From contig CM049318.1 in NCBI GenBank assembly GCA_026874595.1, positions 42,574,456-42,638,455 on the forward strand: DNA of 64,000 nucleotides. The letters are read 5' to 3'. Both the position numbers and the translations under genes were made by a program. Below, in pieces: positions 1 through 64,000 of the stretch. The notes below the pieces were generated by a model. It saw only the letters and a program-made list of their open reading frames with translations, ran no database searches and was not told the origin of the DNA. Source of the stretch: Sipunculus nudus. Taxonomy: Eukaryota > Annelida > Sipuncula > Golfingiida > Sipunculidae. Numbering within the stretch: the first letter of the stretch is position 1; each line of letters begins with the position of its first letter.

Positions 1-382
1 AATGTAGTAAATTGTAAATATAACCAGGATGCTCAATCAGCATATTGAAATGATTTCTAATAGGGCCTTGGAAGCAGTGAACATATCAGTAGTATACATA
101 TGATATGATAAAAATACACATATACTGTGAAAATACACAATATACAAGGCAAATATACAATATAAAAGGCAAATATACTATACTCATACCAAGTGGTGCA
201 AGTCTCCTAGCTGAAGGTCGTAAAGCCCATTAGACCAGGATAAAGTAGAACTTTCCTGTCATCCAATGGACTCCACGAGCCAGCAGTGAGAGAACAACTA
301 CCTGAACAAATGAGTCTGCCCAGCGGATCCTCGTTGGGGGGGGGGGGGGGTTAAGGGGGCACGCTGAATATTAGTACGAATG

Positions 383-1287
383 CTAGGTTTTAAAATATTT
401 CAGGGTGAATTTGTTTTGATGGCGGCACTTGGAGAGAATTTCAGCTCTTGAGTTCAACAATGATCCAGGGGGGGCCGTAGCTATAAGTAGCTTTTCAGAC
501 AAGCAGAGATCACACTTCCTAGTCCCACAGAAGTAAGGTGCTGCCTTGGCAGATATTTCCCAGGAGAGCTTGTAATTGATATTGTTGTCTTTTAGTGACC
601 AAATGTGTTTAGACAGTTCAGTGTTTTTAGCGTGGGATCTGTTCCGAAAGGATTGCTTGTGGTTATTATATCTTGTCTTGAAATCACCTTCAGTACACCC
701 TATGTAGTGTTTCACGTCATTGTCTGTTCTAACTGTTGCTTTATAGACAATGCATTTCAGCTGACATTGACCATTCATAGGACATTCGTCTTTTTTACGG
801 CAGTTACATTGTTTTTGGGGTGCATTCACAGCTTTGTCAGAATTTAGAACCTTCATATTATGTTTGCTGATCAGGTTAGACATGTTGGGTAGACAGCTGT
901 AGCTAATTTTCAAATTGTTCCTGTTGAATAACCTGTGGTACCTGTGATGTTGAGGGAAGTGTTTTTCAACTAGTTTCATGAATTTTCTGCCAATGTTGGT
1001 TTTTACATGACGGCTGTAGGGTGGATTAAACCATATTATTTTCCTTTTCCTGTTTCTCTTGCTTTTCACTGTTGGTTCAACATATTTTAAGCTTTCTGAG
1101 AACCCGCTTTTCGCTAAAGCTTCATCATACATGGGTTTGGCTTTCATAAATAGCTCTTTATTGCAGGAGTTGTCAGAAACACGTTTACTGATCATCATAG
1201 GTATCTGCCTAATGATAGCTGGGGGGGTGATTGGATTGTGCGTGGATATAGAGAGGGTCATTGTTCGGTTTTCTGTAAGGGTAGAAG
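383..1287 (-). pseudogene. Penelope-like element, 5'-truncated RT C-terminus plus GIY-YIG endonuclease
   Basis: This is the C-terminal part of a Penelope-like retroelement protein, which joins a reverse transcriptase to a GIY-YIG nuclease that nicks target DNA. The open frame runs from 1312 to 383 (309 codons), but the first 8 or so codons lie in the other palindrome arm, so the genuine sequence begins near 1287. Visible parts by codon: the RT-to-linker region (about 9-90, including KRVSDNS and AKPMYDEAL), the linker motif WFNPPYSRHVKTNIG (94-108), a cysteine cluster (C169, C171, C177, C183, C187), the VY of the GIY position (189-190), YIG (203-205), Arg214, and C262/C267/C270. The RT catalytic core is missing, so this is a dead 5' truncated copy. 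It lies head to head with the second copy. The family call rests on the linker, Cys cluster and YIG order. Confidence 0.85.
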
Positions 1288-1988
1288 ATGTTGAACCAAC
1301 AGTGAAAAGCAAGAGAAACAGGAAAAGGAAAATAATATGGTTTAATCCACCCTACAGCCGTCATGTAAAAACCAACATTGGCAGAAAATTCATGAAACTA
1401 GTTGAAAAACACTTCCCTCAACATCACAGGTACCACAGGTTATTCAACAGGAACAATTTGAAAATTAGCTACAGCTGTCTACCCAACATGTCTAACCTGA
1501 TCAGCAAACATAATATGAAGGTTCTAAATTCTGACAATGCTGTGAATGCACCCCAAAAACAATGTAACTGCCGTAAAAAAGACGAATGTCCTATGAATGG
1601 TCAATGTCAGCTGAAATGCATTGTCTATAAAGCAACAGTTAGAACAGACAATGACGTGAAACACTACATAGGGTGTACTGAAGGTGATTTCAAGACAAGA
1701 TATAATAACCACAAGCAATCCTTTCGGAACAGATCCCACGCTAAAAACACTGAACTGTCTAAACACATTTGGTCACTAAAAGACAACAATATCAATTACA
1801 AGCTCTCCTGGGAAATATCTGCCAAGGCAGCACCTTACTTCTGTGGGACTAGGAAGTGTGATCTCTGCTTGTCTGAAAAGCTACTTATAGCTACGGCCCC
1901 CCCTGGATCATTGTTGAACTCAAGAGCTGAAATTCTCTCCAAGTGCCGCCATCAAAACAAATTCACCCTGAAATATTTTAAAACCTAG
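1288..1988 (+). pseudogene. Penelope-like element, second inverted 5'-truncated copy (GIY-YIG endonuclease)
   Basis: This copy is almost identical to the minus-strand one but truncated about 70 codons further in. It starts at the EPTVKSKRN segment, immediately at the palindrome junction. The apparent ORF begins upstream at 1059, but its first 77 or so codons read antisense through the other copy and the spacer, so that start is not genuine. The Cys cluster (169-187 in ORF numbering), YIG (203-205) and the C-terminal CRHQNKF segment are intact, and the stop codon is at 1986-1988. One residue differs from the sister copy (Asn160 here, Lys there). Either the duplication is very young or the assembly folded back on itself. 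A full endonuclease domain is encoded, but with no start of its own and no RT it cannot transpose alone. Confidence 0.83.
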
Positions 1989-2371
1989 CATTCGTACTAA
2001 TATTCAGCGTGCCCCCTTAACCCCCCCCCCCCCCCCAACGAGGATCCGCTGGGCAGACTCATTTGTTCAGGTAGTTGTTCTCTCACTGCTGGCTCGTGGA
2101 GTCCATTGGATGACAGGAAAGTTCTACTTTATCCTGGTCTAATGGGCTTTACGACCTTCAGCTAGGAGACTTGCACCACTTGGTATGAGTATAGTATATT
2201 TGCCTTTTATATTGTATATTTGCCTTGTATATTGTATATTTTCACAGTATATGTGTATTTTTATCATATCATATGTATACTACTGATATGTTCACTGCTT
2301 CCAAGGCCCTATTAGAAATCATTTCAATATGCTGATTGAGCATCCTGGTTATATTTACAATTTACTACATT

Positions 2372-2652
2372 ATATAACCTCTTTGCCCTGCCCTGTTATG
2401 TTCCAGTATCGCACGTGTACCCCGACCAATCCTATTGTGCACCCGAGAACAATAGGATCAGTGTCAGTCTTTCACATGCCCCCCCCCCCCCCCCCCCGAC
2501 CCGAATCGCACAAAGCATAATCTCGTAATCTCGTAAAGTCTCGGCTTTTCAAACCACGACGTTAGCTTCATTCTAACCACATTCACCTGATGATCGGGTC
2601 GCATCCCGTGAAACAGTCTGTTGTGAATTAACAGTGTTGTTTTTCTTCAGAG

Positions 2653-2687
<35 letters not shown>
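2372..2687. other. Spacer with hairpin, poly-C tract and (TA)n
   Basis: No gene seen. There is a 10 bp hairpin (ATCCTATTGT / ACAATAGGAT, about 2430-2459), a poly-C run near 2480-2497, and a (TA)n microsatellite at 2654-2687 that served as the target of the next transposon. Confidence 0.7.
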
Positions 2688-2690
<3 letters not shown>

Positions 2691-3550
2691 TAAAATCTCG
2701 TTGTGTCGAGGTAGAAGGGACCGGTGAATTTTCTTCGACACATCCGGTGTTCGAAACAACCGATATTCATTATATTCAAACATCTTTAGCCTTAATTATA
2801 TCAATTAATACTGCACAAGTATACAGTTCTAACAAATGTTTGCGTGAAAGAACAACACAGGTTTTATAACAAATTTATTTATTAATAAAAAAGCGCACAA
2901 GTATCATCAAAAATTAGGATAAGGAAAATCAGGAAAGTGAAATGGGAGCACATACAGGTATGAAAGCACACAAATCATCAAATGCAATCAGTGTCTTGGT
3001 CTGACCACCACGTTCTACCTGGACCAGCGCTTCGTACTTTTGTTAAATGGATTTCACATCAGACTTAAGAGTGCCGCGACGCAATAGCAAACAGGACACG
3101 AACAATATAAAAGTGAAGCAGTAAAGCAGTATATAACGTACCCTATGGTACAAATAAGAGTCAGTCTGAAAGGTCTACGCTTTCTCCCTTTATATAGAGA
3201 TCTGTGTGTCCCAGACACATCAAAGAAAAGGAACCCATTATGTTTGTTTTTTATAACTTCTCATTTCGAATTATGGCTTTGTTGGCGAAAGAAGAAAGGC
3301 CTGCTCATGAGTAAATAATTGGCCAAACAGGTACACAATGGACCAGGTGTGTAAACCATCGCGCTTGATAAGTAAGATCCTTGCCGGTATTAATTATACA
3401 CGACACATCAGGTTTTTCGACACATCCGAGTTCGACACAAAGGGAGTTAAGTTAGTAAGGTTTTAACTGTTTTTTGCAGGGACTCAACATTCGACTTCGA
3501 CACATGCGGAAATTCGACTTAACCGAGTTCGACACAACGAGGTTTCACTG
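2688..3550. mobile_element. Non-autonomous Tc1/mariner-pogo-like DNA transposon (863 bp)
   Basis: The left end CAGTAAAATCTCGTTGTGTC is matched by the inverted right end GACACAACGAGGTTTCACTG (3531-3550), with one or two mismatches over 22 bp. TA flanks both sides (2686-2687, 3551-3552), the target duplication of the IS630-Tc1-mariner superfamily. A CAGT(A/G)AAA terminus is typical of pogo/Tigger members. Subterminal TTCGACACAT motifs recur in both orientations (2733-2745, 3404-3440, 3490-3545) and may be transposase binding sites. No transposase ORF is present. The left TA lies inside a (TA)n tract, so the exact duplication cannot be proven. Confidence 0.85.
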
Positions 3551-4092
3551 TATTTCAAATTATATATGTATAACTGTTGTATCCCATCTTTTAATTTCTG
3601 TTCATTCTCGTTAACATTCCCCCGTTCACGCACATGTCACTTTCAAACCTGTATACGGTACAGTGGCAATTATATTGGTTTTAAAAAAAGTCGGTTCAAT
3701 GCCTTATAAACTTCCACTATAAATTACTATAAATACTATATTAATATTTGAATTTTCGTATAAATTTTTATTATTGGAAAAATAAGCTTAATTTTTTACT
3801 AAGACGCATTATGTGTACGAGACGTCATGGACACATATACCAAATGTGCGTTCTTTATAAATATACATAGATCAGCGCGAACACTTAGTGAACCCAAAAT
3901 TTCTCACAAGAAATGAGGGTCCTCGCCCTAATAGCCTTCTACTATATAATGATATAAATAATATATAAAGTATCTGTAATTTAGAAATACGAAGTCAAAA
4001 TTTAATCGTTAACTTCTTGACTTAATTTTCAGGAAATGTTACTTGACGTCATTGACAAAATACCAAAAGTGGATTCATTTTGCTCAGAATAA
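3551..4092. other. AT-rich unannotated sequence
   Basis: No gene or repeat recognised. One perfect TGACGTCA octamer occurs at 4044-4051. Confidence 0.5.
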
Positions 4093-4500
4093 CGGTGGGT
4101 TCACAGCCAGAAATGTATACAATCCGTAAAAATAGAAGTGTTGGTTCACAGGCAGAAATGTATACAATTAGTAAAAATTAAAATGTGGGTTCACAGGCAG
4201 AATTCTATACAATCAGTAAACATAAAAATGTGGGTTCACAGGCAGAATTGTATACAATCCATAAAAATAAATGTGTGGGTTCACAGGCAGAATTGTATAC
4301 AACCCGTAAAAATAAAAATGTGGGTTCACAGGCAGAATTGTATACAAGCCGTAAAAATAAATGTGTGGGTTCACAGGCAGAAATGTATACAATCTGTAAA
4401 AATAAATGTGTGGGTTCACAGGCAGAAATGTATACAATCCGTAAAAATAAATGTGTGGGTTCACAGGCAGAAATATATACAATCCGTAAAAACAAAAATG
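4093..4500. repeat. 45-bp minisatellite, 9 copies
   Basis: GGTTCACAGGCAGAA recurs every 45 bp exactly (TTCACA at 4100, 4145, 4190, 4235, 4280, 4325, 4370, 4415, 4460). Because 45 is a multiple of three, several frames on both strands stay open, giving ORFs up to 137 codons. These are treated as artefacts of the period. Confidence 0.95.
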
Positions 4501-7329
4501 TTGTTGATTCAGCGAGAATGCTTTAATGGTATGAAGGGCCAAACATAAGTTTGCTTTCCGATTGCCGTCTTTTTTTAAAAAATAAAGAAAAAAAATAATT
4601 ACAAATATTTTTTTATTATGCAGCACATTGGAAGAAAATGAGCATCGTCTCGCTTATATTCATTCAATTAGACTGGAGTGTGATGCTAAACAATTAAATT
4701 TTATCTAACCAAAGAATATTTCCAGCGTATTTAGCAGTAGACAGATTTAATCAAGATTTGTCTTTTCACTACATAATGGGCCACTAATTTGTCATTTGTC
4801 GATATTCCAAACCAATTTCTGCTTTCATTACTATTAAAATTAACGTAAAGAATAAAATTGAACAGACACAGGATTACCCATTATTAATCTGGGACACTCT
4901 CGCTGACACGATCTTGTTCCGAGTTTGTACACCAGGACTTTCTGGGAAATAGTGTGATGTCCAACATTTACAATGGTCGTTATACTTTCTATTTATACTC
5001 ACATATTATTCAGTTGTCAGATAACACCAGGCCATAATGAGAATATTTTCAATACACTTCTTATTGTTGATTTATTTGAATTAATAAAAGCTCATAAGAA
5101 CAAGGGACCCATGGGTCACGGGGCTCAGTTGATTGTGACAGTTATAACTGCATCACCCTAGATTTTTTGAAGTTGCAATAAAAATACTATCCTCAGTGCT
5201 CAGGAACTAAGGCTCAATGACTGGGGGGGGGGGGGACTGGTGGGAGTTACAACACCTTTGGATTTCAATACAGAATACGTAATTAAATTCAATGGTGCTT
5301 ACAGGGACTGGTGGGAGTTACAGCACCTCTGCATATACGTAAAGGATAAAATTTAATTAAATGAAATTATTTTTAAATATTTAAAAACAGGCAGAGAGAT
5401 ATTAAACAAAGCAAATAACTTTAATTTCCATTCTACTGAGACAGGAAAATAATGAACAAATATTTGCATTAGATACTAATTTTTCTTTTGTTAAGTCATT
5501 TTTTTAAGTTTATAAATTTTACTATATATTTACAGTTTATCATATATATCTGAATATGTAAATTGATTCACAAATCTAAATTGCATCAACATGTATGCTT
5601 AATTTAGTCAGGTAACATCACATTATGCACACAGATATATTTTTTTAAATTTGCAAAGCAGTAAATATATGAAAATAACACTCCAGAATTCACAATTTTA
5701 ATTTGCACCTTTATTTATCCATGATTTGTTCCATATATTATTAAATTATGCCTACTGATGGGTTTAATTAATTATATTTTGTTTAATTATTTAAATGGGA
5801 ATAATTTCTTAAATTGCTACATCAGAACAACGTGGCATCTCTTGGATTACTTCTTGAATTAATATTTCAAGAAAAGTTGTGCACATTTAAAGAAAAAAAA
5901 ATGTTGAAAATAACAAACCATGTATTGCAATATAATTGGTGATAGTGGTGTGGGGGGGGGACTTTAGGGTAGGACCCATGAGAATAAGTGTATGTTTATT
6001 ACAGCAGGTGTGTTCTGCCAGTGCTGCATCACTAATAAGGTTACCTAGGCAAGGCTGTAGTGAGCAAGAGTGGGGTCTTGGATATACAAAAGGCAAATAC
6101 ATTAGAGCATCTCAAAAACTTCAATAATTAGAATAATTTTTAAGCGTTTACTTTCAAATTTCAGAATTCAACAGATTAAATCCACATGTATCCCGGCTGT
6201 GGAAAATAAATTAAGTATACTCACGAGAAAAAACGTGCCATGGTCAAATTTGGGCAAAATTTAAGGTACCAATTTTATATTTTTGCTAATATTTTAAAAA
6301 ATTTAAAAGGTTTTGATCTAATTTTGGGTATACAATTAAATTTTGATTAATTAAAGTAATATTACTGAAAAAGTCCCTAGCTTTAACATTTTTTTGTGTT
6401 AAGTGACCAAATATTTTTTCTGATTTTTTACAAAGTGCAATATGTTTGGGCCCAAATTTTTTTTTAATTATATAATACTACCTAATTTCTGGCACGTACA
6501 TAGGAACTATATAGAGGAATATTTATGGTAAATATGAGGAAAAACAGATGATAGGTTTTGACATTAGGCATCATTGAAGTGTGAAATAGGTTTTTAATAA
6601 AAAAAAATTGAGGTTTTTCCTGAATTTCTCAATGGAACGAAGTCGCAAAGACCCAGTTTTCGGCTTGGTAGCTCAGGTGACTTATAGTCAGCTGAGCTAA
6701 AAACTTTAATCATATCCGATATTATCTGTACAATGAGACAGTATATAAAAAAGTTTATGTGTTAATCTTAAAAACTGTCTCCATTTTGTTTGTGTTTGGA
6801 CATACATAAAAAAGTGAGCGGTCTCAAAATATAATTTCCCCCGTCTTTTTTTCGGTTTAATTGACATTTAATCATTTAACACCGTTGGTTCTAGAATCTT
6901 CTCACTCAATATCCAAGGAGGTCCATTTTCTTTCAACGTGAATAAAGTAATAAAATTTGTACATGCTTTATTTTTTTATATTACTTGTTAAAGAGGAGCT
7001 TATAACTGCATGGCCCGATTTAAGCTACTCGCCCATCCCATTTGGACCCCCGATCAACCGCCATCCTCGCTTACTGCCAAAAATTCCCCAGGCACTCTTC
7101 ATTGCGACATGTAAATAAAGAAAGCGTGTTGTATATTTCGTTTTAATCTTCCCTGAAAAGTGTAAACATATGTGATCAATTGAAATTTGTCATGGTTGTT
7201 ACACACTAAGCACCTTCGTGTATTATTGCAAAAAATCGCAGTTTCAATTAGTTCAGTTTCAATTTATTTAATTTACATTAAATATGTGTTATCATATTGC
7301 AATGTTACATCGATATAGAAGAAATAATA
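4501..7329. other. AT-rich intergenic or intronic sequence
   Basis: No coding feature is supported. It contains a G-run near 5223-5235, a short direct duplication of GGACTGGTGGGAGTTACA (near 5236 and 5305), A/T homopolymers, and a G-run at 5952-5959. Confidence 0.45.
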
Positions 7330-8757
7330 TTAATGTTTGTTACCGTTATTGTAACACTCATGAGGTGTTAAGCTTAGGGGTACTTGGTGACGTGGACATT
7401 AGGTGCTACTGTATTTGTAACAAACATCAGGTGTTACGCTAAGTTGTACTTGGTGACGTGAACATCATGTGTTACTGTTATTGTAACAAACATCAGGTGT
7501 TACGCTTAGTGGTACTTGGTGACGTGAACATCATGTGTTACTGTTATTGTAACAAACATCAGGTGTTACGCTTAGTGGTACTTGGTGACGTGAACATCAT
7601 GTGTTACTGTTATTGTAACAAACATCTGGTGTTACGCTTAGTGGTACTCGGTGACGTGAACATCATGTGTTACTGTTGTTGTAACACTCATGAGGTGTAA
7701 CGCTTAGGGGTATTTGGTGACGTGGACATCATGTGTTACTGTTATTGTAACAAACATCAGGTGTTACGCTTAGTGGTACTTGGTGACGTGAACATCATGT
7801 GTTACTGTTATTGTAACAAACATCAGGTGTTACGCTTAGTGGTATTTGGTGACGTGAACATCATGTGTTACTGTTATTGTAACAAACATCAGGTGTTACG
7901 CTTAGAGGTACTTGGTGACGTGGACATCATGTGTTACTGTTATTGTAACAAACATCAGGTGTTACGCTTATTGGTATTTGGTGACGTGAACATCATGTGT
8001 TACTGTTATTGTAACACTCATGAGGTGTTACGCTTAGGGGTACTTGGTGACGTGGACATCATGTGTTTCTGTTATTGTAACAAACATCAGGTGTTACGCT
8101 TAGTGGTACTTGGTGACGTGGACATCATGTGTTACTGTTATTGTAACAAACATCAGGTGTTACGCTTAGTGGTACTTGGTGACGTGAACATCATGTGTTA
8201 CTGTTATTGTAACACTCATGAGGTATTACGCTTAGTGGTACTTGGTGACGTGAACATCATGTGTTACTGTAATTGTAACAAACATCAGGTGTTACGCTTA
8301 GTGGTACTTGGTGACGTGAACATCATGTGTTACTGTTATTGTAACACTCATGAGGTATTACGCTTAGTGGTACTTGGTGACGTGAACATCATGTGTTACT
8401 GTAATTGTAACAAACATCAGGTGTTACGCTTAGTGGTACTTGGTGACGTGAACATCATGTGTTACTGTTATTGTAACACTCATGAGGTGTTACGCTTAGG
8501 GGTACTTGGTGACGTGGACATCATGTGTTACTGTTATTGTAACAAACATCAGGTGTTACGCTTAGTGGTACTTGGTGACGTGAACATCATGTGTTACTGT
8601 AATTGTAACAAACATCAGGTGTTACGCTTAGTGGTACTTGGTGACGTGAACATCATGTGTTACTGTTATTGTAACACTCATGAGGTGTTACGCTTAGGGG
8701 TACTTGGTGACGTGGACATCATGTGTTACTGTTATTCTAACACACATCAGTTCTTTC
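7330..8757. repeat. 66-bp satellite array, about 21 copies, two monomer types
   Basis: GGTGACGTG recurs every 66 bp from 7386 to 8706 (21 occurrences, 1320 bp apart in total). Type A monomers carry AACAAACATCAGGTG and TTAGTGG. Type B monomers carry AACACTCATGAGGTG and TTAGGGG. In the right half A and B largely alternate, giving a 132 bp higher-order unit. Each monomer has a GTTAC...GTAAC hairpin. The 354-codon ORF at 7722-8786 (Cys-rich 22-residue repeat) exists because 66 is divisible by three. There is no independent sign that it is a gene, although the frame survives essentially the whole array. Confidence 0.95.
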
Positions 8758-9849
8758 GTTTATCGTTTCTGGATGCCGGTACATAATTTGTTCAAAATGT
8801 CTATGTGAATCTTCAAAATGTTCGATTTGGAACAATTCTGCTTCATGTTACACCGACTCTTCGAATGTTTTGAACGGACCCTTGCGATGCTGCATAATTT
8901 GATAACAATTAGAATCCCTCTCCCCAGTGGTCCCTCACTTTTCACATTTCGCCATTTAAAGCCCTAAGTATAATTATAACGCAATTTTGCTCACAAAATT
9001 TCACCACCTTTCATTTATTCAACATTTAAGCACACTCCTGAATCGTCATTAATTAATAGAATGGATTATCTTTCAGGTACAGAAAACCGAGAGGTTCTTT
9101 GTCAAAGGCTGCCTTACTTATTTACAGTGCCGATGTTTTTAACGTCGACGATATATTTAATGCAGTGGTCCATCCGTCACACAATATGCACGCTGTCTTT
9201 ACTTTGAAAACATAAATCATATCTGAAACATCTAGAAATCTCTAATGCTACAGTTGCTTTGCATGCACCGATACAAACAAGACAATTTCGCTTTTATTTA
9301 CTTGTAAATTAAATTTTGGTCCCCTATAATATGCCGAAAGGTCCAGGAAGATTGATTTTCTTGAATCGCAATAAAAAAGTTCATTTCCTAAGCAGAGCTT
9401 CCCGAGTCCTCTTGTTTATATATTTATGATCACAGGAAACAGTTTCCGGTGTCATGGATGACGTTTGTCCGGAACAGTTTCCTCTGAATTTTTTTGCCGT
9501 TCCCTTGCACCACAAGTAACATACATTAATGCTTAAAATATGTATACACGCCATTTCTTGATTCAAATAAAGCGCCCGCCTTTTAATTTCTTAGCACATT
9601 AGGCATATTTACCTTTTATTGCATATTCATCATTACATCATCCATGTGTAAACTGACCCTTAATACGCTAGGCGTCTTGTGGTATGAAGGTGCTGCATGT
9701 TTAATAAACTTGTATTAATTCAAATTAAAATAATGGAATCAAATAACGCCTACGACATGGAGGAATAGTTAAAAAAAAGTCGCAAATGGGCCATGTTATA
9801 AAATGTTAGAAATAATTGATAAGGAACCTATAATACTGGGTATAATGAC
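8758..9849. other. Unannotated sequence
   Basis: No gene, RNA or repeat recognised. Short ORFs on the minus strand (8760-8945, 9381-9566) show no recognisable motif. Confidence 0.4.
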
Positions 9850-11300
9850 TTTCCACAGGGCTTAAAAAATATTTTCTTCCCATAGTCCTCAGAAAATATG
9901 TCACAGTGACCATATTTAGGGTTTTATCAGGCACTACCTAGATGTTAGAGGTTTCTTCGTTCAGAATATGGCAGAATATAGGCCACAGTGACCTAATTTC
10001 ATGTTTACACAGAGATATACCAAGGACCTACCTGAATGTCATGTTAGAAGAATCTATGTCAAAAGGATATAATTATTGCCCCGGCTGACTTACTGGCTGC
10101 TCAAAATCATGTTTTTTCGGCCAGTAGTTTGCAAAACATAGGGCACCATGACTTAATTTCAGTTATCCAAGGAGATTTATCTATGACCTCCCTGGATGTA
10201 CAGTTAGACGTTTCTAGGTATAACGGTAAGGATTTGTGCACTGTAAATGGCCGGACTTCTTGGTATGAAGGTCTAAAAAAAATATGTGTAAAAATTATAT
10301 AAAAATGAAGGTGGCGCCAGCAGTCTTCGGGAACTGATGAGACACTCCAAGATCAATATGCATGAAAGAATCATGGCAATCAGTACATAAGTTATTCAAA
10401 TACTGGGGCCTTTATATCATTTTTTTTTATTCTAGGGTGCAATGACAGACCCTGTAACTCAGTGATTTCAGATCGCAGGGACCTGATTTCAGGTGTCCTT
10501 GGAGATTTTTAAAGACCTCCCTGGATATCAAGTTATAAGATTTTCCAGATACAACAGTAACGTTTTGTGCCCTGTCTAACTGTATGGGCGAATAAAATCA
10601 GGTTTTTGGCCAGTAGCTAGTAGAATATAGGTTACCATGACCTAATTTCAGGTTTCCTTGGAGATTTGACTTCCATGGATGTTACTTGAGAGAATTCTAT
10701 GACTAGCAGGTACAATTTGTGTCATGTGTGACTCACTGGGGGCTAAATATCATGTTTTCCGCCCGAAGTTTGCAAAATATAGGGTACCATGACCTAATTT
10801 CTGGTTTCCTATGAAATTTGCCTCTGACCTCACTACGTGTACAGTCAGAAGTTTCTAGGTCTAACAGGTGCGGTTTGTGCTGTATTAACGGCCGGACCGC
10901 TGTATTTAAAGGTCTCAAAAATAGAGAAAAATGCTGAAAAACTTGAAAAAATACAGGTGGCGGCACCAGTCTTTGGGAACTTATGAAACACTCCATGATC
11001 GATATGCTTTAAACGAATCATGATAATCAAGGCATTAGTTATTTAGATACGATAGCTTTTGTATCAAATATTTAATTATTCTGGGGGCTACTCACGAGCC
11101 CCATAGTTGGTAGGATATAGGTTGCAGTGACCTAATTCCGTGAAAAAGGATTTTTTCATGGACCTCCATCAGTTTTCAGTTAAAATTTTCTAGGTCCAGC
11201 GGTTACGATTTATTCCCTGTTAACAGACGACCGGACGGACAGAAGACGGACAAAGAGTGATCGCTTCAGCTGAGATGACTTTCAGCCAACTGAGCTAATA
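9850..11300. repeat. Degenerate dispersed repeat with internal duplications
   Basis: Blocks resembling ATAGGGTACCATGACCTAAT followed by GGTTTCC...GGAGATTT and ...GTTTCTAGGT recur near 9895, 9975, 10140, 10480, 10630, 10780 and 11115. A longer segment containing GGTGGCG(G)C...CCAGTCTT(C/T)GGGAAC and ATGA(G/A)ACACTCCA occurs near 10310-10410 and again near 10955-11045, so the repeat has an internal period of about 640 bp. The right end is rich in GGACGGACAGAAGACGGAC and closes with AGCTGAGATGACTTTCAGCC. It resembles the dispersed repeat types common in mollusc genomes. No coding sequence is visible. Confidence 0.65.
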
Positions 11301-12342
11301 ATATATACAAAGCGCTTGTTAATACAATATAGTTATATAGCTCGGGTGATGACCTGTGTACCCACAGTACTAAAGAGGCCGAATGTGAAGACAAATTATT
11401 TGTATTTACAACAATGGAAATTTCAAACGCATCTGGTCTGTTGACATAGTTCTTGCTTCGCGATCAATAAACAAAATTTAATGTCCAAGTCAATGCGAAT
11501 CTCTTCCCTTCAATTGTTCAGACGATAACATACAATATATAAAATATAAATGTTATAAAATACATCTCCAAATACAGTTCCTTAGATCGATTAATACTTC
11601 TTTTCATTACCTGCAGTCTCAGATTTCATCTGTGGACTCTTTTGAAATATGCCCTCCGGTATCAAGTCTTGGGAAAGTAGCATAATGCAAGCGCAGTAAA
11701 CTAATTTAGCTCATCTGTGCAAGGAAGTCGGGTACACCTGATCACATTGTGGGTTCTCTGGAGCACCTGTTCCCTAATCGTACTACATGTACAGCTTGTG
11801 CAACCTTGATGCTTCCATCCTTTGATGTTAACTATACTATTCATCGGGTCTACAGCTGCATGTGGAAAGGAGAGTATTAACCACATGTGCCGTCATGCGT
11901 AACACACGTTTAGTATAGCCCTATAAAATGGGCCCAATCAAATCGGTTTTTACATGTACATGGTGTTTTGTTATAATTTCAGTCATATTATTTTCTAATA
12001 TTATTTGGTAATTTATTTATGCACTCATATTCAATTAATTAGCCGCACTTAGAATTTTACAGCAAAATTTGAATAAAATTGATATCATAAGGACAAATGG
12101 AAAAACATATCACGAAATGTATCATCGTGACGTCACGAGAAGTATCAACCTATTGATGTACTGATTGAGCCTTGAAATTAAATGAGGACGAGGGTCACTT
12201 ATGCGTGTGACCACAGCAGATATATATATATAGGTATTCTCCAACCAGATCAGTTGGACTTCTTTCTCACGGGGTACTTATGGGCTGTTCTCCAGTTTCA
12301 GCAGTCATTCTAAAACGGCATCAGATTCATGGACACTCATGA
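11301..12342. other. Unannotated sequence
   Basis: No gene seen. A perfect TGACGTCA is at 12128-12135 and a short (TA)n at about 12221-12232. Confidence 0.4.
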
Positions 12343-13020
12343 TTGCAAAAACCACTGGTGACATTACTTATACCAGGATTGGCAAAAACCACAGGTGACA
12401 TTACTTATACCAGGATTGGCAAAACCACAGGTAACGTTACTTATTCCAGGATGGCAAAACCACTGGTGACATTACTTTTTATCAGGGCGGCGAAAACCAA
12501 TCGTGACATAACTTATACCAGGGTGGCATAAAACACTGGTGACATTACTTATACCAGGTGGCAAAAACCACTGGTGACATTACATATACAGGGCGGCACA
12601 AAACACTGATGACATAACTTATACCTGGATGGCAATAATCTCTGGTGACATTACTTATACCAGGGTGGCAGAAACCACTGGTGACATTACTTATACCAGG
12701 ATGGCATAAAACACTGGTGACATTACTTATACAAGGGTTGCATAAACACTCGTGACATTAGGTAAACCAGGGCGGCAAAAACCACTGGTGACATTAGTGA
12801 CATTACTTATACCTGGATTTCAAAAAACACTGGTGACATTAGTTATATACCAGGGTGGCAAAAACTACTGGTGACATTACTTATACCAGGGTATCAAGAA
12901 TCGCTGGTGATATAAGTAACATTAATTGTACCAGGATGGCAAAAACACTGTGACAGTGTTTATACCAGGGTAGCAAAAACACTGGTGACATGAGTTATAC
13001 CGGAGTGGCAAACACCAGTA
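12343..13020. repeat. Degenerate 36-bp minisatellite, about 18 copies
   Basis: The unit carries CCACTGGTGACATTACTTAT and ACCAGG(A/G)TGGCA, with length drifting between 35 and 38 bp. Copies are visibly diverged and two are partly collapsed (near 12795 and 12910), so this is an older array than the 45 and 66 bp ones. Confidence 0.88.
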
Positions 13021-13825
13021 AATATATTTTTTTAATACCATGCATAGTACTGGTTAACAGCGTATTTCCATGCAGAATCCCAAAATTGAGGGGAAGGTTT
13101 GCTCTGGCGCGGGTTAAAACAGCTAAAGCTTTTAGTAAATTAAATTAGGGTTTCAGGTATGTCCAGAAAAGTTCAGTAGCCTCCGCTGCTTGAAGGATCA
13201 TATAACAAGGGCAGGCGGCCCGCCGTGACTCGCCGTGAACGTTCATCAAAAGTCAGCCAGTCCCCTCCAGTTCTGTTTGTCTGAAGGATTGGATTGATAA
13301 AATGGTTTCACCAGACACAGCTTTTTTATCGGAATTGTCCAAGTTTGTAAATACACTTAAAATAAGGAATTGTTTTCAAGTGGAAAAGGAAAGAAAATGT
13401 GGATTTAGGCAGCTGATGTTTCTTATGTATAAATAAGGATAGATATAATTTGTCCACTCAAATACTCCTAGCTTCACAATTCTTGTCGCCTTTAGGTGTG
13501 TTCGATCAGTTGAGCGACCATAAATTCCGTGTTTCTAAATGTAGCGATTTATTACCGGATACACGCACAACGAATAGATGATAACGGAAGCAGACGATAC
13601 AGGAGCTAGAGCAATATAGCAATAGAAAACCAAACTTTCCATATACCACGAGTGGAAGTTGGTTTACGTCGGATTACGCAAACACAACCGTAAGCCCTTT
13701 TTGTGACGGAATATCGATAAGGTGTGGATTGGGTGTAAAGTAGGTGTCAGATTCAATAGAGGGGATGCATAAGAAAGGAGTGTAATTAATTAAAAGGTTT
13801 TGAGACCCGAGGGACCAGCTAGTCA
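13021..13825. other. Unannotated sequence
   Basis: Non-repetitive sequence with no supported gene. A GC-rich patch lies at about 13210-13240. Confidence 0.4.
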
Positions 13826-13965
13826 TACAGGCTTCTCCCGGATAGTCATCCAGATGATTCTCTAATACAGGCTTCTCCCGGATAGTCATCCAGATGTTTC
13901 TCCAATACAGGCTTCTCCCGGATAGTCATACAGATGTTTCTCCAAAACAGGCTTCTCCCGTATAG
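13826..13965. repeat. 40-bp minisatellite, left part (interrupted)
   Basis: About 3.5 units contain ACAGGCTTCTCCCGGATAGT and CATCCAGATGTTTCTCC. The array stops in mid-unit at the left edge of an insertion and resumes at 14662. Confidence 0.88.
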
Positions 13966-14661
13966 TACGCTCTTTACACAGCGCTTTAACTATAGGCCTA
14001 GTACCTATATCGTAGGCGCTGTTTGTTATGACCTCGTATCCTGAATTGCTACACCAGAGGGGAGCACTGTATTTTTGTCCAATCAGGTGAGACCTTGTGC
14101 TGGAACACACTGCAAAGCGAGGAATACACGGAGCCAACCATGTTCATTGGGTTTTGATTGACAGCTCATCGCTACGGTAACTGTCTGAACAGGCCACAGG
14201 CTCAGAGAGAATTGCCCGAGACATGGTTTGCTTAGGGAATTGGGCACATAGGATGCCCGGCCGGTGACCTTTAATTCAAACGAAACGTACCAACAAAGGC
14301 TGCGTGCACACCTCGCTGGCTTGTTTCAGTTCTGCAGACAACATATTCATGGCTACGCTAACACAGTCATAATGTCATAATCGAATCGGTCGATAATGCG
14401 AGAATGCAGAGGGAGCAATTGAAATTCGACCGTAAACTCATCAAGCGGCGCTTGAAGCGCAGCTATTGGCGGAGCCAGGATAAATGTTTCGTGTTTGTTT
14501 AATGGCATCTGGTTGGCTGCTTGTCACATCATACGCACGTTTTTTCAGCGGACAACGAACCGCCATCTGGTGTGTAAATATATCATAAACGGTCAAAGCT
14601 GGCAGCGTGAAAATCAGTTGCTCCTTTAGAAGCGCAAGATTTCCGCTGCCTCGAGAGCGTA
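13966..14661. mobile_element. 696-bp non-autonomous DNA element with 9-bp target duplication, Mutator-like
   Basis: The element begins TACGCTCT and ends AGAGCGTA. The imperfect inverted match extends to 18 bp, with 14 identities. CCCGTATAG flanks it directly on both sides (13957-13965 and 14662-14670), a perfect 9 bp duplication. It splits a 40 bp minisatellite that continues in phase on the other side, so the empty site can be read off. A 9 bp duplication with no strong terminal motif suits the Mutator-like superfamily. Its short termini make that assignment tentative, and 8-9 bp duplications also occur in other groups. Small ORFs (13886-14137, 14441-14674, minus) show no transposase motif. 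Confidence 0.8.
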
Positions 14662-14770
14662 CCCGTATAGTCATCCAGATGTTTCTCCAAAACAGGCTTC
14701 TCCAAGATAGTCATCCAGATGTCTCTCCAAAACTAGTCCAGTCTAGGCATCTCAAGTCTAGGCTTCTCCT
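14662..14770. repeat. 40-bp minisatellite, right part
   Basis: The array resumes after the insertion: CATCCAGATGTTTCTCC, then AACAGGCTTCTCC, GATAGTCATCCAGATG and a decaying last unit to about 14770. Confidence 0.85.
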
Positions 14771-17129
14771 CCTGTGTTCCTCATCTTTTTCCCATTGTGT
14801 ACTCCGATGACGTGCCTGCTTTCATATCTTACTATAGAACTTACATATTTTCAGCAGAACTGCCGTTCAAAACCTTTTTATCCTTCTCATACCTTGTTTT
14901 CCGAGGTTTATTTCTTATCATTTCATGTTTTGCACTTGAGTTTATTTTGTATAATAACAAGATACGACTAAAAACAAATCAGACATCTCCTTCAGTGAAC
15001 CATGAGTTAGTGGCCGTTGTATAAACAACATATATTTATTTTGGAAGGATTATTCTGCTTAAATACTATAGTCAGAGGAACTGTGAAACATGTTAACATT
15101 AATTTTTATTTTTACTTTAAATTTATTGTTTTCTTTCTTTATCAGGATTAACATATAAACAGTATAGTATAAAAAATAGTGATTCGCCATTTGTAGGAAT
15201 AAAAGATAGGCCTAAACCAAACTGCCATTTTCGCCGTAGAGGCTGTCTCCAGTTTTTTCCGAAACTCTCCATTAAGGTACCATAATTATCATGAACTCAT
15301 AATCAAAGAAAGCAAAAATGCAGAGAGAGTACTTTTACTGGTAAGCTATTTTCTTCCACTGCTGGCCTGTCAGGTGTGACTGAATCAATAGACAGATTCA
15401 GAACGACTCCGGTCCCGTATGTGATTTCCACCAGCAGGGGCTTAAGCTAGCAAGAAGTGTCCCATAATATTTACACAGCAAAGGAACATCTCGGTCAAGT
15501 TTACTGTCCCAAAATTGGGAAGGGTTAAGAGGTAGTCTTGAGCTGGAATATAGTTTTCTTATTTGAAAGGCCAGACACGAAGGAGCCTTTGTTTTGAGGA
15601 TGCTTAGTCCCGAATCATTTGATGCCAAGCTAGTCCATTAACTTTATCTATACATAGGGAAGATTTAAAAGGTTACAAGTGTACTTATGAACCGGCCTGG
15701 ATAATAAAACAGTGCGTGTTGTGACTGGGATGTCACTTGAGGGAGGAAGGCTAGAGCTCTTAAGAAACTTTTCTGATGGCTGAGTCCAGGAAGTCGATAT
15801 TCACTCCCCTCCGGTGCGGCGTATACTCAAATTCATTGTGCGACCCCACAAATTCTAAACAAAACCTCCATATGCCAGTCATCATGGGTGATGGGAGGAA
15901 GGTTGAAGTAATATCCCGCACCATCCAATGTTACAGCCGGACTCTACCCTCGCCTCCAGCTATCGAGCTAGTTTAAATTCCACCTGCTGAGACCGGTCAA
16001 ATTCTAGGCTTGACGCAAACAAACACAAGCACGACAACCTGCTAAGGGTTTTCTTAATTAGCTTCTCCGAGCTACATGCTTGTCGTTTCTCACCTGGAAC
16101 TGTTGCTGCGCTTGGACCACTGCTGTGGGACTTGCAGCAAGAGGTCTTCCTAAACCAACTGCTGCAACTAGAGAATACTTTTACCCGACCAGCACTGATT
16201 TTAGACAAGGATAGCCGACAGTTCAGCAACAGCCGAGGGATAAACAACAAGGTAAAATAACATCTTCTGTATAAAAACGTTTTCTTATCTAAGCCATAGT
16301 CTGTTTCTGTATCTTTCCATTTTTTTCAAAGCAGGAAATCTGAAAGTTTTTCATACGTCATATAGTAAAAGATTTTTATACATTAACCCTAATGACAAAT
16401 TATTTAATAAAAGTCGGCAGATTCTTGCTACTTAACCATTTGATTTAGAAGGTACACAGTGACAAGCAAAATAATTAAACAGATAACTCAAATTATGACA
16501 CCTGAAACTGAACATTTGACAAAATACATATCACATAGAAAAATCGAGTCTGTTCAACTCTGCATGAAACCATAAATTTTATTTTCTTTACTTTTACAAC
16601 CGGCACGTCTGTTGCTTTAGGGTTTTCTAGGGACCCGTGAAGCATTCAGAATCATAAGGATTAACAGGCATTTAGGATTACCAGGATTAAGAGTTATTAA
16701 AGATTATACGCCCACATGGTAAACCTGTTATATAGAACATATGATAAACCAGATATAATGAAAAAAGAAAATCATGACATGACACATACAAGACCAACAA
16801 TCATACATATAAGTCATATAAACTTGTTTTGTCCACGACCTGCGACTTTGAAAAGTTTTAATTTCGGGACTGAGTGATAACACTGTTAAGGAAGACAAGA
16901 AGAGAAAAGCTTATTTATTTAATTAAAATGGCCACTGTTTCCTGTTCTGGCCCAGTGGAGAGAGAATGTAATAAAAGGGAGTGTGGTGTGATTTACAGCT
17001 TTTGAGGATATATTGGGTGCTTAAAAAGCGGTTGGAGCATTCAGTTTCGATTCTGTGTTCTTTTTGTTATTTTATATTGCACATTTTTACAAATCTGAAA
17101 TTGTTATATAACAAATCTGCCCTGCGTTG
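14771..17129. other. Unannotated, mostly single-copy sequence
   Basis: No domain-bearing ORF. The longest frame is 96 codons (15960-16250, minus), Ser/Cys-rich without recognisable motif. This is one of the longer stretches without tandem repeats and could be intron or intergenic DNA. Confidence 0.4.
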
Positions 17130-17790
17130 AACTGTTTAGCATTATGTTTCAGAGCTTTACCTGGTAGGGCATTGACGTTACTCTATGTCATGTACTCCTT
17201 GCAACGGCTGTTACCTCGTGTGCGAATCAACAAAATTCCAAATGACTGAGCACATAGTGATGTTACGTTGTAGATGAGTCAATGTTACCCCGCTCCTACT
17301 GGTTTGACACAAAGTGACGTAACATTGTATGTGATTCAACGCCAAAACTGACCGGGCACCTAGTGACGTAATGTCGTATGTGAGTCAACGTCACGCTTGG
17401 TGTATAGTGATGTAGCTTTCTATGTGTGTCAACGTCACACTCATCTCAAAAAGCCCGCATCACGATCCCCTCCAAATGGCTGAGAACATACTGACGTAAC
17501 ATTGTATGTGAGTTAACGTCACGCTCTCCTCTCTGTGGCTAAGCCCATGATGACGTAACATTTAATGAGTCAACGTCACGCTCTCTTCTCTGTGGCTAAG
17601 CCCATGATGACGTAACATTTAATGAGTCAACGTCACGCTCTCCTCTATGTGGCTAAGCCCATGATGACGTAACATTTAATGAGTCAACGTCACGCTCCCC
17701 TCCAACATAATGACGTAACATTGTGTGTCATTTAAGGTCAGCTCCCACCCAACCCCCACACATAAGCACATAATGACGTTATATTGACAG
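17130..17790. repeat. 57-bp minisatellite with a decayed left flank
   Basis: TGACGTAACATTTAATGAGT and CAACGTCACGCTC form exact 57 bp units at 17551, 17608 and 17665. Diverged versions lie upstream from about 17160, where spacing is irregular. Each unit holds TGACGT on one strand and, about 20 bp on, the inverse ACGTCA, so every unit is a loose inverted pair of that hexamer. Confidence 0.85.
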
Positions 17791-18944
17791 CTTTTAGAGA
17801 AAGGCGATATAACCATTTATCTCATACCATCATTCAAGAGAATATCTTATCAGGTTTTCCACGGATCCAGAACATTTCTCGTATTTAGGAGGTGAAATCC
17901 CACAGCCTTGTAGAATAAAAAGTCCCCATGGCATGACACCTAGGGACCTGTAGTTGTATAGCCGAGAATGATAAAGCCGATAAAAAAATCAAAGATGAAA
18001 CGGCGTGGATTTTAAAACTTTATTCGCTACAGGGCCTTAACGTTTTTACCTTCCTAACTTATGTGAATATGTATAAGTTGGTTTCAGTGCTCTTCTATGA
18101 GAAATCACAGGACGCCATAGATCTTTATTATTACAGGCGATCCGGGATAAATTGCTGGACTGGGGCGTCTCATAATATCAACAAGCAGGGCCTGGAAGCC
18201 ACAAATATAACAGGCAGACACGACATGGAAAAAGTATGTAATCTATCTGTCTGAAACAGACACAGAATAATCCAGGGATACTTTGTCTGGGGACGCATAT
18301 ATTCAACTCTCATCGTTTTCTATTCCATTTTAATACTGCAAGATGACTGAGGCCTGGTGCCTCCTGCCAAAGGTTACTAAATCTCGCCCCCGGCCGCTGG
18401 TGGTTTTGTAGGCACATGTGAAAGGACCCTGTCCACCCGGTTTATCGTTCTTGCTTCTCTTCCGCCCCGTGGGGCATCGCCCAAAGACCAGGAGAAATTA
18501 CCCGTCGTCAAAGTCAGCCACCAGATGTTGAAGATGCTGACAGCCGCGGTGAACGCGGGGCTGTGATTTTATATTGACCGACATGACGGTCTGTCGCTGA
18601 TGAAGAGCTTACCATTCTGGCTTCGAGGACGGTGATGTATGAAGCATCAAAAACATCACCCAATGAATTTCATATATATGACAGAATCACAAAAAACTGA
18701 GAAATCATATTTTACATCATGCAGGATAGGGAGGAACATTTATCGTACCAATATCCATTACCCACTGGTGGATGTAGGGACACGGGAGGGGCTCCTTCAT
18801 TGAATTTTTGACATTTCAGAAGTAATGTTTTTTAATACGAATGTACAAAAAAGTGGTTACATATCTCCTTAAAATTTCGTATTTGTATAAGGCTTTAATT
18901 ACGTAAGGGAAACTCATGACGACTACATAATAACCGATGAGGTA
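17791..18944. other. Unannotated sequence with a GC-rich island
   Basis: 18340-18620 is clearly more GC-rich than its surroundings and not tandemly repeated. It contains imperfect stem-loops (for example GACCG...CGGTC near 18576-18591). No ORF of note. It might be an exon, a regulatory island or an old insertion. Confidence 0.35.
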
Positions 18945-21285
18945 TATGACAGACAGTGATAGTTAAGGAGGTGTATGTGACATATGTACAGACGGTGATA
19001 GTTCAGGAGAGATATGTGTCATATGTACAGACGGTGATAGTTCAGGAGAGATATGTGACATATGTACAGACGGTGATAGTTCAGGAGAGATATGTGTCAT
19101 ATGTACAGACGGTGATAGTTCAGGAGAGATATGTGTCATATGTACAGACGGTGATAGTTCAGGAGAGATATGTGACATATGTACAGACAGTGATAGTTCA
19201 GTAGAGATATGTGACATATGTACAGACGGTGATAGTTCAGGAGAGATATGTGACATATGTACAGACGGTGATAGTTCAGGTGAGATATGTGACATATATA
19301 CAGACGGTGATAGTTCAGGAGAGATATGTGACATATGTACAGTCGGTGACAGTTGAGGAGTTATATGTGACACACGTACAGACGGTGATAATTGAGGAGT
19401 AATATGTGACACATGTACAGACGGTGATAGTTCAGTAGGTGTGTGTAACATAGATACAGACGGTGACAGTTCAGGAGATATATGTGACATATATGTTAAG
19501 ACGGTGATAATTGAAGAGTTATATGTGACATATGTACAGACGGGGATAGTTCAGGAGGGATATGTGACATATGTACTGAGAGTGATAGTCCAGGAGAGAT
19601 ATGTGACATATGTACAAAACAGTGAATGTTCAGGAGATATATGTGACATATGTACAAAAGGCTGACAGTTCAGGAGTAATAGGTGACATATGTACAGACA
19701 GTGACAGACTGACAGTTCAGGAGTTATATGTGACATATGTACAGACAGTGACAGTTCAGGAGATATATGTGACATATGTACAGACGGTGACAGTTTAGGA
19801 GGGATATGTGACATATGTACAGACGATAACAGTTCAGGAGGGATATGTGGCATATGTACAGACGGTGATGGTTCAGGAGAGATATGTGACATATGTACAG
19901 ACGGTGATAGTTCATGGAGATATGTGACATATGTACAGACGGTGATAGTTCAGTAGGTGTGTGTAACATAGGTACAGACGGTGACAGTTGAGGAGATATA
20001 TGTGACATATATGTAAAGACGGTGATAATTGAGGAGTTATATGTGACATGTACAGACAGTGATAGTTCAGTAGGTGTGTGTGACATATATACAGACGGTG
20101 ACAGTTCAGGAGTTATATGTGAAATATGTACAGACGGTGATAGTTCAGGAGGGATAAATTACATGTGGACAGACAGTGATAGTTCAGGAGAGATATGTGA
20201 CATATGTACAGACGGTGATAGTTCAGAAGAGATATGTGACATATGTACAGACGGTGATAGTTCAGGAGAGATATGTGTCATATGTACAGACGGTGATAGT
20301 TCAGGAGAGATATGTGACATATGTACAGACGGTGATAGTTCAGGTGAGATATGTGACATATATACAGACGGTGATAGTTCAGGAGAGATATGTGACATAT
20401 GTACAGTCGGTGACAGTTGAGGAGTTATATGTGACACACGTACAGACGGTGATAATTGAGGAGTTATATGTGACACATGTACAGACAGTGATAGTTCAGT
20501 AGGTGTGTGTAACATAGATACAGACGGTGACAGTTCAGGAGATGTATGTGACATATATGTAAAGACGGTGATAATTGAGGAGTTATATGAGACATATGTA
20601 CAGACGGTGATAGTAAAGGAGGGATATGTGACATATGGACAGACAGTGATAGTTCAGGAGAGATATGTGACATATGTACAGACGGTGATAGTTCAGGAGA
20701 GATATGAGACATATGAACAGACAGTGACAGTTGAGTTATAAGTGACATAGGTACAGACGGTGACAGTTCAGGAGGGATATGTGACATATGTACAGACAGT
20801 GATTGTTCAGGAGAGATATGTGACATATGTACAGACGGTGATAGTTCAGGAGAGATATGTGTCATATGTACAGACAGTGATAGTTCATGAGAGATATGTG
20901 ACATATGTACAGACAGTGATGGTTCAGGAGAGATATGTGACATATGTACAGACGGTGATAGTTCAGGAGAGATATGTGACATATGTACTGACAGTGATAG
21001 TTCAGGAGAGATATGTGAAATAGGTACAGACAGTGATAGTTCAGGAGATATATGTGACACATGTACAGACGGTGACAGTTCAGGAGTTATATGTGACATA
21101 TGCACAGACGGTGACAGTTCAGGAGTTATATGTGACATATGTACAGACAGTGACAGTTCATGAGTTATATGTGACATATGTACAGAGAGTGACAGTTCAG
21201 GAGATATATGTGACATATGTACAGACGGTGACAGTTCAGGAGGGATATGTGACATATGTACAAACAGTGACAGTTCAGTTGAGGA
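18945..21285. repeat. 39-bp satellite array, about 60 copies
   Basis: The unit contains GACGGTGATAGTTCAGGAGA and GATATGTGACATATGTACA, 39 bp in most copies, with ACATATGT as a small palindrome. Variant units (GTCGGTGACAGTTGAGGAG, CACACGTACA, GTGTGTAACATAGATACAG) occur in the same order at 19341-19500 and 20405-20590, an offset of 1064 bp, which indicates a higher-order duplication. Thirteen-codon periodicity keeps frames open on both strands. Confidence 0.95.
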
Positions 21286-23775
21286 GGTTCCAGTGTGTGA
21301 CAGTGTTTGGACGGTGACAGGCGAGGAGGTACCAGTGTGTGACAGTGTTTGGACGGTGATAGTTAAGGAGGTACCAGTGTGTAACAGTGTTTGGACGGTG
21401 ACATTTGAGGAGGTACCAGTGTGTAACAGTGTTTTGACGGTGACAGTTGAGGAGGTACCAGTGTGTGACAGTGTTTTGACGGTGACAGTTAAGGAGGTAC
21501 CAGTGTGTGACAGTGTTTTGACGGTGACAGTTAAGGAGGTACCAGTGTGTAACAGTGTTTGGACGGTGACATTTGAGGAGGTACCAGTGTGTGACAGTAT
21601 TTTGACGGTGACAGTTAAGGAGTTACCAGTGTGTAACAGTGTTTGGACGGTGACAGTTAAGGAGGTACCAGTGTGTAACAGTGTTTGGACGGTGACAGTT
21701 GAGGAGGTACCAGTGTGTGACAGTGTTTTGACGGTGACAGTTAAGGAGGTACCAGTGTTTAACAGTGTTTTGACGGTGACAGTTAAGGAGGTACCAGTGT
21801 GTAACAGTGTTTGGACGGTGACATTTGAGGAGGTACCAGTGTGTGACAGTGTTTTGACGGTGACAGTTAAGGAGGTACCAGTGTGTAACAGTGTTTTGAC
21901 GGTGACAGGCGAGGAGGTACCAGTGTGTGACAGTGTTTGGACGGTGACAGTTGAGGAGGTACAAGTATGACAGTGTTTGGACGGTAACAGGTGAGGAGAT
22001 AAGTGTGTGTGACAGTGTTTTGACGGTGAAAGTTGAGGAGGTACCAGTGTGTGACAGTTTTTTGACGTTGACAGTTGAGGAGGTACCAGTGTGTGACAGT
22101 GTTTGGACGGTGACAGTTAAGGAGGTACCAGTGTGTAACAGTGTTTTGACGGTGACAGTTAAGGAGGTACCAGTGTGTAACAGTGTTTTGACGGTGACAT
22201 TTGAGGAGGTACCAGTGTGTGACAGTGTTTTGACGGTGACAGTTAAGGAGGTACCAGTGTGTAACAGTGTTTTGACGGTGACAGTTGAGGAGGTACCAGT
22301 GTGACATTGTTTGGACGGTAACAGGTGAGGAGATAAGTGTGTGTGACGGTGTTTGGACGGTGACAGTTGAGGAGGTACCAGTGTGTAACAGTGTTTTGAC
22401 GGTGACAGTTAAGGAGGTACCAGTGTGGAACAGTGTTTTGACGGTGACAGTTGAGGAGGTACAAGTGGGACAGTGTTTGGACGGTGACAGTTAAGGAGGT
22501 ACCAGTGTGACATTGTTTGGACGGTAACAGGTGAGGAGATAAGTGTGTGTGACAGTGTTTTGACGTTGACAGTTGAGGAGGTACCAGTGTGTAACAGTGT
22601 TTTGACGGTGACAGTTGAGGAGGTACCAGTGTGACATTGTTTGGACGGTAATAGGTGAGGAGATAAGTGTGTGTGACAGTGTTTTGACGTTGACAGTTGA
22701 GGAGGTACCAGTGTGTGAGAGTGTTTGGACGGTGACAGGCGAGAGGTACCAGTGTGTGACAGTGTTTGGACGGTGACAGTTGAGGGGATCCAATGTGTGA
22801 CAGTGTTTGGACGGTGACATTTGAGGAGGTACCAGTGTGTGACAGTGTTCTGACGTTGACAGTTAAGGAGGTACCAGTGTGTAACAGTGTTTGGACGGTG
22901 ACAGTTAAGGAGGTACCAGTGTGTAACAGTGTTTGGACGGTGACATTTGAGGAGGTACCAGTGTGAAACAGTGTTTTGACGGTGACAGTTGAGGAGGTAC
23001 CAGTGTGTGACAGTGTTTTGACGGTGACAGTTAAGGAGGTACCAGTGTGTGACAGTGTTTTGACGGTGACAGTTAAGGAGGTACCAGTGTGTGACAGTGT
23101 TTTGACGGTGACAGTTAAGGAGGTACCAGTGTGTAACAGTGTTTTGACGGTGACAGTTAAGGAGGTACCAGTGTGTAACAGTGTTTGGACGGTGACATTT
23201 GAGGAGGTTCCAGTGTGTGACAGTGTTTTGACGGTGACAGTTAAGGAGGTACCAGTGTGACATTGTTTGGACGGTAACAGGTGAGGAGATAAGTGTGTGT
23301 GACTGTGTTTGGACGGTGACAGTTGAGGAATTACCAGTGTGTGACAGTTTTTTGACGGTGACAGTTAAGGAGGTACCAGTGTGGAACAGTGTTTTGACGG
23401 TGACAGTTGAGGAGGTACAAGTGTGGAACAGTGTTTTGACGGTGACAGTTGAGGAGGTACAAGTGTGACAGTGTTTGGACGGTGACAGTTAAGGAGGTAC
23501 CAGTGTGACATTGTTTGGACGGTAACAGGTGAGGATATAAGTGTGTGTGACAGTGTTTTGACGTTGACAGTTGAGGAGGTACCAGTGTGTAACAGTGTTT
23601 TGACGGTGACAGTTGAGGAGGTACCAGTGTGACATTGTTTGGACGGTAACAGGTGAGGAGATAAGTGTGTGTGAGAAGTTTGGACGGTGACAGTTGAGGA
23701 GGTACCAGTGTGGAACAGTGTCTGGACGGTTTCAGGTGAAGAGGTACAAGTGTGTGACAGTGTTTGGACGATACA
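21286..23775. repeat. 42-bp satellite array, about 58 copies
   Basis: The unit contains GAGGTACCAGTGTGTGACAG and TGTTTTGACGGTGACAGTTA, 42 bp. It joins the 39 bp array without a gap, inside a hybrid unit near 21270-21290. A distinctive variant with GACATTGTTTGGACGGTAAC and GTGAGGAGATAAGTGTGTG recurs near 21965 (partial), 22305, 22505, 22635, 23260, 23510 and 23630, marking higher-order blocks. The ORFs of up to 284 codons here follow from the unit being 14 codons long. Confidence 0.95.
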
Positions 23776-25499
23776 CCGGAACTGCTTTAATATTTCAGGT
23801 TGCTTTGAGACCACGAATCTTACTCTATATGGGAAGACATTTAATTAAATATACATTTACTTTATGAAATGGAATATGAAATGAAAGCAGTCCATAATAA
23901 AGATAAAGAGAGGAAAATTTTGTATTTGTGTAATTCTCAGAATAGGGGTCAATTTCGAGTTCCCAAACAGAGGGAAAAAAGTTGTTGCAAAATTCATTTT
24001 TTCTTCTTTCCTTTTCAAGCGGGATATATGAAAGGTCAAAAACTCCCATCAGCAGCGCACTTTTATCCATACTTGCTTTTTTACCACAATAGAAGAATAG
24101 CAGCCTTTAGTCAGCAAGTCAACTCCGTTACAGCAGTTTATTTTTTTTAAATCACAAAATAATGCGGTAAAAAAAGAAGAATGAATGTGTCACGTATGTA
24201 GATTTTACAAAAGTATGGTACACAATCATCATAAACACTAGAGTTTGATATGAAAATTATTCCTGACATTTTTATTAATGCTACAAATTAAGGTGATAGT
24301 GCACACAAATGTTTGACCCATAAAGTGCATTGAAGAGAACTTGCTAAAAGAGACAGGTATACGCTCAATTTTAATGATCTCCTACAAATTGTCCATCATT
24401 TGACAATACTTTTTAACGTTATCTTCTGCAAAGTCTGGAGGAAAACTGTCGAATATAGTTTTTGGCTAAAATGTTGCGCTGACTGGAATGTAACGGAGTT
24501 GATAACGCACTAAATTATAAAGATATTCTTACCTAAACTTTTAACACATTTGAACAAAAAGTAAACAGATAACTATCAAGTTGTATCATGGTAAAATATA
24601 TCGACACAAGTTTCCCTGACCGGTAAACAAAAGTTTATTTAAAACACATAAAGTCAATTAATGTAAATTACTGCTAAATTGAACAACTCAGCTCGGGATT
24701 GTTGCGAGAAAGAACTTGCTAAATGCCTACCTACATGGTATTTAACCATTTCAATATGAATTCAATAAAAACATATTTCGCCTTTAATGACAATAAAATA
24801 CTTGAGAAAGTAAAGAAATGCCAACATAATGTAAATCCAGGAAAATATTGTTACAATTAAGAGCTGTAACGGAGTTGATCCATTTTCAACAAAAATGATA
24901 GTCTTGTTGCCTTATAAAATTAAGAGCTGTGCTATATATGCAACTGGCATTAAAGGCTAGTGTCATCTAAACTAATAAAATATTACCATTAATTTCACAA
25001 ATATTTAAAACAATAACGCAAATATTAAAGTAAACTGATACCAATTTTTGGATTTAACAGTGAATCCTAAGTAAAAAGGGCCTGCTCGACCACTTAAAAG
25101 GTGTACATTGTAATATGTTCCAAAACTTTCTCCTAATTTAATGCAAAAGACTTCATGTTTTATTAAGAAGTCATAATTTCCTTGGATGGCCAATGCAATG
25201 CTAAAACGTGATTGAGCTGAACACTTTCAGCGGCCTTGTAATCAACCTGAATTCGTGTTACAATAAAAGCTGTCAGATGTAGAACAGAGAACGGAATACA
25301 CAACACACAGTGTTCATATTTGGAATGTTCTCCTTTCGTGTATGGGCTAAGGGGATATTCTTTCTTATATAAATGCCTTACACTTCATTAGATGAATCCA
25401 ACAGAAAATAATAATGTCTATATACCCTCATTCGTTCTTTTCCAGTCTTAGCCATGGTGATTAGCCTGTAAACCCAATGATTTTAAGTAATAAGCTCAT
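23776..25499. other. AT-rich sequence carrying dispersed GTAACGGAGTTGA motifs (left part)
   Basis: No gene is supported. The 15-mer TGTAACGGAGTTGA(T/C) occurs at 24118-24132 (inverted), 24490-24504 and 24865-24879. Confidence 0.6.
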
Positions 25500-25507
25500 A
25501 AACAAAC

Positions 25508-26600
25508 TAGAGGTGCGGACCGGACCGCTTGGACCGATAACACAAAATACCGGACCGCTCATTCCTGGACCGGACTGGTTGGACCGCCGAACTTAATGTT
25601 AAAAGGTTTAAATTAAACAGATGAGTTTCAGGATTTAGTTTCACCAACAATCGTGTTATGAACAAGGGGTAATAAACCATCTCAGAAAGACTCATTGGCT
25701 ACATAAAATATATTTAAAGCAATGACAGCTGCAATAGTACAATTATAAACGTGCACATGTATTATTTTATTTTTTTTTCCATCGTGAGTAACAGTTAAAG
25801 TTCATTTTTTGTTATTAACTTGTGATTGAAGTGACATGTTCAGTATCAGATCATTGTCCCTGCTGTGTTGCACAATGCTGATACTTTTGCTCAGTATAAT
25901 AAGACCAATTTCTATACGATGAATACATTAAATATATTCTTTATATTAAATTATTAACAAAGGATTAATAAGTTTTCTGTATCAGATCGCACATAAACCA
26001 TTACATAACTTATCAGCTGATGTCAATCTGCATCCCTGCCCAGCATTATCTTTAAATCAGCTCGTCCAACCCTGCACATTAGATTAATAAGTTTTCAATA
26101 TCAAATCGCACTTAAACCGCTACAAAACTAATCAGCTTATGTCAGCCCGCATCTATCCCCGCCAAGCAAATTCTTTAAATCAGCTCGCTCCACCCTGCAC
26201 ATTTGGCTTATCTTCTAATCACTATGCCCCACACAGTAACACAAAATATTTACCACTGAAAAATTATTAACAAAGACTGTAATTTTAAATTTGTCATTAA
26301 AAATCAAACCCAGATCCTGCGATTAAAGTATAGATTATTATATTACATTTATAGCACGTTTTGTTGTGTATGATATTCGGTTTTGTTAAATATTTGAACA
26401 AATATATGTAATAAAAAATATGTAGAACAAATGTTGAATAAAAGGAATTACAATATATTTTAATTTTGATGATATTTTAACAAATGGACCGAACCCCTTG
26501 GACCGGTCCACCTTATGGACCGGAACGCTTACAGCTGGACCTGACAAGAACAGGGCGCTTACTTGGTGCATCGAACGGTCCGGTCCGGTCCGCACTTCTA
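25508..26600. mobile_element. 1093-bp non-autonomous hAT-like DNA transposon
   Basis: The termini TAGAGGTGCGGACCGGACCG and CGGTCCGGTCCGCACTTCTA are inverted repeats. A perfect 8 bp direct duplication AAACAAAC flanks the element (25500-25507 and 26601-26608). An 8 bp duplication with a (C/T)AGRGGTG-type terminus is the hallmark of the hAT superfamily. Subterminal GGACCG motifs are dense at both ends (25515-25595 and 26488-26592), as expected for transposase binding sites. Inside, a segment of about 120 bp is duplicated in tandem (about 25964-26082 and 26083-26205, both with CTTTAAATCAGCTCG and CACCCTGCACAT-like ends). No transposase ORF exists. Confidence 0.92.
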
Positions 26601-26608
26601 AAACAAAC

Positions 26609-27700
26609 TTATAAAATATGTCTAATATATAAGTTTTAATGTTTCTATTGCTGTCAAATTTCAAGACTAAAGCATTTTTTTAATTACCAAAATTAGTTAT
26701 TTGTTTTCAAAGAGCAACAGTATTTTCCAGACCAAGATAAACGCATTAAAAGGGATTATACTATATATCAAGTGGTCAGTGAAGCTGCTTCTTATCTTCA
26801 GTGTGCTTATTTATAAATCCTCTCACCAGAGAATAATTTATTACTGGTTGGACTTTCCATAGAAAAAATGTTTGGTGATTCGTCAACTCCGTTACAATAG
26901 AATCGCAACGGAGTTGATGGTAACGGAGCTGATTATTTTTTAAATTTTACCTAATCAGCGGACATAATAGACATGAAATCCTTCAAACAAATATTTCAAT
27001 TCTGATAGATTTACGATGCCTCTCTCTGTTCATGGATGTTTATAGGTTTCAACAATTACTTTTTTCACAAATGGCGTAACAGAGTTGATGGGTGAATTAA
27101 GCTACTTTACTTTTTATACACTTTTTCACTGATAAAAATCAAAACTCTGGATTGAAGCCATGATTCTTCACTTTGAATGTCCTACACTGTAACGAATGAT
27201 ATGATTGGCCACTCGATTTGTTCCACTGGATGGCTGTAGATGGCATATTGGTGCAGTTGTAACGGAGTTGACGAAAATTTAGGACATGGCTTCGTTAGTC
27301 CAGCGAGTGAAAAATACTGAAGAGCAGCTCATAGAAATTTTGTAGGAAGCACATTAGATCTTGTTTATAGTAAACAAACACAAAAATACCCCAATTATTA
27401 GTGATGGATACTAAATTTATTTATATTTTCATTGGAACCTCTTATTTAGGACATATATTTTTTTATTAAGGCTTCATTTTGGATCTTAAAAATTGGCCCT
27501 AAAATTGTATCTGGACTTACTCTTGCAATATAACCCTCACATGGGGAATCGAAATAAATCGTCAAACTCATTCTGATATAATTATAACCATGATTGTGTG
27601 ATAATAATGCCCTATGAAGCAGTCGGACCCTATTTTGACCCCTATTTGAAGAATTGCACATTTATCTGATGGGTTGTTCTTTCAGAGCGAATCTTTAACC
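26609..27700. other. Sequence with dispersed GTAACGGAGTTGA motifs (right part)
   Basis: The motif recurs at 26882-26896 (inverted), 26904-26918, 26919-26933 (one change), 27074-27089 (one change) and 27258-27272. Otherwise featureless and AT-rich. Confidence 0.6.
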
Positions 27701-28223
27701 CAATCATTGTTGTTATACACCCATATACTGGATAAAAAGAGGAACATTATGACAATTTGAAAGCAACTTGATACATAATATGAATAACAGTCTTTTTTTT
27801 GTCATTTTCATATAACAGTGGGACAAACAATTGATGACTTTTCCGTAAACCGCTGTCTGGTGTTCTGCAGCTGTTTCGAGAGTGAGTGAAGCGTATTGAC
27901 CCCTTGACCGCCGCAACGGACAGTCCCGAGATCAGAGATTTCATCTTTTTAAGTTTCATAGTTTAACATTAGGGAGCGATTGGTTTAATGATCACAAATA
28001 AAGGCCTGTGAGCAGAAGTTACATACATGTGTTAGTGCATGTGTAAGGAATTTGTATGAGCAGGTTTGGCGGTCACGGAGCAAAGTGTCCGTGAGCAAAC
28101 TAAATGTGAGCCAGTCTATTGGTCACGTGGCTCATCATTTACAATATGGATCTAACTAGCTGATTAACTCGGTACACCGGGCTTTTACCGGGATTTGGTT
28201 AATGTATTGACATTGCGTGTAAA
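27701..28223. other. Unannotated sequence
   Basis: No gene or repeat recognised. Confidence 0.35.
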
Positions 28224-29117
28224 ATGTGTAAATTACAAAAAAAATTAAATGGAGCAAATTTAGGGAGTGCATCGTCAACATTCCTGCCAAATATAACCAA
28301 CAGAAGGTATTTGTCCCTGAAACATATTTGCTATATTGATAAACCTGTGGATCTATTTTGTGGTGTAATATCCATGACGCCGTTTTGTAAATATAAACAA
28401 ACTTATGTACGTGCTTCCTTGGACAGTTTACGTGATACAACTGTTTCCAGAATTAATGAAGAAGTAGATGCAAAGTGATAGCGCAACGACACTTGGTTTG
28501 GTCATTTCAAATAAATTACCTTGATAAATTTGGGGATTATGCTGACATAACAAATGAGTGCCAAGGGATCGAGAGTCACATATATTTTACATTTACTGAT
28601 CATACAAGTGGGTTAGTGGCTGGGTCAAATGTCAGGCCAAACATGGTTAAAGCCGTCACTGACATATGACATACGGGTTATTCAGATGCACAATAGGCCG
28701 TCATCCTGCGCTGGAGGTTGATAGTCGCACACCTGTGTTGTGAATCACCAGATCACCAAGCGACGAGGCAGGTATTCCGGTCTTTACCGAAGGCAGTTCA
28801 GCTGTTTTCGGTGGTAATCTCCATGCAATATAAAAACACACACACACCCACAAATCACTCAAAATGATGTGTATATTAAAAACTATTTATTCTCATATCG
28901 GCGAGGTCACTGTGGGAACAACTACCTTTCTAAAGAGGTATACGACGGTGTCATACGCAGCGCGTATCAGAGAACATTGGGGAAAAAGTGGACCAACTTC
29001 CTTTCATAAGTATTAGATGATTATGGTGATGTCCTATTTCATGTGAAAGTCACCAGCTTCGTTGGACTCAACGGGATGGAACGATACAAAAAGCGCAACC
29101 TATCGACATCTAGCTGA
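28224..29117 (+). pseudogene. Decayed coding region of unknown family
   Basis: Protein-like open stretches follow one another on the plus strand with frame changes: 28224-28478 (84 codons), 28475-28669 (64 codons, overlapping it by 4 bp), then after a gap 28846-29006 and 29010-29114, which share one frame split by a single TAA at 29007-29009. The composition looks coding, with ordered mixes of charged and aromatic residues (RCSAYQR-like, YGDVLFHVKVTSF), and contrasts with the low-complexity frames elsewhere. I do not recognise the family. A (CA)n tract lies at about 28836-28848. It could be a retro-pseudogene, a decayed transposon gene or chance. I infer decay from the serial frameshifts and stop. 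Confidence 0.3.
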
Positions 29118-29619
29118 ACAAGACCAATTTATATATGAACAAATGGATCATATTTAGGTATCATAACGTTACAGCACACCTGACCAGTCGAAGCCCAAGC
29201 AAAGCGATCCATTGTTGAAACATTGTTGTAACTCTGTCCTGTGAACATCTTTGATTCGCTTTTTTTCAAATAAAACTCGATATACAAATAAGATTATATC
29301 ACAGTTTTCCTATAAGATTAGACTGGTCGTCCGTCAAACATTTAGACTTAGTCTTTGCATCTATCATAAATTGTATGATTCAGATAAAAGAGAAATCAAA
29401 CCAAACATTATTTACACCGCATACAGCGGCTTTCGTTGATATTCCAAACCTGAAATACCAAGGAGCAAAAATGTTCTCGTAGTCGCTGCAACTCAAAGCG
29501 TTAACTGGAGATAATTAGATATTCCCATATCGTCCGTCTGATATACAGGACGTTCCCTTTCTAAGGAATCATTTAGAGTCACAAGCAGCTTTAATCAGTA
29601 AAGTGCATGCATCCACTTG
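29118..29619. other. Unannotated sequence before the large satellite
   Basis: AT-rich with no supported gene. The transition to the 38 bp array is at about 29620. Confidence 0.35.
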
Positions 29620-32600
29620 TTCCCTGTATACTGACGTCCACACTAGCATCCCCTTGATCCCTCCTATACGGACGTCCTCACTAGCATCCCCTTGAACCCC
29701 CGTATACTGACGTCCCCACTAGCATTCCCTTATTCCCTCGTATACTGATGTCCTCACTAGCATCACCTTGATCCCTCGTATACTGATGTCCTAACTAGCA
29801 TCCCCTTGATCCCTCCTATACAGACGTCCTCACTAGCATTCCCTTGATCCCCCGTATACTGACGTCCTCACTAGCATTCCCTTATTCCCTCGTATACTGA
29901 TGTCCTCACTAGCATCACTTTGATCCCTCGTATACTGATGTCCTAACTAGCATCCCCTTGATCCCTCCTATACATACGTCCTCACTAGCATCCCCTTGAT
30001 CCCCCGTATACTGACGTCCTCACTAGCATCCCCTTGATCCCCCGTATACTGACGTCCTCACTAGCATTCCCTTATTCCCTCGTATACTGATGTCCTCACT
30101 AGCATCACCTTGATCCCTCGTATACTGATGTCCTAACTAGCATCCCCTTGATCCCTCCTATACAGATGTCCTCACTAGCATCCCCTTGATCCCCCGTATA
30201 CTGACGTCCTCACTAGCATTCCCTTGATCCCTCGTATACTGACGTCCTCAATAGCATCCCCTTGTTCCTCTTGATCCCTCGTATATTGACGTCTGCACTA
30301 GCGTCCCCTTGTTCCCCCGTATACTGACGTCCTCACTAGCATCCCCTTGATCCCTCGTATACTGACGTCCTCACTAGCATCCCCTTGTTCCTCTTGATCC
30401 CTCGTATATTGACGTCTGCACTAGCGTCCCCTTGTTCCCCCGTATACTGACGTCCTCACTAGCATCCCCTTGATCCCCCGTATACTGACGTCCTCACTAG
30501 CATTCCCTTGATCCCTCGTATACTGACGTCCTCACTAGCGTCCCCTTGTTCCCTCGTATACTGACGTCCACACTAGCATCCCTTTGATCCCCCGTATACT
30601 GACGTCCTCACTAGCGTCCCCTTGATCCCCCGTATACTTACGTCCTAACCAGCATCCCCATGATCAATCGTATATTGACGTCCTCACTAACGTCCCCTTG
30701 ATCCCCCGTATACTGACGTCCTCACTAGCGTCCCCTTGTTCCCTCGTATACTGACGTCCACACTAGCATCCCTTTGATCCCCCGTATACTGACGTCCTCA
30801 CTAGCGTCCCCTTGATCCCCCGTATACTTACGTCCTCACTAGCATCCCCATGATCACTCGTATATTGACGTCCTCACTAGCGTCCCCTTGATCCCCCGTA
30901 TACTGACGTCCTCACTAGCATCCCCTTGATCCTCCGTATATACTGACGTCCTCACTAGCATCCCTTTGATCCCCCGTATACTGACGTCTTTACTAGCGTC
31001 CCCTTGATCCCCCGTATACTGACGTCCTCACTAGCATCCCCATGATCACTCGTATATTGACGTCCTCACTAGCGTCCCCGTGATCCCCCGTATACTGACG
31101 TCCTCACTAAAGTCCCCTTGATCCCTCGTATACTGACGTCCTCACTAGCGTCCCCTTGATCCCCCGTATACTGACGTCCTCACTAGCGTCCCCTTGATCC
31201 CCCGTATACTGACGTCCTCACTAGCGTCCCCTTGATCCCGCGTATACTGACGTCCTCACTAGCGTCCCCTTGATCCCCCGTATACTGACGTCCTCACTAG
31301 CATCCCCATGATCACTCGTATATTGACGTCCTCACTAGCGTCCCCTTGATCCCCCGTATACTGACGTCCTCACTAGCGTCCCCTTGATCCCCCGTATACT
31401 GACATCCTCACTAGCGTCCCCTTGATCCCCCGTATACTGACGTCCTCACTACCGTCCCCTTGATCCCCCGTATACTGACGTCCTCACTAGCGTCCCCTTG
31501 ATCCCCCGTATACTGACGTCCTCACTAGCATCCCCATGATCACTCGTATATTGACGTCCTCACTAGCGTCCCCTTGATCCCCCGTATACTGACGTCCTCA
31601 CTAGCGTCCCCTTGATCCCCCGTATACTGACGTCCTCACTAGCGTCCCCTTGATCCCCCGTATACTGACGTCCTCACTACCGTCCCCTTGATCCCCCGTA
31701 TACTGACATCCTCACTAGCGTCCCCTTGATCCCCCGTATACTGACGTCCTCACTACCGTCCCCTTGATCCCCCGTATACTGACGTCCTCACTAGCGTCCC
31801 CTTGATCCCCCGTATACTGACGTCCTCACTAGCATCCCCATGATCACTCGTATATTGACGTCCTCACTACCGTCCCCTTGATCCCCCGTATACTGACGTC
31901 CTCACTAGCGTCCCCTTGATCCCCCGTATACTGACGTCCTCACTAGCGTCCCCTTGATCCCCCGTATACTGACGTCCTCACTAGCGTCCCCTTGATCCCC
32001 CGTATACTGACATCCTCACTAGCGTCGCCTTGATCCCCCGTATACTGACGTCCTCACTACCGTCCCCTTGATCCCCCGTATACTGACGTCCTCACTAGCG
32101 TCCCCTTGATCCCCCGTATACTGACGTCCTCACTAGCATCCCCATGATCACTCGTATATTGACGTCCTCACTAGCGTCCCCTTGATCCCCCGTATACTGA
32201 CGTCCTCACTAGCGTCCCCTTGATCCCCCGTATACTGACGTCCTCACTAGCATCCCCATGATCACTCGTATATTGACGTCCTCACTAGCGTCCCCTTGAT
32301 CCCCCGTATACTGACGTCCTCACTAGCGTCCCCTTGATCCACCGTATACTGACGTCCTCACTAGCAATCCCATGATCACTCGTATATTGAAGTCCTCACT
32401 ACCGTCCCCTTGATCCCCCGTATACTGACGTCCTCACTAGCGTTCCCTTGATCCCCCGTATACTGACGTCCTCACTAGCATCCCCATGATCACTCGTATA
32501 TTGACGTCCTCACTAGCGTCCCCTTGATCCCCCGTATACTGACGTCCTCACTAGCGTCCCCTTGATCCCCCGTATACTGAAGTCCTCACTAGCGTCCCCT

Positions 32601-34640
32601 TGATCCCCCGTATACTGACGTCCTCACTAGCGTCCCCTTGATCCCCCGTATACTGACATCCTCACTAGCATCCCCTTGATCCCCCGTATACTGACGTCCT
32701 CACTAGCGTCCCCTTGATCCCCGGTATACTGACGTCCTCACTAGCGTCCCCTTGATCCCCCGTATACTGACGTCCTCACTAGCGTCCCCTTGATCCCGCG
32801 TATACTGACGTCCTCACTAGCGTCCCCTTGATCCCCCGTATACTGACGTCCTCACTAGCATCCCCATGATCACTCGTATATTGACGTCCTCACTAGCGTC
32901 CCCTTGATCCGCCGTATACTGACGTCCTCACTAGCGTCCCCTTGATCCCCCGTATACTGACATCCTCACTAGCGTCCCCTTGATCCCCCGTATACTGACG
33001 TCCTCACTACCGTCCCCTTGATCCCCCGTATACTGACGTCCTCACTAGCGTCGCCTTGATCCCCCGTATACTGACGTCCTCACTACCGTCCCCTTGATCC
33101 CCCGTATACTGACGTCCTCACTAGCGTCCCCTTGATCCCCCGTATACTGACGTCCTCACTAGCATCCCCATGATCACTCGTATATTGACGTCCTCACTAG
33201 CGTCCCCTTGATCCCCCGTATACTGACGTCCTCACTAGCGTCCCCTTGATCCCCCGTATACTGACGTCCTCACTAGCATCCCCATGATCACTCGTATATT
33301 GACGTCCTCACTAGCGTCCCCTTGATCCCCCGTATACTGACGTCCTCACTAGCGTCCCCTTGATCCACCGTATACTGACGTCCTCACTAGCAATCCCATG
33401 ATCACTCGTATATTGAAGTCCTCACTACCGTCCCCTTGATCCCCCGTATACTGACGTCCTCACTAGCGTTCCCTTGATCCCCCGTATACTGACGTCCTCA
33501 CTAGCATCCCCATGATCACTCGTATATTGACGTCCTCACTAGCGTCCCCTTGATCCCCCGTATACTGACGTCCTCACTAGCGTCCCCTTGATCCCCCGTA
33601 TACTGACGTCCTCACTAGCGTCCCCTTGATCCCCCGTATACTGACGTCCTCACTAGCGTCCCCTTGATCCCCCGTATACTGACATCCTCAATAGCGTCCC
33701 CTTGATCCCCCGTATACTGACGTCCTCACTAGCGTCCCCTTGATCCCCGGTATACTGACGTCCTCACTAGCGTCCCCTTGATCCCCCGTATACTGACATC
33801 CTCACTAGCGTCCCCTTGATCCCCCGTATACTGACGTCCTCACTACCGTCCCCTTGATCCCCCGTATACTGACGTCCTCACTAGCGTCCCCTTGATCCCC
33901 CGTATACTGACGTCCTCACTACCGTCCCCTTGATCCCCCGTATACTGACGTCCTCACTAGCGTCCCCTTGATCCCCCGTATACTGACGTCCTCACTAGCA
34001 TCCCCATGATCACTCGTATATTGACGTCCTCACTACCGTCCCCTTGATCCCCCGTATACTGACGTCCTCACTAGCGTCCCCTTGATCCACCGTATACTGA
34101 CGTCCTCACTAGCGTCCCCTTGATCCCCCGTATACTGACGTCCTCACTAGCGTCCCCTTGATCCCCCGTATACTGACGTCCTCACTAGCGTCCCCTTGAT
34201 CCCCCGTATACTGACGTCCTCACTACCGTCCCCTTTATCCCCCGTATACTGACGTCCTCACTAGCGTCCCCTTGATCCCCCGTATACTGACGTCCTCACT
34301 AGCGTCCCCTTGATCCCCCGTATACTGACGTCCTCACTAGCGCCCCCTTGATCCCCCGTATACTGACGTCCTCACTAGCGCCCCCTTGATCCCCCGTATA
34401 CTGACGTCCTCACTAGCGTCCCCTTGATCCCCCGTATACTGACGTCCTCACTAGCATCCCCATGATCACTCGTATATTGACGTCCTCACTAGCGTCCTCT
34501 TGATCCCCCGTATACTGACGTCCTCACTAGCATCCCCATGATCTATCGTATACTGACGTCCTCACTAGCATCCCCTTGATCCCCCGTATACTGACATCCT
34601 CACTAGCATCCTCTTGATCCCCCGTATACTTATATACGTT
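29620..34640. repeat. 38-bp satellite array, about 130 copies, with 1026-bp higher-order duplication
   Basis: The unit contains GTCCTCACTAGCGTCCCCTT and GATCCCCCGTATACTGAC, 38 bp. A variant with CATGATCACTCGTATATTGA recurs at irregular multiples of 38. A rare double variant (GATCCACCGTATAC then CAATCCCATGATCACT) occurs at 32365 and 33391, exactly 1026 bp (27 units) apart with matching neighbours, so a long block was duplicated. The left 1 kb (29620-30700) is more heterogeneous (CATTCCCTTATTCCCTCG forms), and the right 3.5 kb is highly homogenised. Nearly every unit contains TGACGTC. Stops occur regularly, so there are no long ORFs. Confidence 0.97.
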
Positions 34641-35855
34641 CTTATATGGACGCTGTGCAAAAATGGTTGCAGGTAGCGCCACCATTTTTAGTGTATGTTA
34701 TAAAGCTATCAAAGGGCTACATTTGTGCAAAATTTTTAGCCTGATCGGTCAAACGGTTCCCGAGATATGTTGGTTTATGTGTGGAAACAGACGCACAAAT
34801 GGACGCTGGGCAGCAAGGAAAGGTCAGAGGTCAACCAAAAATGAGGGTGCAGCAGTTCACATGTAACCTGATGATAAACCCGATTCGCTTAAAATTTAAA
34901 CCAAGTTTTTTCAAAAAGTTGATAGATAAAGTTCCTAAAATCTGGGAATTCTGCATCTAAACATTGTGTCTAGACGTCTAAACACATTGTCTAGACACCA
35001 CCCCCCAGAGCCAGGTCAGTTGCCATGGTGATGTCTGGACCCCACCTGTTAGTACTGAGTGACCTCTTGACTTGGCTGCTGAAACTCAGTATGAAGTCAA
35101 ATCTGTTTTCAAATACAGAAAGCCTTTTTCAATTGGCTACAATGCTTTTTTTTAAAACTGTATTTACCCAATCTATTCTTATAAAACTGGCAGAACCCTA
35201 CCATAGAATAATTCTTGTAAAGTTTAAACCAATCAGCTTAACAGTTTCATCATAAATAAGTGTATAAGCTAGAAGAGTTTAAAATTACGTTTTCGCTTGT
35301 AAAAAACACATCAATGTAGGTGGCGCCACCAATACCTCAAAATCAGATATGACATATGTGACAAACATTGGTATAAAATTTGGTCATTATAGCTCTAGCC
35401 GTTTCTGAGATTTTAATTTTAGTGTGCTTTTTTGGACAGATGACTAAGTTCAACCTCCTATAACTCGGCCAAAAATCTCCGAACTGGAACCATTCGAACA
35501 AACTTGAGAGAGATTGTTCCAGGGATCATTTCTGTGAAATATTGGACAATTTGGCTGGACAGTTTCAGAGAAGAAGATTTTTAAAGGTTTTAAAGCTTTT
35601 TCTATATAAAATCTAAATTAATGCAGATACACAATAATAAGCTCCAGGGCACCAAGTTTCACATGTGACGAATTCTTACATGTAATTTGGAGCTGCTAGC
35701 TCCGACAGTTTCTGACTTACAGCCATGGACGGCGGAAAGCCAGCCCTGGACGGCGGACGGCGGACGGCTGACGACGGACGGACGACGCTGCGCCATCGCA
35801 TAAGCTCACAGGTTCGCTAAAAAAATATGAGTGGTTTTGCACTCGGGGGCCATAT
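34641..35855. repeat. Dispersed interspersed repeat with GGTGGCGCCACC and GGACGGCGGACGG blocks
   Basis: Repeated sub-blocks include GTAGCGCCACCATTTTTAGT (near 34672) and GTAGGTGGCGCCACCAATAC (near 35317), each followed by similar text about temperature-neutral AT-rich sequence and a GGTCA(A/T)(A/T)...CGGTT or CCGTTTC segment. The right end is a run of GGACGG units (35725-35790) followed by a CGCATAAGCTCAC tail. This architecture parallels 9850-11300. No coding sequence. Confidence 0.6.
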
Positions 35856-36255
35856 TGATAAAGAAATATACTCATCAACCACTGCAAGCGTCCCCTCCCT
35901 ACGGAAGCAGGCTTAATAAATGAAGTTTAGGAGAACTGTTATAATGTTATTAAAAATATTAAAATTAAGAAAATACAGCAATTCACGTTCTTCAAGATAA
36001 TTAAGCAAAACAAAATCAAAGGCAATCCATCCGTTTTACTTAGAAGAATCTTATGATGCTTATATCAGTCTTTGTTCAGTAGCTCGGAGGATCAGTCATA
36101 GTCAGATGCGATAATGATCGTAGACTGAAAAAAAAAATCAATATTGTCAAGTTTCATTACTATATTGCCACTTTGAAATTACAACAGGATGGGTCGTTTT
36201 TATTACAATATTGACCGTTATTACAATATTGGACGGTTATTACATTAAAGTTGGT
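35856..36255. other. Unannotated sequence ending in TTATTACAATATTG units
   Basis: From 36180, short units resembling GGGTCGTTTTTATTACAATA and GACCGTTATTACAATATTG appear, related to the termini of the adjoining foldback element. They may be a remnant of a further copy. Confidence 0.5.
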
Positions 36256-36782
36256 TGTTACGACCCATATTGTAATAACAGTCCAATATTGTTAAAATGG
36301 CTAATATTGTATTAGAAATGGCACCACATTTCTTGTAAAAAAATGAGTAACATTGCAATAATTGTACCTCACCTTTGCGGTAAACAGCATGGTAGGTCAA
36401 TATTGTAAAAAAAAGTTTAGAAGATTATGATTAAATTCATGTCAAATTTTCATAGACAATCTAAATACTGACTTCCTGTGACTCGACTGTTTACGTGAAC
36501 ATACAAATATGAAAAGCACGGGATTTCCATTATGACTGCATGTGTTATACTAATGAGGAACCAAAATGGCTGTCATTTAGGAAGGTATTCTCAAACGACA
36601 TATCGCCTGTTAGATTCATTCTTGAGCTTAAAATTGTGTTTTTACAATATGTGCCGTTTTTTCCCACTTCCCGCTTTTATAACAATATGGTCAGGGTATG
36701 ATTAATACAATATGGGTCGTTTTTATTACAATATGGACCGTTATTACAATATGGGCCGGTTATTACAATATGGGTCGTAACA
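36256..36782 (-). mobile_element. Short copy of a foldback-type element with minisatellite termini
   Basis: The left end is TGTTACGACCCATATTGTAA and the right end is the inverse TTACAATATGGGTCGTAACA. The right 140 bp is a run of units such as TTATTACAATATGGGCCG. Aligned by eye in reverse complement to the 49011-50618 copy, both ends match: the inner left part (TAGACAATCTAAATACTGAC, GTGAACATACAAATATGAAA) corresponds to 50290-50400, and the inner right part (TTCTTGAGCTTAAA) corresponds to 49290-49315. It is therefore an inverted, internally deleted member of the family. No flanking duplication is visible (TTGGT against AAACC). Confidence 0.7.
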
Positions 36783-37172
36783 AAACCCCTTCTGGTACTT
36801 TACACAGCCGCATACTTATTCCGTTATGTTCTTACCACAATTTAAAAAAAAACTTTTGTTTTTGTTATTTGCCTTGAAACAATTCTTGTCTAACACACTT
36901 GAACAAACTAATTTGTCCTCTTAACTATATTTATACCATCGCCGCTGGTGTATTAAGAAGCCCTGGCGTATTTTGGATGGATGTCACAATTTGAATTAAA
37001 TAATCCCTAAACAGCAGAGCGTGTTCTTGTGAGTCCGAGTCTGCGCAGCGAGACAAAAGACAGTGGCGAAGTGTGAAGGGGTCTGGCTACCATGGGACAT
37101 GCTAAGTTACGGAGACTGCCAAAGTTCTAATCTTTAATTACACTATAGGTTCCAGGCAAGCAAGACTTAATA
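36783..37172. other. Unannotated sequence
   Basis: No gene or repeat recognised. It separates the foldback copy from the inverted satellite island. Confidence 0.4.
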
Positions 37173-37416
37173 CGGAGATGCTAGTGAGGACGTCAGTATA
37201 CGAGGGAACAAGGGGATGCTAGTGAGGACGTCAGTATACGAGGGAACAAGGGAATGCTAGTGAGGACGTCAGTATACGGGGGATCAAGGGGATGCTAGTG
37301 AGGACGTCAGTATACGAGGGAACAAGGGGATGCTAGTTAGGACATCAGTATACGAGGGATCAAGGGAACGCTAGTGAGGACGTCTGTATACGAGGGAACA
37401 AGGGGATGCTAGTGAA
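37173..37416 (-). repeat. Inverted island of the 38-bp satellite, about 6 copies
   Basis: GATGCTAGTGAGGACGTCAG and TATACGAGGGAACAAGGG units are the reverse complement of the main array at 29620-34640, and they match its heterogeneous left-edge variants (CCCTCGTATAC, CATTCCCTTGTTCC). The island ends abruptly at the (TA)n that received the Ginger-like element. Confidence 0.93.
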
Positions 37417-37986
37417 TTATATATATATATGTTACAGGCAATTTGTGAAACCAGGCATTTCGTGAAATGACTGAAATTTTTAGGCATTTCGTGAAATGAC
37501 TGTTTCACTCAAGCATTTCATGAAATGACTAAAATTTCCAGGCATTACACGTAATGACTGAAATTTGGTGATCATTTTTACACACTTTGCCTGAGGGTGT
37601 TTTAGGCAATTAGTGTAACAACCGAATCTTCATTTTTGGTGTTTTATTTTTCAAAATAGTCACCACAAGTGGTCCATGCTTGCATTTTGGCTGTGTACAT
37701 TGTCAATGACACTTATTCACCACTGATCTGCTTACATCATGATATTTTATCAACTATGACTGTTTGCTAAATCAACTGACCTGCTCAGATCTCTGCAGCC
37801 CATAGTCACAGGTCAGTTTGGTAACACATGCTCTCCAGGGATCTGCTCATTAGGGCTGAAAGTTATGGTCACATGCCATAATGAATCGCAATCTGTCCAA
37901 ACCACAGTACGGGTCTGCCAGCAGTTAATTACCTTGATCTGCTCACATCCTCCAGTGATTTACTGTTGAGATTGGGGGTATAAGAG

Positions 37987-38187
37987 GTGACCAGAATTTT
38001 GTTCATCACTTGTCACTTGTTGATGACAACTGAACTGCTGTCATTTGTTCACCCATTGAATATGGCTAATGAACTTAAATTTAGAGAAGAATTGTTTGAA
38101 AAGTACACAAAGTGTCAGAAGTATCTGATTCCTAGAGATGAATATTACTCTACAATTGATCAGTTGAAGAATGACTCCCAGACCTAG
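37987..38187 (+). pseudogene. N-terminal remnant of a Ginger/KRBA2-like transposase
   Basis: The frame has 66 codons. The likely protein part starts at the internal Met at 38062 and reads through FREELFEKYTKCQKYLIPRD and a following helix. A short charged N-terminal helix of this kind precedes the integrase core in KRBA2-like (Ginger) proteins as I remember them. The frame stops at 38185-38187, and the next protein-like piece (38171-38311) is in another frame, with no integrase core between them. This is an internally deleted, non-functional gene inside the 37430-38820 element. The match is by pattern only, so confidence is moderate. Confidence 0.45.
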
Positions 38188-38514
38188 AAACATTTTGGGT
38201 GTCATCGTAGACCGTAATGAAAACGAACTGTACACCATTGGCGTGAAAGCTGGGATACTGAAGTCTAAGTTCACCAGAATGAGTTTTCCCTTTGCCCACT
38301 ACGTTTACTGACCAACACTGATATCAACACAGAAGAGAGGATATCTGTAAGAGAAGCACTGAAAAAGAGCGCTTCAGGAGGCCAAGGATTTCTGCGTTGC
38401 AGTTGTGCAAGTTCTGGGTCAAAGAAGTGTAGTTCCAGGAGGTGTCAGTGTTTCAAGGCCAATCTGAGGTGTAACAGTCGCTGCCACAACAGTCTGTCAT
38501 GCAGTAATAAGTAA
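38171..38514 (+). pseudogene. C-terminal remnant of a Ginger/KRBA2-like transposase with Cys-rich tail
   Basis: There are two pieces in different frames. 38171-38311 reads an ELYTIGVKAGILKSKFTR-type segment ending in TGA. 38314-38514 then reads SVREALKKS, GGQGFLRCSC, KKCSSRRCQCFKANLRCNSR and CHNSLSCSNK, ending in TAA at 38512-38514. The spacing of cysteines (C-x-C, C-x4-C-x-C, C-x3-C-x5-C) is a CXC-like metal-binding cluster, which in my recollection ends many Ginger / KRBA2-like integrase proteins. The frame change at 38311-38314 and the missing catalytic core make it non-functional. It lies just inside the right inverted terminus of the same element. An alternative is another transposase family with a CXC tail. 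Confidence 0.55.
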
Positions 38515-38816
38515 AAAGCGGTTATATATTGCACTTCAAAGTGCTCCTGCATTAAAGCTTTGTTTTAAAACAATATCCTGTGTTACAAGAGCGAAAAATA
38601 AAATAAACTGATTTTCAACCGACCATGGGTGTTCTCATTCAGCAAGAAATAGCATTCAGGCATTACGTGAAATGACTGGGCCCTAATTTCAGTCATTACG
38701 TGTAATGCCTGGAAATTTTAGTCATTTCATGAAATGCCTGAGTGAAACAGTCATTTCACGAAATGCCTAAAAATTTCAGTCATTTCAAGAAATGCCTGGT
38801 TTCACAAATTGCCTGT

Positions 38817-38820
<4 letters not shown>

Positions 38821-38890
<70 letters not shown>

Positions 38891-39354
38891 TTTTTAAAAA
38901 TTATTCTGTTTATCCTGTTTAAATAATTTATAACCTAATCCTTACACTGATTAAAAAAAAGGATAGACATGATACATGGCCATATTTCGTTCATTTAACT
39001 TGGTCACCGTCATTTTGATTCATTTAAACAGATAGTGATTCTGTGTATCTAGTGGTTTTCCATACCTGTATATGTTCACGTACACATTCGTGTCACGAGA
39101 AGTCAATATTTGAATTGTCTAAGTTAATTTGCATGAAATTTAAATTATAAAATTATTGGCCATCTTACCCACCTGCGATTATATTACAGTATGGTCCGAT
39201 TTACCCACTTGCATTTTTATTACAATATGGGCAGGATATGGTTATTACAATATGGGCCGTTTTGTATTACAATATGGGCCGTTATTACAAAAGTCGTTTT
39301 TATTACATTATAGGCAATTATTACAATATTATTATTACATTATGTGTCGTAACA
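38821..39354 (+). mobile_element. Right half of a foldback-type element, preceded by (TA)n
   Basis: 38821-38886 is a (TA)n tract. 38940-39354 matches 50200-50618 by eye (CATGGCCATATTTCG, CACATTCGTGT(C/T)ACGAGAAG, TCAATATTTGAATTGTCTAA, then TTACAATATGGGCCG units). It ends TGTGTCGTAACA at 39354. The intact copy at 49011-50618 also has (TA)n at the corresponding place, so the Ginger-like element landed in this element's own (TA)n. The left half is not present. Confidence 0.72.
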
Positions 39355-40215
39355 TATATCCTTGAAATGTAAAAAATATTTGAAGTTTGACAGTTGAGAC
39401 AAGTAGTCCCGGCCGTCCCACAGTGCCGAAACAGAAGAGGTACATTTTTTGTAGAAACGATGTCTGGCGGAAGGGTGCGTCCTGGCCAGTCTAGCTGATG
39501 ACGTCACTGTTATCAAAAACTAATTTGAATAAGAGTTTTTCTCTAGGGATATTTTTCCTGAGTGGGTATTGCTTGGACGAAAATAAGTTGAGAGTCTGGG
39601 GAACTCCCAGAGACAGTCATTAAGTTAAATGGTTCAGAATTTTCCAGCCAGACACCCCCGGCTGAACATCAAAGCCAACAGAAAACCAGAACTCACCGCG
39701 GAAAGGCCGGCGAGTGTTTGTTTGTGGTGGTTTCCTATTTTGAGCCTGCTTTATGGCACTGACACGGCCCATCAATCCGATGCTGTCGTGTTAAATGTGC
39801 CACGTTCTAACCTCAATCACCTAAGGATTTATTCAAGCCTGCCATTGAGTTTTGTACATAATTGCTTAAGGAGGTGGCGTTGTCGGTCCAATATTTTTTC
39901 TAGCTGCGCTTTCAGGTAGCTCGCTTCATATACATTCCCCTGAAAAACAGGTGTGATTGATTTGATGCCAGTGGAAGACATTCTGCCTCCTCCGAGGAGG
40001 TATGATGTCACAACCACGTGTCCCATAATGATCAGCTTGCCGAAATAACCAGCTTTGATCTATTGGTCAAATTTTTAAACTTCTTTCTCTCCTCATTAAC
40101 ATAGCTCATCTTGTAATCAACATTTGTACTCCGTGCACATTGAATCGCTTTTTATCAAACAAAAAATATGTAACTGTGCACGTGTAGGTGTGTTTTTAAA
40201 TTCCTGTAAAAGTGA
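39355..40215. other. Single-copy region containing one short ORF candidate
   Basis: It contains a perfect TGACGTCA at 39499-39506 and the minus-strand ORF annotated separately. No repeats seen. Confidence 0.4.
39829..40026 (-). CDS. Short ORF of unknown function (65 aa), coiled-coil-like
   Basis: The start is ATG at 40024-40026 and the stop is at 39829-39831. The first half has a small-residue stretch (SYLLGGGRMSSTG). The second half (EASYLKAQLEKILDRQRHLL) has a heptad-like pattern and could form an amphipathic helix. Unlike most frames in the window it is not in a tandem array and has balanced amino-acid composition. I do not recognise the family and see no clear splice sites or promoter. 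It may be a short exon or a chance frame. Confidence 0.2.
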   Translation of the reverse strand: MGHVVVTSYLLGGGRMSSTGIKSITPVFQGNVYEASYLKAQLEKILDRQRHLLKQLCTKLNGRLE

Positions 40216-41450
40216 TCATCTAGAGGTTGGTCAATACAGCAGGGTTGTGTGATGGCGTTGTCCATTAAGAGGTTGGTCAATACAGCAGGGTTGTGTGATG
40301 GCGTTGTCCATTAAGAGGTTGGTCAATACAGCAGGGTTGTGTGATGGCGGTGTCCTCTAGAGGTTGGTCAATACAGCAGGGTTGTGTGATGGCGTTGTCC
40401 TTTAAGAGGATGGTCAATACAGCAGGGTTGTGTGATGGCGTGATCATCTAGAGGTTGGTCAATACAGCAGGGTTGTGTGATGGCGTTGTCCATTAAGAGG
40501 ATGGTCAATACAGCAGGGTTGTGTGATGGCGTGGTCATCTAGAGGTTGGTCAATACAGCAGGATGTGTGATGGCGTTGTCCATTAAGAGGATGGTCAATA
40601 CAGCAGGGTTGTGTGATGGCGTGGTCCTCTAGAGGATGGTCAAAGCAGCAGGGTTGTGTGATGGCGTTGTCCATTAAGAGGATGGTCAATACAGCAGGGT
40701 TGTGTGATGGCGGGGTCCTCTAGAGGATGGTCAATACAGCAGGGTTGTGTGATGGCGTTGTCCATTAAAAGGATGGTTAATACAGCAGGGTTGTGTGATG
40801 GCGGTGTCCTCTAGAGGATGGTCAATACAGCAGGGTTGTGTGATGGCGTTGTTCATTAAGAGGATGGTCAATACAGCAGGATTGTGTGATGGCGTGGTCC
40901 TCTAGAGGATGGTCAAAACAGCAGGGTTGTGTGATGGCGTTGTCCATTAAGAGGATGGTCAATACAGCAGGGTTGTGTGATGGCGTGGTCCTTTAGAGGA
41001 TGGTCAAAACAGCAGGGTTGTGTGATGGCGTTGTCCATTAAGAGGATGGTCAATACAGCAGGGTTGTGTGATGGCGTTGTCCATTAAGATGATGGTCAAT
41101 ACAGCAGGGTTGTGTGAAGGGAAGGTCCTTTGGAGGATGGTCAATACAGCAGGGTTGTGTGATGGGAAGTTCCTTTAGAGGATGGTCAATACAGCAGGGT
41201 TGTGTGATGGCGTTGTCCATTAAGATGATGGTCAATACAGCAGGGTTGTGTGATGGGAAGGTCCTTTAGAGGATGGTCAATACAGCAGGGTTGTGTGTTG
41301 GGAAGGTCCTTTAGAGGATGGTCAATACAGCAGGGTTGTGTGTTGGGGTGGTCCTTTAGAGGATGGTCAATACATCAGGGTTGTGTGATGGCGTTGTCCA
41401 TTAAGATGATGGTCAATACAGCAGGGTTGTGTGATGGTGATGGTGTGATG
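40216..41450. repeat. 46-bp minisatellite, about 26 copies, dimeric higher-order pattern
   Basis: TGGTCAATACAGCAGGGTTG plus TGTGATGGCG recur every 46 bp. Two linker types alternate, TCC(A)TTAAGAGGA and TC(A/C)TCTAGAGG, so most of the array is a 92 bp dimer. Toward the right the linker changes to GGGAAGGTCCTTTAGAGGA. One unit lacks bases (AGCAGGATGTG near 40558). Confidence 0.94.
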
Positions 41451-44240
41451 GGTCCTCCGCCCTCCCCCCCCCCCCCATGCCGGCTTTTTTAAACCTTGCA
41501 GAATAGGCGTTATTTAATCGGCATGATATCCTTATACAAGTTCTTCTCCACGTTAAGGGTGACTAAATCTTAATATCATAAGACCTTTTAACTAGGTAGT
41601 GCCATTGGTTTTGAATTTCTTTATGCATGCCATCTGTAAAATTAATTCAGCAATCCTTCAGTTCTTCTTCCATCAAAAATGTACTCCGCTGCCCCTTTCG
41701 CTGTATAAAGTGACAGATGACTCATCTTTGAACATTTATCATTTATCTGTGAATTGTCTGTCATCAATATTCCACACATGCAGTTATTTCAAATACGAAC
41801 GTAATAATCACTTACTAAATGGCATACGAAATAATGTTTTGTGTTAGGGGACAAATAACTTTCCCAAAATGTGTCATTTTCCCACCTCATAATGTGTTCA
41901 AAAGCTGGATGATCTGCATGACATATCCTGTATTAAAAAAAAACTGAGACTGACAGAAAAATAAAACTCGTTGTGTTGATGGAGTTGATCTTCATGTGAA
42001 CTTCATATTATTGTGACTTCAAGAGCACTTGATATGGCTCAAAGGGTTAACGTTCCAGTGGTACCATTCATATATATAAATGCATTAAATTTCATTTGTA
42101 AAAGAGAAGCTGAAATCAAATTTTGGAAAAGGAATAAGGTCTCAATGATGAGGTGATTGAGTGGCCTGTTTAGTTTGCAACAAATGATAAGACAATAGGT
42201 TTAAAGAAAATAAAAAGGTCAGGAACAAGGTCATCGTGCATGACAGGGATTTTTGTATAACTAATGTTCGTCTAATTTGACTTCATAGCACCGACCGTTT
42301 CTTGATATAAATCCGTAAAAGAATCTGAGGGACTGGGATGTTGATAATTCTAGTGGTTCAGCTTTCAATAAATGCATGTATCTTATTTTCTAGTTTCAAC
42401 TCGACAAGCAGATATTGTCTCATTTATCGAACTTACACCATTTTGACGGCTAAAACCTACCAAGTATCATGTTATCTCGCGATGTATATGTCAGAAATTG
42501 TTCCATCTCGGAAAATATATCATTAGGTGTGATGACCTTCATGGTTCAATACAACCTAATAACGTGAAGTAATTGATCTCGGCTTCAGTTTACTGTATAA
42601 CTGTAGTAAAACAGCAAGCATGAATTTAATTCCATGTCCATACTGGCATGGTCATTTTCCTAGGGAAAGCTTTCGGTAAAGTAAATCTTAATTACTCCCC
42701 GAACATGCCCTGCGTGACAGCTATTTCATGACATGTTTTCTTTCTGTGCAGTTCAAGCGAGGAGGGCAGGCAGTCAGGGATATAAGGGATAATATAACCT
42801 GGAATACGGAAGTTCTGAAAACACTGTGGTAAGTGGTTATCTTTTTCTTTGCCTTTTTCTTAGGTAGGAAAAGATTCCATTATAATTTGGAGCACAAGTG
42901 AAAATGTAGAAGAAATCACTGAAGCTTATATTCTTAAACTTGTGTAGACATTCACATATTATATTATACAAAAGTTGCATAAAAGATGACACAACAATAA
43001 TGAGTTATTGAAATCGTAACATTCACTTGGTGTATATTATGTAAAATTTTTATTTAAGTTTATAAAAGAATCGATTCTTCATATAAGAACAAAAATTTAA
43101 CGATTAATTGAAAATCCGGTTGCTTTTATGAGAACAACACATACACGTAAAAGAAGAATTAACTGTTTATAGGTCAACCATAAGTCAATGTTACGACAAA
43201 TTTCCACATCAGCTTAAATCTAGCAAAGTACATTTCTATTCCCTCAATTGCGTCCTTTAACCCTTATTGTCACGGCCATGCATTCACAATTGCGATATGC
43301 TTCATTTCGGATGTTCCGGTATTATGCATGCATGTTAACATTTATATTTGTATGTATGTTGGTAGTTTGTATGCATTAGATTTCTGACAAAAGTTCCTTT
43401 GAGTGTTTCAGACCTATGGTATAACTAAAGTGAAACTTTGCCGAATTTTCTGGTTTTGTATCTCATTTTTTTTCTGTCGGGTATTCTATTTCAATCATAA
43501 TCGTTTTACAGCTCCTGATGACTTTGACAAACTTTTTTGAAGCTGCTACACAAGATACACAGGCCAGTACGATTAACTGGCACGTGATATCCATGGTAAT
43601 ATTTATTTGTAAAGAATAAATATATATTTGAGATTCTATCCGACTGGAAAAAAAACTTTTTATGTGATTTTGTGTAGCATAAAACGAAATCAAATACAGT
43701 TGTGGAGGTCAGGGCTTGATTTTAATCAACCGGCCACTGCTTTTAGTGTGGTATTCATCAACTAACATATGCAGATGGATTCCTCAAACAACTTTTGCAG
43801 ATAGGTCGTCATGGTTACAGGTGTCCTTTAGTCAGCTGATCCAGTAGAACGACAGGTGCCAGTATTTTATTTTATTTTATTTTTTTTTTACTTCTCATGC
43901 AGTATGCAGCATGCTATTTCCGTAAATGAACATTTAAAGTTCCCCATTTTCAACAGACCCGAGCTATTATTTTTTTTTGTAACTTAAGAAAGTCAACGTG
44001 GATGAAGATTTATTGTTAACAAGTTAAGTTATATATCTAATAGAATCACCTGCAGAATCACCTGCAGACCTCTTTTGCCCTTCACGATTAAATAAAGCAC
44101 TTTTTTTTGCATCAAGACCACCTAAAACAGAAACTTTGTTGCATGAAATATCAACGTTCGTTGTTTGTCGCCCTTTGATCTGAACAGTGGTTTATGTTTG
44201 TCTGTCACAGACTTAAACTGAAGGTCTGAATTATTGTAAT
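41451..44240. other. Longest stretch without tandem arrays
   Basis: Begins with a poly-C run (41466-41476). Otherwise it is AT-rich, single-copy-looking DNA. The only coding-like signal is the splice-bounded candidate at 42752-42828. A signal-peptide-like minus-strand frame (within 43463-43693) has no supporting evidence. Confidence 0.4.
42752..42828 (+). CDS. Candidate internal exon (77 bp)
   Basis: A pyrimidine-rich acceptor (TTTTCTTTCTGTGCAG, ending 42751) and a strong donor (GTAAGTGG, starting 42829) bound 77 bp. Only one of three frames is open through it (25 codons, beginning FKRGGQAVRD). Both splice signals match metazoan consensus well, which is unusual in this window. No neighbouring exon was found and the peptide is too short to place in a family, so it might be a 5' UTR exon or chance. 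RNA-seq junctions would settle it. Confidence 0.25.
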
Positions 44241-46235
44241 CTTTCATGAAATGTGTGTGTACACACGTTATTGACTGGAGACGTATGGAATATTTGGTCA
44301 TGTTGTGTGTACACACGTTATTTACCAGAGGCGTTTGGGATATTTGGTCATGTTGTGTGTTCACACGTTATTTACCAGAGACGTATGGGATATTTGATCA
44401 TGTTGTGTGTACACACGTTATTTACTGGAGACGTATGGAATATTTGGTCATGTTGTGTGTACACAGGTTATTCACTAGAGACGTATGGGATATTTTATTA
44501 TGTTGTGTGTTCACACGTTATTTACCAGAGACGTTTTGTTTTTGGGTAATTTCTGTGTACACACGTTATTTACTGGAGGCGTATGGGATATTTGATCATG
44601 TTGTGTGTACACACGTTATTTACTAGAGACGTTTTGTTTTTGGGTCATTTCTGTGTTCACACGTTATTTACTGGAGACGTATGGGATATTTTATCATGTT
44701 GTGTGTACACACGTTATTCACTAGAGACGTATGGGATATTTTATCATGTTGTGTGTTCACACGTTATTCACTAGAGACGTATGGGATATTTGATCATGTT
44801 GTGTGTACACACATTATTCACTAGAGACGTATGGGATATTTAGTCATGTTGTGTGTACACACGTTATTTACCAGAGACGTTTTGTTTTTGGGTCATTTCT
44901 GTGTACACACGTTATTTACTGGAGACGTATGGGATATTTGGTCATTTTGTGTGTTCACACGTTATTTACTAGAGACGTTTTGTTTTTGGGTCATTTCTGT
45001 GTACACACGTTATTTACTGGAGACATATGGGATATTTGATCATGTTGTGTGCACACACGTTATTCACTAGAGACGTATGGGATATTTGATCATGTTGTGT
45101 GTTCACACGTTATTCACTAGAGACGTATGGGATATTTGAACTAGTTGTGTGTACACACGTTATTTACTGGAGACGTATGGGATATTTGGTCATGTTGTGT
45201 CTTCACACGTTATTTACTAAAGACGTTTTGTTTTTGGGTCATTTCTGTGTACACACGTTATTCACTAGAGACGTATGGGATATTTTATCATGTTGTGTGT
45301 ACACACGTTATTCACTAGAGACGTATGGGATATTTTATCATGTCGTGTGTTCACACGTTATTCACTAGAGACGTATGGGATATTTGATCATGTTGTGTGT
45401 ACACACGTTATTTACTAGAGACGTTTTGTTTTTGGGTCATTTCTGTGTACACGTTATTTACTGGAGACGTATGGGATATTTGATCATGTTGTGTGTTCAC
45501 ACGTTATTTACTAGAGACGTTTTGTTTTTGGGTCATTTCTGTGTACACACGTTATTTACTGGAGACGTATGGGATATTTGATCATGTTGTGTGTACACAC
45601 ATTATTTATTAGAGACGTATGGGATATTTGATCATGTTGTATGTTCACACGTTATTCACTAGAGACGTATGGGATATTTGATCATGTTGTGTGTACACAC
45701 GTTATTTACTGGAGACGTATGGGATATTTGGTCATGTTGTGTGTTAACACGTTATTTACTAGAGACGTTTTATTTTTGGGTCATTTCTGTGTACACACGT
45801 TATTTACTGGAGACATATGGGATATTTGATCATGTTGTGTGTACACACGTTATTCACTAGAGACGTCTAGGATATTTGATCATGTTGTGTGTACACACGT
45901 TATTTACTGGAGACGTCTAGGATATTTGATCATGTTGTGTGTACACACGTTATTTACTGGAGACATATGGGATATTTGATCATGTTGTGTGTACACACGT
46001 TATTTACTAGAGGCGTCTGGGATATTTGATCATGTTGTGAGTACACACGTTATTTACTGGAGACGTCTAGGATATTTGATCATGTTGTGTGTACACACGT
46101 TATTTCCTGGAGACATATGGGATATTTGATCATGTTGTGTGTACACACGTTATTTACTGGAGACATATGGGATATTTGATCATGTTGTGTGTACACACGT
46201 TATTCACTAGAGACGTCTAGGATATTTGATCAGGC
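44241..46235. repeat. 50-bp satellite array, about 40 copies, with a 48-bp variant
   Basis: The unit contains GTGTGTACACACGTTATTTA, GAGACGTATGGGATATTTGA and TCATGTT, 50 bp. A variant with GAGACGTTTTGTTTTTGGGT is 48 bp and occurs about nine times in the first two thirds, absent after 45800. Every unit has the 12 bp perfect palindrome GTGTGTACACAC, or GTGTTCACAC in place of it. The final 400 bp are more uniform (GAGACGTCTAGGATATT). Confidence 0.95.
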
Positions 46236-46244
46236 ACATGAGAG

Positions 46245-46990
46245 AGGGTTGTTGTAATAACGTTCACTATTGAAATAACGTTCGCTATTGTAATAAATTT
46301 CGTTATTGGTATAAATTCTGACGTGAGAGGATTACAATATTTGGAATACTATAATTCCCCAGCATTTTACAATTGAACACAAATATAAAATAATGTTGGC
46401 ATTTTAAGATGGACGATGAGGGAAATTATTTTTCAGTGGTGAGATAAAACAGGCCACTTGTTTTTATAACCATAGTGACCGTTATTACAATAGTGGTTGC
46501 ATGACCCGGTCACTTTTGTAATAACGTTCGCTATTGGTATAAATTTCATTATAGGTAAAATTAATGACATATGGGTGGATTACAACGTTTGGAATACTAT
46601 GATCCCCCAGCATTTTACAATTGAACACAAATATAAAACAATGATGGCATTTCAAGAGGAACCATGAGAGAATTATTTCTTCAGTGGTGAGATATAACTG
46701 GCGGCTAGCTTTTATTACAATAGTGACCGTTATTACAATAGTGGTTGCACGACCAGGTCACTATTGAAATAACTTTCACTATTGTAATAGATTTCGTTAT
46801 AGGAATAATAAATGATGTTAGAGTGGATGTTTGGAATAATACAATACTGCAGCATTCTAGGCTTGAACACAAATATAAAACAATGTGGCATTTTAAGATG
46901 AACGATGAGAGGGATTATTTCTTCAGTGGTCAGATAAACGTGGCCGCTCGTTTATATTACAAGAGTGACCGTTATTGTCTCCCCAGTCCT
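46245..46990. repeat. Three tandem units of about 248 bp with TTATTACAATAGTG termini
   Basis: ATTACAATAGTGGTTGCA(T/C)GACC marks unit borders near 46484 and 46732. TTCAGTGGT(G/C)AGATA occurs near 46432, 46680 and 46921, and AATTGAACACAAATATAAAA-like text once per unit. Each unit is bounded by short inverted-looking motifs (GTAATAACGTTC(A/G)CTATTG on the left, TTATTACAATAGTGACCG on the right), so the monomer itself looks like a miniature foldback element multiplied in tandem. Confidence 0.85.
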
Positions 46991-47099
46991 ATGGTTTCAA
47001 GACGGTCCACCGCCGCCGCCGAAGAAAATTCTTTATGAACGGGATAACTAAAAAAATATTTCACTGATCTTTATTAAACTTAACAAGTGTGTATAGATA
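46991..47099. other. Short spacer
   Basis: No feature apart from a GCCGCCGCCG run near 47010. Confidence 0.4.
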
Positions 47100-48330
47100 T
47101 AGGTAAGAGGACGAAGCCATTTAAAATGGGGTCATGACCTTTGCTAGAAGAGTGATTTGATTAAGTCCATTTTGTGCTGAAAATAACAAAAATTCTTAAA
47201 TATTGGTCCAAAAATCATGGTGACCGAAGATCTTGGATAGCCATTTGATGTGCCAGAAACTGACGGCGCCTCCTACTATCCTTTTCTTGATTTCACGCCT
47301 TTTAATTCCCCCATAATTTTCAATAAATTAGTTTCCGCATGACAATTCCAGCTTATATTGATGTATGGATTTCAAACTTGACTTATATATGGCCCATCAA
47401 TTAAGCAAGCATCCTATTGATTTTGGGGTCACAAGATCAAAGGTCAAGGTCACAGGACATCGTTAAAAATGTTTGATGCATTTTCAGCCAAATTTTCATC
47501 TCAGACCTTTTATCTTGCATATATAGTTTACCTGTCAATAGAGGAAGACCCCTATCAATTTCGAGGTCACAAGGTCAAAGGTGAAGGTCACAGGAGCCAT
47601 CTGTCCAAAAATTAGGTTCCGAGATGATAATTCTAGCTTGGAATAATATATGGATTTCAAACTTGACTTATATATGGCCCATCAATAAAGCAAGACCTCT
47701 ATTGATTTTGAGGTCATGAGGTCAAAAGTCAAGGTCACAGTACCCACATCTTAAAAAAAAAAACTTGTGGATGCATTTTAAGCCAAACGTTTAATCAGAG
47801 ACCTTCCTCCTTGCAGATATAGCTCACGTAGCAATAGAGGAAGATCGATATCAATTTTGGGGTTACAGGGTCAAAGGTGAAGGTCACAGGAGCCATCTGT
47901 CCAAAAATTCATTTCTTGATGATAATTCCAGCTTGGATTATATATGAGTTTCAAACTTGACTTATATATGGCCCATCAATAAAACAAGAATCCTATTGAT
48001 TTTGGGGTCATGAGGTCAAAGGTCAAGGTCACAAGACCCACACCTTTTAAAGATTGTGGATGCATTTCAAGCAATACTTTTTATCGTAAGCCTTTCCTCT
48101 TGCAACTATAGTTGACCTGCCAATGGGTGAAGATTCCTATAAATTTTTGGGTCACAAGGTCATAGGTCGATGTGACAGGAGCCATCTGTTCACAAATCTT
48201 TGGAAACAGATTCTTGGTCAACCCCATAATTTTGAAGTACTGCATCTTTTTCCTTCAAATTTGACACAACAATCTCAATCAAGCTGTCAGACAAGTTCAA
48301 ACATTTGTGACCTTGGCCTTGTCATGTGTC
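47100..48330. repeat. About 290-bp tandem repeat rich in AGGTCA half-sites
   Basis: GGATTTCAAACTTGACTTAT starts comparable blocks at 47367 and 47651, with a partial one at 47946. Each unit holds two clusters such as GGTCAAAGGTCAAGGTCAC (near 47430, 47572, 47707, 47869, 48010, 48155). Such AGGTCA-dense repeats are, in my knowledge, widespread in mollusc genomes. No ORF of significance; the 112-codon frame at 48123-48461 lies in repeat. Confidence 0.8.
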
Positions 48331-48420
48331 AATTTGTACCTCAGAAGAAGGGTGCCTATTTTAGAAGGGGGAATGCGTTATATGTCTTGGGATACTACGG
48401 CAACTCCAACGCCAGGAATC

Positions 48421-48705
48421 TTTATCACGATAGTGGTCGCCCGACACGGTCACTGTTGTAATAAAGGTCACTGTTGTAATAAAGGTCACTAGTGTAATAA
48501 AGGTCACTAGTGTAATAAAGGTCACTAGTGTAATAAAGGTCACTAGTGTAATAAAGGTCACTGTTGTAATAAAGGTTACTGTTGTAATAAAGGTCACTAG
48601 TGTAATAAAGGTCACTAGTGTAATAAAGGTCACTAGTGTAATAAAGGTTACTGTTGTAATAAAGGTCACTAGTGTAATAAAGGTCACTAGTGTAATAACA
48701 TATAA
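48421..48705. repeat. 18-bp minisatellite (GGTCACTAGTGTAATAAA)
   Basis: About 14 units of 18 bp with CTAGTG or CTGTTG variants. It is preceded by GATAGTGGTCGCCCGACACG, which resembles the border motif of the 248 bp units at 46245-46990, so it is probably the expanded terminus of that element type. Confidence 0.93.
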
Positions 48706-48948
48706 AATACCAACTGATACGTTTCTGGGAAAACTGAGTATGAATTGTGTGTGGTTTTTTTTCGGGGAATGCCATTAGTTAGGTAGAATCTCAACGAATC
48801 TTTGAAAAATTTCCGCCTGCAACATCAACCACTATTGTGTTAAAAAAAATTAACAATAGTGGTTGCAAATGCAACCATTGTTGTAATAATTATTACAATA
48901 GTGAACGTTATTACAATAGTGGGTACAGAGGGTACACCTAGTTTGCGA
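48706..48948. repeat. Hairpin and terminal repeats of the ACAATAGTG family
   Basis: CAACCACTATTGTGTTA and its inverse TTAACAATAGTGGTTG (about 48828-48866) form a stem with an A-rich loop. Then come TTATTACAATAGTGAACG and TTATTACAATAGTGGG units to about 48925. Confidence 0.7.
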
Positions 48949-49010
48949 TCAAAGTGACATGTGCATGTGTTGAGCGGCCACGTGCATGTGTTCAGCGGCA
49001 ATGTGCATGT
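48949..49010. repeat. 22-bp minisatellite (GTGCATGTGTTGAGCGGCCA), left part
   Basis: About three units lie here and continue after 50618 in the same orientation. The array is interrupted by the foldback element at a CATGT site. Confidence 0.8.
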
Positions 49011-49457
49011 TGTTACAACCCATAATGTAATAACCGGCCCATAATGTAATAACGGCCCATATTGTAATAAAAACGACCCATAATGTTATAATCATACCCT
49101 GGCCATATTGTAATAAAACTGGCCCATACTGCAATAACGGCCCATAATGTAATAAAAAACGGCCCATATTGTAATAACGGCCCATATTGTAATAAAAACG
49201 ACCCATATTGTAATAATCATACCCTACCTATATTGTAATAAAACGGGAAGTGGGAAAAACGACCAATATTGTAATAACATATATATATTGTAATAACATA
49301 TGTTTAAGCTCAAGAATGACAGGGCACACGCTTAGTGTCATTTACATAATATCCTGCCCCCTCCCATACCTTCTCCATGAACCTGTTACTAACCTCAATG
49401 AAACCATGGTTCACAATTGAATAAAAAAATCATATTTTCATACACTAAAATATAACG

Positions 49458-49504
<47 letters not shown>

Positions 49505-49515
49505 TTATTATTTTA

Positions 49516-49557
<42 letters not shown>

Positions 49558-50138
49558 GTATATATAACAGTTTTCATAGTACCCATGTATGCATATTAGC
49601 GCCCCCCCCCCCCCCCCACAACTTTCGAATTTCTAAATCCGCCACTAATCATGGCCCCCTGCCCTCCCTCAAACCTGGTTACGCCCCTGAATCTCCCTGC
49701 TCTGCGCCCTATGCTCTACCTCTAGAACACAGAAACCGGCAATTTCAAATTGTTGTTTTGTTGTTAGGGCTAATTATTTTTAAAAATTAAATTGTAAACT
49801 CTTGAATCGCACGAATGACGCATCCAGGTTTTAACTTCAAATACGTGCGTTGAAAGCTCTTAATCTTTGCGACGTGTTATACATGTTAACCTAAGACATC
49901 TTAACCTATGCATATATGGGCACAAAACAATTGCAGCAGTACCTACATTTATAATTTCTAAATCTCGGAAGGTTTCGGGAGATCATATAAAATATTCTCT
50001 ATGATACATTGAGCAAAACACACTGAAATTTAAACTTTCATTTATATTTTAAAAAGAATTAAAATACATTAAAATGTATCGATAATGAGAGTTTTGTATA
50101 TTTTATCTGTTAAAATTGACAAAATATTTACATTTTGG

Positions 50139-50177
<39 letters not shown>

Positions 50178-50618
50178 TATTATCTTGTTTTAATACTTTA
50201 TCACCCTATTTAAACACTGATTCAACAAAAGAATAATCATGAATCATGGCCATATTTCGCTCATATTAGCTTTGTCACCGTTTTAAACAAATAGTCATTA
50301 TGTAATCCAGTGGTTTTTCATACTTGTATGTTCACTTACACATTCGTGTTACGAGAAGTCAATATTTGAATTGTCTAAATTAATTTGCATGAACTTTGAT
50401 TTATAAAATTATTGGCCGTTTTTACCCACCTTCGATTTTATTACGATATGGGCCGTTTTACCCACTTGCGATTTTATTTCAATATGGGCAGGGTATAGTT
50501 ATTTCAATATGGGCCGTTTTTTATTACATCATGGGCTATTATTACATTATGGGTCGTTTTATTACAATATGGGCCGTTATTACATTATGGCCCAGTTATT
50601 ACATTATGGGTCGTAACA
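49011..50618 (+). mobile_element. Complete foldback-type element (1608 bp) with minisatellite inverted termini and 5-bp duplication
   Basis: Left end TGTTACAACCCATAATGTAA, right end inverse TTACATTATGGGTCGTAACA. The inverted termini extend about 280 bp on the left (49011-49295) and about 215 bp on the right (50405-50618). Each is an array of 17-22 bp units (CGGCCCATATTGTAATAA and its inverse), with AGTGGG(A/T)AAAACG near the inner edge of both. CATGT flanks the element directly (49006-49010, 50619-50623). The interior has (AAT)n at 49459-49503, (TA)n at 49523-49556 and 50141-50180, and a poly-C run at about 49603-49617, but no transposase. The architecture matches foldback (FB-like) elements, and the TGTTA terminus recalls Ginger. 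It may be mobilised in trans. Confidence 0.82.
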
Positions 50619-50690
50619 CATGTGTTGAGCGGCTGCATGCATGTTTTGATCGGCCACGTGCATGTGTTGAGCGGCTGCACGTATGTCGGC
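50619..50690. repeat. 22-bp minisatellite, right part
   Basis: CATGTGTTGAGCGGCTGCAT, GATCGGCCACGTGCATG and GTTGAGCGGCTGCACGTATG continue the array split by the foldback element. Confidence 0.8.
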
Positions 50691-52324
50691 GCAACCTTCT
50701 TCCTTGGTGTCAATAGCATAAATTCTGAATCATTTTGCCTTCAGCGCTTTTAACGAGGCATTGCATACAACCTACTTAGTTTTCTTATTTTATTCTAAAA
50801 CAAAATATAATATATTTAGACCGCTATGTTTATAAAACTTTATGTTTTGCATTTTCTGTTTAATACATGGGGAATTTTTGCCATATTCTTGACCTTAAAT
50901 ACCCTTTTTTTATTTTTGTGATTCTTATCTTGTATCGTATATGTGAATACCGGAAATTAAAGATGCCGTATTTTTTTATATCAAGAAAAACGCTGTACGT
51001 GTCATGTAGCGGATTACTTTTCTTCTCTATATTTCTCTGCTGCAATATTGAAGGCCTACATGTTATTATATATTTAGTTTTTTTTTACATTCTTTTATTG
51101 CCAAAGATCACTGATTTAAATAAATAATTAAATTATCTGCTCAAAATTATACGAGAAAGGGGTTGTTTTGCTTATAGTGATGCCAATAAATTACAAAGAC
51201 AGAGAAACAAATTCTCTGGTAGCAGCTATGAAACAACCCATTCCATTCAGCTGTATCATTGACATGAAAAAGGAATAATTAACCAGCAGTCACAGGAAGT
51301 GGCTCACTGAGAATACAGTTGTTGTTGGATCTTGTGCAGTTATTCGACGCGGGAACAAACTTGCGCCTCTGCTTACCGATTTTAGACTTACAAATGCTTT
51401 CGCTTGTTGCATAGAGAGTATTACATTACCAAGTTTTATTGACTGTCAAGTTCACTAAGTGGGCATGCGTTTGTCTCTAGGTTTAAGGTTCTGTTTGTTC
51501 CTTTCTATTTATTAGCGGGTCGTTTGTAGACGCTCGAGGACAAATCGTTCGAATGACGTAACCAACGCACGAGACGGGATAGTTGAAAAATCGTTCATAT
51601 TGTGAATGGTACAAGCAATATATTTTCATTATGATTCTGTATATGTCTCTCTGTACAAAACTGCCCTGGACCACGCAAAGATCCAACATTGAAAAAAAAA
51701 AAACCGTCAGTAGTAATAGCGGGCGCTCCAGATACCTTCTAATTTCCAAGCTTTCTGATATGATGGTAGATCTTTTTCTTTAAATACCGTTAGTGAATCG
51801 TGGTGAAGATCATGTCTATCCCCTTAGCAGTGCATTAAAAGGGTAAAATCCCTTTTTATTCAAGTTTTTTTAATTATTCAGTGGTCTATTTGGCACTCGG
51901 TCATGGCGTAAATTACATACATGGAATACAAGAGACAGGTCGCGATACAGATATGTGGCGACTAGTTCTCATGGTCTGTTTACATATGAGGACAGGATAT
52001 AGGACAGGTTATTTTACCTCGGGTTCTGCAAAAGATCTTTCTTGAAGGGAAACCAGAATTGAATTAGATAGTTTTACTCTGACTTTTAGAAAAGTCATTA
52101 TAAGGAGCTAATATTAAAGGCTATTTACATTCTTATCTGCTGACACTGTCACTTTTATTTATTTTGCAAATCATCATCAGTGCCAACATTCGTAAGCATT
52201 AGCGATCAAGTGCTCCCAATTACATGCACAATACAGAGTCAAATCAGGTGTTTTCAAGCCGCCTTATTCTGACTCAGCTCTTTTATCGAAACAATTTCTT
52301 TTAGTGAGATAAAACACGAACATA
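50691..52324. other. AT-rich single-copy-looking sequence
   Basis: No gene is supported. A minus-strand frame at 51483-51749 (88 codons) has a hydrophobic, signal-like start (LLLLTVFFFSML) but no other support. Confidence 0.4.
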
Positions 52325-53945
52325 CCAGCAGGTGGTGAGATAACACATATATAAACTAGCCAGGTGGTAAAATAACACATGTACAAACGGTGAGATAACG
52401 CACGTACATACCAGTCATACCAGTCAGGTGGTGAAAGAACCCACGTACATAGCAGTCAGGTGGTGAGATAACACACATATAAACTAGCCAGGTGGTAATA
52501 TAACTCACATACATACCAGTCAAGATGTGAGATAACATACGTACAAACCAGCCATACCACCAAGGTGGTGAGATAACACACGTACAAACCAGCCACACCA
52601 GTCAGGTGGTGAAATAACACATGTTCAAACCAACCAGATGGTAAGATATCTCACGTATATACCAGCCAGGTGGCGAGGTAGCACAGTTAAAAACCAGCCA
52701 GGTGGTGAGGTAACACATATATAAACTAATCATGTGGTAAGATAAAATATGTACATACAAGTCAGGTGGTAAGATTACGCACGTACAAATCAGCCATACC
52801 AGCAAGATGGTGAGATAACACACGTACAAACATGCCATACCAGTCAGGTGGTGAAAGAACCCACGTACATAGCAGTCAGGTGGTGAGATAACACACATAT
52901 AAACTAGCCAGGTGGTAAGATAACACGTACAAACGGTGAGATAACGCACGTACATACCAGTCATACCAGTCAGGTGGTGAAAGAACCCACGTACATAGCA
53001 GTCAGGTGGTGAGATAACACACATATAAACTAGCCAGGTGGTAATATAACTCACATACATACCAGTCAAGATGTGAGATAACATACGTACAAACCAGCCA
53101 TACCACCAAGGTGGTGAGATAACACACGTACAAACCAGCCACACCAGTCAGGTGGTGAAATAACACATGTTCAAACCAACCAGATGGTAAGATATCTCAC
53201 GTATATACCAGCTAGGTGGCGAGGTAGCACAGTTAAAAACCAGCCAGGTGGTGAGGTAACACATATATAAACTAATCATGTGGTAAGATAAAATATGTAC
53301 ATACAAGTCAGGTGGTAAGATTACGCACGTACAAATCAGCCATACCAGCAAGATGGTGAGATAACACACGTACAAACATGCCATACCAGTCAGGCGGTGA
53401 GAAAACACAGGTTCAAACGAGCAAGATGGTGAGATAGCACACGTATAAACAAGCCATACCAGCAAGGTGGTGAGAAAACACATTTTCAAACGAGCAAGAT
53501 GGTGAGATAACACAGTTACAAACCAGCCAAGTGGTAAGATAACTCACGTACATACCAGCCAGGTGATGAGATAACTCGAGTACATACCAGCTAGGTGGTG
53601 AGATAACTCACGTACATACTAGCCAGGTGGTGAAATAACTCACGTACATACTAGCCAGGTGGTGAGATAACTCACGTACCTACTAGCCAGGTGGTGAGAT
53701 AACTCACGTACATACTAGCCAGGTGGTGAGACAACTTACGTACATACTAGCCAGGTGGTGAGATTACTCACGTACATGCTAGCCAGGTGCTAAGATAACA
53801 CATGTACATACTAGTCAGGTGGTAAGATAATATACACAAACCAGCCATACCAGCAAAGTGGTGAGATGACTCACGTACAAACCAGATATACCAGTCAGGT
53901 GATGAGATAACACACGCACAAACCAGCCAGGAGCCATGACCAGTA
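52325..53945. repeat. Composite 32-42 bp minisatellite with a 546-bp duplicated block
   Basis: The basic 32 bp unit carries GGTGGTGAGATAACTCACGT and ACATACTAGCCA (regular at 53600-53780). Longer units insert CATACCAG(T/C)CA. A 546 bp segment is duplicated in tandem almost perfectly: 52356-52906 resembles 52902-53452, and one visible substitution is CAGCCAGGTGGC near 52668 against CAGCTAGGTGGC near 53214. The long minus-strand ORF (52602-53144) arises from the array. Confidence 0.92.
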
Positions 53946-54229
53946 AATCTCATTACACCGGTAAGCCTGCACGGACAGGTGATGGAAATCCTGTAACAAA
54001 TGTTTATGTTTACTATTCATTAAACGTTTGTAGTATAGATTTCTAAATACTGGTAAATGAATTAGGACGGATATATGTATGTTGATATTTTCTCAGAATT
54101 TCTGATTCTCAGTGAGGCTTATAATAATAATAATGTTAATTATAATTATAACAGCAACAATATAATAATCACTAGATTTTTAGCCTGTGCTTTTCGTAAT
54201 GGACCCACGAGACCGCGTATTGCACGAAA
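53946..54229. other. Short unannotated spacer
   Basis: A TAATAATAATAATG tract lies near 54121. No gene seen. Confidence 0.4.
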
Positions 54230-54560
54230 ACTCCGAGCTGGGGCAGAGAATGCTTTCTGACCACGTTCTCAACAGGCCAGTGTGCTCTAATGCGGGAAGA
54301 TCCCCTGGGCGCCTCCTGAAAAAGCGTGACATGCGTGGAGGACCTTAAAGTTCAAAACGAATAGGGACACCTAAGGGGGTAATATTAAAATTATTAATTA
54401 TTCAGCTTCATAGGAAATAATCCCGCAAAAGAAAACAAACTTGCCCTAGAGGAGCACACCGACGATACGTGTGCAGAATTTTGAGAGTCAAATCAGAGCG
54501 GAAGCAGGTAAACTATGTCTAGAAAAAATCCAGCTGCGTATTAATTACATAGAACACCTG
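54230..54560 (+). repeat. Dispersed repeat, copy 1
   Basis: It shares CCTCCTGAAAAAGCGTGACA, ATGCGTGGAGGACCTTAAAG and AATCCCGCAAAAGAAAACAA with copy 2 at 55480-55780 in the same orientation, about 1.24 kb apart. No ORF. Confidence 0.8.
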
Positions 54561-55479
54561 CACCTGTGGAAAATCCAAGGCTCTATATAATAAATATTTT
54601 TGTAATGAGCAGTTAGGGACTAAACGACGCATTTTTTATTCCTAAGATTTTCGCAGGAACTTTTTTCATGTGTTTCACTTTCATGATAAAAAGATTACTT
54701 ATGCTAGAATTCTGAAGGAAATCCCCTACCCAAAATAAGTTTTGGAAAGAGACGTGAGGCATAAACAGGTTGTACGAATGTTTACGTGGAAACGTTTTTC
54801 CTTGATAAATAACATGGGTCTGACAGCATCATTGCCTAAGAATTATCGTAGTGTAACGATTGTATAAAGAAGTATTCTATCGTGAAATTATATGCATATA
54901 ACTGAATAAAGTTTATGAAAGATACCTTGTATAAATTGATGCTCAGACGACATAGTGAAACACGATGTTTATTCATTGAAGTCAGTTGAGGGTAGTCTTA
55001 GGCATGTCATCAGACACATGCGTTATGCGTCAACACATGCATATTTCGTTTAAGGCCCTTGTACGCGAAACGTATATATAGTTGCTGGAGAGTCCCTGGA
55101 GAATGAGCTCCTAAGAAATGTGTGCACCCCCTCCCCCCTCCGAATTGGCTTAAGATTGGAGGGCTTCTTTTTGAAAAAAATTCAAACAACCCATTATTCG
55201 GCCACACTGTTAAATTATGGTTATAATGGAAAGATGCTTCTGAATGTATAAAAAATCAACATACCTGTAAACCCATAAAACGGTGGTCGTGTAATAGTCT
55301 CAGCTGCTTTTGTCCACTCAACGGAAAAGCGCTTTCTATTGAAAGCAGATTCGTGTTGACATGTGTTCCGCCCTTGAATTTAATCGTTACTTCCTTTTGA
55401 AAAACTTTAATTCCCTTACAGGCGTTTTAATTGAAATGGGGTCAATGGGGATTACAGGTGATCCGCTTGACCGTACATT
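54561..55479. other. Spacer between two dispersed repeat copies
   Basis: Single-copy-looking, no supported gene. Confidence 0.4.
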
Positions 55480-55780
55480 TTCAGGCAGGACATGTCTTAA
55501 CAGGAGAGTGAGCTCGAGATGCAAGAAAATCACCAAGGCCCCTCCTGAAAAAGCGTGAAATGCGTGGAGGACCTTAAAGCACAAAAGAAATAGGGGCACC
55601 TAATGGGGAAATGTTAAAAATATTAATTATGCACTTAATAGTTAATAATCCCGCAAAAGAAAACAAACTTGTCCCAGAAGAGGACACCGATGATTCGTGA
55701 GCAGAATTTGGTCTGTCAAATCAGAGCTAAAGCAGGTTAACCATTCTCTAGTAAATAAAACCCAACTTTGTATTAATTAT
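55480..55780 (+). repeat. Dispersed repeat, copy 2
   Basis: Second copy of the 54230-54560 repeat, ending near the CAGGTTAACCATTCTCTAG segment. A TAATAATAATA-type tract follows (55795-55830), as one precedes copy 1. Confidence 0.8.
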
Positions 55781-56329
55781 ACAGATAAAATTAACAATAA
55801 TAATATTAATAATAATTATAATAATGATAGTAAATTAACTTTCTTTAGCGAAAATCCATTGGTTCTAAACGCATAACACTGTATATACTGCATATAAAAA
55901 AATGTAACAATCATAAAATATATATGAGATGACAGAATTAATATTACGGACTACTGATAACCATGGCACTCGAGCTGCTGAGAGTAACGATCTACTCATT
56001 TATAAACCTAATACCAACAACTAGTATTTGAAACGTCTTCATTGTTTGCCCTGGTAAGAGTCTGGAATATATATTACAGTTACAAATTATTTCTATCATT
56101 ATTTTATCAATGTATCAATATTACAAAAGATTGCATTTTGCCCAATTGCTTCATTGCATTGCAGCTCATATTACAATATATTCTTACTGTGCCATTTCAG
56201 CCTTTTTGCTTTTTCATAAGTATATGATTTATCTTCTAAATATGAGATTATATTTTTTCAATTCTTATAATTAATTTTATCAATATATATTTTATCATTC
56301 TTAGTCGTAGTATCATATATTTATTCCCT
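55781..56329. other. AT-rich unannotated sequence
   Basis: No gene seen. Confidence 0.4.
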
Positions 56330-57360
56330 GCCTAACGGAGCGCGGGGATACAGTGATCAGCTCTGTCCGTCCGTCCGTCGGTCCGTAAAAAAATTTATGC
56401 GACGTGTTATCTCAAAAAGTTTTAGTCGGATCTACTTCAAATTGTAGTAGCAGGTGCATCTTATGGGTCTCCAGAGCTGACTAGGTTTTGTTCACACTTG
56501 AATTTATTTATTTTTTTTTTATACAACATTTTTACATTTATTTTTGTACTTTATTTCTCAAAAAAGTATAACTGAGATCTACTTCTTATTAAAATAGCAG
56601 GTCCATCTTAATGGTCGGTCTCCTGAAATAATTAGGTTTTGGTCACGCTCGAATGATATTTGGATTTTTTACACGCCCGTCCAGGAGGGGACGTATTATG
56701 GTATATCTAAAGTCCTTCTGTCCATCCATCTGTCCGTCCGTCCGTTAACGTTTAGTGTCGCCGCGATAACTTACCCGGCTTCTATGGATATTCCCGAAAC
56801 TCACCGGAGCTACTTAAAAATAGATTATCTAATCCTAGTTCGATTATAGGCCAATTCCCCGAATATTTAATGAGGTCAGATATCACAAGGCTACTTTGTG
56901 GTGTCGCCGGGATAATTAATGAGGAATACGTTGGATTTTGATCAAACTCAGCAGAAATATTAATCAATATAATATCTTGCCTAATTTTGATTTCCAGCAA
57001 AATCCACGCATATTTATATAGTAAAGTCAGAGGTCTCCTAATTTTGGTGGCACCATGAAGACTTACCCAAAGTCTTATGGATTTTCATGAAACTAAATAA
57101 ACATATTTACCAAAAGAGTTCCTCACCTGAATTACATTCCCATCAGAATTCACGCATATTTAATGAGGCCAGAGGACACCAGATACACAACGGACACGTT
57201 TGCGGTGCTTTTTTTATGAATTGTTTTATACAAAATTTTAAAATTTCACATGCGACACTATTTCTCAAAACGTTTTACTGGGATCTACTTCTATTTATAA
57301 TAGAAGCTGCATCCTATAAGTCACTTTCCGTATTGGCAGCAGGTTAGGTTCTCTGATTAA
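56330..57360. repeat. Dispersed repeat with TCCGTCCGTCCG tracts
   Basis: TCCGTCCGTCCGTCGGTCCG (56366-56386) and TCCGTCCGTCCGTTAACG (56733-56750) head similar blocks. GGATCTACTTC(A/T) plus 'AGCAGGT(G/C)CATCTTA' recur near 56430, 56575 and 57270. It is a reversed-sense analogue of the GGACGG-ended repeats at 9850-11300 and 34641-35855. No coding sequence. Confidence 0.6.
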
Positions 57361-59440
57361 GCCTGCACAAAGGTTTTTCGGTCAGTTCTGAAAGGGTGTG
57401 TGTGTGCGTGCGTGTGTGATGGTGTATGTATACATTTCTCACATTCCCGTTTGGCGGGGATACAGTCCTCTGGACATTTTCTAGTTTGTATTGATATTTC
57501 AGGTGCACAGCCAAAAAAAATATCTTTTGAAAATAAATTTTCTTGTCAGAAGAAACATTTTCTTCTGACAAGAAATCTTCAAGATAATTTTCCATGATTT
57601 ATAGGCTACATGCTCAGGTAAGAAAAATGTATCATATTTTTCTTCTGACCAGATAAATTATCTTGTCAGAAGATATATTTTCCTGGCCAGTGTAAGAAAA
57701 GAAATTCTTACTGAATCTCAAGAAAATATTTCTTGTCACAAGATTTTTTTATATAAAGAAATTGCATTTTATTATGGGCAAGCACATGCCTGCATGAAGC
57801 ACACGCCTTGGAATGGAAATGTGCTGTAGTTGTTGAATTGCAGATATGGACATAAAAACATACATACACACATTCAAAAACTCCACCATGACAGCACTCA
57901 ATCACGAGAAAATCCGTTCTGTAGAATTTATTTTGTATTCATGGAATCACACATGATACAACAGAAGCTGCGATCCTTCACGAAACAGTCATTACCTGAG
58001 GCTAACTTGTGTGGTTTAAGGTTTCAGTGACCGTCAAGTTGTGTTTTAACTGAGGCTTTAGTCATGAATAACCTGTCCAAAGGTAAATAATTTACATATT
58101 AATAACACCAGATTATCGTTGCGATAACCTAGCAAATACTGAAATAGATATTTAAATGAAATTTGATAGAACTGGATTACACTAGTATTTGTGAACATAA
58201 TCTGAAAGCTTTTATTCTATTATCGTTAATTTCTCAAATTTTACGAAACGTTTTCCCTAAATAACAGATCATGAGTTTGGTGTTACTACAGACTACATAA
58301 TGATTAATAAATGAAACCGATTGACTCAGAGGCTATTAAAATACAGGGAGTTCCGTTCCCAAAACGATCACACTCAACCAGCCCTATATTCCTTTGTACT
58401 GAGCTGCTAACTTCTGCCGGCTTCTACGCCAATTACGTAAGTCAGGTCCATATCGCCTAGCGTGTATGTACGCAGCACGGAGCTGTGTCCGGCTTGCTGG
58501 TAAAGGTATATCTGAAGGGGCAGCTTGTATCTCTCCCCTAGGGATAAACGGTCATCGCTAACTTCACGTCTGCGGCAGCCTGTTTTAAACTAACAATTAC
58601 GTACAGACATCCCGATTGCAAAAGTCTGGCAAAGCATGGCGAATGCGAAAACGTTTTGACGCTGGATAAATCTTAGCCCGATATTAGACAACCTAAAATA
58701 TCCAGAAGGCGTATTTGTGACACATATCACGGTTAATATGAGCTCCACCTGCAAGCCATTAACCTATTAACACAAGAAGCCGTGGCCTTGGACCAACCAT
58801 ACGGGTGCAGTTGCTTAAGGCCATCTTAGTGATATCAGCTTGAGCAGAGTGATAACATTATGGGCAGTGGGACAGACACCGTCAGTTTAACCAACGACAA
58901 ATTACAAGAAAGAAACCTGTCTGAGGGACGAAGGATTAAGTTTATTTCGCTACTCGTCATGTATGCGGAACTCCCAACAGAGTCACTAAGGTCACAAGCT
59001 TTGTTAACTTAAACTATATACTTGAGCAGTTGCACATATATATTTTCTTATCGTCGAAGAACAGAGGACTAGGGGAATTCACCCGGGAGACACCGGTTTG
59101 TCCGAAGATAAGCAAGGGAGCGACAAATAACTTCTGCTTGGCGTTGCGAAGAAACCTGTTGAGACACAGCCGTATGATTGAACGTCATGCGATAGTGGTT
59201 TCAAAACCATTCATGTGGTTAATATAGGAGTAGAAGTTTATTACCGGCGGCCCAAGGATCAAAGCCACTAGGTTTTTCACCCTGTGCGTGTAACTGGTTA
59301 CGTTTTGCAGCTTCAAGATCGTGGTGAATGGGTCAGGCTGAATTTGTACATCTCATGTTAGCGTGAAGAGAACTGAGTGAATCAATCGTGAGATAAGCGG
59401 AGCTTATACTTTAAAACAGACGATAAACGGGCTCATGAAG
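57361..59440. other. Unannotated sequence with one perfect hairpin
   Basis: TTTCTTGTCAGAAGAAA and its inverse TTTCTTCTGACAAGAAA (about 57537-57573) form a 17 bp perfect stem with a very short loop, and similar TTCTTCTGACCAGA and TCTTGTCAGAAGATA motifs recur to 57670. A GTGTGTGTGCGTGCGTG tract is at about 57397-57417. No gene is supported in the rest. Confidence 0.5.
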
Positions 59441-60342
59441 CGGTTATACTGTAGTCGTCCCAGACATCCGCTGTGTAACCACTGCTTTGAATGTCAAGAT
59501 TCTCTGGGTAACACCACAATGGGCACAGAGCAAAGAATACGGGATATCGCTAATACCGATACTCTCGTGTGTGGAGGCAGTAAATGACTGCCTGCTTGAA
59601 AAACTGCAGGCAAACAACTAGTGCCCCTTAGCGTCCAGCCTGACCAGCCCATTCATTCAACACAGCAGTGTGGGCACTGGGCATAGTGTTTTTAATTGCC
59701 GATTATCCTGATGCATATAATTCATCAGTTTTATTTTGCCGTGCTAAACCTTAATACAAAACATGAAAAGACATAAGATAATTCTGCATTCGGCACAGTT
59801 TGCGTTAGAATTTGATCTTGAATCAACTGCCTTGTAGCGGCTGATACAAGGGAAACTGACTCCGGGTCTTTAGTCATTGATAAACGTCATATTTTGCAGG
59901 TTTCCTTGAACTATGATACATTATGGTACGAAACAATTGTAACCTCGTATTTATTTAATGATCATAATAATTAAAGAGACTCCATAGCGCGTATAAGCTA
60001 ACAAAGTGAAGACTGTCAGTTTCGTCCGTGTTAATGAGTGTCCGGCTGAATCACGCTTGCCTGCACAAACATGCTTCCGGCTGCGCCAGCTGGTCGTTCT
60101 TCTCCTCCATCTACACGAGAAGCTGCATTAGCGATATCCCGTATTGTACAGAGCCAATGAGAGCGGGTGTCGCATGTTAAAACTGGAGAACAATTGGGAT
60201 GCACAATGCGATACTACGCTCTCATTAGTCTGATTACAATTCTTTGCTCTGAACCCACCCTGGTGGTGTTGCCCAGAGAACCATGCCATGCCAAGCAGTG
60301 GTTATAGGGAAGGGTGTCTGGGACGACTGCAGTATATAACCG
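59441..60342. mobile_element. Probable foldback or MITE-like element with inverted ends of about 110 bp
   Basis: The left segment (59441-59555) contains ACTGTAGTCGTCCCAGACA, CCACTGCTTTG, TTCTCTGGGTAACACCAC and CGGGATATCGCTAAT. The right segment (60127-60342) has their inverses ATTAGCGATATCCCG, GTGGTGTTGCCCAGAGAA, CAAGCAGTGG and TGTCTGGGACGACTGCAGT. The right arm carries about 90 extra bases. No clear flanking duplication and no ORF. Confidence 0.65.
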
Positions 60343-62159
60343 TTGCGTGAGGAGCGTAATGACTATCCCAGACCTACACCTAAGATAGAATAATAAAAGA
60401 AAGAATTTTTACTGAAGTTTTCTTTTGATCAATGTAATTTTGCAGAACATGATACAGAGATTTAATTGTCATTTGTGTACATTCAGGCATTCTGATGTGG
60501 TTTATGAAAAACATGTAAAGTCCTGAACTTACGATACATGTAGAAAAATAACTCTGATATCGCATGACCCGATAACCAATCTTTCACTTTCATGATTTGA
60601 ATCATACATAGGTTAGCTGTCAAATCACACTTTGCTTTTTGATTTAACAGATATGGTCAGTGACAACCAATTAAGAAAATCCTTATATTTCAAATACATG
60701 TATATATTTTTTAATTTGTTTAGGAACGTTTAATATTTTTAATGCCCACATCCTCTATATATTCTACACATAACACTGACAGGGCACCAGATCCCTCTAC
60801 TCTCTGGAACCCAAGAAGAATTTATCTTCCAAATGAGTTAGCTGACAAAGGGAATGTTTCTGGTACCATGGATCCCCGTTTACTTTTGAGTTTATAGTCA
60901 CTATGTTTGTTGAACCATTCCGCAGTAGCTGTGGGTGTTGTATTTGACTTTAAGTTGGCATGGGTTTAAGTTGTTAGTTTGTTAAACCGGTCCGCTATAG
61001 CTGCTGACATTATATTCAAACTCGACTATTCCACAGAAGAATAGAGAATATAATGATCAAAAACGAGTGGACATTCCCGTTCCGAAGACGGGAAATCAAT
61101 TCTACTGGGACCGCTTCTTTATTCGGATCCACATTAATATCTAATGGTTGGTGAACCCCTCCCATATTTCATTTAAATTGGTAGTTTTTTGCATATTCCT
61201 GCTAACAAACAATCAAAAAAACCAACCAACTAGCAAACAGACAGGGATGAAAACATACCTCCTTGCAGAGGTAATCAGTCCATGAGAGGCAGAATTTAAA
61301 GGTCCATTTATGACAGGTCTGTTGATCATCCATTTAATACACATCCTGTCTCAACAACCCTTTATTCTGAAATATGTTTAACCGCATATTTATATTGTTC
61401 CATTGATTATGACTGCCGTCATATTAATCATACACATGACGTGAATAAGGTTCATTTTAGCGTCTGTTGAGAGTCATTATATAATTTTTAGTAAGGCTTC
61501 CCGGTTTCATGAGACATGCCCCATATATTGTAATCGTTTCGCATATTTTTTCCAGCTTATTGTTTATCACATATTGTGATTGCCATTATGTCTCATTTAT
61601 AGCCTTACATTTGCATTCTTTCTTTTAGTGATACTAACCTGTGTGACACGGGGTAATTACGAAAAGCTATAAAAACGAGCATTAGATACAACTGCGGACA
61701 GCCGTAACGACCGGGAACGTTTTTAATCAGGCCATAAAAAATAGGACACACGCTGAAGGAGTTATCCAAAGAATCGTTTCTGTCTTGTTAGCACGTGGTT
61801 TGTCTCTCTAAATGTGTTTATTGTGTCATGAACTTGGGTTTATGAGGACATTAAGCAAAGTGATTGACTCTCCGTATAAATCGGAGAGAAAACAAAAAAG
61901 TATAAAAAATAATCCTCTAATCAACTTTAATGTCGATACGTGACAGGACAATGAGGACACCTGAACTCTAGACTAACCGGCACATGTCTCTTTCAACGTG
62001 TGACGGGGATTTATAATGTTTGAATTAACAAGGCAAGACATCCTACCTGAAACGAGCGACATAAATTTCCTTTAAAGGTACGTTGCCGTGTAATTAAATC
62101 ATTTGCATTAACGAGCCATAATGTACTAATGACCATGATCCACATTAGCTTCTGAACAT
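60343..62159. other. Unannotated sequence
   Basis: No supported gene. A small hairpin CTCTCCG...CGGAGAG is at about 61869-61889. Confidence 0.4.
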
Positions 62160-62445
62160 AACAAAAGCAATTAAATTTTCATTAAGAGATCTAGCTTATA
62201 TTAAATCAGTTGATAAAATGAAGTCATTAATTTGGTTTGTATTAAATAATTTTGTTTATATTACGATATTTCACTTAAATTTAAGTCATTTGTTTTATTT
62301 TAGATCATTTGGTTTATATCTTGTTTACAAAAAGTCATTAAGTTTAAATCAAGTAGTAATTAAGTCATTTGGTTTATTTTAAGTCATTTGGTCTACATTA
62401 AGGCATATGATGTTTATTAAGTTCTTTGGTTTACGTTACGGAATC
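62160..62445. repeat. Degenerate repeat of about 20 bp (AAGTCATTTGGTTTAT)
   Basis: About 11 loosely spaced units of TTAAGTCATTTGGTTTATTT and derivatives. Old and diverged. Confidence 0.7.
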
Positions 62446-62509
62446 TAATATCAACAGATCACGAATGCGTGATGAACATAAATTTTGTGGTGGGAAAAAA
62501 ATCAGATTC

Positions 62510-63244
62510 TGTAACACTAAGCAGCGTGAAATGTCTAGGGGAATGAATAAAGCAGTCATTTTTTTTTGTTAGCAAATAACTATAATTTATCCTTAAAACA
62601 ACCCTAACATTACAGTACACTAAATCGATACAATTACACAGTACAACAACAGTATAACAGCAAATCAATATAATCACACAGCCTAATACACAAAGTGCAC
62701 AGTACCTGGATACCACCACCGACACAGCGACAAGTCCTTTAAAGCATATAATTCAGATGAACAGTTCACAAAAATCTTCTCAGAGAATAACATTGCAATG
62801 TAAAGCTCTTGTAATAATCCCGAAAGTACACTGAAGACCAAACAAAATTCTTCACAAATCCAGAAGAAAATCTGTAACTGCCGCACTTATCGGAATAGGT
62901 CCCACAAACTGACATACACGGTTCTGTGTCCGCTGGAATATTCTCTCACCTCTCACGGCTCTAAAAACACAGCCCCTATTTATGACCTTTCATCCGAAAA
63001 CTCTACAAAATTCCCTTTCACGAACAATCGAAAAGAATAACACATAATTCACAGTACACACGCTAAAGGAAACATCTCGAACAGAGAACGCCGTGTCAGG
63101 GTTCACACGTGGGCCAGCCCGGCCCGGCCAGGCGATGCTGCGTGCTACACGAACCAAATGCCAACAACACATGGAACATCCGTGTGCACAATAAAACAAT
63201 CATCTGTAAGACCGCTCCACACAATAAAAGGGGCACCTGAAACA
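62510..63244 (-). mobile_element. 3' LTR of a Ty3/gypsy retrotransposon (735 bp)
   Basis: Read on the minus strand it starts TGTTTCAGGTGCCCC directly after a polypurine tract and ends AGTGTTACA, giving the expected TG...CA borders. A TATA-like ATAAATAG lies at 62976-62983 (minus), a plausible LTR promoter. The short ORFs at 62459-62725, 62683-62886 and 62990-63199 fall within it and are not genes. The right border is well supported by the tract; the left border is inferred because the partner LTR is outside the window. Confidence 0.75.
62976..62983 (-). promoter_or_regulatory. Candidate TATA box of the LTR
   Basis: ATAAATAG on the minus strand, followed by GGGGCTGTG, inside the LTR about 260 bp from its start. 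It is placed where a U3 promoter would be expected. Confidence 0.4.
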
Positions 63245-63255
63245 CTCCCCCTCCT
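63245..63255 (-). promoter_or_regulatory. Polypurine tract (plus-strand primer site)
   Basis: AGGAGGGGGAG on the minus strand ends exactly where the LTR begins with TGTTTC, the canonical position for plus-strand priming in LTR elements. Confidence 0.8.
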
Positions 63256-63375
63256 GTAAGAAAAGAGAAAAGTTTCTCAAAACTTTTTTTTTTGCGATCA
63301 CAATCACTAAATTTTTACAACATCTCAAAAATCATCTTATTTACAACATTACATAAACATCTCGTTTACAACATT

Positions 63376-64000
63376 TCATAAACATCTCGATAAGGAATCA
63401 GCAAGTACATTGTCGTTTCCTTTAATGTGTCTGATTTCAAGGTTGTAATCCTGTAAGAACAAACTCCATCTCAACAATCTTTGATTTTTACACTTCAACT
63501 TGTTCATGAACGTGAGGGGATTGTGATCACTGAAGACAATGATAGGCTTGACTGATGAAGTACCATAAACTTCAAATGTTGCAATGCCAAAATCGAAGCC
63601 AAACATTCCTTTTCAATAGTGGAGTTTTTTTTTCTGGTTAAACTTTCTTGAGAAATGAGAAATTGGAGGATCTATGCCATCATTGCCTTCTTGTAACAAC
63701 ACAGCACCAGCAGCAGTATCACTAACATCTACAACTAACTTAAAAGGTACAGAAAAGTCTGGAGCTACCAAAACTGGTGAACTTTCAAATTCTGAAATGC
63801 ATTTTCACACCGAAAATTCCATACAAACTTTTGTTTCTTATTACAAATTAGTCAAAGTTTCAGCTACAGCAGAAAAATTTGGACAAAACTTCCTGTAGTA
63901 TCCAACCATACGAAGAAAATGCATTATTTGCTTTTTGTTCTCTGGTCTAGGAACTGCAGAAATAGCACTTATCTTAGCACTAACAGGTTTTACTTGACCC
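63376..64000 (-). pseudogene. pol: Ty3/gypsy pol fragment: RT C-terminus and RNase H, frameshifted
   Basis: The minus strand encodes the end of a gypsy-type reverse transcriptase and its RNase H, entering from the right window edge. 63844-63999 reads an RT connection segment (FLRMVGYYRKFCPNFS) and ends in two stops (63838-63843). About 63628-63795, in a different frame, reads the VLVAPDFSVPF, VVDVSDTAAGAVL and ISHFSRKFN part of the RNase H lead-in. 63376-63606 reads the rest, with FSDHNPLTFM and the closing NVLADSLSR motif, stopping at 63376-63378. At least two frame breaks make it inactive. No integrase lies between it and the polypurine tract 120 bp away, although Ty3/gypsy elements normally encode it there. 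The family assignment is secure. Confidence 0.9.

Follow-up and report, generated by a model that had tools for sequence, protein, structure and literature searches.

A non-autonomous, foldback-like DNA transposon family with minisatellite arms and 5-bp target duplications in Sipunculus nudus

The 1608-bp element described here almost certainly belongs to a real and mobile family of non-autonomous, foldback-like DNA transposons. Members of the family are dispersed through the genome of Sipunculus nudus with constant ends and 5-bp target duplications, at least one move was very recent, and no gene was recognised in the copies that we read. The constant inverted termini and the fixed length of the duplication are those of a DNA transposon with terminal inverted repeats, and the long inverted ends of tandem repeats, enclosing a middle in which no gene was recognised, are foldback-like. 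We infer that the family moves by cut and paste through an integrase-class enzyme (TG..CA ends, retroviral-type DDE), with the repeat units of its ends acting as binding sites.

The window, by which we mean the whole stretch of 64,000 nucleotides that was analysed (C13:42574456-42638455, in an assembly of 1.43 Gb and 153 contigs), contains the features collected in Table 1. An earlier note, made from the letters of the window, had described a 1608-bp element with TGTTAC..GTAACA ends, and this description was borne out, the span that it gave (49006-50623) being the element together with both copies of CATGT. The first bases of the element are TGTTACAACCC and the last GGGTCGTAACA. Inverted ends built of tandem units were found as described; the arms measure 290 and 240 bp, and the units are spaced mostly at 18-25 bp, with one spacing of 35-36 bp in each arm. 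The two arms agree at 164 of 203 aligned positions, and the internal duplication of the left arm (TRF period 125, 90% matches) is an extra that the right arm lacks. The insertion does split a minisatellite at CATGT, although the period of that host array is 21 bp and not 22 as first thought, and the 21-bp phase of the array is restored once the element and one CATGT are removed. CATGT also occurs inside the host array itself, so the window by itself cannot decide whether the motif was duplicated, and it is the other genome copies that do. Kilobase-long minisatellite arrays occur elsewhere in the window as well (29622-34630, 18944-23770, 7338-8750 and 52304-53931; periods 38, 39 and 42, 66, 32/64).

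Table 1. Features of the element, its insertion site and related sequences, in positions of the window.
Feature	Position	Strand	Remarks
Non-autonomous foldback-like DNA transposon	49011-50618	+	1608 bp, TGTTACAACC...GGTCGTAACA; 499 terminal 23-mer matches genome-wide
Left terminal arm	49011-49300	+	290 bp; 13 unit cores (CGGCCCATATTGTAATAA-like); internal duplication of ~125 bp
Middle, containing runs of ATA, AT and C	49301-50378	+	copies of 3.0-3.7 kb have a longer middle
Right terminal arm, inverted	50379-50618	-	240 bp; 8 unit cores; spacing order similar to left arm
Target site duplication CATGT, left copy	49006-49010	+	
Target site duplication CATGT, right copy	50619-50623	+	
Host 21-bp minisatellite, left part	48961-49010	+	
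Host 21-bp minisatellite, right part	50619-50686	+	
Decayed sister-family copy or copies	46259-48922		matches 46259-48197 and 48664-48922; ~80 bp left of the target site duplication
Short family copy, 527 bp	36256-36782	- (by eye)	both terminal 23-mers exact
Older array remnant, end to end with the 527-bp copy	36190-36255 (approximate, limits by eye)		
Right part of a family copy	38821-39354	+	left side stops in an (AT)n run

Across the genome, the terminal 23-mer TGTTACNACCCATANTGTAATAA has 499 exact matches (245 forward and 254 reverse) and its reversed control has none, and among 100 places listed for it we found, by eye, 34 pairs of inward-facing ends within 6 kb of each other. These 34 pairs, together with L035, six long pairs on other contigs, nine pairs of end pieces and the window copy, gave a set of 51 copies whose flanks could be compared. 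The selection of copies for exact terminal 23-mers accounts in part for the constancy of the ends in this set, but not for the duplication. In 46 of the 51 copies, including the one in the window, the target duplication was exact and 5 bp long, and exact duplications of 3, 4, 6, 7 or 8 bp were present in none. Shifting the comparison outward by 1, 2, 3, 5, 10 or 15 bp gave 0/51 at each distance, and comparing the left flank of each copy with the right flanks of the others gave 11 matches in 2550. Both the constant ends and the 4-5 bp duplications that the earlier note had anticipated in genome copies were found, the exact duplications being of 5 bp, with none of 4. The five misses comprise L001 and L068, whose flanks are unlike and which fail without good reason, L002 and L103, which are one base off, and L003, which consists of two successive copies, with CCTTT on either side of the inner copy of 3494 bp. 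In an unsymmetrised profile of 33 copies, A stands three bases before the duplication in 25/33 and T occupies the mirrored position in 25/33, while G is the first duplicated base in 18/33 and C the last in 16/33; over all 46 copies, for which the table is symmetrised by construction, G and C make up 66% of the duplicated bases. The target is approximately AAR GNNNC YTT, in which GNNNC is the duplication.

The window copy and L035 differ by only 2 substitutions in 1604 aligned bases (1602 matches), besides gaps of 1, 4, 9 and 20 bp, and they lie on separate contigs (C13 and C10) within different duplications, CATGT and AGAGG. This near-identical pair shows that the family moved recently, and a functional enzyme is therefore probably present, or was until recently. 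The earlier proposal of a mobile family thus holds, on the grounds of dispersed copies, 5-bp duplications and a near-identical copy on another contig. The best 40 of 901 candidates matching the middle of the element have 95-100% identity, the window copy included. Copies fetched whole range from 625 to 7505 bp, with recurring size classes of about 1.6, 3.0, 3.2 and 3.7 kb (some of these sizes come from coordinates only). Most of the long copies that were compared have about 0.27 kb in common with the window copy at one end and about 0.48 kb at the other, and some also have stretches of its middle. The arrays themselves vary, one arm of L040 being expanded to about 500 bp. L067 (5061 bp, duplication GCATC) contains 1826 bp (180-2001) with 97.5% identity to C4:47233962-47235781, where no family sequence was found in the 4 kb read. 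A stretch within these 1826 bp codes for a portion of a protein that has 82 genome matches. The direction that we infer is that L067 probably took up genomic DNA.

Two other places in the window, at 36256-36782 and 38821-39354, had been named as related copies. Both are indeed members of the family, the second matching longer copies at 80-82% identity along about 0.5 kb, but a matching duplication is lacking at the first, whose flanks read GTTGGT and AAACCC. A further stretch, at 2381-2687, matches interior sequence of the 3.7-kb copies L005 and L069 with 94% identity. In the copies L044, L050 and L051, two family ends stand head-to-head with a few bases missing (GGTCGTTGTTACGACC), and the window near 36249 resembles, by eye, a diverged form of this junction, a place at which a pattern search gave no match.

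The earlier note had also suggested a search for long copies containing a transposase. Copies of 2.9-7.5 kb were found, and a transposase was recognised in none of those read, namely the 34 pairs within 6 kb, L035, 20 of the 32 unpaired ends (about 2.7 kb inward) and, from 12 pairs of at least 2.8 kb chosen by eye on other contigs, six that were fetched, including the three longest. Open frames of at least 110 aa numbered four in six long copies, the longest (133 aa) being made of AT repeats; other frames were artefacts of arrays or AT runs, a frame or two of 118-127 aa, and the piece of the multi-copy protein in L067. Pfam was applied to six frames each of L001, L002:1000-5765 and L050, to three frames of L049, to one frame of L004:900-1500, and to L067:180-2545 and 3400-3800 (three frames for 3400-3800), the remaining copies being scanned for long frames only. 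No match up to E 0.1 was obtained for the six frames of L001 or L002:1000-5765, and L050 gave two matches below the cut-off, HTH_65 (E 0.011) and Dimerisation (E 0.056). Frames of L004 and L049, to which Pfam gave no match, contain what we take, by its motif, to resemble a Penelope-type GIY-YIG domain.

Profile searches for integrase domains were made with PF00665, PF24764 and PF13683, scoring 150 of 4779, 150 of 158 and 150 of 2794 candidates, and the matches listed on large contigs included 145 of rve, 40 of rva_4 and 140 of rve_3. Two of these listed matches lie within 15 kb of the 251 listed places of the family, at about 12 and about 8 kb, at a resolution of 1 kb; judging by which way the listed ends face, we read both as sitting outside elements. 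No listed integrase-domain match lies within 15 kb of the 52 listed places of the sister family described below. L117 and L118, from the PF13683 groups, have a chromodomain-bearing integrase with neighbouring frames and are presumably Polinton/adintovirus stretches; no units of the family were found in them. At 25 or more further listed places the PF13683 match covers profile positions 17-66, as it does in these high-copy integrase frames. Bacterial-looking rve matches were seen on the small contigs C106, C110, C118, C128, C134 and C135, perhaps through bacterial contamination of the assembly.

A sister family, of which the window holds decayed sequence (Table 1), has the ends TGTTGCAACC and units like GGTCACTATTGTAATAAC, with a similar 18-bp unit. 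Its sequence TGCAACCACTATTGTAATAA occurs 297 times in the genome, often several times in one sister element, and the control occurs 0 times. The units of the two families have the same base at 15 of 18 positions, the sister unit retaining the core TATTGTAATA with a different spacer. Both families have in common the terminus TGTTRCAACC and an 18-bp unit, CGGYCMMTATTGTAATAA. From ten sister end pairs that were fetched, L084/L085, whose right end lies beyond the piece, was left out; eight of the other nine have an exact 6-bp duplication and the ninth one of 5 bp. Four sister elements were read whole (6.2-7.3 kb), and among these a 6-bp duplication was found in one by script and in another by eye, while two differ by one base. 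L074 scored 5 by script, its first bases being altered, and 6 by eye (ACGCCC). No assignable frame of at least 110 aa was found in the four whole copies, nor any Pfam match over the cut-off in L073:1500-5700 (three lay below it). Part of the length of L096 is a nested Gypsy-like retrotransposon, and L097 holds 3.1 kb of unassigned sequence. The insert in L096 (from 2247) has a 951-aa frame with gag, protease-like and integrase parts, followed downstream by remains of reverse transcriptase/RNase H, a domain order that we judged by eye to be unusual. Compound ends of inverted units were seen in the sister copies L072-L097.

The same genome contains elements with the rva_4 domain, for which PF24764 has at least 40 listed matches; the ten loci that we read (L056-L065) fall into seven families by our own grouping. 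A TACGG or CCGTA end was seen in six of the seven families, one end each, and none was seen in L063. Just inside the end, by about 30 bp, these elements have arrays of 21-bp units whose sequence differs between families, the arrays being long in six and, in L060/L061, consisting of only two units followed by a 22-bp A-rich array. Neither the ends nor the units are those of the present family. Judging by these ends and the published TA..TA description (PMC10045372), we take the rva_4 elements to be IS3EU/GingerRoot.

No autonomous partner was found in the copies read, so the class of the enzyme is read from the ends and the duplication length, and the TG..CA ends, the 5-bp stagger and the weakly symmetric target together suggest one of the integrase class. 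That the family belongs to Ginger2/TDD as a non-autonomous member, and is moved by a transposase resembling a Gypsy integrase, is a serious possibility, though it falls short of being probable. The ends and the weakly symmetric target would fit an integrase, TGTTA at both ends fits the published Ginger2 end TGTNR, TDD-4 and TDD-5 have 5-bp duplications and terminal inverted repeats of 260 and 297 bp, and a non-autonomous family is tabulated in the same source (PMC2836005). However, the other Ginger2 elements have 4-bp duplications, leaving TDD-4 and TDD-5 as the only ones to agree with 5 bp, and a preference for RTATAY, derived from 64 Nematostella elements, where the present family has GNNNC with A/T flanks; the portion of that source used here does not mention minisatellite arms such as ours (PMC2836005). 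Nor was any Ginger2 enzyme found linked to family ends in the copies read or among the domain matches listed. Thus, Ginger2/TDD comes closest by its ends, but the target does not follow the Ginger2 preference and we do not assign the family there. It is rather unlikely that a TG..CA branch of IS3EU/GingerRoot supplies the enzyme for both the present family and its 6-bp sister. The sister duplications, mostly of 6 bp, would suit GingerRoot, which has 6-bp duplications, occasionally TG..CA ends and an integrase-type transposase (PMC10045372), and the rva_4 elements, by our own assignment of their ends IS3EU elements of this genome, also have tandem arrays of 21-bp units at their termini. Against this, those arrays start some way inside TACGG/CCGTA ends (where ends were seen) and are made of different units, and every listed rva_4 match is more than 15 kb away from the listed places of both families. 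In addition, GingerRoot termini are mostly TA..TA and IS3EU/GingerRoot duplications 6 bp (PMC10045372), whereas the present family has TGT..ACA and duplications of 5 bp, with 6 bp in 0/51 copies.

It is improbable that an LTR-retrotransposon integrase mobilises the family in trans. LTR retrotransposons usually do have TG..CA ends and short duplications, and there were 4779 rve candidates at first look, but inverted arms were seen here in place of LTRs, and a linear extrachromosomal form would be required. More improbable again is membership of the Mutator or P superfamily as a classical Foldback, even though Tetris and many Galileo copies, assigned to Mutator and P respectively, share with the present family long, internally repetitive inverted ends of tandem repeats, a variable middle and no recognised gene (PMC4079207, PMC3573991). 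Tetris duplications are of 8-10 bp (PMC4079207) and those of Galileo of 7 bp (PMC3573991), and we reject this origin on duplication length, given 0/51 copies at 7 or 8 bp, the 8-bp count also excluding exact duplications of 9 and 10 bp. We give practically no credence to a chance arrangement of inverted minisatellites with no transposon, in which CATGT came from the host array; CATGT is present within that array, but the genome copies and controls refute such an origin (duplications in 46/51, controls at 0, 499 constant ends), and the CATGT match is not due to the surrounding array alone. Among other known groups, Ginger1 is rejected because its 4-bp CCGG/CCGT duplication differs from the varied 5 bp found here, Polinton/Maverick by its 6-bp duplication (0/51), Helitron because the element has duplications and inverted ends, and Transib and hAT by their termini. 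The TU elements of sea urchins likewise have foldback ends of short tandem repeats, but their duplications are of 8 bp against the 5 bp of the present family.

Under the reading that we prefer, of a non-autonomous, foldback-like family moved by an integrase-class enzyme, a transposase encoded elsewhere would recognise the TGTTAC..GTAACA ends and join the element to a cut with a 5-bp stagger, in a target that is GC-rich inside and A/T-rich just outside. The units of the arms, consisting of the near-palindromic core TATTGTAATA and a CGGCCCA spacer, are most likely putative extra transposase-binding sites, a role that has also been proposed for the Galileo repeats (PMC3573991), and the arm arrays may lengthen and shorten in the manner of minisatellites. 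It is conceivable, if unlikely, that the TGTTRC elements form an undescribed integrase-class transposon group, whose sister families are alike in their ends and differ in having 5- or 6-bp duplications. The present family may itself be undescribed, as the earlier note had suggested, and six 14-mers from its units and termini occurred in no PMC text searched, a search within whose reach sequences in figures or supplements do not fall. If such a group exists, the spacing of the strand-transfer cuts would have changed while the recognition ends stayed, and the minisatellite arms of palindromic sites would be a multi-site docking platform, either convergent or inherited, the rva_4 elements having arms as well. 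Ends so alike, with duplications of 5 and mostly 6 bp, would allow one to ask what sets the length of the duplication. The family also appears able to carry other genomic DNA, as in the 1.8 kb of L067 with 97.5% identity to another locus. Finally, minisatellites are tied here directly to mobile DNA, in that hundreds of short terminal arrays are transposon ends, which would have been spread by transposition and then altered in length.
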